From the NCBI RefSeq assembly GCF_900188005.1, contig NZ_FZNR01000021.1, positions 62,001 to 126,000 of the forward strand: a DNA stretch of 64,000 nt. The letters run 5' to 3'. A model generated the notes under the pieces. The model saw only the letters and a program-made list of their open reading frames with translations, made no database searches and was not told the origin of the DNA. The stretch comes from Actinoplanes regularis. GTDB lineage: Bacteria > Actinomycetota > Actinomycetes > Mycobacteriales > Micromonosporaceae. Shown here in pieces: positions 1 to 64,000 of the stretch. A program made the position numbers and the translations under genes. The stretch's first letter is position 1. Each line of letters begins with the position of its first letter.

Positions 1-208
1 CCGGTTGACCAGGGCGTTCGTGGGTCCGGAGCGTGCTTTGATCGTCCACTGTGTCCATTGAGAGGAGGGGAGGACCGGCAGGGAGACGTGGGAAAACAAT
101 TGCACGCTGTTCACGCGAATGGCTGGGCATGAGCACCCTCCGTGAGGGTAACGTCCCCGATCGGGAGGGCCCGTGGGCTCTGCCCGCGCGGGCCCCCGGT
201 GGAGAAAC

Positions 209-2653
209 GTGAAGATCGACGAAGCCTTCATGGAAGGAAAGATCGTGACCGCTGTGCTCGACCACGAGGACCTGGTTCGTACCCTCGCCCATCCCGACGA
301 GTCCGAGGTGGCGGGCCTCGACGCGTGGTGGCGGGCGAACAACTACCTGACCGTGGGACAGATCTACCTGCAGGCCAACCCGCTGCTGCGCGAGCCGCTG
401 GCGCCCGATCACGTCAAGCCGCGGCTGCTCGGGCACTGGGGCACCAGCCCGGGTCTGTCGCTGATCTACGCGCACGTCTCGCGGCTCATCAAGACTACCG
501 GCCAGCAGGCCATCTACCTGGCCGGACCGGGGCACGGCGGGCCGGCCCTGGTCGCCGCGGGCTACCTGGAGGGCACCTACTCCGAGGTCTACCCGAGGAT
601 CAGCCAGGACGAGGGCGGCATGCTGCGGCTCTTCCGGCAGTTCTCCAGCCCGGGCGGCATCCCCAGCCACGTCTCGGTGACCACCCCCGGCTCGATCCAC
701 GAGGGCGGCGAGCTGGGCTATGTGCTGGTCCACGCGTTCGGCGCGGTGATGGACAATCCGGACCTGCTCTCCATCGCGGTGGTCGGCGACGGCGAGGCGG
801 AGACCGGCCCGCTGGAGGGCTCCTGGAAGGGGATCTCGTTCATCAACCCGGAGCACGACGGGGCGGTCCTGCCGATCCTGCACCTCAACGGCGCCAAGAT
901 CGCCGGCCCGACGGTGCTCGCCCGCAAGGACCCGGCCGAGGTCCGCAAGATCTTCGAAGGCCACGGGTACGACGTCATCGAGGTGAGCGGGGACGACCTG
1001 CCCGGCATGCACCACCGGTTCGCGGCGGCGCTGGCCGAGTCCTGGGGCAAGATCCGAAGGATCCAGATCGAGGCCCGTCGCGGCGGCTGGGACGGCCGGC
1101 GTCCGGAGTGGCCGCTGATCATCCTGCGTTCGCCGAAGGGCTGGACGGGCCCGCAGGTCGTGGACGGGGTCACCGTCGGCGGCACCTGGCGGTCGCACCA
1201 GGTCCCGCTCTCCGGGGTCAAGGACAACCCCGACCACCTGCGAATGCTCGAGGAGTGGATGCGGTCGTACCGGCCGCAGGAGCTGTTCGACGCGACCGGC
1301 GCCCCGACCGACCTGGTCAGCGGGCTGGCGCCGGCCGGAGACCTGCGGATGAGCGCCAGTCCGCACGCCAACGGCGGGCTGCTCACCCGCGACCTCGACC
1401 TGCCCGACTTCCGGGACTACGCGATCGACGTGAAGAGGCCCGCGATCGGGCGCGCCGAGTCGACCCGCAAACTGGGCGAACTGATGCGTGACATCTACAC
1501 GCGCAACCCCGACCGGTTCCGGCTGTTCTGCCCGGACGAGACGAACTCCAACCGGCTCGGCGCGGTCTTCGAGGTCTCCGACCGCGGTTTCATGGAGTCG
1601 GTCACATCGGAGGACGTCAAGATCAGCCGTAACGGCCGGGTGATGGAGGTGCTCTCCGAGCACAGCTGTCACGGCTGGCTGGAGGGGTACAACCTGACCG
1701 GGCGGCACGGCATGTTCGCCACCTACGAGGCGTTCGCCATGGTCAGCGCGTCGCAGACGATCCAGCACGGCAAGTGGCTGCAGGAGGCGTCACACCTGCC
1801 CTGGCGGGCCAAGGTCCCGAGCCTGAACATCCTGCTCACCTCGACCGCCTGGCGCAACGACCACAACGGCTTCTCGCACCAGGGCCCCGGTCTGATCCAG
1901 AACGTGCTGACCCAGCGCGGCGACGTGGCCCGGGTCTACCTGCCGCCGGACGCGAACACCCTGCTCTCGGTCGCAAACCACTGCTTCCGGTCCCGGTCGT
2001 ACATCAACCTGATCGTCATCGACAAGCAGCCGCAGCTGCAGTGGCTCAACATGGACCAGGCGATCGAGCACTGCACCAGGGGCGCCGGCATCTGGGAATG
2101 GGCCGGCACCGACGACGGCACCAGCGACCCGGACATCGTGCTGGCCTGCGCCGGTGACGTGGTGACCATGGAGACGGTGGCCGCGGCTCGCATCCTGAAG
2201 GAGAAGTTGCCCCGGCTCAAGGTGCGCGTGGTCAACGTGGTCGACCTGATGATCCTGCCGCGGCCCAAGGACCACCCGCACGGCACCAGCGAGACGATGT
2301 TCCGCGAGCTGTTCACCGACCATGTGGACGTGGTGTTCGCCTTCCACGGCTACCCGGGCGCCATCCACCAGCTGGTGCACGGCCGGCCGGACGCCGACCG
2401 GTTCCGGGTGCGCGGCTTCATCGAACAGGGCACCACCACCACGCCGTTCGACATGACGGTGCTGAACAAGGCGTCGCGGTACGACCTGGTGATCGACGCG
2501 ATCAACAACGCCCACCGCCTGCCGAGCGGCGCCAGCGCCGTCAAAGCCTGGTGCGAGGCCCAGCTCGAGAAGCATGCGGCGTACGTCGTGGAGCACCTCG
2601 AGGACATGCCTGAGGTGCGGGATTGGTCACTCCAGGACTGGGCCGAGAGTTGA
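209..2653 (+). CDS. xfp: Phosphoketolase (xylulose-5-phosphate/fructose-6-phosphate)
   Basis: Thiamine-diphosphate enzyme that splits xylulose 5-phosphate (often also fructose 6-phosphate) with phosphate into acetyl phosphate and glyceraldehyde 3-phosphate (or erythrose 4-phosphate); cytoplasmic, feeds acetyl-CoA from the pentose pathway. Family hallmarks are visible in order: GPGHGG, YPRISQDEGG, FSSPGGIPSHVS, the GDGEAETGPLEGSWKG cofactor loop, HLNGAKIAGPT, SPKGWTGP, and a C-terminal part with GHYP-like FHGYPGAIHQL. About 814 aa, the usual 790-830. Start is uncertain: GTG 209 follows GGAG at 201-204; GTG 173 follows GGGAGGG at 164-170; ATG 230 has no ribosome site. I chose 209. The gene stands alone, with two hairpins downstream. 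An acetate kinase or phosphotransacetylase partner is not in the window. Function is certain at family level; sugar preference is not. Confidence 0.95.
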   Translation: MKIDEAFMEGKIVTAVLDHEDLVRTLAHPDESEVAGLDAWWRANNYLTVGQIYLQANPLLREPLAPDHVKPRLLGHWGTSPGLSLIYAHVSRLIKTTGQQAIYLAGPGHGGPALVAAGYLEGTYSEVYPRISQDEGGMLRLFRQFSSPGGIPSHVSVTTPGSIHEGGELGYVLVHAFGAVMDNPDLLSIAVVGDGEAETGPLEGSWKGISFINPEHDGAVLPILHLNGAKIAGPTVLARKDPAEVRKIFEGHGYDVIEVSGDDLPGMHHRFAAALAESWGKIRRIQIEARRGGWDGRRPEWPLIILRSPKGWTGPQVVDGVTVGGTWRSHQVPLSGVKDNPDHLRMLEEWMRSYRPQELFDATGAPTDLVSGLAPAGDLRMSASPHANGGLLTRDLDLPDFRDYAIDVKRPAIGRAESTRKLGELMRDIYTRNPDRFRLFCPDETNSNRLGAVFEVSDRGFMESVTSEDVKISRNGRVMEVLSEHSCHGWLEGYNLTGRHGMFATYEAFAMVSASQTIQHGKWLQEASHLPWRAKVPSLNILLTSTAWRNDHNGFSHQGPGLIQNVLTQRGDVARVYLPPDANTLLSVANHCFRSRSYINLIVIDKQPQLQWLNMDQAIEHCTRGAGIWEWAGTDDGTSDPDIVLACAGDVVTMETVAAARILKEKLPRLKVRVVNVVDLMILPRPKDHPHGTSETMFRELFTDHVDVVFAFHGYPGAIHQLVHGRPDADRFRVRGFIEQGTTTTPFDMTVLNKASRYDLVIDAINNAHRLPSGASAVKAWCEAQLEKHAAYVVEHLEDMPEVRDWSLQDWAES

Positions 2654-2671
2654 TCTATCCAGGTTTCGGTG

Positions 2672-2746
2672 TCTCTCCGCCTAACAAAGTGTGGGCGGAG
2701 AGATACTTCACCCTTTCTTTCAACGCCGAGTGAAGAGAAAGTGAAG
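2672..2746. terminator. Two hairpins after xfp
   Basis: The first has a perfect 10-bp stem, TCTCTCCGCC at 2672-2681 pairing with GGCGGAGAGA at 2694-2703, with a 12-base loop. The second pairs CTTCACCCTTTCT (2706-2718) with AGAAAGTGAAG (2736-2746) with a 2-base bulge. A pyrimidine-rich stretch lies between them. The first is likely the xfp terminator; the second lies in the leader of the next gene and could instead be regulatory. Neither ends in a clean T run. Confidence 0.5.
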
Positions 2747-2784
2747 GGCATACGCCTACTCGACGTTGAGGAAGGGGACCCCGG

Positions 2785-3216
2785 ATGGCCGGTACGCACA
2801 TACTTTGGCCGACGACCCGGCAGGGTTCGACGCAACATCCCGTGCCCACGCTGCAATACCTGCTGCGGGCCCACGGTCACACGGTCACGGTGGACGGCGT
2901 CTTCGGCGCCCAGACCGGCGACGCGGTCCGCGCTTACCAGCGCACCCGCGGCATCCCCGACAACGGCGTGGTCTGCGCGGAAACCTGGCAGGCCCTGATC
3001 GTGAAGGTCGGCCCCGGTGCCCAGGGGAACGCGGTCCGGGGCGTGCAGCACCGGTCCGGTGTGGCCCTGGACGGGGTCTACGGGCCGGCGACCGAGTCGG
3101 TGGTGCGGGCCTTCCAGTCCTCGGCGGGTCTGCTCGCGGACGGGGTGGTCGGCGAGCGGACCTGGCAGGCGCTGATCAGCTCCTCTGAGGCTGGAGAGCT
3201 TCGGCTGGCCGCCTGA
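2785..3216 (+). CDS. Double peptidoglycan-binding-domain protein (PG_binding_1)
   Basis: A 143-aa protein consisting almost wholly of two PG_binding_1 repeats, residues about 15-75 and 75-135. Each shows the signature DGVFG/DGVYG, an ATxxAVRAYQ/ESVVRAFQ helix, a DGVV turn and TWQALI. Such domains bind cell-wall peptidoglycan and are usually fused to a hydrolase or follow a signal peptide; here there is neither. No export signal or membrane segment is seen, so either it is exported by an unrecognised route or it acts inside. ATG 2785 follows GAGGAAGGGGAC. It is convergent with the cobalt/nickel operon and separated from it by a strong bidirectional terminator. Confidence 0.8.
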   Translation: MAGTHILWPTTRQGSTQHPVPTLQYLLRAHGHTVTVDGVFGAQTGDAVRAYQRTRGIPDNGVVCAETWQALIVKVGPGAQGNAVRGVQHRSGVALDGVYGPATESVVRAFQSSAGLLADGVVGERTWQALISSSEAGELRLAA

Positions 3217-3228
3217 GGTGTGCATGCG

Positions 3229-3267
3229 AGAAAGGCGCCGGGTTCATCGACGAACCGGCGCCTTTCT
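3229..3267. terminator. Bidirectional terminator between convergent genes
   Basis: Long inverted repeat: AGAAAGGCGCCGGGTTC (3229-3245) pairs with GAACCGGCGCCTTTCT (3252-3267) with one bulged G and a 6-base loop. It sits between the 3' end of the peptidoglycan-binding gene and the 3' end of cbiO, with short T/A runs on both sides, as expected for a shared terminator. Confidence 0.8.
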
Positions 3268-3269
3268 GG

Positions 3270-4061
3270 TCAGGGGTGGCGGGATGCGGCGGCGGCGATC
3301 GGGTCGAAGCCGAACGGGAGTTCCAGGCGGTGGCCGCGCATCAGGTCGCGGTCGGCCAGCAGCGATGTGGTCTCGCCGTCGGCGGCGATGCGGCCCGCGT
3401 CCAGGATCACCGAGCGGGGGCAGAGCTCCAGGGCGTACGGCAGATCGTGGGTGACCATCAGGAGCGTCACCGGCAGGGTCTCGAGGATCTCGGCCAGTTC
3501 CCTCCGGCTCGCCGGGTCCAGGTTGGAGGACGGCTCGTCGAGGACCAGGATCTCCGGGCGCATCGCCAGGACGGTCGCCACCGCGACCCGTCGCCGCTGC
3601 CCGAACGACAGGTGGTGCGGCACCTGATCACGGTGTTCGGACATGCCGACCGCCGCCAGGGCCTCGTCGACCCGGGCGTCCAACTCGGCGCCGCGAAGGC
3701 CGAGGTTGGCCGGGCCGAACGCGACGTCCTCGGCGACCGTCGGCATGAAGAGTTGATCGTCCGGGTCCTGGAAGACGATTCCGACGCGGCGGCGGATCTC
3801 GGCGATCGCGGCCCGGTCGCGGGGGATGACCGGGAGGCCGGAGATCTCGACCCGGCCACCGCCGCCGTGCAGGATGCCGTTGAGGTGCAGGACCAGGGTG
3901 GTCTTGCCGGCGCCGTTCGGGCCGAGCAGGGCGACCCGCTCGCCGGGGGCGAGGGTGAGGTCGACGCCGCGCAGAGCCTCCCGGCCGTCCGGGTACGCGA
4001 ACCGCAGGCCCGCGACGTGCAGGGCGGGCGGCTGCCCAGCGGAGTCAGTCACGTTGATCAT
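3270..4061 (-). CDS. cbiO: ECF transporter ATPase, nickel/cobalt (CbiO/NikO)
   Basis: Energises the CbiMNQ metal importer. A 263-aa ABC ATPase with Walker A GPNGAGKTT, Q-loop VFQDPDDQLF, signature LSFGQRRRVAVA and Walker B ILVLDEPSSNLDP, all typical of the ECF class. The frame stays open upstream to 4241, but that part is arginine-rich and overlaps cbiQ antisense-free sequence of a different frame; ATG 4061 gives a normal N-terminus (MINVTDS then FAYPDGREAL). The ribosome site is weak, with a 55-bp gap after cbiQ, so GTG 12 bp upstream is an alternative. Last gene of the cbiMNQO operon. Confidence 0.9.
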   Translation of the reverse strand: MINVTDSAGQPPALHVAGLRFAYPDGREALRGVDLTLAPGERVALLGPNGAGKTTLVLHLNGILHGGGGRVEISGLPVIPRDRAAIAEIRRRVGIVFQDPDDQLFMPTVAEDVAFGPANLGLRGAELDARVDEALAAVGMSEHRDQVPHHLSFGQRRRVAVATVLAMRPEILVLDEPSSNLDPASRRELAEILETLPVTLLMVTHDLPYALELCPRSVILDAGRIAADGETTSLLADRDLMRGHRLELPFGFDPIAAAASRHP

Positions 4062-4116
4062 GGTAGGTCGCACCAGGCAGACGGGTCGGCGGCGGGCAGA
4101 GTGCGGACTGGGCTGG

Positions 4117-4881
4117 TCATGCCAGCACCGCCGCGGCCACGGCGATCCCCGCGGACGCGACCGGCAGCATCGCCGACACCGCCCACTGGCGGGCGGGCGC
4201 CCGGCCCTCCGCCGACCGGGGGAGACGCCCGGTGTAGCCACGCGACACCATCGCCAGGTAAACGCGCTCGCCCCGTTCGTACGATCGCAGGAAGAGCGAC
4301 CCGACCCCCACCGCGAACGCCTTCACCTGCCAGAGGAACCGTGGGTCGTACCCCCGGGACAGTCGCGCGATCCGCATCCGCCGCGCGTCGCCGGCGAGGA
4401 CGTCGATGTAGCGCAGCATGAACGTGGCGATCTGGGTGAACACCGTCGGGACGCGCAGCCGGTCCAGCCCGAGGATCAGGTCGCGCATCGTCGTGGTCGC
4501 CGCGAGCAGCAGTGAGGCGAGCACGCCGAGGGTGCCCTTGGCGAAGATGTTCCACGCGCCGTGCAGCCCGTCGACCGAGAGCGACAGGCCCAGCCACTCG
4601 ATCCGCGTACCGTGGCCGAGGAACGGCAGGGCGACCGCGAGCAGGACGAACGGCAGCTCGATGGTGGCCCGCTTGAGCAGCCAGAGCAGCGGCACCCGCG
4701 CGGCGATCCCGACCGGGACGAGCAGCAGGGCGTAGCCACCGAACGCGGCGAACTCGGTGGGCGGCGTCAGCACCACCACGATGGTGAAGAGCAGCACCGC
4801 CACGATCTTGACCTCGGCCGCCAGCCGGTGCACGGGGCTGAGGCGGTCCAGGTGGAGCGGGTGAGCGTGTCCCGCCCCCAT
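4117..4881 (-). CDS. cbiQ: ECF transporter transmembrane protein (CbiQ/NikQ)
   Basis: T-component that couples the ATPase to the metal-binding S-component. 254 aa with hydrophobic segments around 27-45, 48-66, 70-90 and 115-130 and a last one near 235-254. The two cytoplasmic coupling helices carry the expected Ala-Arg-Gly type motifs, ARLSRGYD and AMVSRGYTG. The start ATG at 4881 lies 1 bp past the stop of the PDGLE gene, so the two are translationally coupled. The N-terminal histidines (GHAHPLH) are common in metal-specific CbiQ proteins. Confidence 0.9.
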   Translation of the reverse strand: MGAGHAHPLHLDRLSPVHRLAAEVKIVAVLLFTIVVVLTPPTEFAAFGGYALLLVPVGIAARVPLLWLLKRATIELPFVLLAVALPFLGHGTRIEWLGLSLSVDGLHGAWNIFAKGTLGVLASLLLAATTTMRDLILGLDRLRVPTVFTQIATFMLRYIDVLAGDARRMRIARLSRGYDPRFLWQVKAFAVGVGSLFLRSYERGERVYLAMVSRGYTGRLPRSAEGRAPARQWAVSAMLPVASAGIAVAAAVLA

Positions 4882-4882
4882 C

Positions 4883-5227
4883 TCAGGCGGCTCCCTGCTC
4901 GCGCCGGCGGACCAGCCAGAAGCCGCCCGCGCCGAGGCCGAAGGTGATCAGCACGCCGGCGACGCCGGCCAGACCCGTCGAGAGGTACGTGTTGTGGATG
5001 CCCTTGATGCCGTAGTCGGCCAAGGGACTGTCCTTGAGCTGGTGTTCCCGCTCCTGCTGGAGCATGCAGGTGCCGCCGGTGATCTCGTCGTCGGCGTTGA
5101 ACACGCAGCCCTCGCGGGCGGTCGCGTCGAGGCCGTCGGGGCTGCTGGAGGCGAAGTTGCTGACCACCCCGGCCAGCAGCAGGGCGACGAGCAGCCCACC
5201 GGCCAGGAACCAACCGAGCTTCCTCAT
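4883..5227 (-). CDS. PDGLE-domain accessory subunit (CbiN/NikN-like)
   Basis: 114-aa membrane protein with an N-terminal transmembrane helix (about 5-24), an extracellular loop beginning SSSPDGLDATA, and a second helix (about 82-105) ending in RRRE. The PDGLE motif defines the small subunit that accompanies CbiM/NikM in nickel and cobalt ECF importers and is needed for metal uptake. Its start overlaps the cbiM stop by 4 bp (ATGA). The loop has two cysteines (GCVF and TCML), which could form a disulfide; that is an inference. Confidence 0.85.
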   Translation of the reverse strand: MRKLGWFLAGGLLVALLLAGVVSNFASSSPDGLDATAREGCVFNADDEITGGTCMLQQEREHQLKDSPLADYGIKGIHNTYLSTGLAGVAGVLITFGLGAGGFWLVRRREQGAA

Positions 5228-5919
5228 GCCGGAACCTCCTCGAGCGCCACCGGCTTGCGGAACCGGCGGAGGGCGTAGACCAGGTCGGGCCGGACCCGGG
5301 CGACGGTCATGACCGTGGTCGCGGCGATCACGCCCTCACCGATGCCGATCAGCGCGTGGGTGCCGGCCAGGGTGCCGGAGACCCAGGGCAGGGACAGCGC
5401 GGTGGTGCCGCCGAGCGCGTACTCCAGGACGAAGCCCTGCGAGGCGACGACGACCGAGACGACCGAGGCGATGAAGGCGGTCGCGCCGAGCCCGCCCGGG
5501 TTCTTCGGCAGCACCCGCAGCAGGCCCGCGACCAGCAGATAGCCGGCGGCGGTGCCGAGCAGCGCCATGTTGGTGATGTTCAGGCCGATCGCGGTCAGGC
5601 CGCCGTCGGCGAAGAGCAGGCACTGGACGATCAAGACGGTGGAGACGCAGAGCGCGCCGACCCACGGGCCGACCAGGATGACCGCGAGGGTGCCGCCGAG
5701 CAGGTGGCCGGAGACGCCCGGCAGCACCTGGAAATTGAGCATCTGCACGGCGAAGATGAACGCCGCGACCAGGCCGGCCATCGGGGCCAGCCGGTCGTCG
5801 AGATCGGCTCGCGCCCGCGAGACGCAGACGGCCAGCACGCCCACCGCGAAGACCACGAAGATCGCGGAGACCGGACCGTCGACGATTCCGTTCGCGATGT
5901 GCATCGCTTGCGCGTCCAT
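5224..5919 (-). CDS. cbiM: ECF metal-binding component (CbiM/NikM)
   Basis: S-component that binds Ni2+ or Co2+ and sets specificity. 231 aa with six or seven hydrophobic segments and family motifs: MHIANGIVDGP at the N-terminus, FQVLPGVSGHLLGG with the conserved internal His, and GLTAIGLNITNMALLG. In characterised homologues the mature chain begins Met-His, and the amino end and that His coordinate the metal. Here five residues (MDAQA) precede MHI. GGGGAGG lies 8 bp before ATG 5919, whereas ATG 5904, which would give MHI directly, has no ribosome site. First gene of the operon; a Nur-like box lies 63 bp upstream, which favours nickel as substrate. Confidence 0.92.
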   Translation of the reverse strand: MDAQAMHIANGIVDGPVSAIFVVFAVGVLAVCVSRARADLDDRLAPMAGLVAAFIFAVQMLNFQVLPGVSGHLLGGTLAVILVGPWVGALCVSTVLIVQCLLFADGGLTAIGLNITNMALLGTAAGYLLVAGLLRVLPKNPGGLGATAFIASVVSVVVASQGFVLEYALGGTTALSLPWVSGTLAGTHALIGIGEGVIAATTVMTVARVRPDLVYALRRFRKPVALEEVPA

Positions 5920-5981
5920 GGCGCCTCCCCTCGCGGGGCCGGATTCCCCACGGGCGCCAGCCTATAAGCCGGACCCAGCTA

Positions 5982-5998
5982 TTGCACATCCTTGGCAA
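5982..5998. promoter_or_regulatory. Nur-like nickel operator
   Basis: TTGCAC-ATCCT-TGGCAA, an inverted repeat with 5-bp spacing. It matches the Nur box known from Streptomyces (tTGCaa-N5-ttGCAA) at 10 of 12 arm positions. It lies upstream of cbiM in the only intergenic space of the operon; a possible -10 (TATAGG on the minus strand, 5961-5966) is downstream. Nur, a Fur-family repressor, shuts off nickel import when nickel is plentiful. Confidence 0.6.
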
Positions 5999-6061
5999 CT
6001 AGACGAGTGACGATCTTCACCGTGCAGCGGCCCGAGCGCCCGTGGAACGCCGGGCGGGACC

Positions 6062-7024
6062 TCAGCCGAGCACCTCCTCGACCGGCCGCCGCGGCGCCCG
6101 CAGACCCGGGTGTCCGTACCCGATCCGGAGCGCGATCTGCGGGAACCCGGTCCGCCCCAGCGCCCGCCGCAACTGATCCCGCGCGGCCGGCACCTCGATC
6201 GGCTGGGAGATCATCGAACAGGCCAGCCCGGCGTCGGTGACGGTCAGCAGCACCCGCTGGAGCGCCTGCCCGGCCTGCACCTGATCGAGCCGCCGGTCGC
6301 CGACCGTGCCCAGGATGCCGACCAGCGGCTCCGGTTCGTAGTCCCGGCCCCGTGGGCGGGGGTGGTCGGTGAACGCGCGCTGCGGGAGCAGGTCCTGGTG
6401 CGCGGCGGCGCCGGCGCCGGCGTAGGCCGGAATCCCGTCCGGCGCCTCCTCGGTGTCGCTCCAGGTGATCATCTCGGCCTGGTACCGCTCGTCGCGGCGA
6501 AGCACCCGGTCGGCGCTGTGCGCGATCTCCGAGAATCCGGTCAGCGCGGTCATCCCGACCAGCAGTTCCAGCCAGGCGTGCTCGGCGCCCGCCGCCTCGA
6601 TCAGCCGGATCCGGGCGTCGGCCGGCACCGGGTCGGGCAGGAACGGCTGCCGGTTGCTGTGCCGGCGCTCGATCGCGGCGTACAGGTCACGCTCCGTGTA
6701 CGTCGGTGGTCGCGTGTGCCCGGGAGTGAGGCGGGCGATCAGGTCGGGCTCGGCCGGGTCGGGCAGCAGCACCACCTCGGCGGGGGTGCCGGTCCAGGCG
6801 AGCGCCAGCCGGGCGTTGAAGGTGGCCGCCCCGACGGCCAGACGCTGCGCCCACCCGCCGCCGTCCGCGACGGTGAGCCGGCGGCCCGGATCGGCCAGCA
6901 CTTCGATGGCTCCGTCGCGGAGCCGGAACAGCCAGGGCTGGGTGTTGTGCATCGAGGGCGCTTGGAGACCGGCTGACGCTGCGCGCCGCAGGTCTGACTC
7001 GTCGTAGCCGTTCACAACATCCAC
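6062..7024 (-). CDS. Acg-type FMN nitroreductase-family protein
   Basis: 320-aa protein of the Acg branch of nitroreductases, a family strongly induced in dormancy/hypoxia regulons of mycobacteria. Visible features: N-terminal APSMHNTQPWLF (the Acg signature PSxHNTQPWxF), a middle HSNRQPF motif, and a C-terminal GRTGFPQIALRIGYG. Acg proteins bind FMN but their lid may close the active site, so a flavin-storage role rather than catalysis is possible. Starts with GTG at 7024; GTG 7015 is an alternative. A consensus DevR box lies 28 bp upstream, and the devS-like gene ends just beyond it, which ties the gene to the DevR/DevS pair. Confidence 0.85.
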   Translation of the reverse strand: MDVVNGYDESDLRRAASAGLQAPSMHNTQPWLFRLRDGAIEVLADPGRRLTVADGGGWAQRLAVGAATFNARLALAWTGTPAEVVLLPDPAEPDLIARLTPGHTRPPTYTERDLYAAIERRHSNRQPFLPDPVPADARIRLIEAAGAEHAWLELLVGMTALTGFSEIAHSADRVLRRDERYQAEMITWSDTEEAPDGIPAYAGAGAAAHQDLLPQRAFTDHPRPRGRDYEPEPLVGILGTVGDRRLDQVQAGQALQRVLLTVTDAGLACSMISQPIEVPAARDQLRRALGRTGFPQIALRIGYGHPGLRAPRRPVEEVLG

Positions 7025-7051
7025 GATTCACCGCTTCGGCTCACGTCGGCA

Positions 7052-7065
7052 GGGCCGAAAGTCCC
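7052..7065 (-). promoter_or_regulatory. DevR/DosR box upstream of the nitroreductase gene
   Basis: On the minus strand GGGACTTTCGGCCC, a full match to the DosR core consensus GGGACTTNNGNCCC. It lies in the 42-bp gap between the devS stop and the Acg-type gene start, so that gene likely has its own DevR-driven promoter as well as possible read-through from devS. Confidence 0.75.
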
Positions 7066-7066
7066 C

Positions 7067-8767
<1,701 letters not shown>

Positions 8768-8793
8768 CTAACCGGTGTGGTCCCGCTTGACCC

Positions 8794-8807
8794 GGGACTT
8801 ATGGCCC
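8794..8807 (+). promoter_or_regulatory. DevR/DosR box between devS and devR
   Basis: GGGACTTATGGCCC, matching the DosR core GGGACTTNNGNCCC, centred 42 bp before the devR start in the 84-bp divergent region. It implies autoregulation of devR and possibly of devS. Confidence 0.75.
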
Positions 8808-8842
8808 TGTCTGTCCGGGCCGGACGGGGTTAGATAGAAGAC

Positions 8843-9478
8843 ATGATCCGAGTGTTTCTCCTCGACGACCACGAGGTCGTCCGCCGTGGGCTGGTCGACC
8901 TGCTTCAGACGGCCGGGGACATCGAGGTGGTGGGCGAGTCAGGCTCCGCCCGCGAGGCGGCGGCGCGCATCCCGGCGCTGCGGCCGGACGTCGCGGTGCT
9001 GGACGCGCGGCTGCCCGACGGCAACGGCATCGACGTGTGCCGGGACGTGCGGGCGATGGACTCGACGATCAAGGGGCTGATCCTGACGTCGTACGAGGAC
9101 GACGAGGCGCTTTTCGCGGCAATCATGGCCGGTGCCTCGGGCTATGTGCTGAAGCAGATCCGCGGCACCGACCTGGTCGACGCGGTCCGGCGGGTCGCCG
9201 CCGGCCAGTCCCTGCTCGACCCGGCGGTCACCCAGCGGGTCCTGGAGCGCATCCGCAACGGCGTCGAGCAGCCCCGCGAGCTGGCCGGCCTCACCGACCA
9301 GGAGCGTCGCATCCTGGAGTTCGTCGCCGAGGGCCTGACCAACCGGGAGATCGCCAGCCGGATGTTCCTGGCCGAGAAGACGGTGAAGAACTACGTCTCC
9401 AGCCTGCTGGCCAAGCTCGGCCTCGAGCGCCGCACCCAGGCCGCCGTTCTCGCCACCAAACTCCTCGGCCACGGCTGA
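8843..9478 (+). CDS. devR: DevR/DosR-like response regulator (NarL/LuxR family)
   Basis: 211-aa transcription factor: receiver domain 1-120 with acidic pocket LLDDHE and phospho-acceptor Asp54 ([12 protein letters not shown]), then a LuxR-type helix-turn-helix about 145-205 ([44 protein letters not shown]). Similarity to mycobacterial DosR runs through the whole chain, including [17 protein letters not shown] and ERRTQAAV. Expected to be phosphorylated by the neighbouring DevS-like kinase and to bind the two DevR boxes found at 7052 and 8794. ATG 8843; upstream GATAGAAGAC is a weak ribosome site. Confidence 0.92.
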
Positions 9479-9510
9479 CCCCGCCGGTCCTGACCGCTTC
9501 GCAAAACCAG

Positions 9511-9600
9511 AAAAACCTCAACCCCCTTCCGGGTACGACCGATGGGGCCCCGTAGCCAGCCCTCTCGGGCCAAGTCCCGCGAGGCGGCACAACGCGACAC
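9511..9600 (+). repeat. Dispersed intergenic element, copy A
   Basis: Runs from a CTCAACCCC-rich lead through GGGTACGACCGATGG to CCAGCCCTCTCGGGCC and GTCCCGCGAGG. Shares this order with copies at 34555 (B), 38190 (C, minus), 55049 (D) and 61530 (E, minus). Central hairpin GCCC-TCTC-GGGC at 9559-9570. Lies after devR and before the SigB-like promoter. Confidence 0.65.
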
Positions 9601-9641
9601 AACTGCATGAAACAGCCATAATTGACAATCGGGTCTTTCAG

Positions 9642-9668
9642 GTTTCGCGGTTGGTTCACCGCGGGTAC
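9642..9668 (+). promoter_or_regulatory. SigB/SigF-like promoter
   Basis: GTTT at 9642-9645 and GGGTAC at 9663-9668, spaced 17 bp, resemble the actinobacterial general-stress consensus (GTTT or GNNT, 14-17 bp, GGGTAC/T). It points to the anti-sigma-type ATPase gene 133 bp downstream, consistent with autoregulation of a partner-switching module. Confidence 0.45.
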
Positions 9669-9705
9669 TGTTCCGCCCGAATTCAGCGACTCCCCGGGAT
9701 ACGGC

Positions 9706-9804
9706 ATGACGGACTGCACCGAGCGGCACCACGCCGCACCGGCCCGCGAACGCGCGGACCGGTGCCAGGACCAGGAGCGCGAACCGCTGGCAGGCGCCGC
9801 GTGA
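9706..9804 (+). CDS. Possible 32-aa leader peptide
   Basis: Short ORF from ATG 9706 with GGGAT 6 bp upstream. It ends in GTGA that overlaps the GTG start of the ATPase gene at 9801. The product is polar, with no recognisable domain. Since the ATPase gene lacks its own ribosome site, translational coupling through this ORF is plausible. It could also be chance. Confidence 0.3.
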   Translation: MTDCTERHHAAPARERADRCQDQEREPLAGAA

Positions 9805-10235
9805 GCGCGTTGACCGCCCATCTCGACGTACCACTGCACTTCGGCGCGCCCGGCGCGGCCCGCCGCGCGGTCGTCGCGGTCCTGGGCGGCTGGGGTTTCC
9901 GTGACCAGGACTGGCTGGACGGCGCCGCCGTGGTGGTCAGCGAACTGGTCACCAACGCGGTCCGGCACGGCGGTGGCTGCGTCGCCCTGAACGTCGAAGC
10001 GGACGACGGCCGGGTGGTGGTCTCGGTCGCCGACGGCTCCTCGGTGGTGCCGCGGCGCCGTGACCCGGACGAGGTGGGCGGCCGCGGCCTGGTGCTGATC
10101 GAGGCGCTCGCCGAGAACTGGACGGTGCACGACCACCACGGCGGCAAGCAGGTGCGGGTGGCGTTGCCGCCGTGCCCCGAAGGCGAGGCGTCGCAGCCCC
10201 GCCTGGCGCACCTGAGCAGCGCCGCGGCACACTGA
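9801..10235 (+). CDS. Anti-sigma-factor-type serine kinase (HATPase_c, RsbW-like)
   Basis: 144-aa single HATPase domain of the RsbW/SpoIIAB group: VVVSELVTNAVRHGGG (N-box), VSVADGSS (G1 region, degenerate from DxGxG) and GGRGLVLIEALAENW (G2). Such proteins bind a stress sigma factor and phosphorylate an anti-anti-sigma protein. No sigma factor or STAS protein lies next to it, but a SpoIIE-type phosphatase is encoded at 42873-44090. GTG 9801 is chosen because the domain begins right after it and because of the GTGA overlap with the small upstream ORF. The loss of the usual Asp-Gly spacing in the G1 box (VADGSS) is common in this group. Confidence 0.8.
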   Translation: MSALTAHLDVPLHFGAPGAARRAVVAVLGGWGFRDQDWLDGAAVVVSELVTNAVRHGGGCVALNVEADDGRVVVSVADGSSVVPRRRDPDEVGGRGLVLIEALAENWTVHDHHGGKQVRVALPPCPEGEASQPRLAHLSSAAAH

Positions 10236-10399
10236 CGCCAGATCACCGCCGTCTCACAGGGCCCAGAACCAGCCGGGTCACCGCCGTCTCGCAGGGCCCA
10301 GAACCAGCCGGGTCACCGCCGTCTCGCACGGCGCACCGGACCAGCCGGGTCACCGCCGTCTCGCACGGCGCACCGGATCGGCCGGGTCACCTCCGAGCG
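10236..10399. repeat. GC-rich tandem repeat, four and a half units
   Basis: Units of 37, 35, 37 and 37 bp starting at 10236, 10273, 10308 and 10345, plus a partial unit at 10382. Each begins CCGGGTCACCGCCGTCTC (first unit slightly degenerate). Units 1-2 share GGGCCCAGAACCAG; units 3-4 share ACGGCGCACCGGA. It lies between the convergent ATPase and HPt genes and runs into the last codons of the latter. Confidence 0.85.
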
Positions 10400-10764
10400 A
10401 GCTCGTCGGCGAGCGCCAGCACCGCGCGCAGCGCCTCGTCCGCCTCGGCCCGGATCCGGCCGGCCGAGCCCGCCGGGTCGGCGATCGTGCCGGCCCGGGC
10501 CTGCTCCTCCAGGGCCGCGCAGGCCGCGGCCAGCTCACCGGCGCCGATGTTGTCGGCCGACCCCCGCAGCGTGTGGGCCCGTTCCCGGAGCTCACCGGGG
10601 TCGTCGAGACTGTCCAGCAGCGCGTCGACAGCCGCCGGGGTGTTCGTCGCGAACGACCGCAGCAGCCGCATCACCAGGGCCGACTGCGCCGGCGTCGGCA
10701 CCGGGTCGATGATCGACTCGATTCTGGCCCGCACGCCGGCGAGCCGTTTCTCGTCCTCCGGCAT
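10387..10764 (-). CDS. Stand-alone HPt phosphotransfer protein
   Basis: 125-aa helical protein whose core is a histidine phosphotransfer domain: ERAHTLRGSADNIGAGELAAACAALEEQAR, with the phospho-His in AHTLRGSA near residue 66. HPt proteins relay phosphate between a hybrid kinase or receiver and a final regulator. No hybrid kinase is adjacent; single-domain receiver 35937-36335 is the closest candidate partner in the window. The frame is open to 10812, but ATG 10764 gives the natural start (MPEDEKRLAG). Its C-terminal codons lie in the tandem repeat. Confidence 0.78.
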   Translation of the reverse strand: MPEDEKRLAGVRARIESIIDPVPTPAQSALVMRLLRSFATNTPAAVDALLDSLDDPGELRERAHTLRGSADNIGAGELAAACAALEEQARAGTIADPAGSAGRIRAEADEALRAVLALADELARR

Positions 10765-10848
10765 GCGCCTATCGTGCTCGGTTCCACCGAACGGGGACGC
10801 CCGCTTCGGCAAGAATGCCGCCCGGAGGTGGCCTGCGGGCCGTCGCGA

Positions 10849-12000
10849 TCAGGCGCCCCAGCCGGCCTGGGTGCCGCCGACCCGATCGGTGGCCACGGCC
10901 GCCGCGTACCCGGAGGCCTTGAAAGCGGCGACCGGGTCACGCGGCAGCCCTCGCGCCTCCCGCCGGTCCGCGAGCGCCCCGCGCACGTCCGTCTCGTAGG
11001 CCGCCATCAGGATCTCGTTCGCCCCGAGCACGTCACCGTCGCGCTGCGCCGTCGCGAGCGCCGACTGGTCGATCAGCAGTGCCTTCGCCAGCGCCTGCTC
11101 GACGTTGAGCACCGACCGGATCTGCCCGGGGAGCTTCTCCTCGATGTTGTGGCACTGGTCCAGCATGAAGTTGACCCGTGACTCGGGGCGGTGCGCGCCG
11201 CCCGCCACGATCTCCGACATGATCCGGAACAGCTGGAACGGGTCGGCCGCCCCGACGATCAGGTCGTCGTCGGCGTAGAAGCGCGAGTTGAAGTCGAACG
11301 CGCCGAGCCGCCCCTGCCGCAGCAACTGCATCACGATGAACTCGATGTTGGTGCCCGGCGCGTGGTGCCCGGTGTCCAGCACGACGGTGGCCCGCTCGCC
11401 CAGGGCCAGGCAGTGCAGCAGCGAGGTGCCCCAGTCCGGGATGTCCATGGTGTAGAAGTACGGCTCGAAGAACTTGTACTCCAGCAGGATCCGCTGGTCC
11501 GCGCCGAGCTCGTCGTAGACGCGCCGCAGTGACTCGCCGAGCCGGTCCTGCCGCCCACGCAGCGAGTCCTGTCCGGGATAGTTCAGCCCGTCCGGCAGCC
11601 AGATCTTGAGATCGGTCGATCCGGTCTCGCGCATGATCTCCAGGCAGCGCAGGTGATGCCGGACCGCCTTGTCGCGGACCACCGGGTCGGGGTGGCAGAG
11701 CGAGCCGAGCCGGTAGTCGTCGTCCTGGAACAGGTTCGAGTTGATCGCACCGATCCGGACGCCCAGCTTCTCGGCGTGCGCCCGCAGGTCGGCCCAGTCG
11801 TCGACGGCGTCCCACGGGATGTGCAGGGAGACGCGCGGCGCGAGGCCGGTGAGCCGGTGGACCTGCGCGGCGTCGGCGATCTTCTCGTACGGGTTCCGCG
11901 GCACCCCCGGGCTGGTGAACACCTTGAACCGGGTGCCCGAGTTCCCGTACGCCCAGCTGGGCACCTCGACGGTGAAGCCGTCCAGTCCGTCCAGGTTCAT
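10849..12000 (-). CDS. rhaI: L-rhamnose isomerase (TIM-barrel, Pseudomonas type)
   Basis: Converts L-rhamnose to L-rhamnulose in the cytoplasm. 383 aa; strongly conserved blocks of the metal-dependent isomerase are present: LEYKFFEPYFYTMD, VLDTGHHAPGTNIEFIV, FDFNSRFYADDDLIVGAADPFQLF and LDQCHNIEEKLPGQ, which supply the Glu, Asp and His ligands of two divalent metals. It is the last gene of an import operon; its ATG overlaps the upstream permease stop by 4 bp (ATGA). Rhamnulokinase and aldolase genes are not in the window, so the pathway must continue elsewhere. Confidence 0.92.
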   Translation of the reverse strand: MNLDGLDGFTVEVPSWAYGNSGTRFKVFTSPGVPRNPYEKIADAAQVHRLTGLAPRVSLHIPWDAVDDWADLRAHAEKLGVRIGAINSNLFQDDDYRLGSLCHPDPVVRDKAVRHHLRCLEIMRETGSTDLKIWLPDGLNYPGQDSLRGRQDRLGESLRRVYDELGADQRILLEYKFFEPYFYTMDIPDWGTSLLHCLALGERATVVLDTGHHAPGTNIEFIVMQLLRQGRLGAFDFNSRFYADDDLIVGAADPFQLFRIMSEIVAGGAHRPESRVNFMLDQCHNIEEKLPGQIRSVLNVEQALAKALLIDQSALATAQRDGDVLGANEILMAAYETDVRGALADRREARGLPRDPVAAFKASGYAAAVATDRVGGTQAGWGA

Positions 12001-13070
12001 GCAGTGCCTCCGTATCGGCGGTTGGTGAGTCCGTTGAGCAGCGCGGCGAAGACCAGCACGGCGCCGAGGGCGAGCAACTGGTACTGCGAGCCCTCGTTGC
12101 CGACGAAGGCGAGCAGGATGCCGGCGTTCAGCCAGACGATGAGCAGCGTGGCGAGGACGACTCCGGAGACCCGGCCGATGCCACCGGTGATCGCCACGCC
12201 GCCGAGGACGGCGATGGTGATCGCGGGCAGCGCCATGCCGTTGCCCGAGACACCGGCGTCCGGGCGGGCGGAGGCGAACTGACCGACCGTGACCACGGCG
12301 ACGAGCCCGGAGAGCACGCCCGCGTAGACGTACGCCTTGAACCGGGTGTCCCGTACCGGCAGCCCCGACCAGCGGGCCGCCACGTCGTTGGTGCCGATGG
12401 CGTAGAGCCGGCGGCCGTACGTGGTGCGTGCCAGCAGCAACCAGACCGCGACGACCGTGGGCAGCAGGAACGTGAAGATCCCGAGCGGTACGTCCGGGAC
12501 GTACTGCCCGAACAGCGGCAGCTCCACCGACTCGCTGATCGAGAAGAGCTTCTGGATCGGCGGCGTGCTGATCGGCTCCTGATTGTTGATCACGATGGCG
12601 AGCGACTTGTACGCGTAGTACGTCGCCAGCGTGGCGATCAGCGCCGGGAAGCCGATGTAGGACACCAGAAAGCCGTTGACCGCGCCGAGCAGCGCCCCGA
12701 AGAGCGCGGTCAGGACGATCGCCGCCCAGAGCGGCCAGCCCCATTCGCCGTACGCGAATCCGAAGATCATGCCGGCGAGCGAGACGATCGCGCCCACCGA
12801 GAGGTCGATGCCGCCCCGCCCGGAGAGGATCACCAGCAGCTCCGCGAGGCCGAGCATGGCCAGCGGGACCGCGTTGATCAGCGATGCCGACATGTAGTCG
12901 AAGTCGTAGGGGGCGGTGAGATAGCCACCCGCGTCCTGTACGAAGAACGTGATCACGACGGCGACGATCAGCACCGCGAGCAGCGCGATCCGCTGGGTGA
13001 GCAGCACGCGCAGCACCCGGGCGCCGGCGTTCCCGGTGCTCGCGGCGGTGACGGCGGTGGCCGTGGTCAT
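11997..13070 (-). CDS. Sugar ABC transporter permease (rhamnose, second)
   Basis: 357-aa BPD_transp_2 family permease with eight to ten hydrophobic segments and the typical GRGGIDLSVGAIVSLAG and GGVAITGGIGRVSGVVLATLLI motifs of ribose/rhamnose-type importers. Start ATG 13070 is preceded by AGGAGGAACCG. Overlaps the upstream permease stop (13067) by 4 bp and rhaI downstream by 4 bp. With the neighbouring permease it should form the membrane heterodimer of an L-rhamnose importer (RhaQ/RhaP position); which is which cannot be told. Confidence 0.88.
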   Translation of the reverse strand: MTTATAVTAASTGNAGARVLRVLLTQRIALLAVLIVAVVITFFVQDAGGYLTAPYDFDYMSASLINAVPLAMLGLAELLVILSGRGGIDLSVGAIVSLAGMIFGFAYGEWGWPLWAAIVLTALFGALLGAVNGFLVSYIGFPALIATLATYYAYKSLAIVINNQEPISTPPIQKLFSISESVELPLFGQYVPDVPLGIFTFLLPTVVAVWLLLARTTYGRRLYAIGTNDVAARWSGLPVRDTRFKAYVYAGVLSGLVAVVTVGQFASARPDAGVSGNGMALPAITIAVLGGVAITGGIGRVSGVVLATLLIVWLNAGILLAFVGNEGSQYQLLALGAVLVFAALLNGLTNRRYGGTA

Positions 13071-14062
13071 CGGTTCCTCCTGGCCCGGGCACGCAGCAGG
13101 TCGGCACCGACCGCCACGATGATGAAGAGACCGACGAACAGGTCGGACAGCTGGGAGCGCCAGCCGAGCTGGGTGACGCCCGAGGCGACGGACTGCACCA
13201 GCAACGCGCCGAGCAGGGTGCCGAGGACCGAGCCGCGGCCGCCCATGATCGACGTGCCGCCGATGACCACGGCCGCGATCACCGCCAGCTCCTTGCCGGA
13301 GCCGACCGACTGGTCGAGCGTGGACGTGCCCTGCGCGATGACGAAGCACGAGGCGAGCCCGACGAGCAACCCGGTGATCAGGTAGGCGAGCAGGACGCGG
13401 CGCTGCACCCGGACGCCGGCCAGCCGGGCCGCCTGCGCGTCGCCGCCGATCGCGAAGAAGTGCCGGCCGCCCGCCGTGTGCCGCAGGTACCACCAGGCCG
13501 CCGCGGTGATCAGCACGGTGATCCCGAACGCGTGCGGGACGCCGAGGGTACGGCCGTCGGGGCCGCGCCCGAAGAAGGCCAGCGTGCCCGGGATCCCGTT
13601 GACCGTGCCGGAACCGAAGATCCGCAGGCCGAGGAACATGAACAGGTTCGCGGTGCCGAACGTGATGATGATCGCGTGCACCCGGCCGTAGGCGATCAGC
13701 ACGCCGTTGACCAGCCCCAGCACGCCCCCGACGGCGACCGACAGCAGCACCGCGACACCGAGGTTCACTTCCGCCTCGACCAGCGCCTTCGCGGTCAGCA
13801 CCGAGCACACCATGATGGCGCCACCGACCGACACGTCGATGCCGCCCGTGACGATCACGATGGTCATGCCCACGCCGACCAGCGCGACCGGCGCCGTCGC
13901 CACCAGCAGCGGCTGGATCGACCCCGCGGTCAGGAACGCCGGCGTGCTCACCGCCAGCGCCACCCAGAGCAGCGCGATCACGCCGACCAGTACGAACTCC
14001 TGACCGGTCACCGGCGCCGGTAACACTCGCCGCCGGCCGAGAGCGCCCGTCCCCACGCTCAT
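13067..14062 (-). CDS. Sugar ABC transporter permease (rhamnose, first)
   Basis: 331-aa permease of the same family as the next gene: hydrophobic segments from residue 22 on, VTGGIDVSVGGAIMVCS motif, FGTANLFMFLGLRIF, and IGGTSIMGGRGSVLGTLLGALLVQ near the end. ATG 14062 has GGAGG 7 bp upstream. A 73-bp gap separates it from the ATPase gene; that gap contains a repeat of short GAGCGNNGCTCATG-like stretches around 14062 and 14130, possibly from local duplication of start-site sequence. Expected to work with the ATPase and lipoprotein of this operon. Confidence 0.88.
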   Translation of the reverse strand: MSVGTGALGRRRVLPAPVTGQEFVLVGVIALLWVALAVSTPAFLTAGSIQPLLVATAPVALVGVGMTIVIVTGGIDVSVGGAIMVCSVLTAKALVEAEVNLGVAVLLSVAVGGVLGLVNGVLIAYGRVHAIIITFGTANLFMFLGLRIFGSGTVNGIPGTLAFFGRGPDGRTLGVPHAFGITVLITAAAWWYLRHTAGGRHFFAIGGDAQAARLAGVRVQRRVLLAYLITGLLVGLASCFVIAQGTSTLDQSVGSGKELAVIAAVVIGGTSIMGGRGSVLGTLLGALLVQSVASGVTQLGWRSQLSDLFVGLFIIVAVGADLLRARARRNR

Positions 14063-14135
14063 GCCGCCACCTCCGCTGCGCTCCGGCGTCGGCATGAGCC
14101 CAAAACTGAGCCAGCTGATTCGCTCGCAAGCTCGC

Positions 14136-15641
14136 TCATGCCGTCCCTCCCGCAGCGGCCGCCAGCAGGTCGACCTGGGTGGCGTCCGGTCCGAACTCCT
14201 CGGTCGTGGTGCCGCCCCGGACCACCTGGATGCGGTCCGCGATCCGCAGCGCCTCCGGCAGATCCGACGTCACCACCAGCACCGCCGTGCCCTCCTCGGC
14301 CAGCTCCGTGATCAATCGGTGGATCTCCTCCTTGGCACCCACGTCGACACCCTGCGTCGGTTCGGCCAGGATCAGCACTTTCGGCCGCTCCACGAGCTGC
14401 CGGGCCAGCACCACCTTCTGCGCGTTGCCACCGGACATCGCGTTGATCGGCTGCCGCTCACTGGGCGTCTTCACCGCCAGCCGGCGGATCAGGTCGACCG
14501 CGACCGCCTTCTCCCGGGCGCGGTCCAGGAACGTGCCGAACCGGGACAGCAGCCGCAGCTGCCCGGCGGAGATGTTGAACGCGATCGACTGGAAGCCGAA
14601 CATCCCCTCGACCTTGCGGTTCGCCGGCAGCAGGGCGATGCCCAGGTGCCGCGCGTGCGCGGGGGAGCGCGGCGTGACCCGCTTCCCGTCAATGTGCACC
14701 TCGCCGCCGGTGATCCGATCGATGCCGTAGACCGCGGCGGCGATCTCCGAGACGCCGGAGCCGACCAGGCCGTACAGCGCGACGATCTCGCCCTTCCCGA
14801 CCCGGACGTCGACGTCGTGGAAGCGGCCCTCGCGGGCCAGGCCGCACAGCTCCAGCACGGTCGGCCCGTCCGGGACCCGCCGGTGTGGCCGGGCGTCGGA
14901 GAGCTCCTCGCCGACCATCAGGTGGGCGATCTGGCGCACGGTCAGCTCACTGATCGGGTACGTCCCGATCGTGCGCCCGTCCCGCATCACGGTCACCTCG
15001 TCCGCGATCCGGAACAGCTCGTCGAGCCGGTGCGAGATGTAGACGACCGCCACGCCGTCCGCGGTGAGCCGCCGGACCACGTCGAAGAGCACCTCGATCT
15101 CGGCGTCGGTGAGGATCGCCGAGGGCTCGTCGAGGATCAGCACGCTCGCCTCCGCGGCCAGCGCCTTCGCGATCGAGACCTGCTGCTGCTCGGCGACCGA
15201 GAGGGTGCCGACGGTGACGGTGGCGTAGCGGGCCGGGAGGCCGAGCCGCTCCAGCAGCTCGACCACCCGTCTGTTCTGCTCCGCCCAGTCGACCCGGCCG
15301 GTCTTCTTGAGCTCCCGGCCGAGGAAGATGTTCTCCGCGACCGTGAGCTCGGCGAAGAGCTGCGGCTCCTGGTAGACCGTGGCGATCCCGAGCGCGATCG
15401 CGTCGGTCGTGCCGCCGATCCGGGCCGGCACGCCGTCGAACTCGATCGTGCCCGTGTCGGCGGTCTCCGCCCCCGACACGATCTTGATCATCGTCGACTT
15501 GCCGGCGCCGTTCTCCCCGACGAGGGCGTGCACCCGGCCCGCCCGTACCGTCAGATCGGCTTCTTGGATCGCCCGCACCGCGCCGAACCGCTTGGCGATC
15601 CCGGCCAGGCGCAGCCTGGGCGTCTGGGTCTGCTCGGTCAT
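14136..15641 (-). CDS. Sugar ABC transporter ATPase, two-domain (rhamnose)
   Basis: 501-aa RbsA-type protein with two nucleotide-binding halves. First half: Walker A VGENGAGKST, signature LSVAEQQQV and Walker B LILDEPSAILT. Second half: degenerate Walker A (YGLVGSGVSE, usual in this family), signature MSGGNAQKV and an altered Walker B, LILAEPTQGVD, in which the Asp is Ala (codon GCC). Thus probably only one site hydrolyses ATP. Its ATG overlaps the stop of the binding-protein gene by 1 bp (TGATG). The 501-aa length fits the family. Confidence 0.9.
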   Translation of the reverse strand: MTEQTQTPRLRLAGIAKRFGAVRAIQEADLTVRAGRVHALVGENGAGKSTMIKIVSGAETADTGTIEFDGVPARIGGTTDAIALGIATVYQEPQLFAELTVAENIFLGRELKKTGRVDWAEQNRRVVELLERLGLPARYATVTVGTLSVAEQQQVSIAKALAAEASVLILDEPSAILTDAEIEVLFDVVRRLTADGVAVVYISHRLDELFRIADEVTVMRDGRTIGTYPISELTVRQIAHLMVGEELSDARPHRRVPDGPTVLELCGLAREGRFHDVDVRVGKGEIVALYGLVGSGVSEIAAAVYGIDRITGGEVHIDGKRVTPRSPAHARHLGIALLPANRKVEGMFGFQSIAFNISAGQLRLLSRFGTFLDRAREKAVAVDLIRRLAVKTPSERQPINAMSGGNAQKVVLARQLVERPKVLILAEPTQGVDVGAKEEIHRLITELAEEGTAVLVVTSDLPEALRIADRIQVVRGGTTTEEFGPDATQVDLLAAAAGGTA

Positions 15642-16663
15642 CAGTAGTTGAACTGGTCGACGTTCTGGTCGGTGATCTGCAGCGCCGGTCCGAGCAGCAG
15701 CATCTTGCTCGACGCGTCGTAGGTGATCCCGTTCAGCTTGTCGCTGACCTTGTTGGTCGCCTGGAACTGCTTGCCCTCGGCGATCTGCGCGCCGGCCCAG
15801 GCGGTCAGGTAGCCCAGGTTCTCCACGTCCCAGAGGATCGCCGCGCTCGACGACTTGTCGGTCAGGTACGGCTTCATCGCCTGCGGAGTGCCCAGGCCGA
15901 CGGTGAAGACCTTGCCGATCTTCCCGGCGTCCTTGACCGCCTGCGCCACACCCGGCGCGGACGAGGTGCACTCGCCGACCAGGCCGGTCAGGTCCGGATG
16001 GGCGTTCATCAGGTCGGTCGCCATCTGGGTGGCCTTCGCCTGGTCCTCACCGGCGTAGACGACGTCCACGATGGTGGTGTCCGGGTACTTCTCCTTGGTG
16101 TACGCCTGCTGGACCTTGATCCACGAGTTCAGGTTCTCCGCGGTCTGGCCGCAGGAGACGATCGCGTACTTGCCCTTGCCGCCCATCGCCTTGAGCAGCG
16201 AGTCGGTCAGGCCCTGGCCGATCCCCTCGGCGGTGGCCTGGTTGACGAAGACCTCGCGGACACTGGTCGGCGCGTCCGTGTCGGCGGTGGCGACGTGGAT
16301 GCCGGCGTCCTTGGCCTGCTGCAGCAGTGGCGCCATGGAGTCGGGATCGTTCGGGGCGACGATCAGGGCGTCGACCTTCTGCTGGATGTAGGAGCGGACG
16401 ATGTCGGCCTGCGCGGCGGCGTCGGCCTGGGTCGGCCCCTGGTAGAGCCACTCGACGTTGCCGAGCGCCGCGGCGGCGGCCTTGCCGCCGGCGTTCATCG
16501 CCTCGAAGTAGGGGACACCCTGCAGCTTCGGGACGAAGGCGACCTTGTAGGTCTTCTTGTCGCCGCTGCCGCTCGCGGAGTCGTCGTTCTTCTTGGTACA
16601 ACCGGAGACCGCCAGGGCGGCGGTGGTGGCGACTGCTATGACAAGGGCCAGCCGGGAACGCAT
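15641..16663 (-). CDS. rhaS: Rhamnose-binding lipoprotein of ABC importer
   Basis: 340-aa substrate-binding protein (Peripla_BP_4 type) with a lipoprotein signal peptide: MRSRLALVIAVATTAALAV followed by lipobox AVSGC, acylated Cys at 22. Conserved features of the rhamnose group include VPYFEAMNAGGKAAA, PNDPDSMAPLLQQAKDAGI, TADTDAP and an N-terminal VAFVPK. Sugar identity comes from the co-transcribed L-rhamnose isomerase. First gene of the operon rhaS-ATPase-permease-permease-rhaI. Ribosome site TGGAGG before ATG 16663. Confidence 0.88.
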   Translation of the reverse strand: MRSRLALVIAVATTAALAVSGCTKKNDDSASGSGDKKTYKVAFVPKLQGVPYFEAMNAGGKAAAAALGNVEWLYQGPTQADAAAQADIVRSYIQQKVDALIVAPNDPDSMAPLLQQAKDAGIHVATADTDAPTSVREVFVNQATAEGIGQGLTDSLLKAMGGKGKYAIVSCGQTAENLNSWIKVQQAYTKEKYPDTTIVDVVYAGEDQAKATQMATDLMNAHPDLTGLVGECTSSAPGVAQAVKDAGKIGKVFTVGLGTPQAMKPYLTDKSSSAAILWDVENLGYLTAWAGAQIAEGKQFQATNKVSDKLNGITYDASSKMLLLGPALQITDQNVDQFNY

Positions 16664-16679
16664 CAGTGCCTCCAGCGAC

Positions 16680-16692
16680 TTGAAACGTTTTT
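16680..16692. promoter_or_regulatory. LacI-type operator, proximal
   Basis: TTGAAACGTTTTT, a near palindrome around the central CG of the LacI-family core TTGAAACGTTTCAA. It lies downstream of the -10 box and before the rhaS ribosome site, a place where a bound repressor would block elongation or initiation. Confidence 0.5.
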
Positions 16693-16708
16693 GTCTTTGG
16701 TGTGACTC

Positions 16709-16737
16709 AGGTTACGGGCGCGTTAGGAAGTGGTCAA
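16709..16737 (-). promoter_or_regulatory. Promoter of the rhamnose operon
   Basis: On the minus strand TTGACC (16737-16732), 17-bp spacer, TAACCT (16714-16709), about 45 bp before rhaS. It is flanked by two LacI-type palindromes at 16680-16692 and 16756-16771. Confidence 0.6.
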
Positions 16738-16755
16738 GAGTCGCGTCTCGCGACG

Positions 16756-16771
16756 GATGAGACGTTTCATC
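16756..16771. promoter_or_regulatory. LacI-type operator, distal
   Basis: GATGAGACGTTTCATC, palindromic at 14 of 16 positions around a central CG. It lies 19 bp upstream of the -35 box of the rhamnose operon and 107 bp before the divergent holin gene. Two operators about 75 bp apart would allow looping. No LacI gene is adjacent; the one at 49951-51003 belongs to another locus. Confidence 0.55.
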
Positions 16772-16812
16772 TGCACGTTCGATTCACCCGCGTTGCTGGC
16801 GGCCGCCGAGGT

Positions 16813-16837
16813 GATTAGGCCGAGTCGGGGCGGGTAC
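16813..16837 (+). promoter_or_regulatory. Possible SigB-like promoter of the holin operon
   Basis: GATT (16813-16816), 15-bp spacer, GGGTAC (16832-16837), fitting the loose stress-sigma consensus GNNT-N14-16-GGGTAC. It lies 41 bp before the GTG start at 16878. Confidence 0.35.
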
Positions 16838-16877
16838 GTCAAGCCTCTGGAACCGGTGCGGACGACAGGGGGCGACG

Positions 16878-17294
16878 GTGGACACGGACGGACGAGGTGA
16901 TCAGGCCTCTACCGCGGCACTGGTCAGCCGCCTCAGCGAGCAGGTGACGACCCTGGTGCGGGACGAGCTGACGCTCGCCCGGATGGAGCTGATGGCGAAG
17001 GGCAGGAGAGCCGGGAAGGGTGCCGGGATGCTGAGCGCGGCCGGCGTCCTCGGGATGTACGGCCTGGGCGCGCTCCTCGTCACCGCGGGCGCGGCGCTGG
17101 CCCTGGTCCTGCCGGTGTGGGCGGCGGCGCTGATCGTGGCGGGCGCGCTGCTCGCCGTCGCCGGAGGGGCCGCGCTGGCCGGGCGGCGACAGGTCAGACA
17201 GGCCGTGCCGCCGATGCCCGAGCAGGCCCTGGCCAGTGGGCGCCAGGACGTCGACGCGTTCGTCGCGGCGGCCCGCAACGGGAGGAACCGGTGA
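16878..17294 (+). CDS. Holin-X family (holin superfamily III) membrane protein
   Basis: 138-aa protein with an amphipathic N-terminal helix (ALVSRLSEQVTTLVRDELTLARMEL), then two transmembrane segments (about 50-75 and 80-103) and a polar C-terminus. This is the actinobacterial Holin-X/Phage_holin_3_6 pattern; despite the name, chromosomal members are not linked to phage and are often in stress-membrane operons with a second small membrane protein, as here. Start GTG 16878 follows AGGGGGCGAC. It overlaps the next gene by GTGA. Confidence 0.8.
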   Translation: MDTDGRGDQASTAALVSRLSEQVTTLVRDELTLARMELMAKGRRAGKGAGMLSAAGVLGMYGLGALLVTAGAALALVLPVWAAALIVAGALLAVAGGAALAGRRQVRQAVPPMPEQALASGRQDVDAFVAAARNGRNR

Positions 17295-17686
17295 GCGCCA
17301 GCGGCGAGTCGCCGGCCCGGCCCGGCACGCCGACGCCCGGACCCGGCGGGAAGGCCCCCGGCGGCGGCCCGGCGGGCAAGGCACCGAGCGGCACCGCCCG
17401 GGGCAGCACCGCTCCGGGCGGCCGGAGCGGCACCGGCCCGAAGGGCGCCGCCGCACCGCCGCGAACCGGGCGTTCGGAGACCCACAGCACCGGCCACATC
17501 GCCGAAGCGACGGCGCAGACCAGCACGAGGATGGCCTGCGGAGCGGCGGACGCCGCGGAACGCGCCACCCGGGCGATCGGTTCGGCGCGGCGCCGGGTCG
17601 CCGCCCACCCCGAGGAGTACGCTCTGCTCGGCGTCGCCCTGATCATGGCCGCCGCCGGCGTCGCCCTACTCCGCCGCTCCCGCTGA
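17291..17686 (+). CDS. Small tail-anchored membrane protein, function unknown
   Basis: 131 aa. The first 55 residues are a low-complexity Gly/Pro/Ala/Lys region; residues about 65-105 form an alanine-rich helix (AEATAQTSTRMACGAADAAERATRAIGSARRRVAAHPEEY), and the chain ends with one transmembrane helix (ALLGVALIMAAAGVALL) plus RRSR. GTG 17291 overlaps the holin stop, so the two are made together. I recognise no named family; the pattern resembles partners of Holin-X genes in other actinomycetes. A role in envelope stress is only an inference. Confidence 0.65.
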   Translation: MSASGESPARPGTPTPGPGGKAPGGGPAGKAPSGTARGSTAPGGRSGTGPKGAAAPPRTGRSETHSTGHIAEATAQTSTRMACGAADAAERATRAIGSARRRVAAHPEEYALLGVALIMAAAGVALLRRSR

Positions 17687-17826
17687 TCGGCTCCCAGGAG
17701 GCCCGAGCCGGCAGGTCAGGAGAGCCGAGCCGGAGGGGCACCAGAGGCGTGTCGGTCCCGTCGGCACCTCGGTGCGAGGATGGGCCGGCGCCATTCCCGA
17801 CGGCGTAGGACGGCAGGCTCGCGCAC

Positions 17827-19485
17827 ATGAACTCCCAGGCAGATCCGCCGGCTCCGCATAGCTCGGAGACGGCCGACGTTGCGGGAGCCGTCGAGGTGGG
17901 TACATCGAACGGCATGCCTGACGCGCCGTCCCCGCTCGCCGGCCGCTACCGGCTCGGTGAGCACCTCGGTCGCGGCGGGATGGGCCAGGTCTGGCGGGCC
18001 GACGACGACACCCTGGAGCGCGAGGTCGCGGTCAAGCGGATCGACCTGCCGGAGGAGTTGGCCGAGGGCGACGCGGCGGTGCGGCGCTCGCTGCGGGAGG
18101 CGCGGGCGGCGGCGCGGTTGAGTCATCCCAACGTCGTTCAGGTGTACGACGTGCTCTCCCTCGAGGACCGCACCTGGATCGTCATGGAGTACGTCCCGTC
18201 CCGCTCGCTGCGTCAGGTGATCGCCGAGGACGGCCCGCTCGACGCGTACCGGGTGGCCCGGATCGGCCTGGACCTGCTCGCCGCCCTGCGGGCCGCGCAC
18301 CGTGCCGGCGTCCAGCATCGTGATGTCAAACCGGCGAACGTGCTGCTCGCCCACGACGGCCGGGTGCTGCTCACCGACTTCGGCATCGCCGCGCTCGACG
18401 ACGACATCCTGACCAGCAAGTCCGACGCGCTGGTCGGCTCGCCGCCGTACATGGCGCCGGAGCGGGCCCGGTTCGGCACCAGCGGCACGCCCGCCGACCT
18501 GTGGGGGCTGGGCGCGACCCTGTATGCCGCCGTCGAGGGCCAGTCGCCGTTCCAGCGGACGTCGACGATGGCGACCCTGGCCGCGCTGGCCACCGAGGAG
18601 CCGGATCCGCCGCGGCACGCCGGGCCGCTCCGTCCGGTGCTGGATGGGCTGCTGCGCAAGGATCCGGCGCAGCGGATGGAGGCGGAGGAGGCCGAACGGC
18701 TGCTGCGGCAGACCGTCGCCGCGCTCGACGGCTCCGCCGCACGCCCGGTGACGGTTCCGAAGCCGCGGATCCCGGCCGACGACGCGATCCGGCCGCGGTT
18801 CCCGGGCGTACCGGAGGCGCGGCGGACCCGGCTGATCGCCCTCGCCGCGGCCGTCGTGGCGCTCCTCGGCGGCCTGGCGGCCTTCGTGGTGAACCGCTCG
18901 CCGTCGGGGAGCGCGGCGGACGTCGCCGCGACGACGGCCCCGGCCGCGACGGCCGGCGGCTCGAAGCCGACGAGCGTTTCGGTCCCGCCGTCGCCGGCCT
19001 CGAATCCGAGCCGGAGCACGGCGAGCAAGCGACCGCCGCTGCCGGCCGGGTGGTCCGTGTGGACGGACGACACCGGCTTCTCGGTGTACCTGCCCGACGG
19101 CTGGAGCCCGCAGAAGAAGCGGGGGACGATGCAGTACTTCCGGGACGGCAAGGGCCACGTTCTGGGCATCGATCAGACCACGAAACCGAAGTCGAACCCG
19201 GTCGCGGACTGGGAGTCCCAGTCGAAGTCGCGGGTGCGGGGCGGCGATTTCCCGGGCTACCGCAGAATCAAGATCGAGTCGGTCGACTACTTCAAGAAGG
19301 CCGCCGACTGGGAGTTCACCTTCAACGGCGGCGGCACCCGCCAGCACGTGAACAATCGCGGCGTCGTCACGTCAGCGCATCACGCCTACGGTCTCTGGTT
19401 CCAGACCCCCGACTCGGACTGGGAGAAGTACCGCAAGGACGTCCTGGAGACGGTCTTCCTCAGCTTCGTCCCGGCCAAGGCCTGA
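17827..19485 (+). CDS. Receptor-type Ser/Thr protein kinase (PknB-like)
   Basis: 552 aa. Kinase domain about 38-300 with glycine loop LGRGGMGQVWRA, catalytic Lys in VAVKRID, catalytic loop HRDVKPANVL, DFG (LLTDFGIAAL) and APE (YMAPERAR). A transmembrane helix spans about 334-355 (LIALAAAVVALLGGLAAFVV), followed by a Ser/Thr/Pro linker and an extracellular domain of about 140 aa, starting WSVWTDDTGFSVYLPDGW, that is not PASTA. ATG 17827; an internal GTG or ATG 30 codons later would still keep the kinase whole. Ends exactly against the convergent Uma2 gene. Confidence 0.93.
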   Translation: MNSQADPPAPHSSETADVAGAVEVGTSNGMPDAPSPLAGRYRLGEHLGRGGMGQVWRADDDTLEREVAVKRIDLPEELAEGDAAVRRSLREARAAARLSHPNVVQVYDVLSLEDRTWIVMEYVPSRSLRQVIAEDGPLDAYRVARIGLDLLAALRAAHRAGVQHRDVKPANVLLAHDGRVLLTDFGIAALDDDILTSKSDALVGSPPYMAPERARFGTSGTPADLWGLGATLYAAVEGQSPFQRTSTMATLAALATEEPDPPRHAGPLRPVLDGLLRKDPAQRMEAEEAERLLRQTVAALDGSAARPVTVPKPRIPADDAIRPRFPGVPEARRTRLIALAAAVVALLGGLAAFVVNRSPSGSAADVAATTAPAATAGGSKPTSVSVPPSPASNPSRSTASKRPPLPAGWSVWTDDTGFSVYLPDGWSPQKKRGTMQYFRDGKGHVLGIDQTTKPKSNPVADWESQSKSRVRGGDFPGYRRIKIESVDYFKKAADWEFTFNGGGTRQHVNNRGVVTSAHHAYGLWFQTPDSDWEKYRKDVLETVFLSFVPAKA

Positions 19486-20073
19486 TCAGTAGTCGACCAG
19501 TTCCTCCGTGCCGATCGAAAAGGGGAACGGCATCTCAGAGGTGAGCGTCTCGCCCTGCTTCGCTGCGGAGTGCTCGGCGTAAGCGTCGCCGCGCAGGCGG
19601 AACAGGCGTAGCGTCACCGACTCGTATCCGGGGAAGTCCGGCTCGACGAGCAGGTACCAGGGGATGTTTGCCTCGGCGTAGGCCAACATCTTTTTGACCC
19701 GATCATTCGCGGCGTTGCTCGGCGAGGTGATCTCGCAGACGAGAACCACCTCATCGGCGGTGCTGATGGTCGTCGAGATCGGGCTTCTCTTGACGGCGAG
19801 GTCGGGAATGAGGGTCCGCTCGCTGTTGAGCCGAACGTTGGGTACCAGGGGTGCCCGCAGCCCCGCCGCCCGTGCTGCGGGGCGCAGGGAATCCCGCAGG
19901 TTGCCCATGATCTCGTTGTGGTCGTCGTTGGCTGAGGTCGCCAAGAGCCTTCCGTCGAACAGCTCGACGCGTTCGTGCGTCTCGCCGAGCGCAAGCCAGT
20001 CCGCCTCGGTCCAGGGCCCCTCGTGGTCGTCAAGCGTCCCCATGCTCATAGGCAAAGTCTCGCACGTGGTCAT
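19486..20073 (-). CDS. Uma2-family restriction-endonuclease-like protein (DUF820)
   Basis: 195 aa with the PD-(D/E)XK fold of Uma2: WTEADWLALGETHERVELFDGRLL at the N-terminus, IPDLAVKR (the PD), VVLVCEITSPSNAANDRVKKMLAYAEANIPWYLLVEP (the ExT variant of ExK and typical downstream helix). Family function is unknown; members are abundant in cyanobacteria and actinomycetes and are suspected to act on nucleic acids. No ribosome site is clear; internal ATGs at 20049 and 20043 are alternatives. Upstream, GACAAGTTGTC (20090-20100) is a short palindrome that could be a control site. Confidence 0.85.
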   Translation of the reverse strand: MTTCETLPMSMGTLDDHEGPWTEADWLALGETHERVELFDGRLLATSANDDHNEIMGNLRDSLRPAARAAGLRAPLVPNVRLNSERTLIPDLAVKRSPISTTISTADEVVLVCEITSPSNAANDRVKKMLAYAEANIPWYLLVEPDFPGYESVTLRLFRLRGDAYAEHSAAKQGETLTSEMPFPFSIGTEELVDY

Positions 20074-20205
20074 GCCGAAATCGTCTCACGACAAGTTGTC
20101 ATAGAGCAAGATGTCACACGACGGGGTGATCGCAGGCTCGGCAACCCGTCCGACACGGCCTGCGCCGGCCCTCAGGAAACTGTCTGAACACCGCACCTGA
20201 GCCAG

Positions 20206-20234
20206 TTGACTCGTGTTTAGTGGACAGGTAGACC
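20206..20234 (+). promoter_or_regulatory. Possible promoter of the large sensor kinase
   Basis: TTGACT (20206-20211), 17-bp spacer, TAGACC (20229-20234), 41 bp before GTG 20275. Confidence 0.4.
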
Positions 20235-20274
20235 CCGGCGTAAAAGTCTGCGGAACGGGTAAGGGCTGAGGGTC

Positions 20275-22788
20275 GTGCCGACACTCGACATGGGGACGCT
20301 GCAGCAGCCGGAACGACTGGCGGCGGCCGAGCGCGCTGAGCGGACGCTCGCCGGGCTCGTCCTGCCCTGCGACCGGCTGGCCCGGCTGGCGAGCCGGTTG
20401 CTCGATGTCCCGATGGGCGCGATCTGCCTGGTGTCCGGGGACGAGATCCTGGTCGGCCGGCACGGCTTGGCGGCACCGCTCGACGACGCACGGCGCGTTC
20501 CGATGGACTACTCGTTCGGCAAGTACATCGTCAGCGCCGACGCGCCGGTGGCCGTGCCGGACCTCCTCGCCCACCCGGAACTGCGCCACCACCGATTGAC
20601 CACCGAACACGGCATCCGGTCGTTTCTCGGCGTGCCGTTGCACGACACCACCGGGGCGGCGGTCGGCTCGATCGTGGTCGCCGGCACGCTGGCCCGTGAC
20701 TGGACGGACCGGGACGTCGCTGTGCTGACCGAGATCGCGGGCGTGCTCGACCCGATACCCGATGTTCGTACCCCGATCGCCACGATGCCGGACCTGGACA
20801 GCGCGATGGTGCTGGACCAGATCAACGAGGCGTTCATCGGCTCGGATGCCGACGGGCGGATCATCAGCTGGAACAGGGCAGCCGAACGGATGTTCGGCTG
20901 GTCCGCCGCAGAGGTCCACGGTCTGCGCTGGGACGAGCGGATCCTCGCCGAACCCGTCGGCAAGGAATTTGACGCCCTGGTGGCCGAGGTCCTGGCCACC
21001 CCTTCCGGCCAGCCGAGGGTCGAGCAGGGCATCGCCCGCCGCCGGGACGGCACCGAGTTCCCCGTCGAAGGGCTCGTGCACACCATGGGATCGCCGAACG
21101 GACCCATCGTGTGCACGTTCCTCCTCGACGTGTCCGATCGGGTGGAGACGGCCCGTGCCGTCGGTGACCAGCAGAGCCTCCTCGCCGAGATCTTGGAGGG
21201 CCTGCACACGATGCTTGTCGTGTGCGACGTCGACGGCAGCGTGGTGCTGCTCAGCCGCACTCTGCGCGAGTTTCTGGAGATGCCGGAGGACTGGACCCCG
21301 ACCGACGTATCGGGGATCTCGAACACCGTCTCCCGGTGGGACCCGGACGGCCGGCCGATGTCGAAGGAACAGTATCCGCTGACGCGTGCCCTTGCCGGAG
21401 AGGTGCTGAGCGGCGCCGTCCTGACGTTCGGAGTCGAGGGCAAGGACAGACGGGATTTCCTGGTCAACGCGCGGCCCGTGGTCTCGGCGGACGGACGGCG
21501 GCTGGGGGCGGTCGAGGTACTCAAGGACATCACCGAGCAGCGTCTGATCGAGCGCCTGCGCGCCTGCGAACCGGAGATCGTCAAGGCCCTGGCGTACGCG
21601 CGGGGGGTGCGGGAGGCGGGTCTGGCCACGATCGCGGCGATCGCCACCACGCTGCGCTGGCCGTTCGCCCAGGTCTGGCTGGGCGAGGACGCGAACCAGC
21701 CGATCTATCAGATGGCGTTCTGGGCCGCGCCGGGACGCGGTAACGGGTATGGGATCGAACGCGAAGTGCTCAAGCGCGGTGAAGGGGTGTCCGGCCGGGC
21801 GTGGAGCGCCGGTGAGGTCTACTGGCTGGGTGACCTGGAGGCGGTCGGCGACCCGTTGCTGACCGAACTCGCCACTCGCGTGGGCGTGCGGGCCGGGCTC
21901 GGAGTGCCCGTGCGCGGCGCCGACGGCCCGGTCGGGGTGCTGGCCCTGTTCACCGAGGACCAGAACGAGCCGGGCGAGGCGACCAAGGCGATGCTCGCCG
22001 GGCTCGCCGCCCACTTCGGTGCTTACCTGGCGCGGCGGCAGGCGGCCGGGTTCGCCGCCGAACTGGGCCGGAGCCGGAACGACTTCGTCTCGCTGGTCGG
22101 GCATGAGATACGCACTCCGCTGACCTCCATCAGCTCCTGCGCCGATCTGCTGCTGGCCGACGCCGACGAGGGGATCCCGGTGGAGCGGGAAATGCTCGTG
22201 ATGATGAAGCGGCAATCGCAGCACCTGCGGTTCATCGTCGAGGACCTGCTGGACCTGGCCGGCCTGGAGTCGGGCCACATTCCCCTGCGGCGGTCGGAGG
22301 TCGAACTGGTCGAGGTGGTGCGCGCCGCGGTGTCCGCCGAACGGGACCTGGCCGAGGCGAACCACGTCGAGCTCCTGACCGACCTGCCGGACAGCCTGCG
22401 GTTGACGGCGGATCCGGCCCGGTTGCGCCAGCTTGTCGACAACCTGCTGTCCAACGCCGTGAAATACAGCCCGGACGGCGGGCAGGTGCGGTTGCGTGTC
22501 CACGAGGTCGACGACCTGGCCGAGATGATCGTCGAGGATCAGGGCGTCGGTGTGCCGGCAGACGAACGCGACCGGCTCTTCACCCGTTTCTTCCGGGCGT
22601 CCAACACCGTCAACAGCGGGATCCAGGGCGTCGGTCTCGGGCTTGCCATCGCCCGGGCGATCGTCGAGGCGCACGGCGGAACCATCGGCATCGGCGAGCT
22701 GGCCGAGGCGCAACGCGGAACGCTGCTCACCGTCCGGCTGCCGCTGCGGCCGCCGACCGTCGACGACCCGCCCGCGGTCCGTCCCTGA
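20275..22788 (+). CDS. Soluble multi-sensor histidine kinase (GAF-PAS-PAS-GAF-HisKA-HATPase)
   Basis: 837 aa without a membrane segment. Order: GAF about 20-150 (with the SFGKYIV and SFLGVPLHD stretches), PAS about 170-295 (INEAFIGSDADGRIISWNRAAERMFGWS), a second PAS about 305-425, GAF about 430-590 (RGEGVSGRAWSAGEVYW), HisKA with phospho-His in LVGHEIRTPLTS (about 610) and HATPase with N-box NLLSNAVKYSPDGG, G1 VEDQGVGVP and G2 GVGLGLAIARAI. No receiver or regulator gene adjoins it. It is closely similar in its second half to the kinase at 36400-38013, so the two are likely paralogues. GTG 20275 after GCTGAGGG; ATG 20290 is possible. Confidence 0.93.
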   Translation: MPTLDMGTLQQPERLAAAERAERTLAGLVLPCDRLARLASRLLDVPMGAICLVSGDEILVGRHGLAAPLDDARRVPMDYSFGKYIVSADAPVAVPDLLAHPELRHHRLTTEHGIRSFLGVPLHDTTGAAVGSIVVAGTLARDWTDRDVAVLTEIAGVLDPIPDVRTPIATMPDLDSAMVLDQINEAFIGSDADGRIISWNRAAERMFGWSAAEVHGLRWDERILAEPVGKEFDALVAEVLATPSGQPRVEQGIARRRDGTEFPVEGLVHTMGSPNGPIVCTFLLDVSDRVETARAVGDQQSLLAEILEGLHTMLVVCDVDGSVVLLSRTLREFLEMPEDWTPTDVSGISNTVSRWDPDGRPMSKEQYPLTRALAGEVLSGAVLTFGVEGKDRRDFLVNARPVVSADGRRLGAVEVLKDITEQRLIERLRACEPEIVKALAYARGVREAGLATIAAIATTLRWPFAQVWLGEDANQPIYQMAFWAAPGRGNGYGIEREVLKRGEGVSGRAWSAGEVYWLGDLEAVGDPLLTELATRVGVRAGLGVPVRGADGPVGVLALFTEDQNEPGEATKAMLAGLAAHFGAYLARRQAAGFAAELGRSRNDFVSLVGHEIRTPLTSISSCADLLLADADEGIPVEREMLVMMKRQSQHLRFIVEDLLDLAGLESGHIPLRRSEVELVEVVRAAVSAERDLAEANHVELLTDLPDSLRLTADPARLRQLVDNLLSNAVKYSPDGGQVRLRVHEVDDLAEMIVEDQGVGVPADERDRLFTRFFRASNTVNSGIQGVGLGLAIARAIVEAHGGTIGIGELAEAQRGTLLTVRLPLRPPTVDDPPAVRP

Positions 22789-22839
22789 CCCGGCCCGCAC
22801 TCGCCGAGATCCGCACGGAGGCGGTGGTGCGGCCGGAGG

Positions 22840-24168
22840 TCAGCGCGGGATCGCCGGTGCGAGGGTCCGGGCGGCGTGGGCGAGCTGGGCGGCGACCCCG
22901 GCGTGGTCGGAGCTGACCAGACCGACCGTCACCCGCACGTGCGGGCTTCCCGGACCGACCGTGAACGCCGTCCCCGCCGCCGCACCGATACCGGCGCTGG
23001 CCAGGCTCAACAGCGCCGCCTGCTCGTCCGCCACCGGCAGCCAGATGTTGATGCCCTCGCCCGGCGGCAGGTCGATCCCGGCCGTCCGCAGGCCGTCGTG
23101 AATCAACCGGCGCCGCCGTGCGTACTCGTCGCGCGCCGTCCGCACGGCCGCCACCGACGCCGGGTCGGTCAGCAGCGAGAACAGCAGGTGCTGCAGGAGG
23201 CGGCTGGTCCAGCCCTGCCCGAGCAAGCGCCGCTCCAGGATCGGGTCGAGCACGGTCGCCGGCCCGGTGACCGCCGCCAGCCGCAGGTCGGGGCCGTGCG
23301 ACTTCGAGAAGCTCCGCACGTGGACGGTCTGCCGGGGGAGGAACGTGCCGAGCGAGCAGAGCGGCCCGGCCGCGAGGTCGCCGGCGGAGTCGTCCTCCAC
23401 GACGTACACCTGGGGATGCCCGGTGAGCACCGCGGCCAGCGCCGCGGCCCGCGACGGTGACCACGACGCGCCGGTCGGGTTCAGGGCGCGCGGCTGGACG
23501 AAGACCGCGGCGGGACGCCGGGTCAGCGCGGCGGCGAGCTGCTCCGGCAGCATCCCCTCGGCGTCGGTCCCGACCCCGAGGACCGTCACCCCGAGCACCT
23601 CGAGCAGGTCCAGCAGCGGGGGGAAGCACGGGTTCTCCACGACCGCGAGGTCCCCGAGGCGCAACAGCGCGGAGGCCACCTGGTCGATCGCGTCCATCGC
23701 CCCGTCGAAGACCGCGAGCCGCTCCGCCGGGTAGGGCCAGCGCTCCCGCAGCAGCGCCGCCAGCTCGGGCAGCACCGGTTCGTCGAGATAGCTGGTTGGG
23801 GTGGGGGAGAGCCCGTACAGCGCGGGGATCGGCGGCAGCAGCGCGGGGTCGGGCACCCCGGTGGAGAGGTCGAGCCCGAATCCGCCGGTCCGGCGCAGCG
23901 CCGCCCGGTAGCGGCCGGGGCCGCCCGAGCCGGGCACGGCGACGACCGTGCCGCGGCGCCCGTCGGTCCGGATGGTGCCGGCCCGGCGCAGCAGCTGCCA
24001 GGCCGCGTTGACCGTGCTGGGGGAGAGGTGCAGCTCGGCGGCGACCCGGCGGACCGGTGGCAGTTTCGCGCCGGCCTCGATCGCGCCGTCGCCGACCGCC
24101 CGGCTGACCGCCTCGGCCAGGCCGCGAGCGCTGGGATTGGTCAGCCGTTCCCCGAGAGCGTCGAACAT
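22840..24168 (-). CDS. MocR-type GntR regulator fused to aminotransferase domain
   Basis: 442 aa. N-terminal GntR winged helix (about 10-75: LPPVRRVAAELHLSPSTVNAAWQLLRRAGTIRTDGRRGT) joined to a class I aminotransferase-like domain (about 100-440) with the PLP Lys in VRSFSKSHGPDLR. MocR proteins use PLP and an amino compound as effector and usually control the gene transcribed away from them; here that is mmsA and the following aminotransferase. The shared intergenic space is only 60 bp. In known cases (GabR, TauR) the effector is GABA or taurine, so a beta-alanine or GABA response is a fair inference. Convergent with the sensor kinase. Confidence 0.88.
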   Translation of the reverse strand: MFDALGERLTNPSARGLAEAVSRAVGDGAIEAGAKLPPVRRVAAELHLSPSTVNAAWQLLRRAGTIRTDGRRGTVVAVPGSGGPGRYRAALRRTGGFGLDLSTGVPDPALLPPIPALYGLSPTPTSYLDEPVLPELAALLRERWPYPAERLAVFDGAMDAIDQVASALLRLGDLAVVENPCFPPLLDLLEVLGVTVLGVGTDAEGMLPEQLAAALTRRPAAVFVQPRALNPTGASWSPSRAAALAAVLTGHPQVYVVEDDSAGDLAAGPLCSLGTFLPRQTVHVRSFSKSHGPDLRLAAVTGPATVLDPILERRLLGQGWTSRLLQHLLFSLLTDPASVAAVRTARDEYARRRRLIHDGLRTAGIDLPPGEGINIWLPVADEQAALLSLASAGIGAAAGTAFTVGPGSPHVRVTVGLVSSDHAGVAAQLAHAARTLAPAIPR

Positions 24169-24228
24169 TTTCGTGACAGTACATTCAAAGCATTGTTCGG
24201 TCTATGGTCGTCACATAACGTCGGCCTC

Positions 24229-25719
24229 ATGAATCACATTTCGCACTGGATCGGCGGCGCGGAACGTGCCGGCACCTCCGGCCGGGTCGGCCCGGTCTTC
24301 AACCCCGCCACCGGCGAGCAGTCCGCCCGGGTGGACCTGGCGAGCGCCGCCGAGGTGGCCGAGGCCGTCGCGGTCGCCCGGGCCGCCGCCGGGCAGTGGC
24401 GGTCGGCGTCGCTGTCCCAGCGCTCCGCCGTGGTCTTCAAGTTCCGTGAACTGCTGGCCCAGCGCGCCGGCGAGCTCGCCGCGATCATCACCGCGGAGCA
24501 CGGCAAGGTGCTCGCCGACGCGGCCGGCGAGGTCGCCCGCGGCCTGGAGAACGTGGAGTTCGCCACCGGCGTCCCGCACCTGATGAAGGGCGGGTTCTCC
24601 GAGCAGGCCGCAACGGGTGTGGACGTCTACTCGATCCGCCAGCCGCTCGGCGTGGTCGCCGGCATCACCCCGTTCAACTTCCCGGCGATGGTGCCGCTCT
24701 GGATGTGCGCCACCGCGATCGCCACGGGCAACGCCTTCGTGCTCAAGCCGAGCGAGAAGGATCCGTCCGCCGCGCTCTGGCTGGCCCGGCTCTGGGCCGA
24801 GGCCGGCCTGCCGGCGGGCGTGTTCACCGTCGTCAACGGCGACAAGGAGGCGGTCGACGCCCTGCTGGCCCACCCGGACATCGCCGCGGTCAGCTTCGTC
24901 GGCTCCACCCCGATCGCCCGGTACATCTACGAGACCGGCACCGCGCACGGCAAGCGGGTCCAGGCGCTCGGCGGCGCCAAGAACCACATGATCGTCCTGC
25001 CGGACGCGGAGCTGGACGCGGCCGCCGACGCGGCGATCAGCGCGGGCTACGGTGCGGCCGGCGAGCGCTGCATGGCGATCTCGGTGGTGGTGGCGGTCGG
25101 TGAGATCGCCGACCCGCTGGTCGAGGCGATCGCGGCGCGGCTGCCCCGGATCAGGGTCGGCGCCGGCACCGAGGCGGGCGTGGACATGGGCCCGCTGATC
25201 AGCGCCGAGCACCGGGACCGGGTGGCCGGTTACATCGAGGCCGGGGCCTCGGCGGGCGCGGCCGTGATCGCCGACGGGCGCAAAGCCGACGACCTGCCGG
25301 AGGAGGGCTTCTTCCTGGGCGCGACGCTGCTCGACAACGTGACCCCGGAGATGACGGTCTACACCGACGAGATCTTCGGCCCGGTGCTGTCGGTGGTCCG
25401 GGTGCGGACCTACGCCGAGGCCGTCGCGCTGGTCAACGACAACGAGTACGGAAACGGCGTCGCCATCTTCACCCGCGACGGCGGCGCGGCCCGGCGCTTC
25501 CAGTTCGAGGTCGACGCCGGCATGGTCGGCGTGAACGTGCCGATCCCGGTCCCGGTCGCCTACTACTCGTTCGGCGGCTGGAAGGCGTCCCTCTTCGGCG
25601 ACAGCCACATGTACGGCCCGGACGGCATCCGGTTCTACACCCGGGGCAAGGTCGTCACCTCCCGGTGGCCGGATCCGGGAACCTCGGCGATCGACCTCGG
25701 CTTCCCGCAGACCCGGTGA
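24229..25719 (+). CDS. mmsA: Methylmalonate/malonate-semialdehyde dehydrogenase (CoA-acylating)
   Basis: NAD+-dependent enzyme that turns malonate semialdehyde (from beta-alanine) or methylmalonate semialdehyde (from valine) and CoA into acetyl-CoA or propionyl-CoA with loss of CO2. 496 aa; MmsA-specific features: HWIGGAERAGTSGRVGPVFNPATGE, PFNFPAMVPLWM, catalytic Cys in GAAGERCMAIS, PIPVPVAYYSFGGWK and the ending FYTRGKVVTSRW. ATG 24229 is chosen because the family begins MxHWIGG; the open frame extends far upstream over the MocR start. Divergent from mocR and followed 11 bp later by an aminotransferase, the usual beta-alanine pair. Confidence 0.93.
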   Translation: MNHISHWIGGAERAGTSGRVGPVFNPATGEQSARVDLASAAEVAEAVAVARAAAGQWRSASLSQRSAVVFKFRELLAQRAGELAAIITAEHGKVLADAAGEVARGLENVEFATGVPHLMKGGFSEQAATGVDVYSIRQPLGVVAGITPFNFPAMVPLWMCATAIATGNAFVLKPSEKDPSAALWLARLWAEAGLPAGVFTVVNGDKEAVDALLAHPDIAAVSFVGSTPIARYIYETGTAHGKRVQALGGAKNHMIVLPDAELDAAADAAISAGYGAAGERCMAISVVVAVGEIADPLVEAIAARLPRIRVGAGTEAGVDMGPLISAEHRDRVAGYIEAGASAGAAVIADGRKADDLPEEGFFLGATLLDNVTPEMTVYTDEIFGPVLSVVRVRTYAEAVALVNDNEYGNGVAIFTRDGGAARRFQFEVDAGMVGVNVPIPVPVAYYSFGGWKASLFGDSHMYGPDGIRFYTRGKVVTSRWPDPGTSAIDLGFPQTR

Positions 25720-25730
25720 GGATGAAGAGC

Positions 25731-27068
25731 ATGAGCAACGAAGCGCAGGTCCGGGCGGATGACCGCGCCCACGTCTTCCACTCCTGGGCCGCTCAGGGCC
25801 GGATCGATCCGCTGCCCATCGAGCGGGCGCAGGGCAGTTACTTCTGGGACTACACGGGCCGGAGATACCTGGACTTCTCGTCCCAGCTCGTCAACATCAA
25901 CATCGGCCACCAGCATCCGCGCCTGGTCAAGGCGATCCAGGAGCAGGCCGCGAAGCTCTGCACCATCCAGCCGGCCTTCGCCAACGACAAACGCGGCGAG
26001 GCGGCCCGGATGATCGCCGAGGTCGCGCCCGGCCCGCTGAACAAGGTGTTCTTCACCAACGGCGGCGCCGAGGCGAACGAGAACGCGATCCGGATGGCCC
26101 GCCTGCACACCGGCCGGCACAAGGTGCTCTCCACCTACCGCAGCTACCACGGCGCGACCGCCACCGCGATCACCGCGACCGGCGACCCGCGGCGCTGGCC
26201 GAACGAGCCGGTCGCGATCGGCGTGGTGCATTTCTGGGGGCCGTACCCCTACCGGTCGCCCTTCTACGCGACCACGCCCGAGCAGGAGACCGAGCGGGCC
26301 CTGGCCCACCTGCGCGACACGATCGTCTTCGAGGGTCCCGCCACGGTCGCCGCGGTGCTGCTCGAGACCGTGGTCGGCACCAACGGCATCCTGGTCCCGC
26401 CGCCCGGTTACCTGGCCGGCGTGCGGGCGCTCTGCGACGAGTTCGGCATCGTGTTCATCGCCGACGAGGTGATGGCGGGCTTCGGCCGGTGCGGTGAGTG
26501 GTTCGCCGTCGACCACTGGGGCGTCGTCCCGGATCTGATCACCTTCGCCAAGGGCGTCAACTCCGGTTACCTGCCGCTGGGCGGGGTGGTGATCTCCGAC
26601 GAGATCGCCGAGACGTTCCGGGAGCGGCCGTTCCCCGGTGGTCTGACCTACTCGGGTCATCCGCTCGCCTGTGCCTCCGCGGTCGCCTCGATGCAGATCT
26701 TCAAGGAGGAGGGGATCATCGAGCACGCCCGCTCGCTGGGCGAGGACGTGATCGGCCCCGGCCTCGCCGAGCTGGCCGAGCGGCATCCGAGCGTGGGCGA
26801 GGTCCGTGGCCTGGGCGTCTTCTGGGCGATCGAGCTCGTGCGCGACTCCGCCGGGACGCCGCTCGTGCCGTTCAACGCGGCCGGTGCGGCGTCCGGGCCG
26901 ATGAACGACGTGGCCGCGGCCTGCAAGGAACGTGGACTCTGGCCGTTCATCCACTTCAACCGGGTCCATGTTGTCCCGCCCTGCACGACGACCGCGGCGG
27001 AGGTCCGGGAAGGTCTCGCGATTCTGGACGGGGCCCTTACAGTCGCCGATGGTTTTTACGCCTCTTGA
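25731..27068 (+). CDS. Class III omega-amino acid aminotransferase
   Basis: PLP enzyme moving the terminal amino group of an omega-amino acid or diamine to an oxo acid. 445 aa: substrate-side YFWDYTGRRYLDFSSQLVNINIGHQHP, phosphate cup NGGAEANENAIRMAR, HGATATAI, IADEVMAGFGRCGEW (Asp for the PLP ring) and Schiff-base Lys in LITFAKGVNSGYLPLG. The neighbour mmsA suggests beta-alanine to malonate semialdehyde. ATG 25731 has GAGG at 25718-25721; ATG 25722 lies too close to it. It is similar to, but distinct from, the enzyme at 32995-34386. Confidence 0.88.
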   Translation: MSNEAQVRADDRAHVFHSWAAQGRIDPLPIERAQGSYFWDYTGRRYLDFSSQLVNINIGHQHPRLVKAIQEQAAKLCTIQPAFANDKRGEAARMIAEVAPGPLNKVFFTNGGAEANENAIRMARLHTGRHKVLSTYRSYHGATATAITATGDPRRWPNEPVAIGVVHFWGPYPYRSPFYATTPEQETERALAHLRDTIVFEGPATVAAVLLETVVGTNGILVPPPGYLAGVRALCDEFGIVFIADEVMAGFGRCGEWFAVDHWGVVPDLITFAKGVNSGYLPLGGVVISDEIAETFRERPFPGGLTYSGHPLACASAVASMQIFKEEGIIEHARSLGEDVIGPGLAELAERHPSVGEVRGLGVFWAIELVRDSAGTPLVPFNAAGAASGPMNDVAAACKERGLWPFIHFNRVHVVPPCTTTAAEVREGLAILDGALTVADGFYAS

Positions 27069-27112
27069 CGCCGGATTACGTTGTCTGTAAGCCACCCGGG
27101 ATTTGGATTGGC

Positions 27113-27129
27113 GTTTCAAGCTTGGAAAC
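27113..27129. promoter_or_regulatory. Palindromic operator candidate GTTTC-N7-GAAAC
   Basis: GTTTCAAGCTTGGAAAC in the 155-bp gap before the aldehyde dehydrogenase gene. A similar GTTTC-N4-GAAAC occurs before the aminotransferase at 32995. The gap likely also holds the promoter of the dehydrogenase-potADBC operon. Confidence 0.35.
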
Positions 27130-27223
27130 TACTTCGGATTCCCTTGATTAGCACCTATGCCGTGTGACAGGGTTCCACCACTTCGGGTGATCACCCACAC
27201 ACCGATCGGAAGGCACTTCCCCC

Positions 27224-28660
27224 GTGAGCACCGAATTCCCCGTGCTTCGCAACTTCGTCAACGGGTCCTTCATGGGCACCGCCGAGGGGCGGACGTCTCC
27301 GATCATCGACCCCAGCACCGGGGAGACCTACGCCTACGCGCCGGTCTCCTCGGCGCCGGATGTCGAGGCCGCGATCGAGGCCGCGAGCGCCGGTTTCGAG
27401 GTCTGGCGGGACACCACGCCGGCCGAGCGGCAGCGGGCGCTGCTGCGCATCGCCGACGCCGTGGAGGCGCGGGCGGAGGAGCTGATCGCGGCCGAGTGCC
27501 GCAACACCGGCAAACCGGTCGAGGCGACCCGGGCCGAGGAGCTCGGCCCGGTCCTCGACGAGCTGCGGTTCTTCGCCGGCGCGGCGCGGATGCTGGAGGG
27601 CAAGGCCGCCGGCGAATACCTGAAGGACCACACTTCTTATGTACGCCGTGAGCCGATCGGCGTCTGCGCCCAGGTCACACCGTGGAACTATCCACTGGTG
27701 ATGGCGATCTGGAAGCTCGCCCCGGCGATCGCGGCGGGCAATTCGGTGGTCCTCAAACCGTCCGACACCACGCCGGTCAGCACGCTGCTGCTCGCCGAGA
27801 TCGCCGCCGAGTTCCTGCCGCCCGGCGTGCTCAACGTCGTCTGCGGTGACCGGGACACCGGCCGCGCGCTGGTCGCCCACCCGGTGCCGCAGCTGGTGTC
27901 GATCACCGGCTCCACCCGGGCCGGGATGGAGGTCGCCGCGGCGGCCGCCCCCGATCTGAAGAAGGTGCACCTGGAGCTGGGCGGCAAGGCCCCGGTGGTG
28001 GTCTTCGACGACGTCGACGTCGTGGAGACCGCCGAGCGGATCGCCGGCGCGGGCTTCTTCAACGCCGGCCAGGACTGCACCGCGGCGACCCGGGTGCTGG
28101 TGCACGAGCGGATCGCCGCCGAGTTCACCGCCGCCCTGGCCGCGGCCGCGAAGAACACGCGCGTCGGCCCGCCCTCCGACCCCGGGGCGTTCTTCGGGCC
28201 GGTCAACAACGCCGGGCAGCTCGAACGGATCACCGGCTTCCTGGACCGGGCGCCCGAGCACGCCGAGGTGGTGACCGGTGGCAGCCGGATCGGCGAGCGC
28301 GGCTTCTTCTTCGAGCCGACCGTGGTCGCCGGCCTGCGGCAGCGCGACGAGATGATCCAGGACGAGGTGTTCGGCCCGGTCATCACGGTGCAGCCGTTCG
28401 CCGACGAGCAGGCGGCGATCCGGTCCGCCAACGACGTCCGCTACGGCCTGAGCGCCAGTGTCTGGACGCAGAACCACGGCCGGGCCATGCGGGTCTCGCG
28501 CCGTCTCGACTTCGGCGCGGTCTGGATCAACACGCACCTGCCGTTCGTCTCCGAGATGCCGCACGGCGGCTACGGCCACTCGGGATACGGCAAGGACCTT
28601 TCCATGTACGGCTTCGAGGAGTACACCCGGATCAAGCACGTGATGAGTTTTCACGGCTGA
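27224..28660 (+). CDS. Aminobutyraldehyde-type aldehyde dehydrogenase
   Basis: NAD(P)+ aldehyde dehydrogenase of the PatD/PuuC-like group that oxidises 4-aminobutyraldehyde (from putrescine) to GABA. 478 aa: PWNYPLVMAIWKLAPAIAAGN, KPSDTTP, GSTRAGMEV (NAD loop), catalytic Glu in HLELGGKAPVVV, catalytic Cys in FNAGQDCTAATRV, and FVSEMPHGGYGHSGYGKDLSMYGFEEYTRIKHV. GTG 27224 follows GGAAGGCACTT. It is about two-thirds identical by eye to the product of 41357-42793, of the same length. Followed 45 bp later by the polyamine importer genes. Confidence 0.88.
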   Translation: MSTEFPVLRNFVNGSFMGTAEGRTSPIIDPSTGETYAYAPVSSAPDVEAAIEAASAGFEVWRDTTPAERQRALLRIADAVEARAEELIAAECRNTGKPVEATRAEELGPVLDELRFFAGAARMLEGKAAGEYLKDHTSYVRREPIGVCAQVTPWNYPLVMAIWKLAPAIAAGNSVVLKPSDTTPVSTLLLAEIAAEFLPPGVLNVVCGDRDTGRALVAHPVPQLVSITGSTRAGMEVAAAAAPDLKKVHLELGGKAPVVVFDDVDVVETAERIAGAGFFNAGQDCTAATRVLVHERIAAEFTAALAAAAKNTRVGPPSDPGAFFGPVNNAGQLERITGFLDRAPEHAEVVTGGSRIGERGFFFEPTVVAGLRQRDEMIQDEVFGPVITVQPFADEQAAIRSANDVRYGLSASVWTQNHGRAMRVSRRLDFGAVWINTHLPFVSEMPHGGYGHSGYGKDLSMYGFEEYTRIKHVMSFHG

Positions 28661-28705
28661 TCCGCTGCCCCACCGAATCACCACCCCCGCCCAGAGGTGA
28701 ACATA

Positions 28706-29860
28706 ATGACCACGTCTGCCCCGCATCACGCCGTGCCGGCCTCCTCGGCCGCCGGTCGGCGGACCGACCACCCCGCGATCGAGTTCGTCGGCGTGTGTAA
28801 GGACTACCTGACGCACGGCGAGGCGGTTCCGGCCGTCAAGAGCCTCGACCTGGCGATCGCTCAGGGGGAGTTCTTCTCGCTGCTCGGGCCGTCCGGCTGC
28901 GGCAAGACCACCACGATGCGGATGATCGCCGGCTTCGAGGCGCCGACCGCGGGCAAGGTCTTCCTGGACGGCCAGGACGTCACCGGTGTCGCGGCCAACA
29001 AGCGCGACGTCAACATGGTGTTCCAGTCGTACGCGCTGTTTCCGCACCTCAACGTGCTGCAGAACGTCTCGTTCGGGCTGGAGCGCAAGAAGGTCGGCAA
29101 GGCCGAGATCGCGCGCCGGGTCGGCGAGATCCTCGAGATCGTCTCGCTGACCGGCATGGAGAAGCGGTACCAGAAGGAGATGTCCGGCGGGCAGCAGCAG
29201 CGCGTCGCGCTGGCCCGGGCGCTGGTCAACCACCCACGGGCCCTGCTGCTCGACGAGCCGCTCGGCGCGCTCGACCTGAAACTGCGCCAGCAGATGCAGA
29301 TCGAGCTCAAGCGGATCCAGCGCGAGGTCGGGATCACCTTCGTCTACGTCACCCACGACCAGGGTGAGGCGCTGACCATGTCGGACCGGATCGCGGTGAT
29401 GAACGCCGGCCTGATCGAGCAGCTCGGCACGCCGCGGGAGATCTACGAGCGGCCCGCGACCCGGTTCGTGGCCGGCTTCATCGGCACCTCGAACATCGTC
29501 GCGGCTCCGGTCAGCCGGGTGGAGGGCGGGCTCGCCGTGCTCGACCTGGGCCCGGAGGAGCGGATCGTGGTGCCGGTGCCCGCCTCGGTGCCGGCCGGGC
29601 GGGAGATCGAGGTGTCGGTGCGCCCGGAGAAGATCGACCTGCACCGGACCGCGCCGCAGGCCGCCGGCAGTGTGCTCGCCGGGACGGTGACCGAGGTCGT
29701 TTACCACGGGACTTCGACCAACTACACAGTGTCGACCTCCACTGGATCAGATTTCGTGGTGTTCGATCAGAATGCTCACGACGCCGAGGACGTCGCGTCG
29801 CGTGGCGAGCGCGTCTTCCTCACCTGGGCCCCGCAGCACTCGTACCCGATCGGAGTTTGA
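28706..29860 (+). CDS. potA: Polyamine ABC transporter ATPase (PotA-like)
   Basis: 384 aa. Walker A GPSGCGKTT, Q-loop VFQSYALFPHLNV, signature MSGGQQQRVALARAL, Walker B LLLDEPLGALD, switch His in VYVTHDQGEA, and a C-terminal TOBE regulatory domain (about 285-384). The NIVAAPV and QNAHDAEDVASRGERVFLTW stretches are as in spermidine/putrescine importers. ATG 28706 has AGAGGTG at a good distance; GTG 28697 overlaps that site. Its stop overlaps the potD start (TGATG). Confidence 0.9.
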   Translation: MTTSAPHHAVPASSAAGRRTDHPAIEFVGVCKDYLTHGEAVPAVKSLDLAIAQGEFFSLLGPSGCGKTTTMRMIAGFEAPTAGKVFLDGQDVTGVAANKRDVNMVFQSYALFPHLNVLQNVSFGLERKKVGKAEIARRVGEILEIVSLTGMEKRYQKEMSGGQQQRVALARALVNHPRALLLDEPLGALDLKLRQQMQIELKRIQREVGITFVYVTHDQGEALTMSDRIAVMNAGLIEQLGTPREIYERPATRFVAGFIGTSNIVAAPVSRVEGGLAVLDLGPEERIVVPVPASVPAGREIEVSVRPEKIDLHRTAPQAAGSVLAGTVTEVVYHGTSTNYTVSTSTGSDFVVFDQNAHDAEDVASRGERVFLTWAPQHSYPIGV

Positions 29861-31113
29861 TGTTCCCGACCGATAAGCCGGACCCCTCCCTCCTGCGTGG
29901 CATGACGCAGCGGCGGCTCGGCCGCCGTGACGCGTTCCGCCTCGGCGGTGTGTCGGCTCTTGGTGCCTTCCTCGCCGCGTGTGGCGTCGAGGGCAAGGGA
30001 GGAAAGCCGCAGGCCAGCGTCGCCCCCGACGCGGTGGAGAAGTTCTGGGCCGGCAAGGCCAAGAACGGCAAGCTCGACTTCGCCAACTGGCCGCTCTACA
30101 TGGACCCGAAGAAGCCGGAGCTTAAGAAGTTCACCGCGCAGACCGGCATCCAGGTGAACTACCAGGAGGTCATCCAGGAGATGGGGCCCTGGTTCGCCAA
30201 GGTGCAGCCCCAGCTCTCGGCCGCTCAGCCGATCGGCTACGACCTCATGGTGATCACCAATTCGATCCAGTTCGGACAGTTCCGCTCCGGCGGCTTCCTG
30301 GCCCCGCTGGACCACTCGAAGCTGCCGAACTACGCGGCCAACGCGGCCAAGTCGTACGCGAACGAGTCGTTCGACCCGGGCAACGTCTTCAGCATCCCGT
30401 GGGCGTCCGGCATCACCGGGATCGCCTACGACGCGAAGAAGACCGGCCGGGAGATCACCTCACTGGCCGACCTCTGGGACCCGGCGTTCAAGGGCAAGGT
30501 CGGCATGTTCTCCGACACCCAGGAACTGGCCAACTTCGGCCTGCTCGCGCTCGGCCTGAAGCCGGGCGAGTCGGACGAGGCGGCGTGGAAGAAGGCGGCG
30601 GCCAAGCTCAGGGAGCAGAAGGACGCCGGTATGGTCCGCAACTACTACGACCAGAGCTACGTCGACGCGCTGGGCAAGGGCGAGGTCTGGCTCACCCAGG
30701 CCTGGTCCGGTGACATCTTCCAGAAGAACGTCTCGGACGGCACGGACTTCAAGTTCATCATCCCGTCCGAGGGCGGCACGATCTGGACCGACAACATGAC
30801 GATCCCGATCACCGCGGCCAACCCGGTCGACGCGATCACGCTGATGGACTTCTTCTACGAGGTCGAGAACGCGGCGACGCTGGCCGAGTACATCAACTAC
30901 GTCTGCCCGGTGCCGGCGGCGCAGGCGCAGATCAAGGAGCACGCCGCGGCGGCCACCGGTGAGGACAAGGCGTCGCTGAACGGCATCGCCGCCAGCCCGC
31001 TGGTCTTCCCGGGCGAGGCCGACTACGCCAAGCTGCACTACTACGTGGACTTCAACACCGCGGAGCAGCAGCAGGCCTTCCAGAACATCTTCCAGCCGAT
31101 CACCTTGAGCTGA
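29860..31113 (+). CDS. potD: Polyamine-binding lipoprotein (PotD-like)
   Basis: 417-aa extracellular binding protein, SBP_bac_8 type. N-terminus has twin-arginine character (TQRRLGRRDAFRLGG) followed by a hydrophobic stretch and a lipobox LAACG, so it is probably exported folded by Tat and lipidated. LDFANWPLYMD, FTAQTGIQVNY, IPWASGITGIAYD and WTDNMTIPITAANP are typical of the spermidine/putrescine group; acidic and aromatic residues in these blocks hold the amines. Overlaps potA by 1 bp. Confidence 0.88.
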   Translation: MFPTDKPDPSLLRGMTQRRLGRRDAFRLGGVSALGAFLAACGVEGKGGKPQASVAPDAVEKFWAGKAKNGKLDFANWPLYMDPKKPELKKFTAQTGIQVNYQEVIQEMGPWFAKVQPQLSAAQPIGYDLMVITNSIQFGQFRSGGFLAPLDHSKLPNYAANAAKSYANESFDPGNVFSIPWASGITGIAYDAKKTGREITSLADLWDPAFKGKVGMFSDTQELANFGLLALGLKPGESDEAAWKKAAAKLREQKDAGMVRNYYDQSYVDALGKGEVWLTQAWSGDIFQKNVSDGTDFKFIIPSEGGTIWTDNMTIPITAANPVDAITLMDFFYEVENAATLAEYINYVCPVPAAQAQIKEHAAAATGEDKASLNGIAASPLVFPGEADYAKLHYYVDFNTAEQQQAFQNIFQPITLS

Positions 31114-31117
31114 GCCG

Positions 31118-31981
31118 ATGAACCGGGTCAAACGTACACTCGCGCCCTACCTGCTCGTGCTGCCCGGCGGGCTGTGGCTGCTGCTGTTCTTCGTGGTGCC
31201 GATGGTCACCATGCTGTCGCTGTCCCTGCAGCAGGGCGACATCATCAACGGATACCGGTTCACCGGTCACTGGCAGAACTACGTCGACGCCATCACCGAC
31301 TACCGGGTCCAGATGATTCGCTCGCTCGTGTACGGGCTCGTCACGACGGTGGCACTGATCGTGATGAGCTTCCCGATCGCCTACTGGATCGCCTTCCACG
31401 GCGGCAAGCGGAAGTCGACCTACCTGTTCCTGCTCCTGCTGCCGTTCTTCGTGTCGTTCGTGCTGCGGACGATCTCGTGGCGGCAGATCCTCACCGACGA
31501 CGGGATGCTGCTGCATCCGCTGAAGGAGGCCGGGCTCGTCTCGTCCGGCTTCCACATCCTCGGCACGTCGTACGCGGTGATCTTCGGCCTGATCTACAAC
31601 TTCCTGCCGTTCATGGTGCTGCCGATCTACGTGGCCCTGGAGCGCATCGACCCGCGCGTGGTCGAGGCGGCCCGGGACCTGTACGCCGCACCGATGACGG
31701 CGTTCCGCCGGGTGGTCTTCCCACTCGCGCTGCCCGGCGTCTTCGCCGGCGTGCTGATGACGTTCGTGCCGGCCAGCTCGGACTACGTCAACTCCGCGGT
31801 GCTGGGCAGCTCGGAGACCACCATGATCGGTCAGGTGGTCCAGGCGCAGGCCCTGGCCAACTCCAACTACCCGATGGCCTCGGCGCTCTCCTTCTTCCTG
31901 ATGGCGGTGCTGCTGAGCGGGATCCTCCTGTACGCGAGGGCGCTCGGCACCGAGGACGTCATGAATGCGGCGGCGCGATGA
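31118..31981 (+). CDS. potB: Polyamine ABC transporter permease (PotB-like)
   Basis: 287-aa permease with six transmembrane segments (about 10-30, 65-88, 100-120, 150-170, 205-225, 260-280) and the cytoplasmic coupling EAA loop VVEAARDLYAAPMTAFRRVVFPLALPGV. ATG 31118, four bases after potD; stop overlaps the potC start (ATGA). Second membrane subunit is the next gene. Confidence 0.9.
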   Translation: MNRVKRTLAPYLLVLPGGLWLLLFFVVPMVTMLSLSLQQGDIINGYRFTGHWQNYVDAITDYRVQMIRSLVYGLVTTVALIVMSFPIAYWIAFHGGKRKSTYLFLLLLPFFVSFVLRTISWRQILTDDGMLLHPLKEAGLVSSGFHILGTSYAVIFGLIYNFLPFMVLPIYVALERIDPRVVEAARDLYAAPMTAFRRVVFPLALPGVFAGVLMTFVPASSDYVNSAVLGSSETTMIGQVVQAQALANSNYPMASALSFFLMAVLLSGILLYARALGTEDVMNAAAR

Positions 31982-32832
31982 CGATCCAGACCCCCACCAC
32001 CGAACCCGCGACCGCCCCGGCCCCGGTGGCGTCCCGCCGCCGGTTCCGGCTCAGCGGTGAGCGGGCGATGTTCGCCTACACCTGGCTGGTCATCGCCTGG
32101 CTGGTGCTGCCGATCCTGCTGATGATCGTGTTCGGGTTCAACAACCCGCACGGCCGGTACAACCAGACCTGGCAGGGCTTCACGCTGAAGTGGTACCGCG
32201 AGATCTTCTCGATCAGCGATCTCACCTCGGCGCTGGTCATGTCGCTGGTCATCGCGGTGGTCAGCGCGCTGCTCGCCGGCGCGCTGGGCACCGGTATCGG
32301 GTACGCGCTGGGCCGCTACCGGTTCCGCGGCGCGAGCGCGATGAACCTCGTCATGTTCACCACGATCTCCTCGCCCGAGCTGATCATGGGCATCTCCCTG
32401 CTGACCCTCTTCGTGTCGGCCGGTGCCGGGCTCGGCGCGGTCACCATCACGATCGCGCACGTGATGTTCTCCATCTCGTTCGTCTCCACCGTGGTCCGGG
32501 CCCGGGTCATCACCCTGGACCGGTCGATCGAGGAGGCGGCCGCGGACCTGGGCGCCAACGCGTGGACGACGTTCTGGAAGATCACGTTCCCGATGATCCT
32601 GCCGGCCGTCTTCGCCGGCGTGCTGCTCGCCTTCGCGCTGTCGATCGACGACTTCGTCGTCACCAACTTCACCGCGGGGACCACCGTGACGTTCCCGCTG
32701 TGGATCTGGGGCGCCACCCGGGTCGGCCTGCCCCCGCAGGTCAACGTGATGGGAACGCTGATCTTCGCGGCCGGCATCCTGATCGCGGTGATCACCAATC
32801 TGCGGTCGAGGGCCAAGACCAGGCGGGACTGA
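31978..32832 (+). CDS. potC: Polyamine ABC transporter permease (PotC-like)
   Basis: 284 aa with a polar N-terminus of about 30 residues, six transmembrane segments and coupling loop IEEAAADLGANAWTTFWKITFPMILPAV, then the FALSIDDFVVTNFTAG motif of PotC proteins. ATG 31978 overlaps potB. Last gene of potADBC, followed by a hairpin. Confidence 0.9.
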   Translation: MTIQTPTTEPATAPAPVASRRRFRLSGERAMFAYTWLVIAWLVLPILLMIVFGFNNPHGRYNQTWQGFTLKWYREIFSISDLTSALVMSLVIAVVSALLAGALGTGIGYALGRYRFRGASAMNLVMFTTISSPELIMGISLLTLFVSAGAGLGAVTITIAHVMFSISFVSTVVRARVITLDRSIEEAAADLGANAWTTFWKITFPMILPAVFAGVLLAFALSIDDFVVTNFTAGTTVTFPLWIWGATRVGLPPQVNVMGTLIFAAGILIAVITNLRSRAKTRRD

Positions 32833-32846
32833 TCACGCGTCGCCGT

Positions 32847-32875
32847 GCCGGCCCCTCTTTGTCAGAGTGGCCGGC
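32847..32875 (+). terminator. Hairpin after potC
   Basis: GCCGGCC (32847-32853) pairs with GGCCGGC (32869-32875), with inner CTCT/AGAG pairs (32855-32858 with 32864-32867) and a 5-base loop. It begins 14 bp after the potC stop. No T run follows, as is common for actinobacterial terminators. Confidence 0.6.
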
Positions 32876-32892
32876 GCTGCTGTATGCGCTGC

Positions 32893-32906
32893 GTTTCATT
32901 AGAAAC
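32893..32906. promoter_or_regulatory. Palindrome GTTTC-N4-GAAAC
   Basis: GTTTCATTAGAAAC, 88 bp before the aminotransferase start in an unusually AT-rich stretch that probably holds its promoter. Resembles the GTTTC/GAAAC element at 27113-27129. Confidence 0.35.
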
Positions 32907-32994
32907 AGTGTGGAAATAGTTGCTCTACGACTTGTGCGCGACGGAATCCGTGGGCAGGATCAGGGGTAACAACAGGAAGGCCAGGGAACTGAGC

Positions 32995-34386
32995 GTGGGA
33001 GACATGACCGACCGACAGCCCGATGACGTGGACGCCCTCTCCGCGACCGCTCGTGACCACCTGTGGATGCACTTCACCCGCCTCTCGGCGTACCGGGACG
33101 CCCCGGTGCCGGTGATCACCCGCGGTGACGGCTGCTACGTGTGGGACTCCACCGGCCGTCGCTACCTGGACGGGCTCTCCGCCCTCTTCGTGGTGCAGGC
33201 CGGGCACGGCCGGCAGGAGCTCGCCGAGGCCGCCGCCAAGCAGGCGAGCGAGCTGGCGTACTTCCCGATCTGGTCGTACGCGCACCCCAAGGCCATCGAG
33301 CTGGCCGGCCGCCTGGCGAGCATGGCCCCCGGCGACCTGAACCGGGTCTTCTTCACCACCGGCGGCTCCGAGGCCGTCGAGTCGGCGTGGAAGCTGGCCC
33401 GGTCGTACTTCAAGCGGGTCGGCAAGCCGCTGAAGACCAAGGTGATCTCCCGCGCCGTCGCCTACCACGGCAGCTCGATGGGCGCCCTGTCGATCACCGG
33501 CATCCCCCCGTTCAAGCAGGACTTCGAGCCCCTGGTCCCGAGCACCGCCCGGGTGCCGAACACGAACTACTACCGCCGTCCCGACGAGTCGATGACCCCG
33601 GAGCAGTTCGGTGTCTGGGCCGCCGACCGGATCGCCGAGATGATCGAGTTCGAGGGCCCGGACACCGTCGCCGCCGTCTACCTCGAGCCGGTGCAGAACG
33701 CCGGCGGCTGCTTCCCGCCGCCGCCCGGATACTTCCAGCGCGTCCGCGAGATCTGCGACCGCTACGACGTGCTGCTCGTCTCCGACGAGGTGATCTGCGC
33801 GTTCGGCCGCCTCGGGGAGTACTTCGGCGCCGACCGGTACGGTTACCAGCCCGACATCATCACCGTTGCCAAGGGCCTGACCTCGGGCTACGTCCCGCTG
33901 GGCGCGATGATCGCCAGCGAACGCCTGGCCGAGCCGTTCCTCACCGGCACCAACTGGTTCGCGCACGGCATCACCTACGGCGGCCACCCGGTCGGCTCCG
34001 CGGTCGCGCTCGCCAACCTGGACATCCTGGAGCGCGAGCAGCTCAACAAGCACGTCCGGGACAACAGCCCGGTCTTCCGGTCCTACCTGGAGCGCCTGCT
34101 CGACCTGCCGATCGTCGGCGACGTCCGCGGCGACGGCTACTTCTTCGGCATCGAGATGGTCAAGGACAAGGCCACCAAGGCGACCTTCGACGCCGAGGAG
34201 TCGGAGCGGCTGCTGCGCGGCTTCCTCTCCAGCGCGCTCTTCGAGGCCGGCCTCTACTGCCGCGCCGACGACCGTGGCGACCCGGTGATCCAGCTGGCTC
34301 CGCCGCTGACCGCGACGGAGACCCAGTTCGCCGAGATCGAGCAGATCCTCCGCGGCGTCCTGACCGAGGCCTGGAACCGCCTCTGA
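32995..34386 (+). CDS. Class III aminotransferase, putrescine/omega-amino acid type
   Basis: 463 aa PLP enzyme: DHLWMHFTRLSAY near the start is typical of the putrescine- or beta-alanine-pyruvate group; then YVWDSTGRRYLDGLSALFVVQAGHG, TTGGSEAVESAWKLAR, YHGSSMGALSITG, VSDEVICAFGRLGEYFG and Schiff-base Lys in IITVAKGLTSGYVPLGA. Start is uncertain: GTG 32995 has AGGGA 7 bp upstream; ATG 33004 has a Shine-Dalgarno too close. Separate transcription unit after the potC hairpin. Substrate putrescine is inferred from the importer next door. Confidence 0.88.
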   Translation: MGDMTDRQPDDVDALSATARDHLWMHFTRLSAYRDAPVPVITRGDGCYVWDSTGRRYLDGLSALFVVQAGHGRQELAEAAAKQASELAYFPIWSYAHPKAIELAGRLASMAPGDLNRVFFTTGGSEAVESAWKLARSYFKRVGKPLKTKVISRAVAYHGSSMGALSITGIPPFKQDFEPLVPSTARVPNTNYYRRPDESMTPEQFGVWAADRIAEMIEFEGPDTVAAVYLEPVQNAGGCFPPPPGYFQRVREICDRYDVLLVSDEVICAFGRLGEYFGADRYGYQPDIITVAKGLTSGYVPLGAMIASERLAEPFLTGTNWFAHGITYGGHPVGSAVALANLDILEREQLNKHVRDNSPVFRSYLERLLDLPIVGDVRGDGYFFGIEMVKDKATKATFDAEESERLLRGFLSSALFEAGLYCRADDRGDPVIQLAPPLTATETQFAEIEQILRGVLTEAWNRL

Positions 34387-34517
34387 CCCGACCCTGCCTC
34401 TGCTCCGGGCTCGCCGACGACCGTCGGATCGGACGGCCTCTCCGGAGGCTGTCTGATCCGACCAGCAAACGGCCTTTCAGGCTTATCCGGCCCGCATGCG
34501 GCCTCTTGTCCGGCCGC

Positions 34518-34543
34518 TGACGGCCCGCTGCGGCGGGCCGTCA
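34518..34543 (+). terminator. Terminator-like hairpin after the aminotransferase
   Basis: TGACGGCCCGC (34518-34528), loop TGCG, GCGGGCCGTCA (34533-34543), perfect 11-bp stem followed by CTGTTCCCCC. It lies 132 bp after the stop and just before element copy B. Confidence 0.6.
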
Positions 34544-34554
34544 CTGTTCCCCCG

Positions 34555-34645
34555 AAGATCAAACCCCTGCTCCGGTACGACCGGTGGAGTCCCGTGGCCA
34601 GCCCTCGCGGGCCACGCCCCGTGCCGCACCCGCGCAAGGCGCCCC
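34555..34645 (+). repeat. Dispersed intergenic element, copy B
   Basis: GATCAAACCCCTGCTCCGGTACGACC, then GGTGGAGTCCCGTGGCCA, GCCC-TCGC-GGGC hairpin (34601-34612) and CACGCCCCGTGCCG. Nearest to copies A and E. The rest of the 573-bp space between the aminotransferase and the hydrolase holds two hairpins and imperfect GGGCTGGTTGTC repeats (34840s and 34900s). Confidence 0.7.
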
Positions 34646-34714
34646 GGCTCCAGGCCCGGCCGCGCCGCGAACCCTCGGCTGGTCCCGGTGGTGCTGTCCG
34701 GGCCGCCGACATCA

Positions 34715-34754
34715 CGATGACGGCCAGCCGGCGGGACCCGGCTGGCCGTCATCG
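34715..34754. other. Long perfect inverted repeat (17-bp stem)
   Basis: CGATGACGGCCAGCCGG (34715-34731) pairs fully with CCGGCTGGCCGTCATCG (34738-34754) around the 6-base loop CGGGAC. It lies in non-coding DNA 206 bp past the 3' end of the hydrolase gene, after the aminotransferase terminator. Without a T run its role as terminator is doubtful. Confidence 0.7.
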
Positions 34755-34959
34755 CGGCCATCCGAAGGTCTCGCGCCACGGCCGAAACCGGTCCGGACCA
34801 CACGAGCCAGCCGGCGACCCGGGTCGTGGTCGGGACCGGGCTGGTTGTCAGTGCTGTGATGCGCAGGGGCTGGCCGGGGGTTTCGGGTTGTGGCTGGGGC
34901 CGGGCTGGTTGTCGTTGTTGTGATCGAGGGCGTGATGCGGGCGCGGGAGCCGGTTGGGA

Positions 34960-35691
34960 TCAGTGTTTGTCGAGGTGGGCGCCGGTGCGACTGAGCGTGT
35001 CGGGGTCCAGGTGGACCGGCGTGCCGGTGAGCGCGGCGGTGTGCACCGCGCGGATCGCGTAGGCGACCAGATCGGGCTGATCGACCGGGATCCGGTGCCC
35101 GGAGTGCTCGGCGACGATCAGCGGTGAGCCGGTCTCCCGGGCCAGGATCCGCTGGCTGACCAGCCACAGTTCCTCGGCACCGGAAGGGGCCGGCCGGTCG
35201 CCGCCCCAGCGGCCCGGGGTCCGGGTGAGCACCAGGGTGGGCACCCTGGGCGGGGCCGAGTCGAGCACCTCGGCCTGGCCTTGCACCACGTCGATGACGG
35301 TGGCGTCCGGATCGCCGTCGGCGCCGTCCTCCGCGGTCTCCAGCCCCGGGCAGACGTGGAACTGCGGGAGCGAGCCGTCCACGTGCACCACGCCGGCGAC
35401 CCGGTGCGGATGCCGGGCGGCGTAGACCCGGGCGATCAGGCTGCCGATCGAGTGCCCGGCCAGCACCGCGGGGCCGGCGAGGTCCCGCTCGTCGAGCAGG
35501 GCGGCCAACTCGTCGGCGAACGCGCTGTAGGGCAGCGGGGGATTGGGTGCCGGCCGGTGCGGGGTGCCGCCGATGCCGGGCCGGTCGTAGGTGACGGTGG
35601 CCAGGTCCGGAAGCCGGTCCAGCACGGGCTGCCAGTACCGTCCCGGCTCGCCGAGGGCGGCGATGAACACGACGGGTAGTTGAAGCGTCAC
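34960..35691 (-). CDS. Alpha/beta-fold hydrolase
   Basis: 243 aa. N-terminal VVFIAALGEPGRYW gives the oxyanion hole region, YDRPGIGGT is a typical turn, nucleophile Ser in LAGHSIGSL (about 83), and a late His in VAEHSGHRIPVDQPD; the acidic residue is likely in the preceding strand after VPTLVLTRTP. Substrate unknown. Starts with GTG 35691. Divergent from the receiver gene across 245 bp that contain a 14-bp palindrome. Confidence 0.82.
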   Translation of the reverse strand: MTLQLPVVFIAALGEPGRYWQPVLDRLPDLATVTYDRPGIGGTPHRPAPNPPLPYSAFADELAALLDERDLAGPAVLAGHSIGSLIARVYAARHPHRVAGVVHVDGSLPQFHVCPGLETAEDGADGDPDATVIDVVQGQAEVLDSAPPRVPTLVLTRTPGRWGGDRPAPSGAEELWLVSQRILARETGSPLIVAEHSGHRIPVDQPDLVAYAIRAVHTAALTGTPVHLDPDTLSRTGAHLDKH

Positions 35692-35781
35692 CCGATCGAG
35701 AGTATCGACGGTTGCCGTGATCCGCCCGGGCCGAACGGCCGGTGAGAGGTGCCGGCCGTCCAGCGCGCGGCGCGTAGACCG

Positions 35782-35795
35782 TATCCGTACGGATA
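35782..35795. promoter_or_regulatory. Perfect 14-bp palindrome
   Basis: TATCCGTACGGATA, in an AT-richer intergenic stretch between the divergent hydrolase and receiver genes, 91 bp before the hydrolase start. Likely an operator for an unidentified dimeric regulator. Downstream AT-rich TTTATAGG and TGATGTATTTATGG could be promoter parts for the receiver gene. Confidence 0.45.
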
Positions 35796-35936
35796 AAGGG
35801 GTTTATAGGTTTTGTCACCGATGTTGATCGGTGCCGGATCGGCCGGACCTAGCCGTATCGCGGTGTTTGATGTATTTATGGCGGTAATTGCGGCAAAACC
35901 TCACGGCGTTCCGGTCGGTGGGGGCATGCTGACGGA

Positions 35937-36335
35937 ATGGCCGTGCTGCTGATCGCCGAGGACGACGAGGACATCGCGACCGTCCTGGCCCGGGTGTGCA
36001 CGCGAGCCGGCCTGACCGTGCTGCGGGCGAGTGATGGTCAGGAGGCCTACGAGATGGTCCTCGAGAACCATCCCGACGTCCTGCTCACCGACCTGGGGAT
36101 GCCACGGATGGACGGCTGGGAGCTGCTGCGCGCGGTCCGCGCCCATCCGGAGGTCGGCCACATCCCGGTGGCCATCCTGACCGGGCAGCTCACGCCCGGC
36201 GATCCGCGCGCGGCGAACGCCGAGGCCTGCGCGATCCTGCTCAAGCCCTGCCCGAACGATCAGCTGCTCGCCACCATCCAGGACCTCCTCGCGCAGGGGC
36301 CGCACGCGCAGCACGACTCCCGCTGCGCGGTCTAG
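35937..36335 (+). CDS. Single-domain response regulator (CheY-like)
   Basis: 132 aa receiver without output domain: acidic pair in LIAEDDEDIA, phospho-Asp in VLLTDLGMPRMDGWE (about 53), Thr in AILTGQ and Lys in ILLKPCPND. Such proteins relay phosphate or act by protein contact. It lies 64 bp before a histidine kinase gene, its likely partner; the free HPt protein encoded at 10387-10764 is another possible partner. ATG 35937. Confidence 0.9.
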   Translation: MAVLLIAEDDEDIATVLARVCTRAGLTVLRASDGQEAYEMVLENHPDVLLTDLGMPRMDGWELLRAVRAHPEVGHIPVAILTGQLTPGDPRAANAEACAILLKPCPNDQLLATIQDLLAQGPHAQHDSRCAV

Positions 36336-36399
36336 AACTTCATCAGGGTTCAGACGACGGTGATCCCGCGGCGCGGGCGGCACCAGAAACGGGCGGATC

Positions 36400-38013
36400 A
36401 TGGAGGCTCCGGGAGGTCTGGACAGCGACGCCTTCTTCGACGCCCTCCTGGAAGCCCTCCCGGTCGGCGTGGTCGCCTGTGACTCCGACGGCCGGGTGGT
36501 CTACATCAACCGGGCGATGCGGGAGGTCCGCGGCCTCTCCCTGGACGGGCCGGTGCCGGTCGACTACGCCGAGGAGTCCGAGCGGATCCTGGCCGATCCG
36601 GACATGCACCCGCTGACCTGGTCGCAGACTCCGCTGATCCGCGCGCTCCGCGGCGAGCACATCGTCGACGCGGACGTCGTCGTCCGGCGCCCGGGCGAGC
36701 CGGTACGGATCTTCACCAACGCCGCCCAGCAGATCCACGGCGCTGAGAACGCGGTGCTCGGCGCGGTCGTGGTCGCCCAGGAGGTGACCACGCTGCGCCG
36801 GGCGGAACGCTTCCGGTCCTGTCACCTCGCCGTCGAGCGGGTGCTGAAGCGGGCCGACACGGTGCAGAGCGCGGCCCCCGACGTGCTGCGAGCGATCTCG
36901 GTCAGCCTGGGCTGGCCGGGTGTCGAGCTGTTCCTGCTCGACGAGACGCCCGGCGGCGGGCTGCGGCCGGTCGGGCACTGGGATGCCACCGGCGCCGCGC
37001 CCGACGGGTTCTTCGGCCACATCCCGCACCGCGGCGAGGGCCTCACCGGTCAGGTGTGGGACAGCGGCCGGCCACGCTGGGTGGCGGACCTCGAAGCCGA
37101 TCTGAGCGGGCTCACCCCGTACGAGCAGGAGCGGGTTGAGATCTGCCTGCGGTGGGGGCTCCGGACCGGGTTGGCCGTGCCGGTGCACGACGGCAACACC
37201 CTGCTCGGCGTGCTGACGTGCTACGTCGCGCATCAGGAGCGGTACGACGACCTGCTCGCCGTGCTGATGGACGGGGTGGCCGCGCAGATCGGGGTGTTCG
37301 TGGCGCTGCGCCGCACCGAGGAGCTGGCCCGGCAACTGACCCGGGCGCAGAGCGACTTCGTCGACCTGATCGGGCACGAGATGCGCACCCCGCTCACCGC
37401 GATCACCGCGAACGCCACCCTCCTGGTCGAGGACGCGGCCTCGCTGGATCACGAGGCGCGGCAGATGGCCCAGACCATCGCCCGCAACGTGGCCACCCTG
37501 CAACGGATCGCCGACGCGCTGCTCGACCTGGCCGGCCTGGACAGCGGGCACCTCACCCTGGACCGGCGCCCCGTCGATCTGGTCGCCCTGGTCAAAGACG
37601 TGGTCTCGGTCGCCGAACGGCCGGGCCGGCGGATCCGGATCAACACCGACCTGCCCGGCGAGCTGCGGCTGCTGGGCGACCCGGATCGGCTCCGGCAGGT
37701 GCTCGACGACCTGCTGGCCAACGCGATCAAGTACAGCCCGCCGGGCGCGCCGATCTGGATCAGCCTGCGGGCCGACGACCAGTTCGCCGAGCTGTGCATC
37801 GCGGACACCGGCATCGGCACCCCGGAAGCCGAGCGGGACCGGGTCTTCGAACGGTTCTTCCGCGGCAGCAACGTCCGGCACCAGGGCACCTACGGCAGTG
37901 GGCTGGGACTGAGCCTGGCCCGGGCGATCGTGCACCTGCACGGCGGCTCGATCCGCCTCTCCGGCAACCGCCCCTCCGGCACGATCGTCCGCGTCTGCCT
38001 ACCCCTGGCCTGA
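36400..38013 (+). CDS. Soluble PAS-GAF histidine kinase
   Basis: 537 aa. PAS about 12-130 (LEALPVGVVACDSDGRVVYINRAMREVRGLS), GAF about 140-300 (HRGEGLTGQVWDSGRPRWVADLE; GLAVPVHDGNTLLGVL), HisKA with phospho-His in LIGHEMRTPLTA, HATPase with LLANAIKYSPPGAP, IADTGIGTPEAE and GSGLGLSLARAI. No membrane segment. Resembles the kinase at 20275-22788 in domain order and sequence from the second GAF on. Start ATG 36400. Forms a pair with the receiver gene. Confidence 0.92.
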   Translation: MEAPGGLDSDAFFDALLEALPVGVVACDSDGRVVYINRAMREVRGLSLDGPVPVDYAEESERILADPDMHPLTWSQTPLIRALRGEHIVDADVVVRRPGEPVRIFTNAAQQIHGAENAVLGAVVVAQEVTTLRRAERFRSCHLAVERVLKRADTVQSAAPDVLRAISVSLGWPGVELFLLDETPGGGLRPVGHWDATGAAPDGFFGHIPHRGEGLTGQVWDSGRPRWVADLEADLSGLTPYEQERVEICLRWGLRTGLAVPVHDGNTLLGVLTCYVAHQERYDDLLAVLMDGVAAQIGVFVALRRTEELARQLTRAQSDFVDLIGHEMRTPLTAITANATLLVEDAASLDHEARQMAQTIARNVATLQRIADALLDLAGLDSGHLTLDRRPVDLVALVKDVVSVAERPGRRIRINTDLPGELRLLGDPDRLRQVLDDLLANAIKYSPPGAPIWISLRADDQFAELCIADTGIGTPEAERDRVFERFFRGSNVRHQGTYGSGLGLSLARAIVHLHGGSIRLSGNRPSGTIVRVCLPLA

Positions 38014-38063
38014 CCGCGCGCCGCGTCGGCCCTGACACCCGACCGGAGCGGCGCGGCCGGTCA

Positions 38064-38098
38064 TCAGGGTTGTCAAGAGTTCGCTGTCGCAACCCTGA
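38064..38098 (+). terminator. Hairpin after the kinase gene
   Basis: TCAGGGTTG (38064-38072) pairs with CAACCCTGA (38090-38098), 17-base loop, about 50 bp past the stop. The remaining 317 bp to the oxidase gene contain element copy C and nothing else I recognise. Confidence 0.5.
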
Positions 38099-38189
38099 CG
38101 TTCAGCCGCGCGGGTCGGGCTGGTTCGCAGGGGTCGTGTGGAGACCGCTGATACCGCCATCGTGACCAGCCGGGCCGAAGCGGGCCGGG

Positions 38190-38307
38190 ACGCGCGGCAG
38201 CGGTTCGGGGTGGCGCGGGCCTCGCGCGGGAGAGTCACGGGACTCGGCTCGAGCCTGGCCACGGAGCTCCACAGGTCGTACCGAGGAATGGATTTTTGTT
38301 CTTGAAT
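38190..38307 (-). repeat. Dispersed intergenic element, copy C
   Basis: Minus strand: TTCAAGAACAAAAATCC lead, CTCGGTACGACCTGTGG, CCGTGGCCAGGCTCGAGCC, GAGTCCCGTG, then GCGCGAGGCCCGCG. Very close to copy D over about 100 bp. Central palindrome GGCTCGAGCC at 38246-38255. Confidence 0.7.
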
Positions 38308-38330
38308 TCGGACCGATCGCGTCGGAGGTG

Positions 38331-39581
38331 TCAGCGGTCGAGGGCGTCCAGGAGGGCGGTGCCGCGGAGGCCGCCGTTGATGCCGAGCCAGCGGACCGGC
38401 TCCGGCTCCCAGCGGCGCGACCGGTGATCGACCCACGGCAGGCCGGTCAGTTCGCTCTCCCGGCCCAGGATCAGGTCGGCGAGCGTGCGCCCGGCCAGGT
38501 TGGACGCCGCCACGCCGTCGCCGACGTAACCGCCGGCCCAGGCGAGCCCGTCGCGCAGTCCCACGCTCGGCATCCAGTCGCGGGGGATGCCCAGCGGGCC
38601 GCCCCAGCGGTACGCGACCGGAACCTCGATGCCGAACAGCTCCCCGAGGGTGTGCCGGAGCTTGCCGAAGACCGCCGGAACCCGATCGAAGTCCGGGCGG
38701 ACCCGGGAGCCGAAGTGGTACGGCGCGCCGCGCCCGCCGAACGCCAGCCGGTCGTCGGCGGTCCGCTGGCCGTAAATGATCATCCGGCGCTCGTCGGTGA
38801 ACGTCTCCCTCCGCCGCAGGCCGATGCGCTCCCAGACCTCGGGCGGCAGCGGCTCGGTGGCGATCATGAGCGAGTAGATCGGGGCCAGGTCCCGGTGGTG
38901 GCCGGGCAGCCGCGCGGTGTACGCCTCCAGGGCTCGCACGACCGTGCCGGCCCGGATCGTGCCATGGTCGGTGACGACCTCTCCGGAGGCGATCCGCAAC
39001 GCCCGGGTGCCCTCGTGGACCGTCACGCCCAGCCGCTCCACGGTCTCCGCGAGGCCACGGACCAGTTTGGCCGGATGCAGCGCCGCGCAGTGCGCACTGT
39101 AGAGGCCGCCGAGCACACCGGTGGCGTCGCAGACGGCGCGGGCCGCGTCGGCGTCCAGGAATCCCGCCTGCCCGCGACCCCGGCGCAGCTGGCCGGGGGT
39201 ACGGATCAGCGAGATGACCCCGCCCTTGGCGTAGTCGCAGTCGATGCCCTCCGCGGCGGCGGTCCGGCCCACCTCGTCGACCGCGCCCTCCAGGGCGGCG
39301 CGCATGGCGGCCGCCGCCGGAGCGCCGTACTTCCTGGTCAGCTTCTGCTCGGAGACCGGGAACAGGCCGGAGGCCCAGCCGCCGTTACGGCCCGACGCGC
39401 CGAACCCGCAGTACTCCGCCTCCAGCACCACGACCCGCAGCCCGGGCCGGGCCTTGGCCAGGTGGTACGCGGTCCAGAGCCCGGTGTAACCACCACCGAC
39501 GATCGCCACGTCGGCGTCCCGGTCGCCGGGCAGCGCGGGCCGTTTCCCGATCGGGCCCAGCGAGTCGAGCCAGAAACTCAT
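38331..39581 (-). CDS. FAD-dependent amine oxidoreductase (PuuB-like, DAO family)
   Basis: 416 aa. N-terminal FAD dinucleotide fold VAIVGGGYTGLWTAYHLAK, then EYCGFGASGRNGGWASG, a substrate part with VVRALEAYTARLPG, and a C-terminal AGGYVGDGVAASNLAGRTLADLI that closes on the FAD. This arrangement is that of gamma-glutamylputrescine oxidase and related amine oxidases; neighbours (gabT, aldehyde dehydrogenase) agree. It is somewhat short around residues 130-150 (PGQLRRGRGQAGFLDADAAR), where relatives usually have a longer helix, perhaps a small deletion. Starts directly after the lrp stop. Confidence 0.82.
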   Translation of the reverse strand: MSFWLDSLGPIGKRPALPGDRDADVAIVGGGYTGLWTAYHLAKARPGLRVVVLEAEYCGFGASGRNGGWASGLFPVSEQKLTRKYGAPAAAAMRAALEGAVDEVGRTAAAEGIDCDYAKGGVISLIRTPGQLRRGRGQAGFLDADAARAVCDATGVLGGLYSAHCAALHPAKLVRGLAETVERLGVTVHEGTRALRIASGEVVTDHGTIRAGTVVRALEAYTARLPGHHRDLAPIYSLMIATEPLPPEVWERIGLRRRETFTDERRMIIYGQRTADDRLAFGGRGAPYHFGSRVRPDFDRVPAVFGKLRHTLGELFGIEVPVAYRWGGPLGIPRDWMPSVGLRDGLAWAGGYVGDGVAASNLAGRTLADLILGRESELTGLPWVDHRSRRWEPEPVRWLGINGGLRGTALLDALDR

Positions 39582-40037
39582 CTACCGCGTTCCCCAGGCA
39601 TAGGTCTGTTTGGCGAGCTTCAGGTACATGAACGTGTCGACGGAGGCGACCCCCTCGATCGCCCGGACCTTCTCGTTGAGCAGCTCGAGCAGGTGCGCGT
39701 CGTCGGTGCAGACGAGCTCGACCAGCAGGTCGTACCGGCCGGCGCAGATCACCACGTAGTCGACCTCGGGGATGTCGGCGAGCTTGTCGGCGATCTCCCG
39801 CAGGTCCCCGTTCACCCGCAGGCCGACCATCGCCTGCCGGGCGAAGCCCAGGGTGAGTGGGTCGGTGACCGCGACTATCTGCATCAGCCCGTTGTCCAGG
39901 AGCCGCTGCACGCGCTGGCGCACAGCGGCCTCCGACAGGCCGATCGTCTTGGCGAGCGTGGCGTACGACATCCGCCCGTCCCGCTGCAGGTGATCGATGA
40001 TCTGCTTGTTGATCTCGTCCAGGCCCGTGTCGCTCAC
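39582..40037 (-). CDS. Lrp/AsnC-family transcriptional regulator
   Basis: 151 aa: AsnC-type helix-turn-helix about 5-60 (IIDHLQRDGRMSYATLAKTIGLSEAAVRQRVQRLLDNG) and a RAM ligand-binding domain about 70-145 (PEVDYVVICAGRYDLLVELVCTDDAHLLELL). Likely controls the amine-degradation operon in response to an amino compound. GTG 40037 is chosen: AGGGAAG lies upstream and the family starts here; the open frame continues to a poor TTG at 40073. Third gene of the operon dehydrogenase-gabT-lrp-oxidase. Confidence 0.9.
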   Translation of the reverse strand: MSDTGLDEINKQIIDHLQRDGRMSYATLAKTIGLSEAAVRQRVQRLLDNGLMQIVAVTDPLTLGFARQAMVGLRVNGDLREIADKLADIPEVDYVVICAGRYDLLVELVCTDDAHLLELLNEKVRAIEGVASVDTFMYLKLAKQTYAWGTR

Positions 40038-40081
40038 GGCGCGATTCTTCCCTGTGAGGACATGTTCGGGCAAAGATTGTC

Positions 40082-41353
40082 CTAGTTGTTCCGCAGGGAG
40101 GAGGACAGGATGTCGATGCCGCGCCGCAGGTCCCCGTCCGGGATGACCAGCGGCGGCAGGAACCGCAGCACGTTGCCGTAGGTGCCGCAGGTCAGCGTGA
40201 GCAGGCCGGCCTCGTGGCAGGACTTCGACACGGCGGCGGTCCGGGCGGCGTCCGGCTCCAGGGTGCCCGGCCGCACCAGCTCGACGGCGAGCATCGCGCC
40301 CCGGCCGCGGACCTCGGCGACGCCCTCGTCCCGCAGCGCGGCGAGCGCCGGTGCCAGGATCGACTCGATCCGCCGGGCCTCGGCCGCCAGGTCCAACTCA
40401 CGCATGGTCTCGATGGCGGCGAGGGCGGCGGCGCAGGCCACCGGGTTCCCGCCGTACGTCCCGCCGAGGCCACCCGCGTGCACCGCGTCCATCAGGTCGG
40501 CCCGGCCCACCACACCGGCGATCGGCAGGCCACCGCCCATCCCCTTGGCCGTGGTGATCAGATCGGGGGTGAGGCCCTCGTGCTCGGACGCGAACCACTG
40601 CCCGGTCCGGCAGAAACCGGTCTGGATCTCGTCGGCGATGAAGACCGCGCCGGCCTCCGCCGCCCAGGCCGCGAGCGCCGGCAGGAAGCCCTGCGCCGGA
40701 ACCACGAAACCTCCCTCGCCCTGGATCGGCTCGATCAGCACGGCCGCCACGTTGCCCGCGCCGACCTGCTTCTCGATCACGTCGATCGCCCGCCGGGCCG
40801 CCTCGGCGCCGTCCAGGCCGCCGTCACGCAGCGGGTACGACATCGGCGCCCGGTAGACCTCCGGCGCGAACGGCCCGAACCGGTGCTTGTACGGCATGTT
40901 CTTCGCGGTCAGCGCCATGGTCAGGTTGGTCCGGCCGTGGTACGCGTGGTCGAACACCACGACCGCCTGCCGTCCGGTGGCGTGCCGGGCGATCTTGACA
41001 GCGTTCTCCACCGCCTCGGCGCCGGAGTTGAACAGGGCGGCCCGCTTCTCGAACGAACCCGGCGTCAACCCGATCAGCTGCTCGCAGACCGCGACGTACG
41101 ACTCGTAGGGCGCGACCATGAAGCAGGTGTGGGTGAAGCGCTCCACCTGCTGACGGACCGCCTCCACCACCCGGGGCGCGGCGTTGCCGACGTTGGTGAC
41201 CGCGATGCCGGAGGCGAAGTCGATCCACTCCCGCCCGTCGACGTCGGTCAGCGTGCCGCCCCCGGCACTCTCGATGTAGGACGAGATGGTCGACCCGACC
41301 CCGCGCGCGACGGCCGCGAGGCGCCGCTTGTGCAGGTCTTCCGATAGCGACAC
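40082..41353 (-). CDS. gabT: 4-aminobutyrate aminotransferase
   Basis: Transfers the amino group of GABA to 2-oxoglutarate, giving succinate semialdehyde and glutamate. 423 aa: IDFASGIAVTNVGNAAPRVVEAV, FNSGAEAVENAVKIAR (phosphate cup), FDHAYHGRTNLTMALTAKNMPYKHRFGPFAPEVYR (a GabT hallmark), LIEPIQGEGGF, IADEIQTGFCRTG and Schiff-base Lys in ITTAKGMGGGLPIAG. Starts with GTG 41353, three bases after the dehydrogenase stop. A succinate-semialdehyde dehydrogenase proper is not seen; one of the two aldehyde dehydrogenases might serve. Confidence 0.92.
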   Translation of the reverse strand: MSLSEDLHKRRLAAVARGVGSTISSYIESAGGGTLTDVDGREWIDFASGIAVTNVGNAAPRVVEAVRQQVERFTHTCFMVAPYESYVAVCEQLIGLTPGSFEKRAALFNSGAEAVENAVKIARHATGRQAVVVFDHAYHGRTNLTMALTAKNMPYKHRFGPFAPEVYRAPMSYPLRDGGLDGAEAARRAIDVIEKQVGAGNVAAVLIEPIQGEGGFVVPAQGFLPALAAWAAEAGAVFIADEIQTGFCRTGQWFASEHEGLTPDLITTAKGMGGGLPIAGVVGRADLMDAVHAGGLGGTYGGNPVACAAALAAIETMRELDLAAEARRIESILAPALAALRDEGVAEVRGRGAMLAVELVRPGTLEPDAARTAAVSKSCHEAGLLTLTCGTYGNVLRFLPPLVIPDGDLRRGIDILSSSLRNN

Positions 41354-41356
41354 GGT

Positions 41357-42793
41357 TCAGGCTCCTACGTTGTGCATGACGTGCTTGATCCGGGTGTAGT
41401 CCTCCAGGCCGTACACGGAGAGGTCCTTGCCGTGCCCGGAGTGCTTGAAGCCGCCGTGCGGCATCTCGGCGACCAGCGGGATGTGGCAGTTGACCCAGAC
41501 ACAGCCGAAGTCGAGCCGCTGGGTCATCCGCATCGCGCGGCCGTGGTCCTTCGTCCAGACGCTGGAGGCCAGCGCGTAGTCGACGCCGTTGGCGAAGCGG
41601 ACCGCCTCGTCCTCGTCGGTGAACCGCTGCACGGTGATCACCGGGCCGAACACCTCGTTCTGGATGATCTCGTCGTCCTGGCGCAGGCCGGCCACGACGG
41701 TCGGCGACCAGAAGAAGCCGCGGTCACCGACCCGGGCCCCGCCCGCCTCGATCGAGGCGTGGTCGGGCAGCCGGTCGATGAAGCCGGCGACCCGGGCCAG
41801 CTGGTTCGCGTTGTTGACCGGACCGTAGAGCACGTCCTCGTCGTCGGGCGCACCCGTCCTGATGTCGCGGGCCTGGGCGGTCAGGGCGGCGACGAAGTCC
41901 TGGTACGCCGCCGGGGCGACGAGCACCCGGGTGGCGGCGGTGCAGTCCTGGCCGGCGTTGAAGTAACCCGCCTCGGCGATCGACGCGGCGGCCGCCTCGA
42001 TGTCGGCGTCCTCGAAGACCACGACCGGCGCCTTGCCGCCCAGCTCCAGGTGGGTGCGCTTGAGGTCGGCGGCGGCGCTCCCGGCGACCTCCATGCCGGC
42101 CCGGACCGAGCCGGTGATCGACACCATCCGCGGGGTCCGGTGCTCGACCAGGGCCCGGCCGGTGTCCCGGTCGCCGAGCAGCACGTTGAAGACACCGGCC
42201 GGGAAGAACTCGGCGGCGATCTCGGCCAGCAGCACGCTGGTGACCGGGGTGGTGTCGGAGGGCTTGAGCACCACGGTGTTGCCCGCGGCGAGCGCCGGCG
42301 CGATCTTCCAGACCGCCATCATCAGCGGGTAGTTCCACGGGGTGACCTGGGCGCAGACGCCGACCGGCTCGCGGCGCACGTAGCTCTCGAACCCGTTCAG
42401 GTACTGCCCGGCGGAGCGGCCCTCGAGCAGCCGGGCGGCGCCGGCGAAGAACCGGATCTGGTCGATCGCGGGCGGCAGCTCCTCGCTCGCGGTCAGGCCG
42501 AGCGGCTTGCCGGTGTTCTGCGACTCGGCGGCGACCAGTTCGTCGGCCCGCGCCTCGATCGCGTCGGCGAACCTCAGCAGCGCCTTCTGCCGGTCGCTCG
42601 GAGTGGTTTCGCGCCACTGCTCGAACGCGGTGGCGGCGGCCGACACGGCCCGATCGACGTCCTGCGCGCCGGAGATCGGGGCGGAGGCGAAGACCTCACC
42701 GGTGGACGGATCCACGAGATCCGCATATCGGCCCTCGGCGGGCGCGACCGCGGCGCCGGCGACAAAATTGTGCAGAACCCTCTTGGCGGTCAC
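41357..42793 (-). CDS. Aminobutyraldehyde-type aldehyde dehydrogenase, second copy
   Basis: 478 aa, same length and order as the enzyme at 27224-28660: NFVAGAAVAPAEGR, VTPWNYPLMMAVWKIAPALAAGN, GSVRAGMEV, catalytic Glu in HLELGGKAPVVV, catalytic Cys in FNAGQDCTAATRV and EMPHGGFKHSGHGKDLSVYGLEDYTRIKHVMHN. First gene of the minus-strand amine operon. Start GTG 42793 with GGAGG 4 bp before it; the frame stays open to 42916 without a better start. Probably oxidises 4-aminobutyraldehyde formed by the oxidase or aminotransferase. Confidence 0.88.
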   Translation of the reverse strand: MTAKRVLHNFVAGAAVAPAEGRYADLVDPSTGEVFASAPISGAQDVDRAVSAAATAFEQWRETTPSDRQKALLRFADAIEARADELVAAESQNTGKPLGLTASEELPPAIDQIRFFAGAARLLEGRSAGQYLNGFESYVRREPVGVCAQVTPWNYPLMMAVWKIAPALAAGNTVVLKPSDTTPVTSVLLAEIAAEFFPAGVFNVLLGDRDTGRALVEHRTPRMVSITGSVRAGMEVAGSAAADLKRTHLELGGKAPVVVFEDADIEAAAASIAEAGYFNAGQDCTAATRVLVAPAAYQDFVAALTAQARDIRTGAPDDEDVLYGPVNNANQLARVAGFIDRLPDHASIEAGGARVGDRGFFWSPTVVAGLRQDDEIIQNEVFGPVITVQRFTDEDEAVRFANGVDYALASSVWTKDHGRAMRMTQRLDFGCVWVNCHIPLVAEMPHGGFKHSGHGKDLSVYGLEDYTRIKHVMHNVGA

Positions 42794-42872
42794 TGGGCCT
42801 CCAGCCGTGGTATCAGTGAATGCCGCCCCATCTTTTCCGCTGAATCCGTGGCGAACAAGGGGGTGCAGGCAT

Positions 42873-44090
42873 TTATCCGTGTTCGATCGGGCGCCGGCGC
42901 ACGGCCAGCACGGCAACGTCGTCGGTGGGCCGCTCGGTGTCCGTCTCCGCCATCACCGTGCCGCAGACGGTCTCCGCGTCGTCCGCCCGGACCAGCCGGG
43001 TCAACCGTTCGATACCGAGATCGATCAACTGCTTGCGCCGCTCCACCAGACCGTCGGTGTAACAGAAGAACAGGGCGCCGGGCGGGAACGCGACGGCGTG
43101 ACTGCGCCGGGGCCGGGGCGTCCGGCCGAGGCCGAGCGGTGGGTCGATCGGGACGTCGACCAGATCGGCCGAGCCGTCCGGGCGGGCCAGCACCGGGCGC
43201 AGGTGGCCGGCCGAGGAGAGCACGATCCGGTCCCGCTCGGGGGAGATCATCGCGTAGAGGGCGGTGGTCAGGCTGCCCGCCTCGAAGTGCTGCACCTTCC
43301 GGTTCAGCAGGGTGAGCGCCTCGGCCGGGTCGTCGCAGATCAGCGCGTAGGCCCGGAGCGCGCTGCGGACCCGGCCCATCACCACGGCCGAGGCCAGGCC
43401 GTGCCCGGAGACGTCGCCGATCACCACGCCCAGCCAGCCGGAGGGGAGCTGGAAGACGTCGTACCAGTCGCCACCGACCCCGAAGGCGTGACCGGGGACG
43501 TACCGCGCGGCCATCTCGACGCCGGCGATCTCGGGCAGCCGGGCCGGCAGCAGGCTGCGTTGCAGGGCGAGGGCGGCGGCCTGCTCCAGCTTGTCGGATC
43601 GGATCCGGCCGGCGATCGCGGCACGGTCCGCCACCAGCTCCAGCAGCCGTACGTCGTCCGCCCCGAACCGCCGCGGCGTCAGTGTCCCCACGTGCAGCAC
43701 ACCGAGCAGGTCGGTCCCGGCCATGATCGGCACGCCGAGCAGCGACCGGATCCCCATCTCCAGGAGAACCGGGTTGACCACGTTGAGCGGGGTGACCTCG
43801 GCCAGGTAGACCGGCTGCCGGGTGGCCGCCACCCGGCCGGCGAAACCGCGCCCGACGGCGACCCGGAACCCGGCCCGCAGCTCCGCCTCCAGCCCCTTGG
43901 CCGCGGTGGCGACCAGCTGCTGGGCGTGCTGGTCCAGCAGCAGGATCGCCGCGGTGTCGACGTCGAGCAGGTCCCGCACCCGGTCCAGCAGCTCGTCGAG
44001 CAGGTCGGAGACGTCGAGGCGGGACAGCGCGGCATCGGTGACGGCCTCGAGCCGCCGAAGCCGCTCGTCATCATTGAGCCGTCCGCGCAC
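42873..44090 (-). CDS. GAF-SpoIIE protein phosphatase (PP2C type)
   Basis: 405 aa: N-terminal helix, GAF domain about 25-165 (AILLLDQHAQQLVATAAKG; RSLLGVPIM), then a SpoIIE/PP2C domain about 185-400 with metal-binding motifs GGDWYDVFQLPSG, VIGDVSGHGLASA and PTDDVAVLAVR. Such RsbU/RsbP-like enzymes dephosphorylate anti-anti-sigma proteins and thereby free a stress sigma factor. It may belong with the anti-sigma ATPase at 9801, although the two are 33 kb apart. Start is GTG 44090. Confidence 0.9.
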   Translation of the reverse strand: MRGRLNDDERLRRLEAVTDAALSRLDVSDLLDELLDRVRDLLDVDTAAILLLDQHAQQLVATAAKGLEAELRAGFRVAVGRGFAGRVAATRQPVYLAEVTPLNVVNPVLLEMGIRSLLGVPIMAGTDLLGVLHVGTLTPRRFGADDVRLLELVADRAAIAGRIRSDKLEQAAALALQRSLLPARLPEIAGVEMAARYVPGHAFGVGGDWYDVFQLPSGWLGVVIGDVSGHGLASAVVMGRVRSALRAYALICDDPAEALTLLNRKVQHFEAGSLTTALYAMISPERDRIVLSSAGHLRPVLARPDGSADLVDVPIDPPLGLGRTPRPRRSHAVAFPPGALFFCYTDGLVERRKQLIDLGIERLTRLVRADDAETVCGTVMAETDTERPTDDVAVLAVRRRPIEHG

Positions 44091-44139
44091 GCTGTCAGCC
44101 TAGAGTCCGCTCAGCGGGGGCACCGGAGACCCGCGATCA

Positions 44140-46524
44140 TCATTCGATCGGCCGGACCTCCGCGGGGGTGGTCAGCCGCCGGTCGGCGCCGGCCGGGCGG
44201 GTCGGCCCGGTCAGCCGGACGGTCGCCTGGCAGGGCAGGTCACCGGCCGAGGTGCCGACGAGGACCCGGAGCTCCCCGGGCTCCACCACCCGCCGCAGGT
44301 CACGGCCGGTGAACGCGGCCCGGTCGGTATGCACCCGGAAGGTGACCTCCGCGCCCGCGCCGGCGGCCAGCTCGACCCGGTGGAAGCCGGCCAGCTGACG
44401 TACCGGCCGGGTGACCTGGGCGACCGGGTCGGCGAGGTAGAGCTGCACCACCTCGACGCCGTCGCGCTCGCCGGTGTTGCGCACCCGCGCGGTCACCGTG
44501 AACTCGCCGTCGGTCGGCACGGTGCCCGCGCTGACCCGCAACTCGTCCACCTCGAACGTGGTGTACGCCCGGCCGTGGCCGAAGGGGTAGAGCGGCGTCG
44601 GATCCAGGTTGCTCACCCCGCTGTGCGTGGCCCCCAGGATCGGCTGCAGATAGGTGCCCGGCTGCCCACCCGGGTGCCGGGGAACCTGCACCGGCAGCTT
44701 GCCGCTGGGCTGCACGCGGCCGCTGAGCACGCCGGCGATCGCGGCGCCGCCGGCCTGGCCGGGCATGAACGCCTGGACCAGCCCGGCCGCCCGGCCGTCC
44801 AGGTCGCCGAGCGCGTACGGCCGGCCGGAGACCACCACCACGACCAGCGGGGTGCCGGTCGCCAGCAGCTCCTCCAGCAGCTCCGGCTGCACACCGGGCA
44901 GCCGCAGGTCCTCGGCGTCGCAACCCTCGCCGGAGGTGCCCTTGCCGAACAGGCCGGCCAGGTCGCCGACGAAGGCCACCGCCAGGTCGGCGCCGCGCGC
45001 CGCCTCGACCGCCTCGGTGAACCCGGTGCGGTCGGCACCGTCCACCTCGCACCCGTAGGCGTAGGTGATCTCGTTGGCCGGGAACTCGGCGCGCAGGGCG
45101 TCCAGGGCGGTCGGGACGGGAAGGCCCAGACCGAGCTGCGGGTAGCGCGGCAGCACGTGGTTGGGGAAGGCGTAGCAGCCCAGGAAGGTACGGGCGTCGT
45201 CGGCGCACGGGCCGATCGCGGCGATCCGGAACGGCTCGGTGACCGGCAGCGCGCTGCCCGGATCGAGCAGCACGATCGAGCGTTCCGCCAGGTCGGCGGC
45301 GAGGCCCTGGTTGATTGGCGCGTTCAGGTCGGTGAGCGCCGCCGTGGCCACCGACGCCTCCGGGGTCCAGGCCGGGTCGAGCAGGCCCAACTCGGCCTTC
45401 TGGGTGAGCAGGCGGCGGGCGGCGCGGTCGACGTACGCCTCCGGCACCTCGCCGCGGCGCACCCGCTCCACCAGCCCGGCGCCGAACCCGATGGTGTCCG
45501 GCAGCTCGACGTCGAGGCCGGCGGCCAGGGCCTGCGCGCCGGCGTCGGCGCTGTCCTCGGCGACACCGTGCATCAGGGCCAGGAACGGGACCGCCCAGTA
45601 GTCCGAGACGACCGTGCCGGTGAAGCCCCACTCGTCCCGCAACACCTCGGTGAGCAGCCACGGGTCGGCGCCGGCCGGCACACCGTCGACATCGGAGTAC
45701 GAGTTCATCACCGAGCGGGCCCCGCCACCGCCCCGCTCCGTCGCGGCGACCGCCGTCTCGAAGGGCGGCAGGATCAGGTCGATCAGCTCGCGCCGGCCCA
45801 TCGCGACCGGGCCGTGGTTGCGGGCGCCGCGGGACGCGGAGTACCCGGCGAAGTGCTTGAGGGTGGCGATCACGCCGGCGCTCTGCAGGCCCCGTACGTA
45901 CGCCGAGCCGACCGTCGCGACCAGGTACGGATCCTCGCCGATGGTCTCCTCGACCCGCCCCCACCGGTAGTCGCGGACCACGTCGAGCACCGGCGAGAGG
46001 CCCTGGTGCACGCCGAGCGCGGCCATGTCCCGGCCGATCGCGGCGGCCATCCGCTCGATCAGCTCCGGGTCGAAGGTCGCGCCCCAGGCGATCGCGGCCG
46101 GGTAGACGGTGGCGCCGAGCGCGGTGAAGCCGGTCAGGCACTCCTCGTGCACCAGGGCCGGGATGCCGAGCCGGGACGCCATCACGACGCGCTGCTGCCG
46201 GATCAGCTCGGCGGCGCCCTCGGCGGGGGAGAGCGGGACGCTGCCGTAGACCCGGGTCAGGTGGCCGAGGCCGTGCCGGGCGGCGTCGCGCAGCGGGACC
46301 GTGCCGCCGGCCGCGAAGACGTCCTGCATCGGGGCGACGTTGTGCTGCTCCTGCGGGTCGTACCCGTCGTCGTGGCCGGAGTCGCCCATGTCGTTGCCGA
46401 CCCAGCGGCTGCCCAGCTGCGCGACCTTCTCCTCGAGGGTCATCTCAGCAAGCAGCGCCTCGACGCGCTCGGCGACGGGCAGCGCGGGGTCACGCCACGG
46501 CTGGGTCACCTGTTCTGTGGTCAA
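44140..46524 (-). CDS. GH3 beta-xylosidase/beta-glucosidase
   Basis: 794-aa glycoside hydrolase family 3 enzyme, no signal peptide, so it cleaves imported disaccharides in the cytoplasm. Parts: GH3 N barrel about 25-330 (VHEECLTGF; KHFAGYSASRGARNHGP; nucleophile Asp in GTVVSDYWAVP), GH3 C about 380-600 (SGRPYALGD) and a fibronectin-like domain about 680-770 with PLYPFGHGRAYTTF. The sequence around YPAAIAWGATFDPEL and the divergent importer resemble the streptomycete xylobiose locus (bxlA), so beta-xylosidase is favoured, beta-glucosidase possible. TTG 46524 is the likely start: GGAGG 5 bp upstream; no ATG fits. Confidence 0.9.
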   Translation of the reverse strand: MTTEQVTQPWRDPALPVAERVEALLAEMTLEEKVAQLGSRWVGNDMGDSGHDDGYDPQEQHNVAPMQDVFAAGGTVPLRDAARHGLGHLTRVYGSVPLSPAEGAAELIRQQRVVMASRLGIPALVHEECLTGFTALGATVYPAAIAWGATFDPELIERMAAAIGRDMAALGVHQGLSPVLDVVRDYRWGRVEETIGEDPYLVATVGSAYVRGLQSAGVIATLKHFAGYSASRGARNHGPVAMGRRELIDLILPPFETAVAATERGGGGARSVMNSYSDVDGVPAGADPWLLTEVLRDEWGFTGTVVSDYWAVPFLALMHGVAEDSADAGAQALAAGLDVELPDTIGFGAGLVERVRRGEVPEAYVDRAARRLLTQKAELGLLDPAWTPEASVATAALTDLNAPINQGLAADLAERSIVLLDPGSALPVTEPFRIAAIGPCADDARTFLGCYAFPNHVLPRYPQLGLGLPVPTALDALRAEFPANEITYAYGCEVDGADRTGFTEAVEAARGADLAVAFVGDLAGLFGKGTSGEGCDAEDLRLPGVQPELLEELLATGTPLVVVVVSGRPYALGDLDGRAAGLVQAFMPGQAGGAAIAGVLSGRVQPSGKLPVQVPRHPGGQPGTYLQPILGATHSGVSNLDPTPLYPFGHGRAYTTFEVDELRVSAGTVPTDGEFTVTARVRNTGERDGVEVVQLYLADPVAQVTRPVRQLAGFHRVELAAGAGAEVTFRVHTDRAAFTGRDLRRVVEPGELRVLVGTSAGDLPCQATVRLTGPTRPAGADRRLTTPAEVRPIE

Positions 46525-46542
46525 CGTTTCCTCCGAAGGGTT

Positions 46543-46557
46543 CCCGAAACTTTCGGG
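46543..46557. promoter_or_regulatory. LacI-type operator CCCGAAACTTTCGGG
   Basis: 15-bp perfect palindrome around a central C, 19 bp before the GH3 start. It contains CGAAA-N-TTTCG, the type of inverted repeat reported for xylan/xylobiose control in streptomycetes (BxlR and related). A second copy with one mismatch, CGAAAGTTCCG, is at 46705-46715. Confidence 0.6.
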
Positions 46558-46641
46558 TGCCTTGACATGTGGGCGGGTGATCGGAAATGCCCTGCCGACG
46601 CTGCCTACTCTCGCGCTCCGAGCACGGTTACGGCAAGGGCC

Positions 46642-46671
46642 TTGACACCTGTCACAGCGAAACCCTACGTT
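46642..46671 (+). promoter_or_regulatory. Promoter of the sugar importer
   Basis: TTGACA (46642-46647), 18-bp spacer, TACGTT (46666-46671), about 120 bp before the binding-protein gene. The operator-like CGAAAGTTCCG (46705-46715) lies just downstream. TTGACACCTGTCAC recurs at 52957-52970. Confidence 0.5.
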
Positions 46672-46704
46672 AACGAAACCTCGCGTTAATTTGCGGCTGT
46701 CACT

Positions 46705-46715
46705 CGAAAGTTCCG
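46705..46715. promoter_or_regulatory. Second CGAAA-type operator
   Basis: CGAAAGTTCCG, one mismatch from CGAAA-N-TTTCG. Between the importer promoter and its first gene, where a LacI protein would block transcription. Confidence 0.4.
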
Positions 46716-46793
46716 GAACTAAGTGACCGCCGTCGCCCATCGCTATATCACCCCCGCGGCTCGCCGCGGCTTGCTTCGAGTACGGAGAAAAGC

Positions 46794-48116
46794 GTGAAGC
46801 GCAGGAACTTTCTGAGTCTCTCCGCGGGTGCCGCCGCGGCTACCGGCCTTGCCGCCTGCGGGAGCTCCGGCCCCGCCGACACCAGCAAGGACAGCGCCGG
46901 CGGCGACGCCGCCAGCTACTGGTTCCTCAGCGGCCCGCCCGGTGAGCCGATCCGGCAGGGCGCTGTCGACCGGTTCAACAAGGCGAACGCCGCGAACCAG
47001 ATCAAGGTCACCACGTTCCAGAACGACACCTACAAGGACAAGCTGAAGACCGCGCTCGGCGCGGGCCAGGCCCCGAGCATGATCTGGGGCTGGGGCGGCG
47101 GCGGCCTGAAGAGCTACGTCGACGCCGGCCAGGTCGACGACCTGACCGCCTGGTTCGGCCAGAACGCCGCGGTCAAGGACCGGCTGTTCAAGTCGTCCTT
47201 CGGCCCGGCCACGATCGACGGCAAGATCTACGCGATGCCGTGCGAGACCGTGCAGCCGATCATCATGCTGTACAACAAGGAGGCCTTCGAGAAGGCCGGC
47301 GTGCAGAACCCGCCGCAGTCCTGGGCGGAGCTCATGTCGCTGGTCCCGAAGTTCAACGAGAAGGGCATCGCGCCGTTCTCGCTGGCCGGCCAGTCCCGGT
47401 GGACCAACATGATGTGGCTCGAGTTCCTCTTCGACCGGATCGGCGGCCCCGAGGTCTTCAACGCCGCCTACGCCGGCCAGAAGGACGCCTGGAGCAACCC
47501 GGCCGCGATCGACGGTCTCACCAAGATCCAGGAGCTGATCAACGCCAAGGGCTTCGTCAAGGGCTTCTCGTCGGTCACCGCCGACTCGAACGCCGACCAG
47601 GCGCTGCTCTACCGCGGCAAGGCCGCGATGATGCTGCACGGCAGCTGGTCGTACGGCATCATCAAGGCCGACGGCGGCAACTTCATCAAGGACGGGAAGC
47701 TCGGCTTCTTCAACTTCCCGGCGGTCGACGGCGGCAAGGGCGACCCGACCAACACCGTCGGCAACGCCGGCCAGTACCTGTCGATCTACTCCAAGGCCTC
47801 CGAGCACCAGAAGGAGACCGCGAAGAAGTTCTTCGCCAGCCTGCTCGACGACACCGAGCAGCAGGGCTGGATCGAGTCCGGCGGTGTGCCGATCATCCAG
47901 GGCTCGAACTCCAAGCTCGCGGCCTCGCCGGACAAGGACTTCCTCAACGCCATCTACGACATCGCCAGCAAGGCGGGCAACTTCGCCCAGTCCTGGGACC
48001 AGGCGCTGAGCCCGACCGCGGCCGAGGCCCTGCTGGACAACATCTCCAAGCTGTTCCAGCTGCAGATCTCGCCGAAGCAGTTCGCCGACAACATGAACCA
48101 GGTCATCGGCAAATGA
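46794..48116 (+). CDS. Sugar-binding lipoprotein of ABC importer (BxlE-like)
   Basis: 440-aa SBP_bac_1 type protein. Signal: RRNFLSLSAGAAAATGLAAC with lipobox LAAC, Cys at about 22, and an RR pair suggesting Tat export. Later VTTFQNDTYKDKLKTALGAGQAPSMIWGWGGGGL, YAMPCETVQPIIMLYNKEAFEKAGV and MLHGSWSYGIIKADGGNF, as in xylobiose or cellobiose binders. GTG 46794 with GGAG 6 bp upstream. Overlaps the next gene by 4 bp. The partner ATPase (an MsiK-type shared protein) is not here, as usual for such importers in actinomycetes. Confidence 0.88.
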   Translation: MKRRNFLSLSAGAAAATGLAACGSSGPADTSKDSAGGDAASYWFLSGPPGEPIRQGAVDRFNKANAANQIKVTTFQNDTYKDKLKTALGAGQAPSMIWGWGGGGLKSYVDAGQVDDLTAWFGQNAAVKDRLFKSSFGPATIDGKIYAMPCETVQPIIMLYNKEAFEKAGVQNPPQSWAELMSLVPKFNEKGIAPFSLAGQSRWTNMMWLEFLFDRIGGPEVFNAAYAGQKDAWSNPAAIDGLTKIQELINAKGFVKGFSSVTADSNADQALLYRGKAAMMLHGSWSYGIIKADGGNFIKDGKLGFFNFPAVDGGKGDPTNTVGNAGQYLSIYSKASEHQKETAKKFFASLLDDTEQQGWIESGGVPIIQGSNSKLAASPDKDFLNAIYDIASKAGNFAQSWDQALSPTAAEALLDNISKLFQLQISPKQFADNMNQVIGK

Positions 48117-49039
48117 CGATTGCACCGCCTGTGGTGCGGACCGCTCCGCCCGCCGCTTCCCGCGGCGCGCGGAGCGTCTCCGTCTCCTGGATGGCGTGGC
48201 CGGCGCTGTTCGCGTTCACCGTCTTCGGGATCGTGCCGCTCTTCGGCGTACTGGTGCTCAGCTTCAGCTCGTGGAACGGCCTGAGCCCGAACATCCCGTT
48301 CACCGGCCTGGACAGCTGGCGGTCCGTGTTGAACGACCCCGACCTGCCGCACGCCCTCTGGGTCACCTTCCTGATCATGGCGCTCTCCTGGCTGGCGCAG
48401 ACTCCGATCTCGATCCTGCTCGGCGTCTTCATCGCGTCGCACCAGCGGTACCGCAACTGGCTCGCGGTGCTCTACTTCGTCCCGTTGCTGCTGAGCCAGG
48501 CCGCCATCGCGATCACCTACAAGGCGCTGCTGGACCCGAACTTCGGGCTCGGCGCCGGTCTCGGCTGGGGCTTCCTCCAGCAGGACTGGCTGGGCGAGAG
48601 CAAGCTCGCCGTCGGCGTGGTGATCTTCGTGGTCTCCTGGCAGTGGATCCCCTTCCACTCGCTGATCTACCAGGGCGGCATCCGGCAGATCCCGGCCTCG
48701 ATGTACGAGGCGGCGGAGATCGACGGGGCGGGCCGGGTCCGCAAGTTCTTCAGCATCACGCTGCCGCAGCTGAAGTACACGATCATCACGTCCTCGACGC
48801 TGATGGTGGTCGGCTCGCTGACCTTCTTCGACCTGATCTACGTGCTCACCGCCGGGGGCCCCGGCGACGCCACCCGAGCGCTGGCCGTGGACATGTACCA
48901 GCGCGGGTTCAAGGCCAACCTGATGGGCCCGGCCAGCGTGATCGCGGTGATCCTGGTCCTGGTCGGCCTGGGCCTGGCGTTGCTGCTGCGCAGGCTCGGC
49001 GGCCGGGACGCGGCCGAGAGCCAGCTGGAAGGAGCCTGA
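48113..49039 (+). CDS. Sugar ABC transporter permease (BxlF-like)
   Basis: 308-aa MalF-type permease with six transmembrane segments starting about residue 27 (WMAWPALFAFTVFGIVPLFGVLVLSF) and coupling loop MYEAAEIDGAGRVRKFFSITLPQLK. Motif FFDLIYVLTAGGPGDATRAL is typical of this group. ATG 48113 overlaps the binding-protein stop. Confidence 0.9.
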   Translation: MTIAPPVVRTAPPAASRGARSVSVSWMAWPALFAFTVFGIVPLFGVLVLSFSSWNGLSPNIPFTGLDSWRSVLNDPDLPHALWVTFLIMALSWLAQTPISILLGVFIASHQRYRNWLAVLYFVPLLLSQAAIAITYKALLDPNFGLGAGLGWGFLQQDWLGESKLAVGVVIFVVSWQWIPFHSLIYQGGIRQIPASMYEAAEIDGAGRVRKFFSITLPQLKYTIITSSTLMVVGSLTFFDLIYVLTAGGPGDATRALAVDMYQRGFKANLMGPASVIAVILVLVGLGLALLLRRLGGRDAAESQLEGA

Positions 49040-49040
49040 G

Positions 49041-49937
49041 ATGACCACCGCGCTCGACACCCGGAGGCCCGGCCAGACGGCCGAGGTGCCACCGCCGCCG
49101 GCCAGCCGGCGACCCAGGATCCTGCAGTACAACTTCCTCGGCGGCCTGACCGGCTGGATCTGGCTGGTGGTGGTGCTGGTACCGATCTACTGGATCGTGA
49201 TCACCAGCTTCAAGCTGCAGGCCGACTACTACGCCACCAACCCGCTCGTCCCGTCCAGCCCCACGCTGGAGAACTACCGGTTCGTCCTGGAGAACCACTT
49301 CGTCCGGTACTTCTTCAACAGCGTGATCGTCACGCTCGGCGCGGTCGTCCCGGCGATCGTGGTGTCCTTCATGGCCGCCTACGCGATCGTGCGTGGCAGC
49401 GCCGGGAGCCGGTTCCTGCGCTCGGTGAACGCGATCTTCCTGATGGGCCTGGCGATCCCGCTGCAGGCGGTGATCATCCCGGTCTATCTGATCATCATCA
49501 AGCTCCAGATGTACGACACGCTGGGCGCGATCATCCTGCCGTCGATCGCGTTCGCCATCCCGCTGTCGGTGCTCGTGCTCTCCAACTTCGTCCGGGACAT
49601 CCCGAAGGAGCTCTTCGAGTCGATGCGGATGGACGGCGCCACCGAGTGGGGCACGCTGTGGCGCCTGGCGCTGCCGCTGACCCGTCCCGCCCTGGTGACC
49701 GTCACGATCTACCAGGGACTTCAGATCTGGAACGGGTTCCTGCTGCCGCTGATCCTGACCCAGAGCCCGGAGCAGCGCACCCTGCCGCTGGCCCTGAGCG
49801 CCTTCCAGGGCCAGTACAACATCAACATCCCGGCCGTGCTGGCCTCGGTGGTGCTGACGACCCTGCCGATCCTCACCCTCTACGTGATCGGCCGGCGGCA
49901 GCTGCTGAGCGGTCTGACCGCGGGTTTCGGCAAGTGA
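49041..49937 (+). CDS. Sugar ABC transporter permease (BxlG-like)
   Basis: 298-aa MalG-type permease: first transmembrane segment about 36-55, coupling loop LFESMRMDGATEWGTLWRLALPLTRPAL, final segment and the ending RRQLLSGLTAGFGK. ATG 49041 with GGAAGGAGCC before it. The last codons have a degenerate copy 64 bp downstream, inside the 3' end of the convergent LacI gene. Confidence 0.9.
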   Translation: MTTALDTRRPGQTAEVPPPPASRRPRILQYNFLGGLTGWIWLVVVLVPIYWIVITSFKLQADYYATNPLVPSSPTLENYRFVLENHFVRYFFNSVIVTLGAVVPAIVVSFMAAYAIVRGSAGSRFLRSVNAIFLMGLAIPLQAVIIPVYLIIIKLQMYDTLGAIILPSIAFAIPLSVLVLSNFVRDIPKELFESMRMDGATEWGTLWRLALPLTRPALVTVTIYQGLQIWNGFLLPLILTQSPEQRTLPLALSAFQGQYNINIPAVLASVVLTTLPILTLYVIGRRQLLSGLTAGFGK

Positions 49938-50012
49938 CGTGGTCTCCTGGTCAGGCCGCCGGCAGCTGTCCGGCGGCCTGACCACGGGTCTCGGCGAGTG
50001 ACGTCGTGCTCT
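49893..50012. repeat. Direct duplication of the permease gene tail
   Basis: Sequence 49893-49948 (CGGCGGCAGCTG...GGGTTTCGGCAAGTGACGT) recurs at 49957-50012 with about 80% identity. In the plus frame copy 1 codes RRQLLSGLTAGFGK-stop and copy 2 codes RRQLSGGLTTGLGE-stop. On the minus strand copy 2 is the C-terminus of the LacI gene (TTSLAETRGQAAGQLPAA), while copy 1 antisense would read TTSLAETRGQTAQQLPP. Confidence 0.8.
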
Positions 50013-51003
50013 CCCGCACGATCAGCTTGGTGACCAGTTCCACCCGGGGGGTCTCGATGGACTCGCCGCGCGACAGTCGCAGGACCGTCCGTGCGGCGAG
50101 CGCCCCCATCTCCGCCAGCGGCTGACGAATCGTGGTCAGCGGCGGCGACGACCAGCGCGCATCCGGCAGGTCGTCGAAACCGATCACACTCAGATCGTCC
50201 GGCACGCGCAGGCCCCGCCGGCGCGCCGCCTCGTAGACCCCGAGCGCCATCTGGTCGCTGGACGCGAAGATCGCGGTCGGCCGGTCCACCCGGTCGAGCA
50301 GCCGGCCACCGGCCAGGTAACCCGACTCGTTGTGGAAGTCGCCCTGCTCCAGCAGGTCCGGGTCGACGGGCACGCCGGCCGCCTCCATCGCCGCCCGAAA
50401 ACCGTCCAGCCGGGCCCGGCTGCACAGCAGATCCTTTGGCCCAGCGATGAATCCGATGCGCCGGTGACCGAGACTGATCAGGTGGTCGGTGGCCGTGCGC
50501 CCGCCGGACCAGTTGGTCGCCCCGATGGTCGGCACGTCGGTCGCCGCCCCACCCGCCGGGTCGATGATCACCACCGGCACGCGCAGCCGGTGCAACTCGC
50601 TGTGCACCGGCTCGGCCACGTCCGAGGTCACGAAGACAACGCCGTCGGAGGCCCGGGCCCGCAGGTTCTGCAGCCACTGCCGGGTCGCCGTGGTCCGCCG
50701 GTGCACCTGGGACACCACGGTCCCGACGCCGGCCGCGTGGGTCACGTCCTCCACGCCGCGGATCAGTTCGAGCGCCCACGGGCTGTCCAGGTCGTTGAAG
50801 ACCAGGTCGATCAGTCGGGCACGCCCGGAATGCCGAGAGTTGCGGGGCCGGTAGTCGTGCTCGCGGAGCAGCCGCTCGATCAGCTCCCGGGTGTGCGGGG
50901 AGACGTCGGTGCGACCGTTGAGCACACGGGAGACGGTCGGGACGGAGACGCCGGCGGCGTCCGCGATCGACGCGATGGTGACCCGCTGCTTGCCGACTGC
51001 CAT
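49951..51003 (-). CDS. LacI-family sugar regulator
   Basis: 350 aa: helix-turn-helix and hinge about 5-60 (VTIASIADAAGVSVPTVSRVLNGRTDVSPHTRELI), then a periplasmic-binding-like effector domain with LVFNDLDSPWALELIRGVED, VIIDPAGG, ASSDQMALGVYEAARRRGLRVPDDLSVIGFDDLPDARWSSPPLTTIRQP. Likely represses the GH3 and importer genes until xylobiose or a similar sugar is present. ATG 51003 has AGGAGT at 51016-51011; GTG 51012 overlaps that site. Its last codons lie in a duplication of the permease tail. Confidence 0.92.
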   Translation of the reverse strand: MAVGKQRVTIASIADAAGVSVPTVSRVLNGRTDVSPHTRELIERLLREHDYRPRNSRHSGRARLIDLVFNDLDSPWALELIRGVEDVTHAAGVGTVVSQVHRRTTATRQWLQNLRARASDGVVFVTSDVAEPVHSELHRLRVPVVIIDPAGGAATDVPTIGATNWSGGRTATDHLISLGHRRIGFIAGPKDLLCSRARLDGFRAAMEAAGVPVDPDLLEQGDFHNESGYLAGGRLLDRVDRPTAIFASSDQMALGVYEAARRRGLRVPDDLSVIGFDDLPDARWSSPPLTTIRQPLAEMGALAARTVLRLSRGESIETPRVELVTKLIVRESTTSLAETRGQAAGQLPAA

Positions 51004-51113
51004 GGATAGCACTCCTTACGGCCGGGGTGCAATGTTCGCAACTTCCGGGCCCGGTAACGGAATCATGCCATGGCTACCAGTGAGTTCAACACGCTGCAAA
51101 GGGCCGTTTTGTG

Positions 51114-51125
51114 TTAACCGGTTAA
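51114..51125. promoter_or_regulatory. Perfect 12-bp palindrome TTAACCGGTTAA
   Basis: Lies 111 bp before the LacI start, directly beside AAGCGCTT (51124-51131). LacI-family operators are often palindromes with a central CG, and this site has CCGG. Confidence 0.4.
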
Positions 51126-51146
51126 GCGCTTCCAGCGGTTTTGCCG

Positions 51147-51193
51147 TGGGAGCGCTTCCGGTTTCAGAGCCGAAACTTACGGAGAGCGCTCCC
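51147..51193. promoter_or_regulatory. Two CebR-like boxes
   Basis: TGGGAGCGCTTCC (51147-51159) and GGAGAGCGCTCCC (51181-51193). Both resemble the CebR operator TGGGAGCGCTCCCA. They lie 144-190 bp before the LacI start in the 380-bp space up to the next gene, which otherwise holds no gene I can support. The LacI protein may bind here itself, or a CebR from elsewhere may. Confidence 0.55.
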
Positions 51194-51383
51194 TGGATCG
51201 CGCCGGTCGTGAGACACCGCAGGTCAGCGACGGCACTGCCGATTGCGGCGCCGTCGCGAAGTAGGTGAAAAGCCGCCATGTCCGTTAAGTGAAGCCGCGG
51301 TGCCGGACCTCAGGATCGGCAGGCCGCCCGTCGCCCGGCCGTGGCCGTCCGTCAGCCGTGAGTTCGTTGCCTACGCTGTCCGC

Positions 51384-51575
51384 GTGGCGTTTCGTGTCCG
51401 GCTGGGACGACTGCTGGCGCACCGGCGGGCTGATCCGGCGACCGTGGCGCGGGCCGCGAGCCTGCCGGCACCTGAAGTCGAGGCGGTGCTGGCCGGCGAC
51501 TCCGTCAGTGCCGCGCCGTTACGTCGACCGGCACCCGTCGGCTCGCGACGTTGGCGTAGTACGCCAGACGACTGA
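51384..51575 (+). pseudogene. Short HTH-like ORF, probably truncated
   Basis: 63-aa ORF from GTG 51384: VAFRVRLGRLLAHRRADPATVARAASLPAPEVEAVLAGDSV looks like the first helices of an XRE-type small regulator seen near immunity-type genes in actinomycetes. After LRRPAP the frame turns arginine-rich and ends, whereas such proteins usually go on, so a frameshift is suspected. No ribosome site is clear. Low certainty. Confidence 0.35.
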
Positions 51576-51654
51576 ACAGCGAGCAATTGTCGCAGGTCCA
51601 GCAGTTGGCGGCCTATCTGGCGCGAGTCGGCACAGATGCGAAAAAGGAGTGGCC

Positions 51655-52041
51655 ATGACCGACGTACGAGAGCAGTCCCTGGAAGAGGTCGAGGGCGTCG
51701 CCTGGGGCGATGCGCCGGCCGGTGCCACCAGGCTCGTCGCCACGGTTCACGAGCTGCGACGCAAACCGATCGGCATGCTCGAGGTCGAAGATCTGCGGGT
51801 GCTGCTCGGCCAGCGAGAAGGTGTGCCGGTTCTGGTGCCACGAGCGCTCGAGATCCTCGAGCACGACCCGCTCGCCGAAGGCGACTACTACCCGGGCGAC
51901 CTGCTGGCGGCCGTACTGCGCGGGGTCCCGGCGGAATACTGGACGGCTCATCCGGACGAGTCGGCTCGCCTGCGTGCCCTCACCCCCGGACCGGTCACGG
52001 GCGGCCGTCGGTACTGCCGATGCTGTTGTTGTCCCCGGTGA
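51655..52041 (+). CDS. Contact-dependent growth inhibition immunity-like protein (CdiI family)
   Basis: 128 aa with the CdiI-type pattern: LEEVEGVAWGDAPAGATRLVATVHELRRKPIGMLEVEDLRVLLGQREGVPVLVPRALEILEHDPLAEGDYYPGDLLAAVLR. Family members protect against toxin domains of CDI or other polymorphic toxins; orphan copies are common in actinomycetes. No toxin gene adjoins. The C-terminus is odd: after residue 115 it reads GGRRYCRCCCCPR, with five Cys, possibly a frameshifted tail. ATG 51655 with AAGGAG 7 bp upstream. Confidence 0.75.
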   Translation: MTDVREQSLEEVEGVAWGDAPAGATRLVATVHELRRKPIGMLEVEDLRVLLGQREGVPVLVPRALEILEHDPLAEGDYYPGDLLAAVLRGVPAEYWTAHPDESARLRALTPGPVTGGRRYCRCCCCPR

Positions 52042-52073
52042 TCACCGGCCCGCTGGCGGAACCCACCGACCGG

Positions 52074-52370
52074 TCACCGGGTCACCACATTGCTGCCGGT
52101 GATCGTGCCCGCCACGGACCGATCGCCGGACGCGGTGGCCTGGCCCGCCTGCCCGAGCAGGTCCACGATCTCGGTGAGCAGCTCCGGCGACCCGTTCAAC
52201 GCCTTGCCGACCTTCACCCGCAACGCCGCGTGCGTATCCGGATTCTCGGGATCAGCGACCGCCTCCGCGACCGCGGACTCACCGCGAAGCCTCAGGGCCA
52301 GCTGAGAACCTCGCCGGGCAACCTCGTCGACCGCGGCATCCTCGGCCTTCGACCACAGCCGTCCACCCAT
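52074..52370 (-). pseudogene. C-terminal remnant of an accessory protein
   Basis: 98-aa reading from ATG 52370 without a ribosome site: LWSKAEDAAVDEVARRGSQLALRLRG, AVADPENPDTHAALRVKVGKALNGSPELL, ending GDRSVAGTITGSNVVTR. Endings of the GDRSVA...GN/S type occur at the C-terminus of larger actinobacterial proteins of unknown role; here the N-terminal part is missing and the frame upstream is arginine-rich noise. It overlaps the end of the next remnant by 79 bp. I consider it a gene fragment. Confidence 0.45.
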
Positions 52371-52615
52371 ACGGCGAGATGGAGGCCGGCTCGCCGCTGA
52401 TCGAGCAGCAGCCAGGCCGCCAACGGATCCAGCACGGTCAGCGAGGTGAAGTACGCCGCGAGCCAGGCGGGCGCCCACGGGTACGGCGGCCACTCTCCGG
52501 CGATCTGGGTCATGTGGACGAGCCCGCCGTAGGCGAGAACGAGGGCCTGAGCGGTCACCGCGACGACGACGCCCCGCGGCACGCCCTGCCATCGCGGTCG
52601 CCCGGCCGGCCCCAT
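52292..52615 (-). pseudogene. Truncated membrane protein
   Basis: 107-aa ORF from ATG 52615. Residues about 13-85 look genuine: VAVTAQALVLAYGGLVHMTQIAGEWPPYPWAPAWLAAYFTSLTVLDPLAAWLLLDQRRAGLHLAVWV, two or three hydrophobic segments. From residue 86 the sequence (DGCGRRPRMPRSTRLPGEVLSWP) has no such character and coincides with the frame of the next fragment. A deletion joining two genes would explain this. Confidence 0.5.
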
Positions 52616-52623
52616 GGCTGCCG

Positions 52624-52866
52624 TTACAGCAGGGTCGTCAGCAACGTGTCCGGCCCGGCGGTCTCGATGCCGATCTCGAGCTCCTCCCGGACGTCCTCGA
52701 TCGTGTCGTCGTGGCCCAGCACCTCGGGCACATCGTTGCTGAACTCCAACTGTTCGAGCATGTCGTACGCCTCGCCCAGCGTCGACGCCCCCATCGCGCG
52801 GGCCCACCGCAGGGTGTTCTCGGCGGCGGTCGACGGGGCGAACTCCTCATCCCACGGGTTGCTCAC
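52624..52866 (-). CDS. Small acidic protein, function unknown
   Basis: 80 aa, rich in Asp/Glu: NPWDEEFAPSTAAENTLRWARAMGASTLGEAYDMLEQLEF, then DVPEVLGHDDTIEDVREELEIGIETAG. No known domain recognised; probably helical and soluble. GTG 52866; ribosome site not evident. Acidic small proteins next to CdiI-like genes can be immunity or antitoxin proteins, but nothing here proves it. It ends 9 bp before the truncated membrane protein gene. Confidence 0.6.
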   Translation of the reverse strand: MSNPWDEEFAPSTAAENTLRWARAMGASTLGEAYDMLEQLEFSNDVPEVLGHDDTIEDVREELEIGIETAGPDTLLTTLL

Positions 52867-52956
52867 CGGTTGAATCTAACGCGCGTGGGGAGGCCGCGAT
52901 CCACGGCTCAGCAGGATCGCAAGGCATGGCCCCCGAAGAGGATCGCGGCCGGCTGG

Positions 52957-52970
52957 TTGACACCTGTCAC
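52957..52970 (+). promoter_or_regulatory. TTGACACCTGTCAC element
   Basis: Contains a -35 sequence TTGACA and the inverted repeat TGACA-CC-TGTCA; a possible -10 TACGAC follows after 16 bp. It precedes the luciferase-like gene by 64 bp. The same 14 bases occur at 46642-46655 before the sugar importer. Confidence 0.45.
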
Positions 52971-53033
52971 GGAAATGCTACGACCCGGCAGTGGATCGGC
53001 GTGATTCGGATCTTCAGCACATAGATTGCTCGT

Positions 53034-53915
53034 ATGAGCATCGAGTTCGGGGTTTTCGTGCCGCAGGGCTGGCGGATGGACCTGGTCGAGATCGAAGATC
53101 CGGTGGAGCAGTACGAGGCGATGACCGCGGTCGCCAAGCTCGCGGACGCGGGCCCGTGGGATTCGGTCTGGGTCTACGACCACTTCCACACCACGCCGGA
53201 GCCGACGATCAACACCACCTTCGAAGCCTGGACGGTGAGCTCGACGCTGGCGCGGGACACCAGCCGGGTGAAGATCGGGCAGATGGTCGGGTGCAACGGG
53301 TACCGGCAACCCTCGCTGTACGCCAAGATCGCGTCCACGGTGGACGTCGCCAGTCACGGGCGGCTCTATGCCGGGCTGGGCGCCGGGTGGTACGAGCACG
53401 AGTGGAAGGCGTACGGCTACGAGTGGGCCGACGTGCCGGAGCGGATGCGGGCGTTCCGTGAGGCCGTGGAGATCGTGCACCGGATGTGGACCGAGGAGCG
53501 ACCGGTCTTCCAGGGCAAGCACTACCGGATCGACGGGCCGATCAACCAGCCGAAGGGCGCCGGGGGTCGCAAGCCGTCGCTCTGGCTCGGCGGCGGTGGC
53601 GAGAAGGTGACGCTGAAGCTGGTCGCGAAGTACGCGGACGCCTGCAACGTCGGTGCCGGTGACCCGGCGCTGATCCGGCAGAAGCTGGACGTCCTCCGGA
53701 AGCACTGCGACGAGCAGGGCACGGACTACGACCGGATCGTCAAGTCGACCAGCCTGTCCCTGGAGCCGGGGGAGACGACCGCGCGGGTCCGCGAGAAGGT
53801 GGAGCGGGTCGCGGAGGCCGGTGCCGATTACGTGATCGTCTACATCCCCCGGGTGGCCTACGACCACGAGCCGCTGCTCGCCATCGCCGAAGAGGTGATC
53901 CCGCGGTTCTCCTGA
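53034..53915 (+). CDS. LLM-class F420-dependent oxidoreductase
   Basis: 293-aa TIM-barrel protein of the luciferase-like family; most actinobacterial members use coenzyme F420. Features: EFGVFVPQGW at the start, WVYDHFHTTPEPTINTTFEAWT, QMVGCNGYRQPSLYAKIASTVDVASHGRLYAGLGAGWYEHEWKAYGYEWADVPERMRAFREAVEI and KPSLWLGGGGEKVTLKLVAKYADACNV. Substrate unknown. ATG 53034. Convergent with a membrane-protein gene 13 bp on. Only distantly like the second member at 62675. Confidence 0.9.
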   Translation: MSIEFGVFVPQGWRMDLVEIEDPVEQYEAMTAVAKLADAGPWDSVWVYDHFHTTPEPTINTTFEAWTVSSTLARDTSRVKIGQMVGCNGYRQPSLYAKIASTVDVASHGRLYAGLGAGWYEHEWKAYGYEWADVPERMRAFREAVEIVHRMWTEERPVFQGKHYRIDGPINQPKGAGGRKPSLWLGGGGEKVTLKLVAKYADACNVGAGDPALIRQKLDVLRKHCDEQGTDYDRIVKSTSLSLEPGETTARVREKVERVAEAGADYVIVYIPRVAYDHEPLLAIAEEVIPRFS

Positions 53916-53927
53916 CGCCGCCGTGGG

Positions 53928-54977
53928 TCAGGTGTGGTCGCGGAGCCAGAGGCGCAGGGCCTCCACGGGGTCGCGGGCGGGCGCCGGGGGCGTGGCGGTC
54001 AGCAACTCGTCGTCCCTGGCGGGGCGGGCGTTCTCGAGTGCCCTGCGCAGCAGTTCGGGGTCGACGCCCGGGGTCCCGGTGAGTTCGAGGACGGAGTGCG
54101 AGCGGTGGACGGCCGCCCGGGACTCGTCGCCGGCGAAGACGCTCGGCTTGTCGCCGAGCAGCAGGTAGTCGGGGTGGGCGCAGCGGGGCGCGCGGCAGCC
54201 GCCGGTGACTTCGAAACTGAGCAGGTGGATCCGGCCGCCCGTGGCGGCCGGATCCGTGGGTATGTAGTCGTCGCCGTTCTCGGCCAGCCCGAAGGTCTGG
54301 CGGACCGGCTTGTAGCCGGGGATGTTGACGACGAACGTCTGGTCCCGCGTCCAGCCGGCGTGGGCCAGGCGCCGGTCGAGCTCGCTCGGCCCGCTGTCGC
54401 GGAAGACCACGAGCCCGGTGCCGGCCAGCACGAGCAGCACCGCCACAGCCGGGATCCGCAGCCACCAGCCGTGCGTCAGCACCGCCGCCACCAGCACCGT
54501 CAGGACACCGCCGAGCAGCACGGTCAGCCGTCCGTTGTGCAGCACCGTGAGTTCGTGCGCGGTCGCGATCGCCCGGCCGGTCAGCCACGCGACCGCGCCG
54601 CCGGCCGCCACGAGGGCGGTCCAGAGCAGTCGCCGGCGCGGGGTGGTGCCGAGTGGGGTGATCACCGGCGTGGCGCGGACCAGTACGTACAGCGCGGTCA
54701 TCAGGCTCAGGGAGACCACGGCCAGCATGACGACGGTGGCGGCGGTGAAGGCCCGGCCCCCCAGCTCGAATCCGTGCGTGACACCCTCGAGCGCCAGCGG
54801 GCCGAAGCCGCCCAGCAGCCACACCGTCACCAACTGCCAGGCGAGCTGACCTGGGCGGGAGGCGGCCGGATCGGTCCACCGGGGACGCTCGACCGGCACC
54901 GGATCCGGTGTGGTGGGTGCGGGATGATCGCTGATCTCGGCACGGTGTCGCGCAGCAGCCATCGACACAGCGTGCAC
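53928..54977 (-). CDS. Membrane protein, function unknown
   Basis: 349 aa: polar N-terminus, five transmembrane segments (about 45-65, 77-100, 115-137, 150-170, 172-190), then an extracellular domain of about 155 residues with two close Cys (GGCRAPRCAHPDYLLLGD) and no recognisable fold. The VNIPGYKPVRQTFG region could be part of a beta domain. GTG 54977 starts the frame; ATG 54962 is an alternative without clear ribosome site. Divergent from the FtsX-like genes. Confidence 0.7.
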   Translation of the reverse strand: MHAVSMAAARHRAEISDHPAPTTPDPVPVERPRWTDPAASRPGQLAWQLVTVWLLGGFGPLALEGVTHGFELGGRAFTAATVVMLAVVSLSLMTALYVLVRATPVITPLGTTPRRRLLWTALVAAGGAVAWLTGRAIATAHELTVLHNGRLTVLLGGVLTVLVAAVLTHGWWLRIPAVAVLLVLAGTGLVVFRDSGPSELDRRLAHAGWTRDQTFVVNIPGYKPVRQTFGLAENGDDYIPTDPAATGGRIHLLSFEVTGGCRAPRCAHPDYLLLGDKPSVFAGDESRAAVHRSHSVLELTGTPGVDPELLRRALENARPARDDELLTATPPAPARDPVEALRLWLRDHT

Positions 54978-55048
54978 CGTGATCGACGTACGCGCCGCCC
55001 CGAACTGTGCCGGATTTCGGACACCGGCGATACCTCGCCGGCGATAAG

Positions 55049-55160
55049 TTCAAGATCTTAATTTTCCGGTACGACCTACGGGTCCCGTGGCCAGGCTCGA
55101 GCCGAGCCCCGTGCCGGTGTCGCGCGAGGCCCGCGCGACCCCGGACCGCCGCCGCGCGTC
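55049..55160 (+). repeat. Dispersed intergenic element, copy D
   Basis: TTCAAGATCTTAATTTTCC, GGTACGACCTACGGGTCCCG, TGGCCA-GGCTCGAGCC (55094-55103), GAGCCCCGTGCCG, then TCGCGCGAGGCCCGCG and ACCGCCGCCGCGCGTC. Closest to copy C. It fills much of the 362-bp divergent gap between the membrane protein and the first FtsX-like gene; the remainder holds a short AT-rich stretch that may contain promoters. Confidence 0.7.
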
Positions 55161-55339
55161 ACGGCGGGGTCGGACCCCTGCCACGACCCCCGCCGCGACC
55201 GGTACCGTAACGCGGCCCGGTCGTCGAACACGCCGGATTCGTCGACGGGCAACACGGGGTTCCGTACCGTCGCGCCATCGGCGACAGCCGGCTGACGGCC
55301 CTCGGAGCGCACGGCGGAGTTCCAGGGGGTGAGACGGGG

Positions 55340-58261
55340 ATGTTCACAATCCTCTGGGGCGCGATGCGGTCCCGAGCCGCGCAGGCCTTCACACTGGTCG
55401 TGCTGACCGCGTTGCCGGCCGCCGTGGCGGCCGCCGCGCCGTGGTACGCGCTGACCGAGACCGCCCGGAGCACCGCGGCCACCGTTGCCGCGGTCCCGTC
55501 CGCCCAGCGGACCGTGCTCGTGCACTGGGACGGCAACACCGGCGGGGACCCGGTGTCCGCACTGGCCACCTTCGGCGAGTCGGTGCGGCGGACCCTGCCG
55601 ATGCCCGGGGCCGGCGGCGTGCTCGGGCTGATCCGGCCGATGAGCACCACCGACCCGGGCGGCGTCGCCGACCACGTCAACGTCGCCTACCGCGACGAGT
55701 TCTGCCGGCACGTCCGCTTCGTCTCCGGCGCCTGCCCGGGTGCGACCGGCGACGCGGCGATCACCGTGCCGGTCGCCCAGCGACTCGCCCTGAAGCCCGG
55801 CGACCGGATCGGTGTGCAAGCCAACGGCGCGGCCCCGCTCATCCCGATGCGGGTCACCGGGATCTACGAGATCGCCGACCCGGCCGCCGGTTACTGGGCC
55901 GACGAGTTGTTCCGGGTGGAGAGCGGCCTCGACCCGATCTACACGGTCCTCGAGACGTTCACCGGCACCCCGCTCGACCGGCCGGTCTTCACCTGGTCCG
56001 CCGAGGTCCCGGCGCCGCTGCTGCGCGGCGACGACGGGTACGACCTCGGTGACCGGGTCGCCCGGGCCGGCCCGCTCGGCGAGATCGTCGACCCGACCGG
56101 GCCGCTCCGCGCCGACCTGGCGACCGAGAGCGATCGGCTGGCGCGGGCCGTGCTGCTCGCCGCCGTGCCCGCGCTGCTGCTCGGCTGGTACGCGATCAGC
56201 CTGGCCGGCCGCTACACCGCCCGGGACCGGCGGCGCGACGCCGCGCTGCTCAAACTGCGCGGCGGCGCCCGCAGGCGGCTGCTCACGCTGCTCTCCGGGC
56301 AGCACCTGGCGCCCCTGCTGGCCGGCGGCCTGCTCGGCGCGGCCGCCGGGCTGGCCGCCGCCCGGCTGCTGACCGGACCCGGCCCGCTGGTCACGGCCCT
56401 GTGGTCGCTCGTCGCGGTCGCGGTGGTGCTGGTGGTCGCGCTGTTCACCCTGACCGTCGCCGACCTGCTGCTGATCCGTACGCCGGTGGGGTCCCTGCAG
56501 CGGGAGGTGCCGCCCGCCCGGGGTGGCCGGGCCGCGCTGCTGGCCGACGTGCTGCTCGTGGCGGTCGCCGCGGGCGCCGTCTACCAGGCCCGCTCGGCCA
56601 GCCCGGACGCCGGGGTCGGCGCGCTCGCCCCGATCGCGGTCGCCGTCGCGGTCGCGGTGCTGCTGGCCCGGCTCCTGATCCGGGCCGCCGACCAGGGCGG
56701 AAGCGCCGCGCTGCGCGCCGGGCGGCTGCGGCTCGGGCTGACCGCGGTGCGGATCTCCCGGCTGGCCGGCCTGGACCGGGTGTTCGCGCTGCTCGCCATC
56801 GCGGTGGCGATGCTTGTCACGACCGCCGGGGAGGCGGTGGCGGACCGGGAGGCGCACACCGTTCGGGCGCAGGCGGAGCTGGGCGCCCCGCGCGTCCTCA
56901 CCGTGCGCGCGGAGAACTGGACCGCGCTGCGGCACGCCGTCGCCACCGCCGACCCGGGCGGCCGGTACGCGATGGCCGCCGCCGTCGACGGCGCCGCCAA
57001 CCCGCCGGTGCTCGCCGTGGACACCACCCGGCTCGCCGCGATCGGCGCCTGGCGGCCCGAGTACGGCCCGCGCCCCGCCCCGCCGCCGGCGGCCGATCCG
57101 GTTCCGCCGGTCACCGGACACGCGCTGGAGCTGCGGGTCCGTAACGACCGGCCCCGGCCGGCCACCGTCGACGTGATCCTGCGGAACGAGACCACCGGCG
57201 CCCGGGTCAAGGTGACCTTCGGGCCGTTCCCGAGCGGCAAGCACACCGTCACCCAGCCACTGCCGGGTTGCGACACCGGCTGCCGGTTGGTGCGCTGGCA
57301 GATCCCCGGCCAGCTCGGCCCGGACGGCGTCGCGGTCCCGGAGCCGGTCACCCTGCACTCGCTCACCCAGCGCGACCCGGACGCCGAGCTGCTCGGCGAG
57401 GACCGGCTGGCGGACACGACCCGCTGGCGCACCGTCGCCGGTGACGGGGGCCTGGAGCTGGCCGGCGGATCCGACGGCCTGGCCGTGGTGGCCGCGCGGG
57501 GCGCGACCCGGTCCGAGAGCGATCGGCTGTACGCCGTGGACACCCCGCTTCCGCTGCCCCTGCTGCTGGCCGGCCCCAAGCCGGTGCCGTGGCGGTTCGG
57601 CGAGCCGGGGCTCAACGTGACCGGGGCCGGAGCGGTGCCGGCCCGGGTCGTGGGCACCGTCCCGGCGCTGCCGGTGCTCGGCACGACCGGGCTGCTCACC
57701 GACTTCGACGCGTTGCGTCGCCTCGGTGGTGAGGCCAGCCCGCCCGGCGTCACCCAGGTGTGGCTGGCCGCCGACGCCCCGGCCGCGGTCGTGGACCGGC
57801 TCGTGGACGCCGGGCTGATCGTGCTCGCCGACCAGACCGCCGCCGGCCGGGCCGGTCGCACCCCGGGCCGTGGCACCGCGCCCGCCGGGACGTTCGCCCT
57901 GCTCTGTGCCGTGATCGCGGTGCTCACCGCGGCCGCCGCGGCCTCGGTGGCGGCCTCGGTCGACCGGGCACCGCAGCGGGACGCGGCGACCGCCCTGCGG
58001 GTGCAGGGGCTGCCCGCCCGGGCCGTCGCCGCGACCCGCTATCTGGGGCCGTTCGCGCTGGTCGTCGCGGGTGTCGCCGGAGGTGTCCTGGCCGCCCTGG
58101 TGGCCCGGCGGGTGGTCGGCGAGCCGGCCTCGTACTTCGCCGACGGATGGCGGCTGCTGCCCCCACCCGAGATCCTCGGGTGGGCACCCCTGCTCGGCTG
58201 CGCCGCCGCCGTGCTGCTCCTGCTCTCCACTGTGGCCCTGGCCGAGGGAGCCCGCCGATGA
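55340..58261 (+). CDS. Large FtsX-like ABC transporter permease, first of pair
   Basis: 973 aa. N-terminal transmembrane helix about 14-35, an extracellular MacB-like domain to about 260, then a bundle of helices (about 268-288, 318-345, 352-382, 400-415, 430-450, 475-498), a second extracellular region about 500-845, and three final helices (about 850-880, 905-935, 950-970). FtsX family cores are seen in LLKLRGGARRRLLTLLSGQHLAPLLAGGLLGAAAGL and TALRVQGLPARAVAATRYLGP. Such permeases work with a LolD/MacB-type ATPase, which is absent here. ATG 55340 after GGGGTGAGACGGGG. Overlaps the next gene (ATGA). Confidence 0.88.
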   Translation: MFTILWGAMRSRAAQAFTLVVLTALPAAVAAAAPWYALTETARSTAATVAAVPSAQRTVLVHWDGNTGGDPVSALATFGESVRRTLPMPGAGGVLGLIRPMSTTDPGGVADHVNVAYRDEFCRHVRFVSGACPGATGDAAITVPVAQRLALKPGDRIGVQANGAAPLIPMRVTGIYEIADPAAGYWADELFRVESGLDPIYTVLETFTGTPLDRPVFTWSAEVPAPLLRGDDGYDLGDRVARAGPLGEIVDPTGPLRADLATESDRLARAVLLAAVPALLLGWYAISLAGRYTARDRRRDAALLKLRGGARRRLLTLLSGQHLAPLLAGGLLGAAAGLAAARLLTGPGPLVTALWSLVAVAVVLVVALFTLTVADLLLIRTPVGSLQREVPPARGGRAALLADVLLVAVAAGAVYQARSASPDAGVGALAPIAVAVAVAVLLARLLIRAADQGGSAALRAGRLRLGLTAVRISRLAGLDRVFALLAIAVAMLVTTAGEAVADREAHTVRAQAELGAPRVLTVRAENWTALRHAVATADPGGRYAMAAAVDGAANPPVLAVDTTRLAAIGAWRPEYGPRPAPPPAADPVPPVTGHALELRVRNDRPRPATVDVILRNETTGARVKVTFGPFPSGKHTVTQPLPGCDTGCRLVRWQIPGQLGPDGVAVPEPVTLHSLTQRDPDAELLGEDRLADTTRWRTVAGDGGLELAGGSDGLAVVAARGATRSESDRLYAVDTPLPLPLLLAGPKPVPWRFGEPGLNVTGAGAVPARVVGTVPALPVLGTTGLLTDFDALRRLGGEASPPGVTQVWLAADAPAAVVDRLVDAGLIVLADQTAAGRAGRTPGRGTAPAGTFALLCAVIAVLTAAAAASVAASVDRAPQRDAATALRVQGLPARAVAATRYLGPFALVVAGVAGGVLAALVARRVVGEPASYFADGWRLLPPPEILGWAPLLGCAAAVLLLLSTVALAEGARR

Positions 58262-61260
58262 TCGCCCTGATCCTGAACATGGTGTGGGCCCGGCGCGGGC
58301 CGGCCGTCGTCCTCGCGGTGCTGGCCGCGTTCGCGGTCGCCCCGGCCGTGGCCGCGCCGGCCTACCTGCGGGCCGCCGACCGGGTGGTCGCCGCCGGGCA
58401 GGTCGCCGGGGCCGGCCGGGCCGAGCGGGAGGTCAGCATCCGGGCCACCGACCGGGACCACCGTGACGGCGCCGGCGGCTCCACGAGCCCGATCGACCTG
58501 TCCACCATCGGTGCCGGGCTCGTCGACCTGCCCGGATTCCGGTACGCCTACTCCGCCGAGTTCCCGGCCGTCGGCCTGGAGACGGACAACCGTTACCGCA
58601 CCCGGCTGGTGCACCGCCAGGACGTCTGCGCCCACCTCGTCATGGTCACCGGCCGGTGCCTGCTCGGCGAGGGCGACCTGGTGCTCGGGGAGCAGACCGC
58701 CGAGCGGCTCAAGGTGCGGGCCGGGCAGTCGGTCAGCCTGACGTACGCCTACTACGACTCCGCGCCGGAATCGCTGGAGTACGTCCCGGACGGCACACCG
58801 AAACGGTTCTTCGTCGCCGGGACGTACCGGGTGCCGGACCAGGGCGAGGCCTACTGGGGCGCGCACGGCTACTTCGCGCCGGAGGAGTCCGCCGCCGGCA
58901 GCCGGCCCGGCGAGCCCGCCTTCACCGCACAGACCACCCTCACCCTGATGGACCGCGGCAACGTCGAGATCGGCGTGGACGGCTACGCCGGCCCCGGCGC
59001 CCTGGACGTCGACCGCCTGCCCGCGCTCCGCGACGCCCTCGCCCGGCTGCAAGCCGGCCTCACCGACCTGGGCGCCGGGACGGATGGCGCGCCGCTGCAG
59101 CTGACGACCGAGATCCCGCGGCTGATGGCCCGCATCGACGAGGGGCACACCACCGCCCGCCGGATCGTGCCGGTGCCCGCGATCGCCCTGGTCGTCCTGG
59201 CCTGCCTGGCCATCCTGCTTGCGGTCGCCGCCGGCGCCGAGGCCCGCCGGCCGGAGACCGCGGTGATCGCGCTGCGCGGCGCCCGCCGGTCGCACCGCTG
59301 GTGGCTGGCGACCGGGGAGAGCCTGGTCGCGGTGCTGGCCGGCACGGTCGTCGGAGCCCTGGCCGGGCAGGTCCTGGTCGACGCCGTGGTGGCGGTCCGC
59401 TGGCCCGGGGTGGGCGCCGACCCGCACCCCGCCTCACTGAAGTACGCCCCGATCGCCGCGGCCGCCGCGATCCTGGCCGTGCTGGTGGCTCAGGGTGCGC
59501 CGCTGCTGCGCCCGGTCAGCGAGCTGCTGCGCCGCGCCCCGGCGCCCGGCCGCTGGGCCGGGATCACCGTCGACCTGCTGATCGCCGCGCTCGCGGCCGG
59601 TGCCGTGGCGCAGCTCGCGCTGGGCGGCGGCGACCTGGCCGGGGTCGGCCCGGCCGCCCCGGCCCTGGTCATGCTGGCCCTCTCGCTGCTGGTGGCGCGG
59701 GCCCTGCGGCCGCTCGCCGCCCGCCTCGGGCACCGCGCCCTGCGCCGGGGCCGGCTCGGTCCCGGCCTGACCGGACTCCTGCTGTCCCGCCGCGCGGCCA
59801 CCGGCCGGGTGTTCGCGCTGCTGGTCACGGCGGTCGCGGTGAGCTCCTACCTGGTCGCCGCCGCGGACGTGGCGGCCCGGGGCCGGCGGGTGGAGGCCGA
59901 CCTGGGCGTCGGCGCCGACCGGGTGCTGTCGGTCGGCTCGATCAGCCGCAACCAGCTGCTGGCCGCGGTCCGGGAGATCGATCCGGAGAAGCGGTTCGCG
60001 ATGGCCGCGGTCGTCGTCGGCCAGCACCCCGGCGAGCCGCCGCTGCTGGCGGTGGACACCTCCCGGCTGGCGGCGGTGGCCAATCGGCCCGGCGGCGCCG
60101 ACCCGGACACGATCGCCGCCGCGCTGCTGCCCGGGGCGCCCGAGCCGGTGGAGGCGCCGGGCGGGAGGAACCTCACCCTGGAGCTGACCGCCACCGGCTT
60201 CGCGCCGGGCCGCCGGGTCAGCATGGAAGCGGTGCTGACCCCGAAGGACGGCCACGGGCCCGACGTGGTGGCGGTGCTGGGCGTCCTCGACCCGGGGCGC
60301 AACACCTACGAATACCCGGCGGAGCGGTGCGCCGGTGGCTGCCGGTTGAACGCCCTGCACATCTCCGGGGCCAACACGCTCGGCGTGCACGGTGTGATCA
60401 CCGTGCACGGGCTGGGCAGCGCCGATCCGGTGCGGTGGCGGGCCTCCGAGGGCGGCAGGCTGAGCGCGGCGCCGGACGGGCTGCGGATCGAGGTCACCAA
60501 TCTGGACGGTGTGCCGGAGGGGCTGCTGATTCAGCCGGTGGACACGCCGTGGCCGATGCCGGTCGTGGCGACCGGGACGTTCGTGCCGGGCTCGGTGACC
60601 GGTCTCGACTACCGCCGGGTGCCGGTCACGATCGCCGGGCGGCTGCCCGCGATCCCGCGGCTCGGCGCGCCGGGCCTGCTGGTCGACCTGGAGTACGCCG
60701 ACCGGGTCTCCACCGACGGCGAGCCCACGACGACCGGCCAGGTCTGGCTCTCCCGGCAGGCGCCGCCCGACGTGCTGGACCGCCTCGCCGCCCACGGCGT
60801 GGAGGTCACCGGTGACCTGCGGGCGGCGCAGATCTCCGCTCGGCTGGGCCGGCAGGGGCCGGCCGTGGCGCTCGGCTACGCCGTGCTGGTCGCCGTGCTG
60901 GTCGCGCTGCTCGCCGCCGGGGTGCTGGTGCTGACCGCGGCGGCCGGCCGGGATCGGCAGGCGGAGGACCTGTCCGCCCTGCGCGTGCAGGGCCTGAGCC
61001 GCTCCGCGGTCCGCCGGGCGGCGCTGTGGGCCCACCCGCTCCTGGTGGCGGCGGCGGTGCCGGCCGGTCTGGTGATCGCCCTGGTCGGCTGGGCGGCGAC
61101 CGGGTGGGCGCTGCCGCTCTCCGGGCTGAACCCGCCCCCGCTGCCGCTTCCGTCCTGGCCGGGGCCGGGCAGCCTGCTGCTGGTCGCGGTCGCGCTCGCG
61201 GTCCTGCTCGGCGGCACCGCCCTGCTCACCGGCCGCCGGACCCTCCGCGAAGTCCCCTGA
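58258..61260 (+). CDS. Large FtsX-like ABC transporter permease, second of pair
   Basis: 1000 aa with the same plan as the preceding gene product: helix at about 13-33, extracellular domain to about 300, membrane bundle about 300-540, second extracellular region and three C-terminal helices. Shared cores: VIALRGARRSHRWWLATGESLVAVLAGTVVGALAGQ and SALRVQGLSRSAVRRAALWAHPLL. The pair probably forms a heterodimer for moving lipids, peptides or signals across the membrane. ATG 58258 overlaps the first gene; the open frame upstream of it is only a shadow. The ATPase must come from elsewhere. Confidence 0.88.
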   Translation: MIALILNMVWARRGPAVVLAVLAAFAVAPAVAAPAYLRAADRVVAAGQVAGAGRAEREVSIRATDRDHRDGAGGSTSPIDLSTIGAGLVDLPGFRYAYSAEFPAVGLETDNRYRTRLVHRQDVCAHLVMVTGRCLLGEGDLVLGEQTAERLKVRAGQSVSLTYAYYDSAPESLEYVPDGTPKRFFVAGTYRVPDQGEAYWGAHGYFAPEESAAGSRPGEPAFTAQTTLTLMDRGNVEIGVDGYAGPGALDVDRLPALRDALARLQAGLTDLGAGTDGAPLQLTTEIPRLMARIDEGHTTARRIVPVPAIALVVLACLAILLAVAAGAEARRPETAVIALRGARRSHRWWLATGESLVAVLAGTVVGALAGQVLVDAVVAVRWPGVGADPHPASLKYAPIAAAAAILAVLVAQGAPLLRPVSELLRRAPAPGRWAGITVDLLIAALAAGAVAQLALGGGDLAGVGPAAPALVMLALSLLVARALRPLAARLGHRALRRGRLGPGLTGLLLSRRAATGRVFALLVTAVAVSSYLVAAADVAARGRRVEADLGVGADRVLSVGSISRNQLLAAVREIDPEKRFAMAAVVVGQHPGEPPLLAVDTSRLAAVANRPGGADPDTIAAALLPGAPEPVEAPGGRNLTLELTATGFAPGRRVSMEAVLTPKDGHGPDVVAVLGVLDPGRNTYEYPAERCAGGCRLNALHISGANTLGVHGVITVHGLGSADPVRWRASEGGRLSAAPDGLRIEVTNLDGVPEGLLIQPVDTPWPMPVVATGTFVPGSVTGLDYRRVPVTIAGRLPAIPRLGAPGLLVDLEYADRVSTDGEPTTTGQVWLSRQAPPDVLDRLAAHGVEVTGDLRAAQISARLGRQGPAVALGYAVLVAVLVALLAAGVLVLTAAAGRDRQAEDLSALRVQGLSRSAVRRAALWAHPLLVAAAVPAGLVIALVGWAATGWALPLSGLNPPPLPLPSWPGPGSLLLVAVALAVLLGGTALLTGRRTLREVP

Positions 61261-61342
61261 CCCGGCCCGGTCCCGCCGCCGGTCGAGGCCCAGCGTGCTC
61301 GGCTGGTTCTCATGGTCGTGACAGCTGCCGGGATACGACTCT

Positions 61343-61460
61343 GGAAGCCGGCCGACGGTGACCCGCGACGGCCCCGACATCACTGTGGAAGGCAGCTGAC
61401 GGTGACCTGTGACGGCCCGACATCTGTGGAAGGCAGCCGACGGTGACCCTTGACGGCCCC
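61343..61460. repeat. GC-rich tandem repeat, three units
   Basis: Units at 61343-61386, 61387-61427 and 61428-61460 of about 41-44 bp, each GGAAGGCAGCNGACGGTGACC then GACGGCCCC and CATCACTGT. A further GGTGACCCGCGGCGGCC follows at 61473. It lies directly after the FtsX-like genes and next to element copy E. Shares GGTGACCCG with the repeat at 10236-10399 read on the minus strand. Confidence 0.8.
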
Positions 61461-61529
61461 AAGCGGGCTGAGCGGTGACCCGCGGCGGCCGGGATCGCGC
61501 GGCCGGGTCGCTGTCGTGCGGATGCCGCG

Positions 61530-61620
61530 CGAGATCCGCACGGGGCGTGGCCCGCGAGGGCTGGAGGCGGGACTCCATCGGTCGTATCGGATGAAGGGGT
61601 TGAAATGGGGTTTCTTGAAG
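61530..61620 (-). repeat. Dispersed intergenic element, copy E
   Basis: Minus strand: CTTCAAGAAACCCC lead, CAACCCCTTCATCCGATACGACC, GATGGAGTCCCG, CCAGCCC-TCGC-GGGCC hairpin (61550-61561), CACGCCCCGTGCGG. Very close to copy B. It ends 53 bp before the P1 peptidase gene on the opposite strand. Confidence 0.7.
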
Positions 61621-61672
61621 GGTTGAAGCAGGGTTCCTGAGAGGACGGTCGGGCGCGCTATAGCCTTGCCGG

Positions 61673-62632
61673 ATGGGGGATCCGCAGCTGCTCTCCGCGT
61701 ATGCGGGGAACTGGACCGGGGACGGGACCGGCGTCACGGTGATCCTGCCGCCGCCGGGCACGGTCGGCTCCGGTGAGGTGCGCGGCGGCGCGCCGGCCAC
61801 CCGCGAGTTCGACCTGTTGCATCCGGTGCGGACGGTCGACCGGGTGGACGCGGTGGTGCTCTCCGGCGGGTCGGCGTTCGGGCTGGCCGCGGCGGACGGC
61901 GTGATGGGCGTGCTCCGGGAGCGCGGCCTCGGCTACCCGACGGAGTATGGTCCGGTTCCGATCGTCGTCGGCATGTCGATCTTCGACACCTCGGTGGCGG
62001 GGACGCCACCGTCGTCCGCGGCCGGGCGCGACGCCGCGCTCGCCGCCCTGCGCGGCGAGGAGTTCCTGGTGGGTACGGCCGGAGCCGGCGCCGGCGCGCG
62101 CACCGGCAAGTGGCGGGGCCGCTCGGACCCGGGCGGCCTGGGCCGTGCCGACGGGCGGGCCGGTCCGGCCCGGGTGACCGCGCTGGCCGTCGTCAACGCC
62201 TGGGGCGACGTGCTCGGCCCGGACGGCCGCCTGGTCTTCGGCGGCGATCCGGCCGATCAGCCCGGCGCCCGGTTCGGGCGGGACAGCACCGATCAGCCTG
62301 GCGCCCGGTTCGGGCAGGACGGCACCAGTCAGCCCGGCGCCCGGTTCGGGCCGGGCGGCACCGATCAGCCCGGCGCCCGGTTCGGGCGGGAGAACACCAC
62401 GATCGCCGTGCTGCTCACCGACGCCCGATTGAGCAAGTCCGACTGCCACCTTCTCGCCCAGAGCGGCCACGACGGCTTCGCCCGCGCCCTGCATCCGGCC
62501 CACTCCCGCCACGACGGGGACGCCGTGGTCGCCCTGGCCACCGGGGAGGTGACCGTGGAGGTGGACCTGGACCTGCTCCGCGCGGTCGCCACCGATGTGA
62601 TGGCACGGGCGATCCGGGCGGCGGTTTCCTGA
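61673..62632 (+). CDS. P1-family (DmpA/NylC-like) autoprocessing peptidase
   Basis: 319 aa N-terminal-nucleophile hydrolase of family S58. Features: VRGGAPATREFDLLHP, DAVVLSGGSAFGLAAADGV, PIVVGMSIFD, GTAGAGAGARTGKW and NTTIAVLLTDARLSKSDCHLLAQSGHDGFARAL. Relatives split themselves just before a Ser or Thr nucleophile, here most likely Asn|Thr in EN-TTIAV (about 241-242), giving alpha and beta chains. Between residues 192 and 239, right before this site, lie four 12-residue repeats (DQPGARFG core) absent from the family core. ATG 61673, upstream TTGCCGG weak. Confidence 0.88.
   Translation: MGDPQLLSAYAGNWTGDGTGVTVILPPPGTVGSGEVRGGAPATREFDLLHPVRTVDRVDAVVLSGGSAFGLAAADGVMGVLRERGLGYPTEYGPVPIVVGMSIFDTSVAGTPPSSAAGRDAALAALRGEEFLVGTAGAGAGARTGKWRGRSDPGGLGRADGRAGPARVTALAVVNAWGDVLGPDGRLVFGGDPADQPGARFGRDSTDQPGARFGQDGTSQPGARFGPGGTDQPGARFGRENTTIAVLLTDARLSKSDCHLLAQSGHDGFARALHPAHSRHDGDAVVALATGEVTVEVDLDLLRAVATDVMARAIRAAVS
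62246..62389 (+). repeat. In-frame 36-bp minisatellite inside the P1 peptidase gene
   Basis: Four units of 36 bp (62246, 62282, 62318, 62354), each encoding x-x-(T/A)-(D/S)-QPGARFG-x. The last 20 bases of each unit, around CAGCCCGGCGCCCGGTTCGG, are almost identical. Insert lies in the linker before the predicted autocleavage site. Confidence 0.95.
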
Positions 62633-62674
62633 CCCCGCACACCTGACCGGGTGCGCTGGTGCTATCACTGTGTG

Positions 62675-63682
62675 ATGTTGGTTGACTTCACCGCGCCCGT
62701 CGCCGCGTCCCCCGCCGAGGCGGAGGCCGCGGCGGTCTCGGCGGAGCAGGTCGGTTACGACGGTTTCGGCGCGGCCGAGACCCGGCACGACGTCTTCACC
62801 ACGCTCACCCTGGTGGCCCGGGCCACCACGCGGATCTCGCTGCAGTCCGGGATCGCGGTGGCGTTCGCCCGCAATCCGATGAACGTGGCGGTGCTCGCCA
62901 ACGACCTGCGGCTGATCTCCGAGGGCCGGTTCCGGCTCGGCCTGGGCTCACAGGTGAAGCCGCACATCGAGCGGCGCTTCTCGATGCCGTGGAGCCGTCC
63001 GGCCGCGCGGATGGAGGAGTTCGTCGCCGCGCTGCGGGCGATCTGGCACGCGTGGGCCACCGGTGAGCGGCTGATGTTCCGCGGTGAGTTCTACAAGCAC
63101 ACGCTGATGACCGACTTCTTCGACCCGGGGCCGAACCCGCACGGCAACCCGCCGGTGGAGCTGGCCGCGGTGGGGGAGCGGATGACGGCGGTGGCCGGCC
63201 GGGTCGCCGACGGGCTCCTCGTCCACCCGTTGACCAGCGTCGCCTACCTGTCGGAGCGGATCCTGCCGGCGCTGCGCGAGGCGCGGGGCGGTTCGCTCGA
63301 CGGCTTCGGCCTGAGCCTGTCGGCGATGGTCGTGCTCGGCGCCGACGAGGCGCAGCGGGCCGCGGCCGAGGAGGCCGTCCGCCGGCAGCTGGCCTTCTAC
63401 GCCTCCACCCCGTCGTACCGTCCGGTGCTCGAGACGCACGGCTGGGGTGACCTCGCGGACCGGCTCAACCTGCTGTCGCGGCGGCAGGACTGGGCCGCGA
63501 TGGGGGCGGAGATCACCGACGAGATGCTGGACGCGTTCGCGGTCGCCGGCGATCCGGCCACGGTCGCGGCGGGGCTCAGAGCCCGCTTCGGTACGACCAT
63601 CGACCGCATTTCGCTGTACACACCGTACGAAGCGGACCGCTACCAGTTGGCGGCGGTCCGCACCGCGTTGCGTACGGCCTAG
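62675..63682 (+). CDS. F420-dependent oxidoreductase, MSMEG_2256-like (LLM class)
   Basis: 335-aa luciferase-like barrel: GYDGFGAAETRHDVFTTLTL, ISLQSGIAVAFARNPMNVAVLANDLRLISEGRFRLGLGSQVKPHIERRFSMPWSRPAARMEEFVAALRAIWHAW and FRGEFYKHTLMTDFFDPGPNPHGNPPVELAAVGERMTAVAGRVADGLLVHP. This matches the TIGR03617 group of presumed F420 enzymes. Reaction unknown. Frame opens at GTG 62651, but ATG 62675 (MLVDFTAP) suits the family start. Overlaps the convergent DUF427 gene by 4 bp. Confidence 0.9.
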   Translation: MLVDFTAPVAASPAEAEAAAVSAEQVGYDGFGAAETRHDVFTTLTLVARATTRISLQSGIAVAFARNPMNVAVLANDLRLISEGRFRLGLGSQVKPHIERRFSMPWSRPAARMEEFVAALRAIWHAWATGERLMFRGEFYKHTLMTDFFDPGPNPHGNPPVELAAVGERMTAVAGRVADGLLVHPLTSVAYLSERILPALREARGGSLDGFGLSLSAMVVLGADEAQRAAAEEAVRRQLAFYASTPSYRPVLETHGWGDLADRLNLLSRRQDWAAMGAEITDEMLDAFAVAGDPATVAAGLRARFGTTIDRISLYTPYEADRYQLAAVRTALRTA

Positions 63683-64000
63683 TTCCCGATCGTGATGCTC
63701 TCCACGCGGTCGGGGTAGAACGCGACGTGGTCCTTGATCTGGGCGACCGCGTCGTAGGGTTCCTGGTACTCCCAGACCGCGTCGACCGTCCGCTTCCCGT
63801 CGACCGTGATCGAGTAGTAGCCGGCGTCGCCCTTGTACGGGCAGTAGCTCCGTGTCCCGCTGCGTTCCAGCAGCGACCGGTCGACGTCGGCGAGCGGCAC
63901 GTACTGCACCGCCGGGTAGGTCGCCTCACGCAGGCTGAGCGCGTTCTGCGTGTCGGCCACCACCCGGCCGGCGACGGTGACCAGGACCCGCTGGCCGGTC
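63679..64000 (-). CDS. DUF427 protein, 5' part beyond the window
   Basis: DUF427 (NTP_transf_9) domain: RVLVTVAGRVVADTQNALSLREA, YPAVQYVPLADVD, TRSYCPYKGDAGYYSITVDGKRTVDAVWEYQEP, ending HVAFYPDRVESITIGN. The reading frame runs on to the right edge without a stop, and the family core begins upstream of GTG 63963, so the gene is cut by the window rather than starting there. Function of the fold is unknown. Convergent with the LLM gene. Confidence 0.85.
   Translation of the reverse strand, partial: TGQRVLVTVAGRVVADTQNALSLREATYPAVQYVPLADVDRSLLERSGTRSYCPYKGDAGYYSITVDGKRTVDAVWEYQEPYDAVAQIKDHVAFYPDRVESITIGN

Follow-up and report, generated by a model that had tools for sequence, protein, structure and literature searches.

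A high-copy, hairpin-forming intergenic repeat of Actinoplanes regularis with a head resembling an over-used word of the genus

Introduction

The described systems closest to the repeat reported here are the REP and BIME elements of enterobacteria and pseudomonads, which are high-copy intergenic palindromes that occur in inverted pairs, avoid divergent promoters and have a species-specific sequence, the foot of the REP hairpin carrying a tetranucleotide of the GTAG/GGAG type. ERIC and MITE-like repeats are imperfect palindromes of ~125 bp, also intergenic and devoid of coding capacity. Words of the uptake type are known mainly from Neisseriaceae and Pasteurellaceae, DUS reaching a density of roughly one per kb, and we know of no uptake-type signal in actinobacteria, to which the antibiotic and acarbose genus Actinoplanes belongs. 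Frye et al (2013; PMC3630211) present DUS as over-represented 10-mers with dialects, intragenic copies and inverted pairs.

Here, we describe a repeat present at five sites, A to E, in the window, i.e. the whole 64,000-nucleotide stretch of A. regularis DNA that was analysed. Similar to REP/BIME, it is a high-copy intergenic palindrome found in inverted pairs, with a species-specific sequence and an avoidance of divergent promoters; unlike them, it spans ~125 bp, forms two hairpins and has a head resembling a word also found in genes, and no RAYT link was found. It shares with ERIC and MITE-like repeats the length, the imperfect palindrome, the intergenic position and the lack of visible coding capacity, but no target duplication was found, single copies are common, and paired units, which come in several lengths, carry the heads on the outside. 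In the titles and abstract openings of the papers listed on Actinoplanes repeats or MITEs and on Streptomyces REP, the repeat is not described, and no paper on intergenic repeats in Actinoplanes was found; its literal sequence words appear, by title, in unrelated contexts only, and the excerpted text of PMC3364876 speaks of short repetitive contigs in general terms only.

Results and Discussion

Five sites in the window carry one repeat

The initial annotation held that five intergenic sites share one ordered pattern, and this is confirmed. We trained a profile HMM on 41 copies, all of them located outside the window. At E ≤ 0.1 it returned five window matches, exactly A to E, at 9517-9583 (plus), 34556-34673 (plus), 38177-38300 (minus), 55052-55170 (plus) and 61488-61607 (minus), with E from 6.7e-25 to 1.1e-15. 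The same HMM gave 0 matches in the reversed window and 0 in 10 third-order Markov windows. Used alone as a BLAST query, copy B retrieved 43 matches from the genome, itself included. The ordered pattern stood, but not the length of ~90-110 bp assigned to it: a full copy measures ~125 bp, and the sequence model, whose search for copy ends covered 97 sources of the own genome, extended the 3′ end past the limits first drawn, by 14 bp in D, 16 bp in C, 34 bp in B and 50 bp in E. The lead proposed as TTCAAGA or CAAACCCC is AT-rich and poorly conserved.

Copies B to E are full length by both the sequence model and the HMM. Copy B (34556-34679, plus strand) lies in the gap between convergent genes for a class-III aminotransferase and an alpha/beta hydrolase, with its head GGTACGACC at 34574-34582 (plus strand). 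Copy C (38174-38300, minus strand) also occupies a convergent-gene gap, copy D (55052-55174, plus strand) is found in a divergent-gene gap and contains the exact word TTTCCGGTACG (see below), and copy E (61480-61607, minus strand) sits in a tandem-gene gap, oriented against the genes. Copy A (9517-9585, plus strand) is the weakest of the five: the sequence model and the outside-window HMM (E 1.1e-15) recover its 5′ half only, its 3′ hairpin not being recognised by the sequence model. The neighbouring genes are unrelated, as first noted, according to a Pfam scan of 10 window proteins.

The head and hairpin 1 are conserved among copies

A full copy consists, in this order, of the AT-rich lead, the near-invariant head GGTACGACC, hairpin 1 after CCAG, CCCGTG and a GC-rich hairpin 2. 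In an alignment of 125 copies, the best-conserved letters include GGTACGACC, TACG being invariant (125/125) and the preceding two G kept in 94-95%. Conservation is strongly uneven among the columns (chi2 2218, 92 df), with 8 of the 93 columns at ≥99% and 19 at ≤60%, which is not what uniform decay of dead copies would give. The highest pairwise identity is 88.9%; thus, recent copying is not visible.

Hairpin 1 forms a stem of ≥4 bp in 87/125 copies, compared to 54.8 on average and at most 66 after dealing the 3′ halves among copies; it is kept by matching changes beyond the dealt-halves expectation. RNAalifold applied to 45 copies returned 3 pairs only, with no compensatory change and no supported structure, so that the hairpin test is the one line of evidence for a conserved structure. 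The folds predicted for each copy differ among copies.

The family is genome-wide and favours convergent gene ends

Five copies in 64 kb had suggested a genome-wide family, and the 10.03-Mb genome indeed holds at least 150. The sequence-only model R1, trained on 45 of the 52 first copies (7 were left out, copy A among them), matched 150/150 candidates scored there, with E 3e-9 for the weakest; since every scored candidate matches, 150 is a lower bound. The surroundings of 134 distinct copies were examined. As annotated for the window, copies lie between genes only, none of the 134 overlapping a called gene by >30 bp, and they fall into 74 convergent, 50 tandem and 10 divergent gaps. In sequence unselected for the repeat, drawn from 400 kb of the congeners G010 and G052 plus the own window, 26 of the 119 gaps of ≥130 bp are flanked by convergent genes, 58 by tandem genes and 35 by divergent genes, the neighbour classes being those of our own simple gene caller; convergent gaps are thus favoured and promoter regions avoided. 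Both orientations occur, again as claimed: in tandem gaps, 25 copies run along the genes and 25 against them, so that orientation is independent of transcription there. In convergent gaps, the match starts at a median of 26 bp past the same-strand stop and ends 125.5 bp before the opposite stop.

This placement bears on whether the repeat could be a strand-specific RNA element, i.e. a 3′-UTR, a transcription terminator or a small-RNA family. Such an element would suit the predominance of convergent gaps (74/134), the start shortly past a same-strand stop and the partial covariation in hairpin 1. The even split in tandem gaps argues against it, as do the RNAalifold result, the lack of a T-run after the hairpins of aligned copies (by eye) and the presence of the related word TTTCCGGTACG inside genes. 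Moreover, Rfam gave nothing at gathering scores in the window, and the six matches at E ≤ 1 around copy B are all far below the cut-offs, with none over the element. We consider a stranded RNA improbable; the small-RNA family or exported leader envisaged by the initial annotation finds no support in the 25:25 orientation or in any Rfam family at gathering scores.

Within large contigs, the repeat copies of the own genome are of mixed strand, as judged by eye. For TTTCCGGTACG, a polar signal of the KOPS/AIMS type was considered from congener G052, in which word places looked all-plus beyond ~2 Mb, and was discarded: the list covers part of the 403 places and is incomplete for the minus strand (a minus site near 2865953 is absent from it), so the strand pattern shows nothing.

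The species range is patchy

The genus is taken here in the broad GTDB sense, the closest named relatives belonging to Actinoplanes and Paractinoplanes. The range search covered 39 other genomes, 23 from congeners and 16 from the order. Among the 23 congeners, a comparable family is present only in A. palleronii (G014; NBRC 14916), where 79/81 scored candidates match; G001, G005, G010 and G016 gave 1-3 weak matches each, and 34/39 genomes gave zero matches to the repeat model. Searching a collection of 84,980 species, in which the own genome is possibly absent, with a strict pattern made from the core of the own repeat detected no further species. A. palleronii does not group with A. regularis in either of two single-gene trees, which comprise 11 and 9 species.

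The A. palleronii version, seen in 18 copies, differs in much of its sequence and retains the order, namely GGTACGA, GGAG, a CAG-hairpin, TCCCGTG, TCTCGCGCGA and CGCGC; its paired halves enclose an extra palindrome of the type GGCTGG...CCAGCC. At the A. palleronii site orthologous to C, this version is present in the orientation of the own copy C. Across relatives, the C-site comparison covered 43/80 loci: among the 43 named relatives, only A. aureus has TTTCCGGTACG within one mismatch in the first 300 bp past the C-site gene. G010 and G052 have TTTCCGGTACG in the C-site gap, with the orientation kept.

Long GGCTGG...CCAGCC palindromes were also noticed between gene ends in several Actinoplanes species (loci L111, L113, L119-L128) and, in the window itself, downstream of copies B and C. 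A repeat pair of the own genome at L363:1500-1830 contains the sequence GTCCGCAGGCT, which resembles the A. palleronii version; both sub-types are thus present in one genome.

Paired copies and the possible modes of spread

Copies occur alone or as tail-to-tail pairs that form a large inverted repeat, the latter arrangement accounting for 22 of the 23 close pairs among the 134 copies. Measured from TACG to CGTA, 5/16 own pairs span 175-178 bp and two span 113 bp; 5/6 A. palleronii pairs span 252-258 bp. Heads at the outer ends and recurring spans, as well as the patchy species range, would fit a MITE, in which terminal inverted repeats bound a non-autonomous transposon whose transposase has been lost or goes unrecognised. 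However, close pairs are few (23 among 134 copies), and no target duplication of 4-9 bp was found in 22 pairs, in line with what had been noted for the window, although old copies may have lost one. Likewise, no transposase was found among the 10 Pfam-scanned window proteins, most of which flank A to E, as the initial annotation had it. A MITE origin is a possible, unproven part of the mobile REP/MITE-like element first proposed, and in our view an unlikely one.

The other part of that proposal, spread by a RAYT, can be weighed from the positions of Y1 transposase genes, the class covered by the genome search for a mobile partner. REP elements in the strict sense would also appear as intergenic palindromes in inverted pairs, and Y1_Tnp matches exist in the own genome (two) and in A. 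palleronii (three). Yet the nearest repeat to the first own Y1 gene (L029:4441-4893, ~150 aa, probably of IS200 type) is ~7.5 kb away, and the 50 kb on either side of the second are free of the 150 listed copies, a profile search of its 8-kb stretch giving 0; neither gene has a repeat copy nearby. The better of the two looks, by its motifs, like an IS200 TnpA. In addition, G052 and G067, both rich in TTTCCGGTACG, have no Y1 match, the own-type repeat being absent there as far as searched. A RAYT link therefore goes unsupported and appears highly improbable, while the REP-like class itself is supported.

The reading we favour, and hold to be probable, is that A to E are five members of a family of at least 150, representing a ~125-bp DNA repeat that is non-coding, forms hairpins and belongs to a REP/BIME/ERIC-like class. 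It draws on the copy number, the anatomy, the placement, the patchy species range and the likeness of the head to the genus word, all of which were observed. Such a repeat would work as DNA and not as stranded RNA, with the head as the recognition site of a putative sequence-specific DNA-binding protein. The family would have multiplied by copying in the own lineage and separately in A. palleronii, and its copies may persist where harm is least, mostly between convergent gene ends. Note that copying is something we infer, since no transposase, target duplication or empty site was found. Two further observations speak against this favoured reading: the C site, common with A. palleronii in place and orientation, fits descent as well as copying, and the asymmetry of 26 versus 125.5 bp in convergent gaps would also suit a stranded role. 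Taken as a repeat family only, it would give Actinoplanes a well-defined palindromic repeat with no RAYT partner shown.

The head resembles a word over-used in the genus

All 134 own copies contain TACG, 118 GGTACG, 50 CCGGTACG and 5 the exact 11-mer TTTCCGGTACG; in 72/134, some place in the first part of the copy matches TTTCCGGTACG with ≤2 mismatches. The head thus resembles TTTCCGGTACG but differs from it, and the link between the two is one of resemblance. The first interpretation of the sites is, overall, partly supported; the likeness of the head to an over-used genus word was beyond its view. This resemblance hints at an undescribed genome-wide DNA signal.

The exact TTTCCGGTACG is present in 60/60 genomes of the genus sample, with 5-403 copies each against 0-5 for the reversed-word control, and outside the genus at 0-20 per genome. 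Its count exceeds that of its 33 one-base neighbours, averaged, ≥10-fold in 6/60, ≥5-fold in 20/60 and ≥2-fold in 54/60 genomes; the ratio is 7.4 in the own genome, 20.9 in G052, the best, and 0.9 in G040. In stretches unselected for the word, TTTCCGGTACG was found 4 times in genes and 9 between in G052 (5 and 8 for the 33 neighbours summed) and 3 and 4 times in G010 (3 and 11), giving 7 genic and 13 intergenic places in both combined, compared to 8 and 19 for all 33 neighbours. Over 600 kb of G052, two thirds of which were selected for holding the word, no genic 11-mer is more exceptional than TTTCCGGTACG; in an unbiased ranking of stretches of the own genome, G010 and G014, it is outside the top 14, whether genic or intergenic.

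In G052, 19 of 55 classified sites are in called genes, and the close pairs within 150 bp are four inverted and four direct; the 55 come from 63 exact sites, those without a called gene on both sides being skipped, and 20 of the 30 stretches had been selected for containing the word. The 26 classified exact sites of the own genome divide into 12 in genes, 8 solo intergenic and 6 in long copies; they derive from 30 loci out of 91 places, with four skipped for a missing flanking called gene and one duplicate. A codon explanation (Phe-Arg-Tyr) of the genic sites is unlikely, since C- or G-preceded forms should then be commoner, and they are not.

A possible dialect and the uptake reading

The word seems to have a dialect, TTTCCCGTACG. 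In 400 kb of P. bogorensis (G003; L368-L387), TTTCCCGTACG occurs 26 times (21 genic and 5 intergenic), or one per 15 kb, versus 4 for TTTCCGGTACG, and in this unselected sequence the three highest-ranking genic 11-mers include both TTTCCCGTACG and TTCCCGTACGC, which overlaps it. The signal is modest, 9.8- to 11.2-fold compared to 9 to 9.4-fold for the best unrelated words of other species; in the same 400 kb, TTTCCCGTACG forms no close pairs and is absent from the intergenic top list. G064 leans to TTTCCCGTACG, with 26/54 one-mismatch places among the matches listed.

From these patterns in sequence, TTTCCGGTACG, with its dialect TTTCCCGTACG, might serve DNA self-recognition in the manner of DUS/USS and owe its spread to biased uptake and recombination. 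Two species would then have grown a palindromic intergenic arrangement, the repeat, around one version of the word. The word is like DUS/USS in being over-used in and between genes, in its seeming dialects and perhaps in its inverted pairs in one species; its presence in every genome of the sample, against 0-5 copies of the reversed word, its ≥5-fold excess over one-base neighbours in 20/60 genomes, with genic places in G052 and G010 too, the rank of TTTCCCGTACG and TTCCCGTACGC in P. bogorensis and the four close inverted pairs among the 55 G052 sites would all fit such a signal. Type IV pili have reportedly been seen on A. missouriensis zoospores, going by a 2019 title. However, the word is far sparser than DUS: the 403 copies in the 9.8 Mb of the richest genome amount to one per 24 kb, and the density of the dialect is similarly low. 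The exact form is present in only 5/134 own long copies, G040 is unenriched, and TTTCCGGTACG does not reach the 14 most exceptional 11-mers in the own, G010 and G014 stretches. In addition, the P. bogorensis signal barely exceeds that of unrelated words and comes with no close pairs, and in G052 direct pairs equal inverted ones. We found no competence data for the genus, and a search of the literature on over-represented DNA uptake sequences in Actinobacteria yielded nothing. We keep this reading low, as a doubtful one: the exact word is in 5/134 copies, only a minority of species show strong enrichment, and the G003 signal is modest.

A broader version, equally speculative and drawn from the same word counts, is that Actinoplanes may carry a self-recognition or genome-organising word, TTTCC(G/C)GTACG, with dialects, a version of which two lineages would have built into a high-copy palindrome; A to E would then be amplified landing sites of a reader protein. 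Were the self-recognition word real, it would be, as far as we are aware, the first uptake-type signal in actinobacteria. If the head or the word is a signal read by a protein, the questions become which protein reads it and whether Actinoplanes zoospores take up their own DNA.

Finally, G003, G022, G049, G050 and G056 hold 558-1103 matches to TTTCCGGTACG within one mismatch, of which 37-69 are exact; further dialects are possible in these five genomes.
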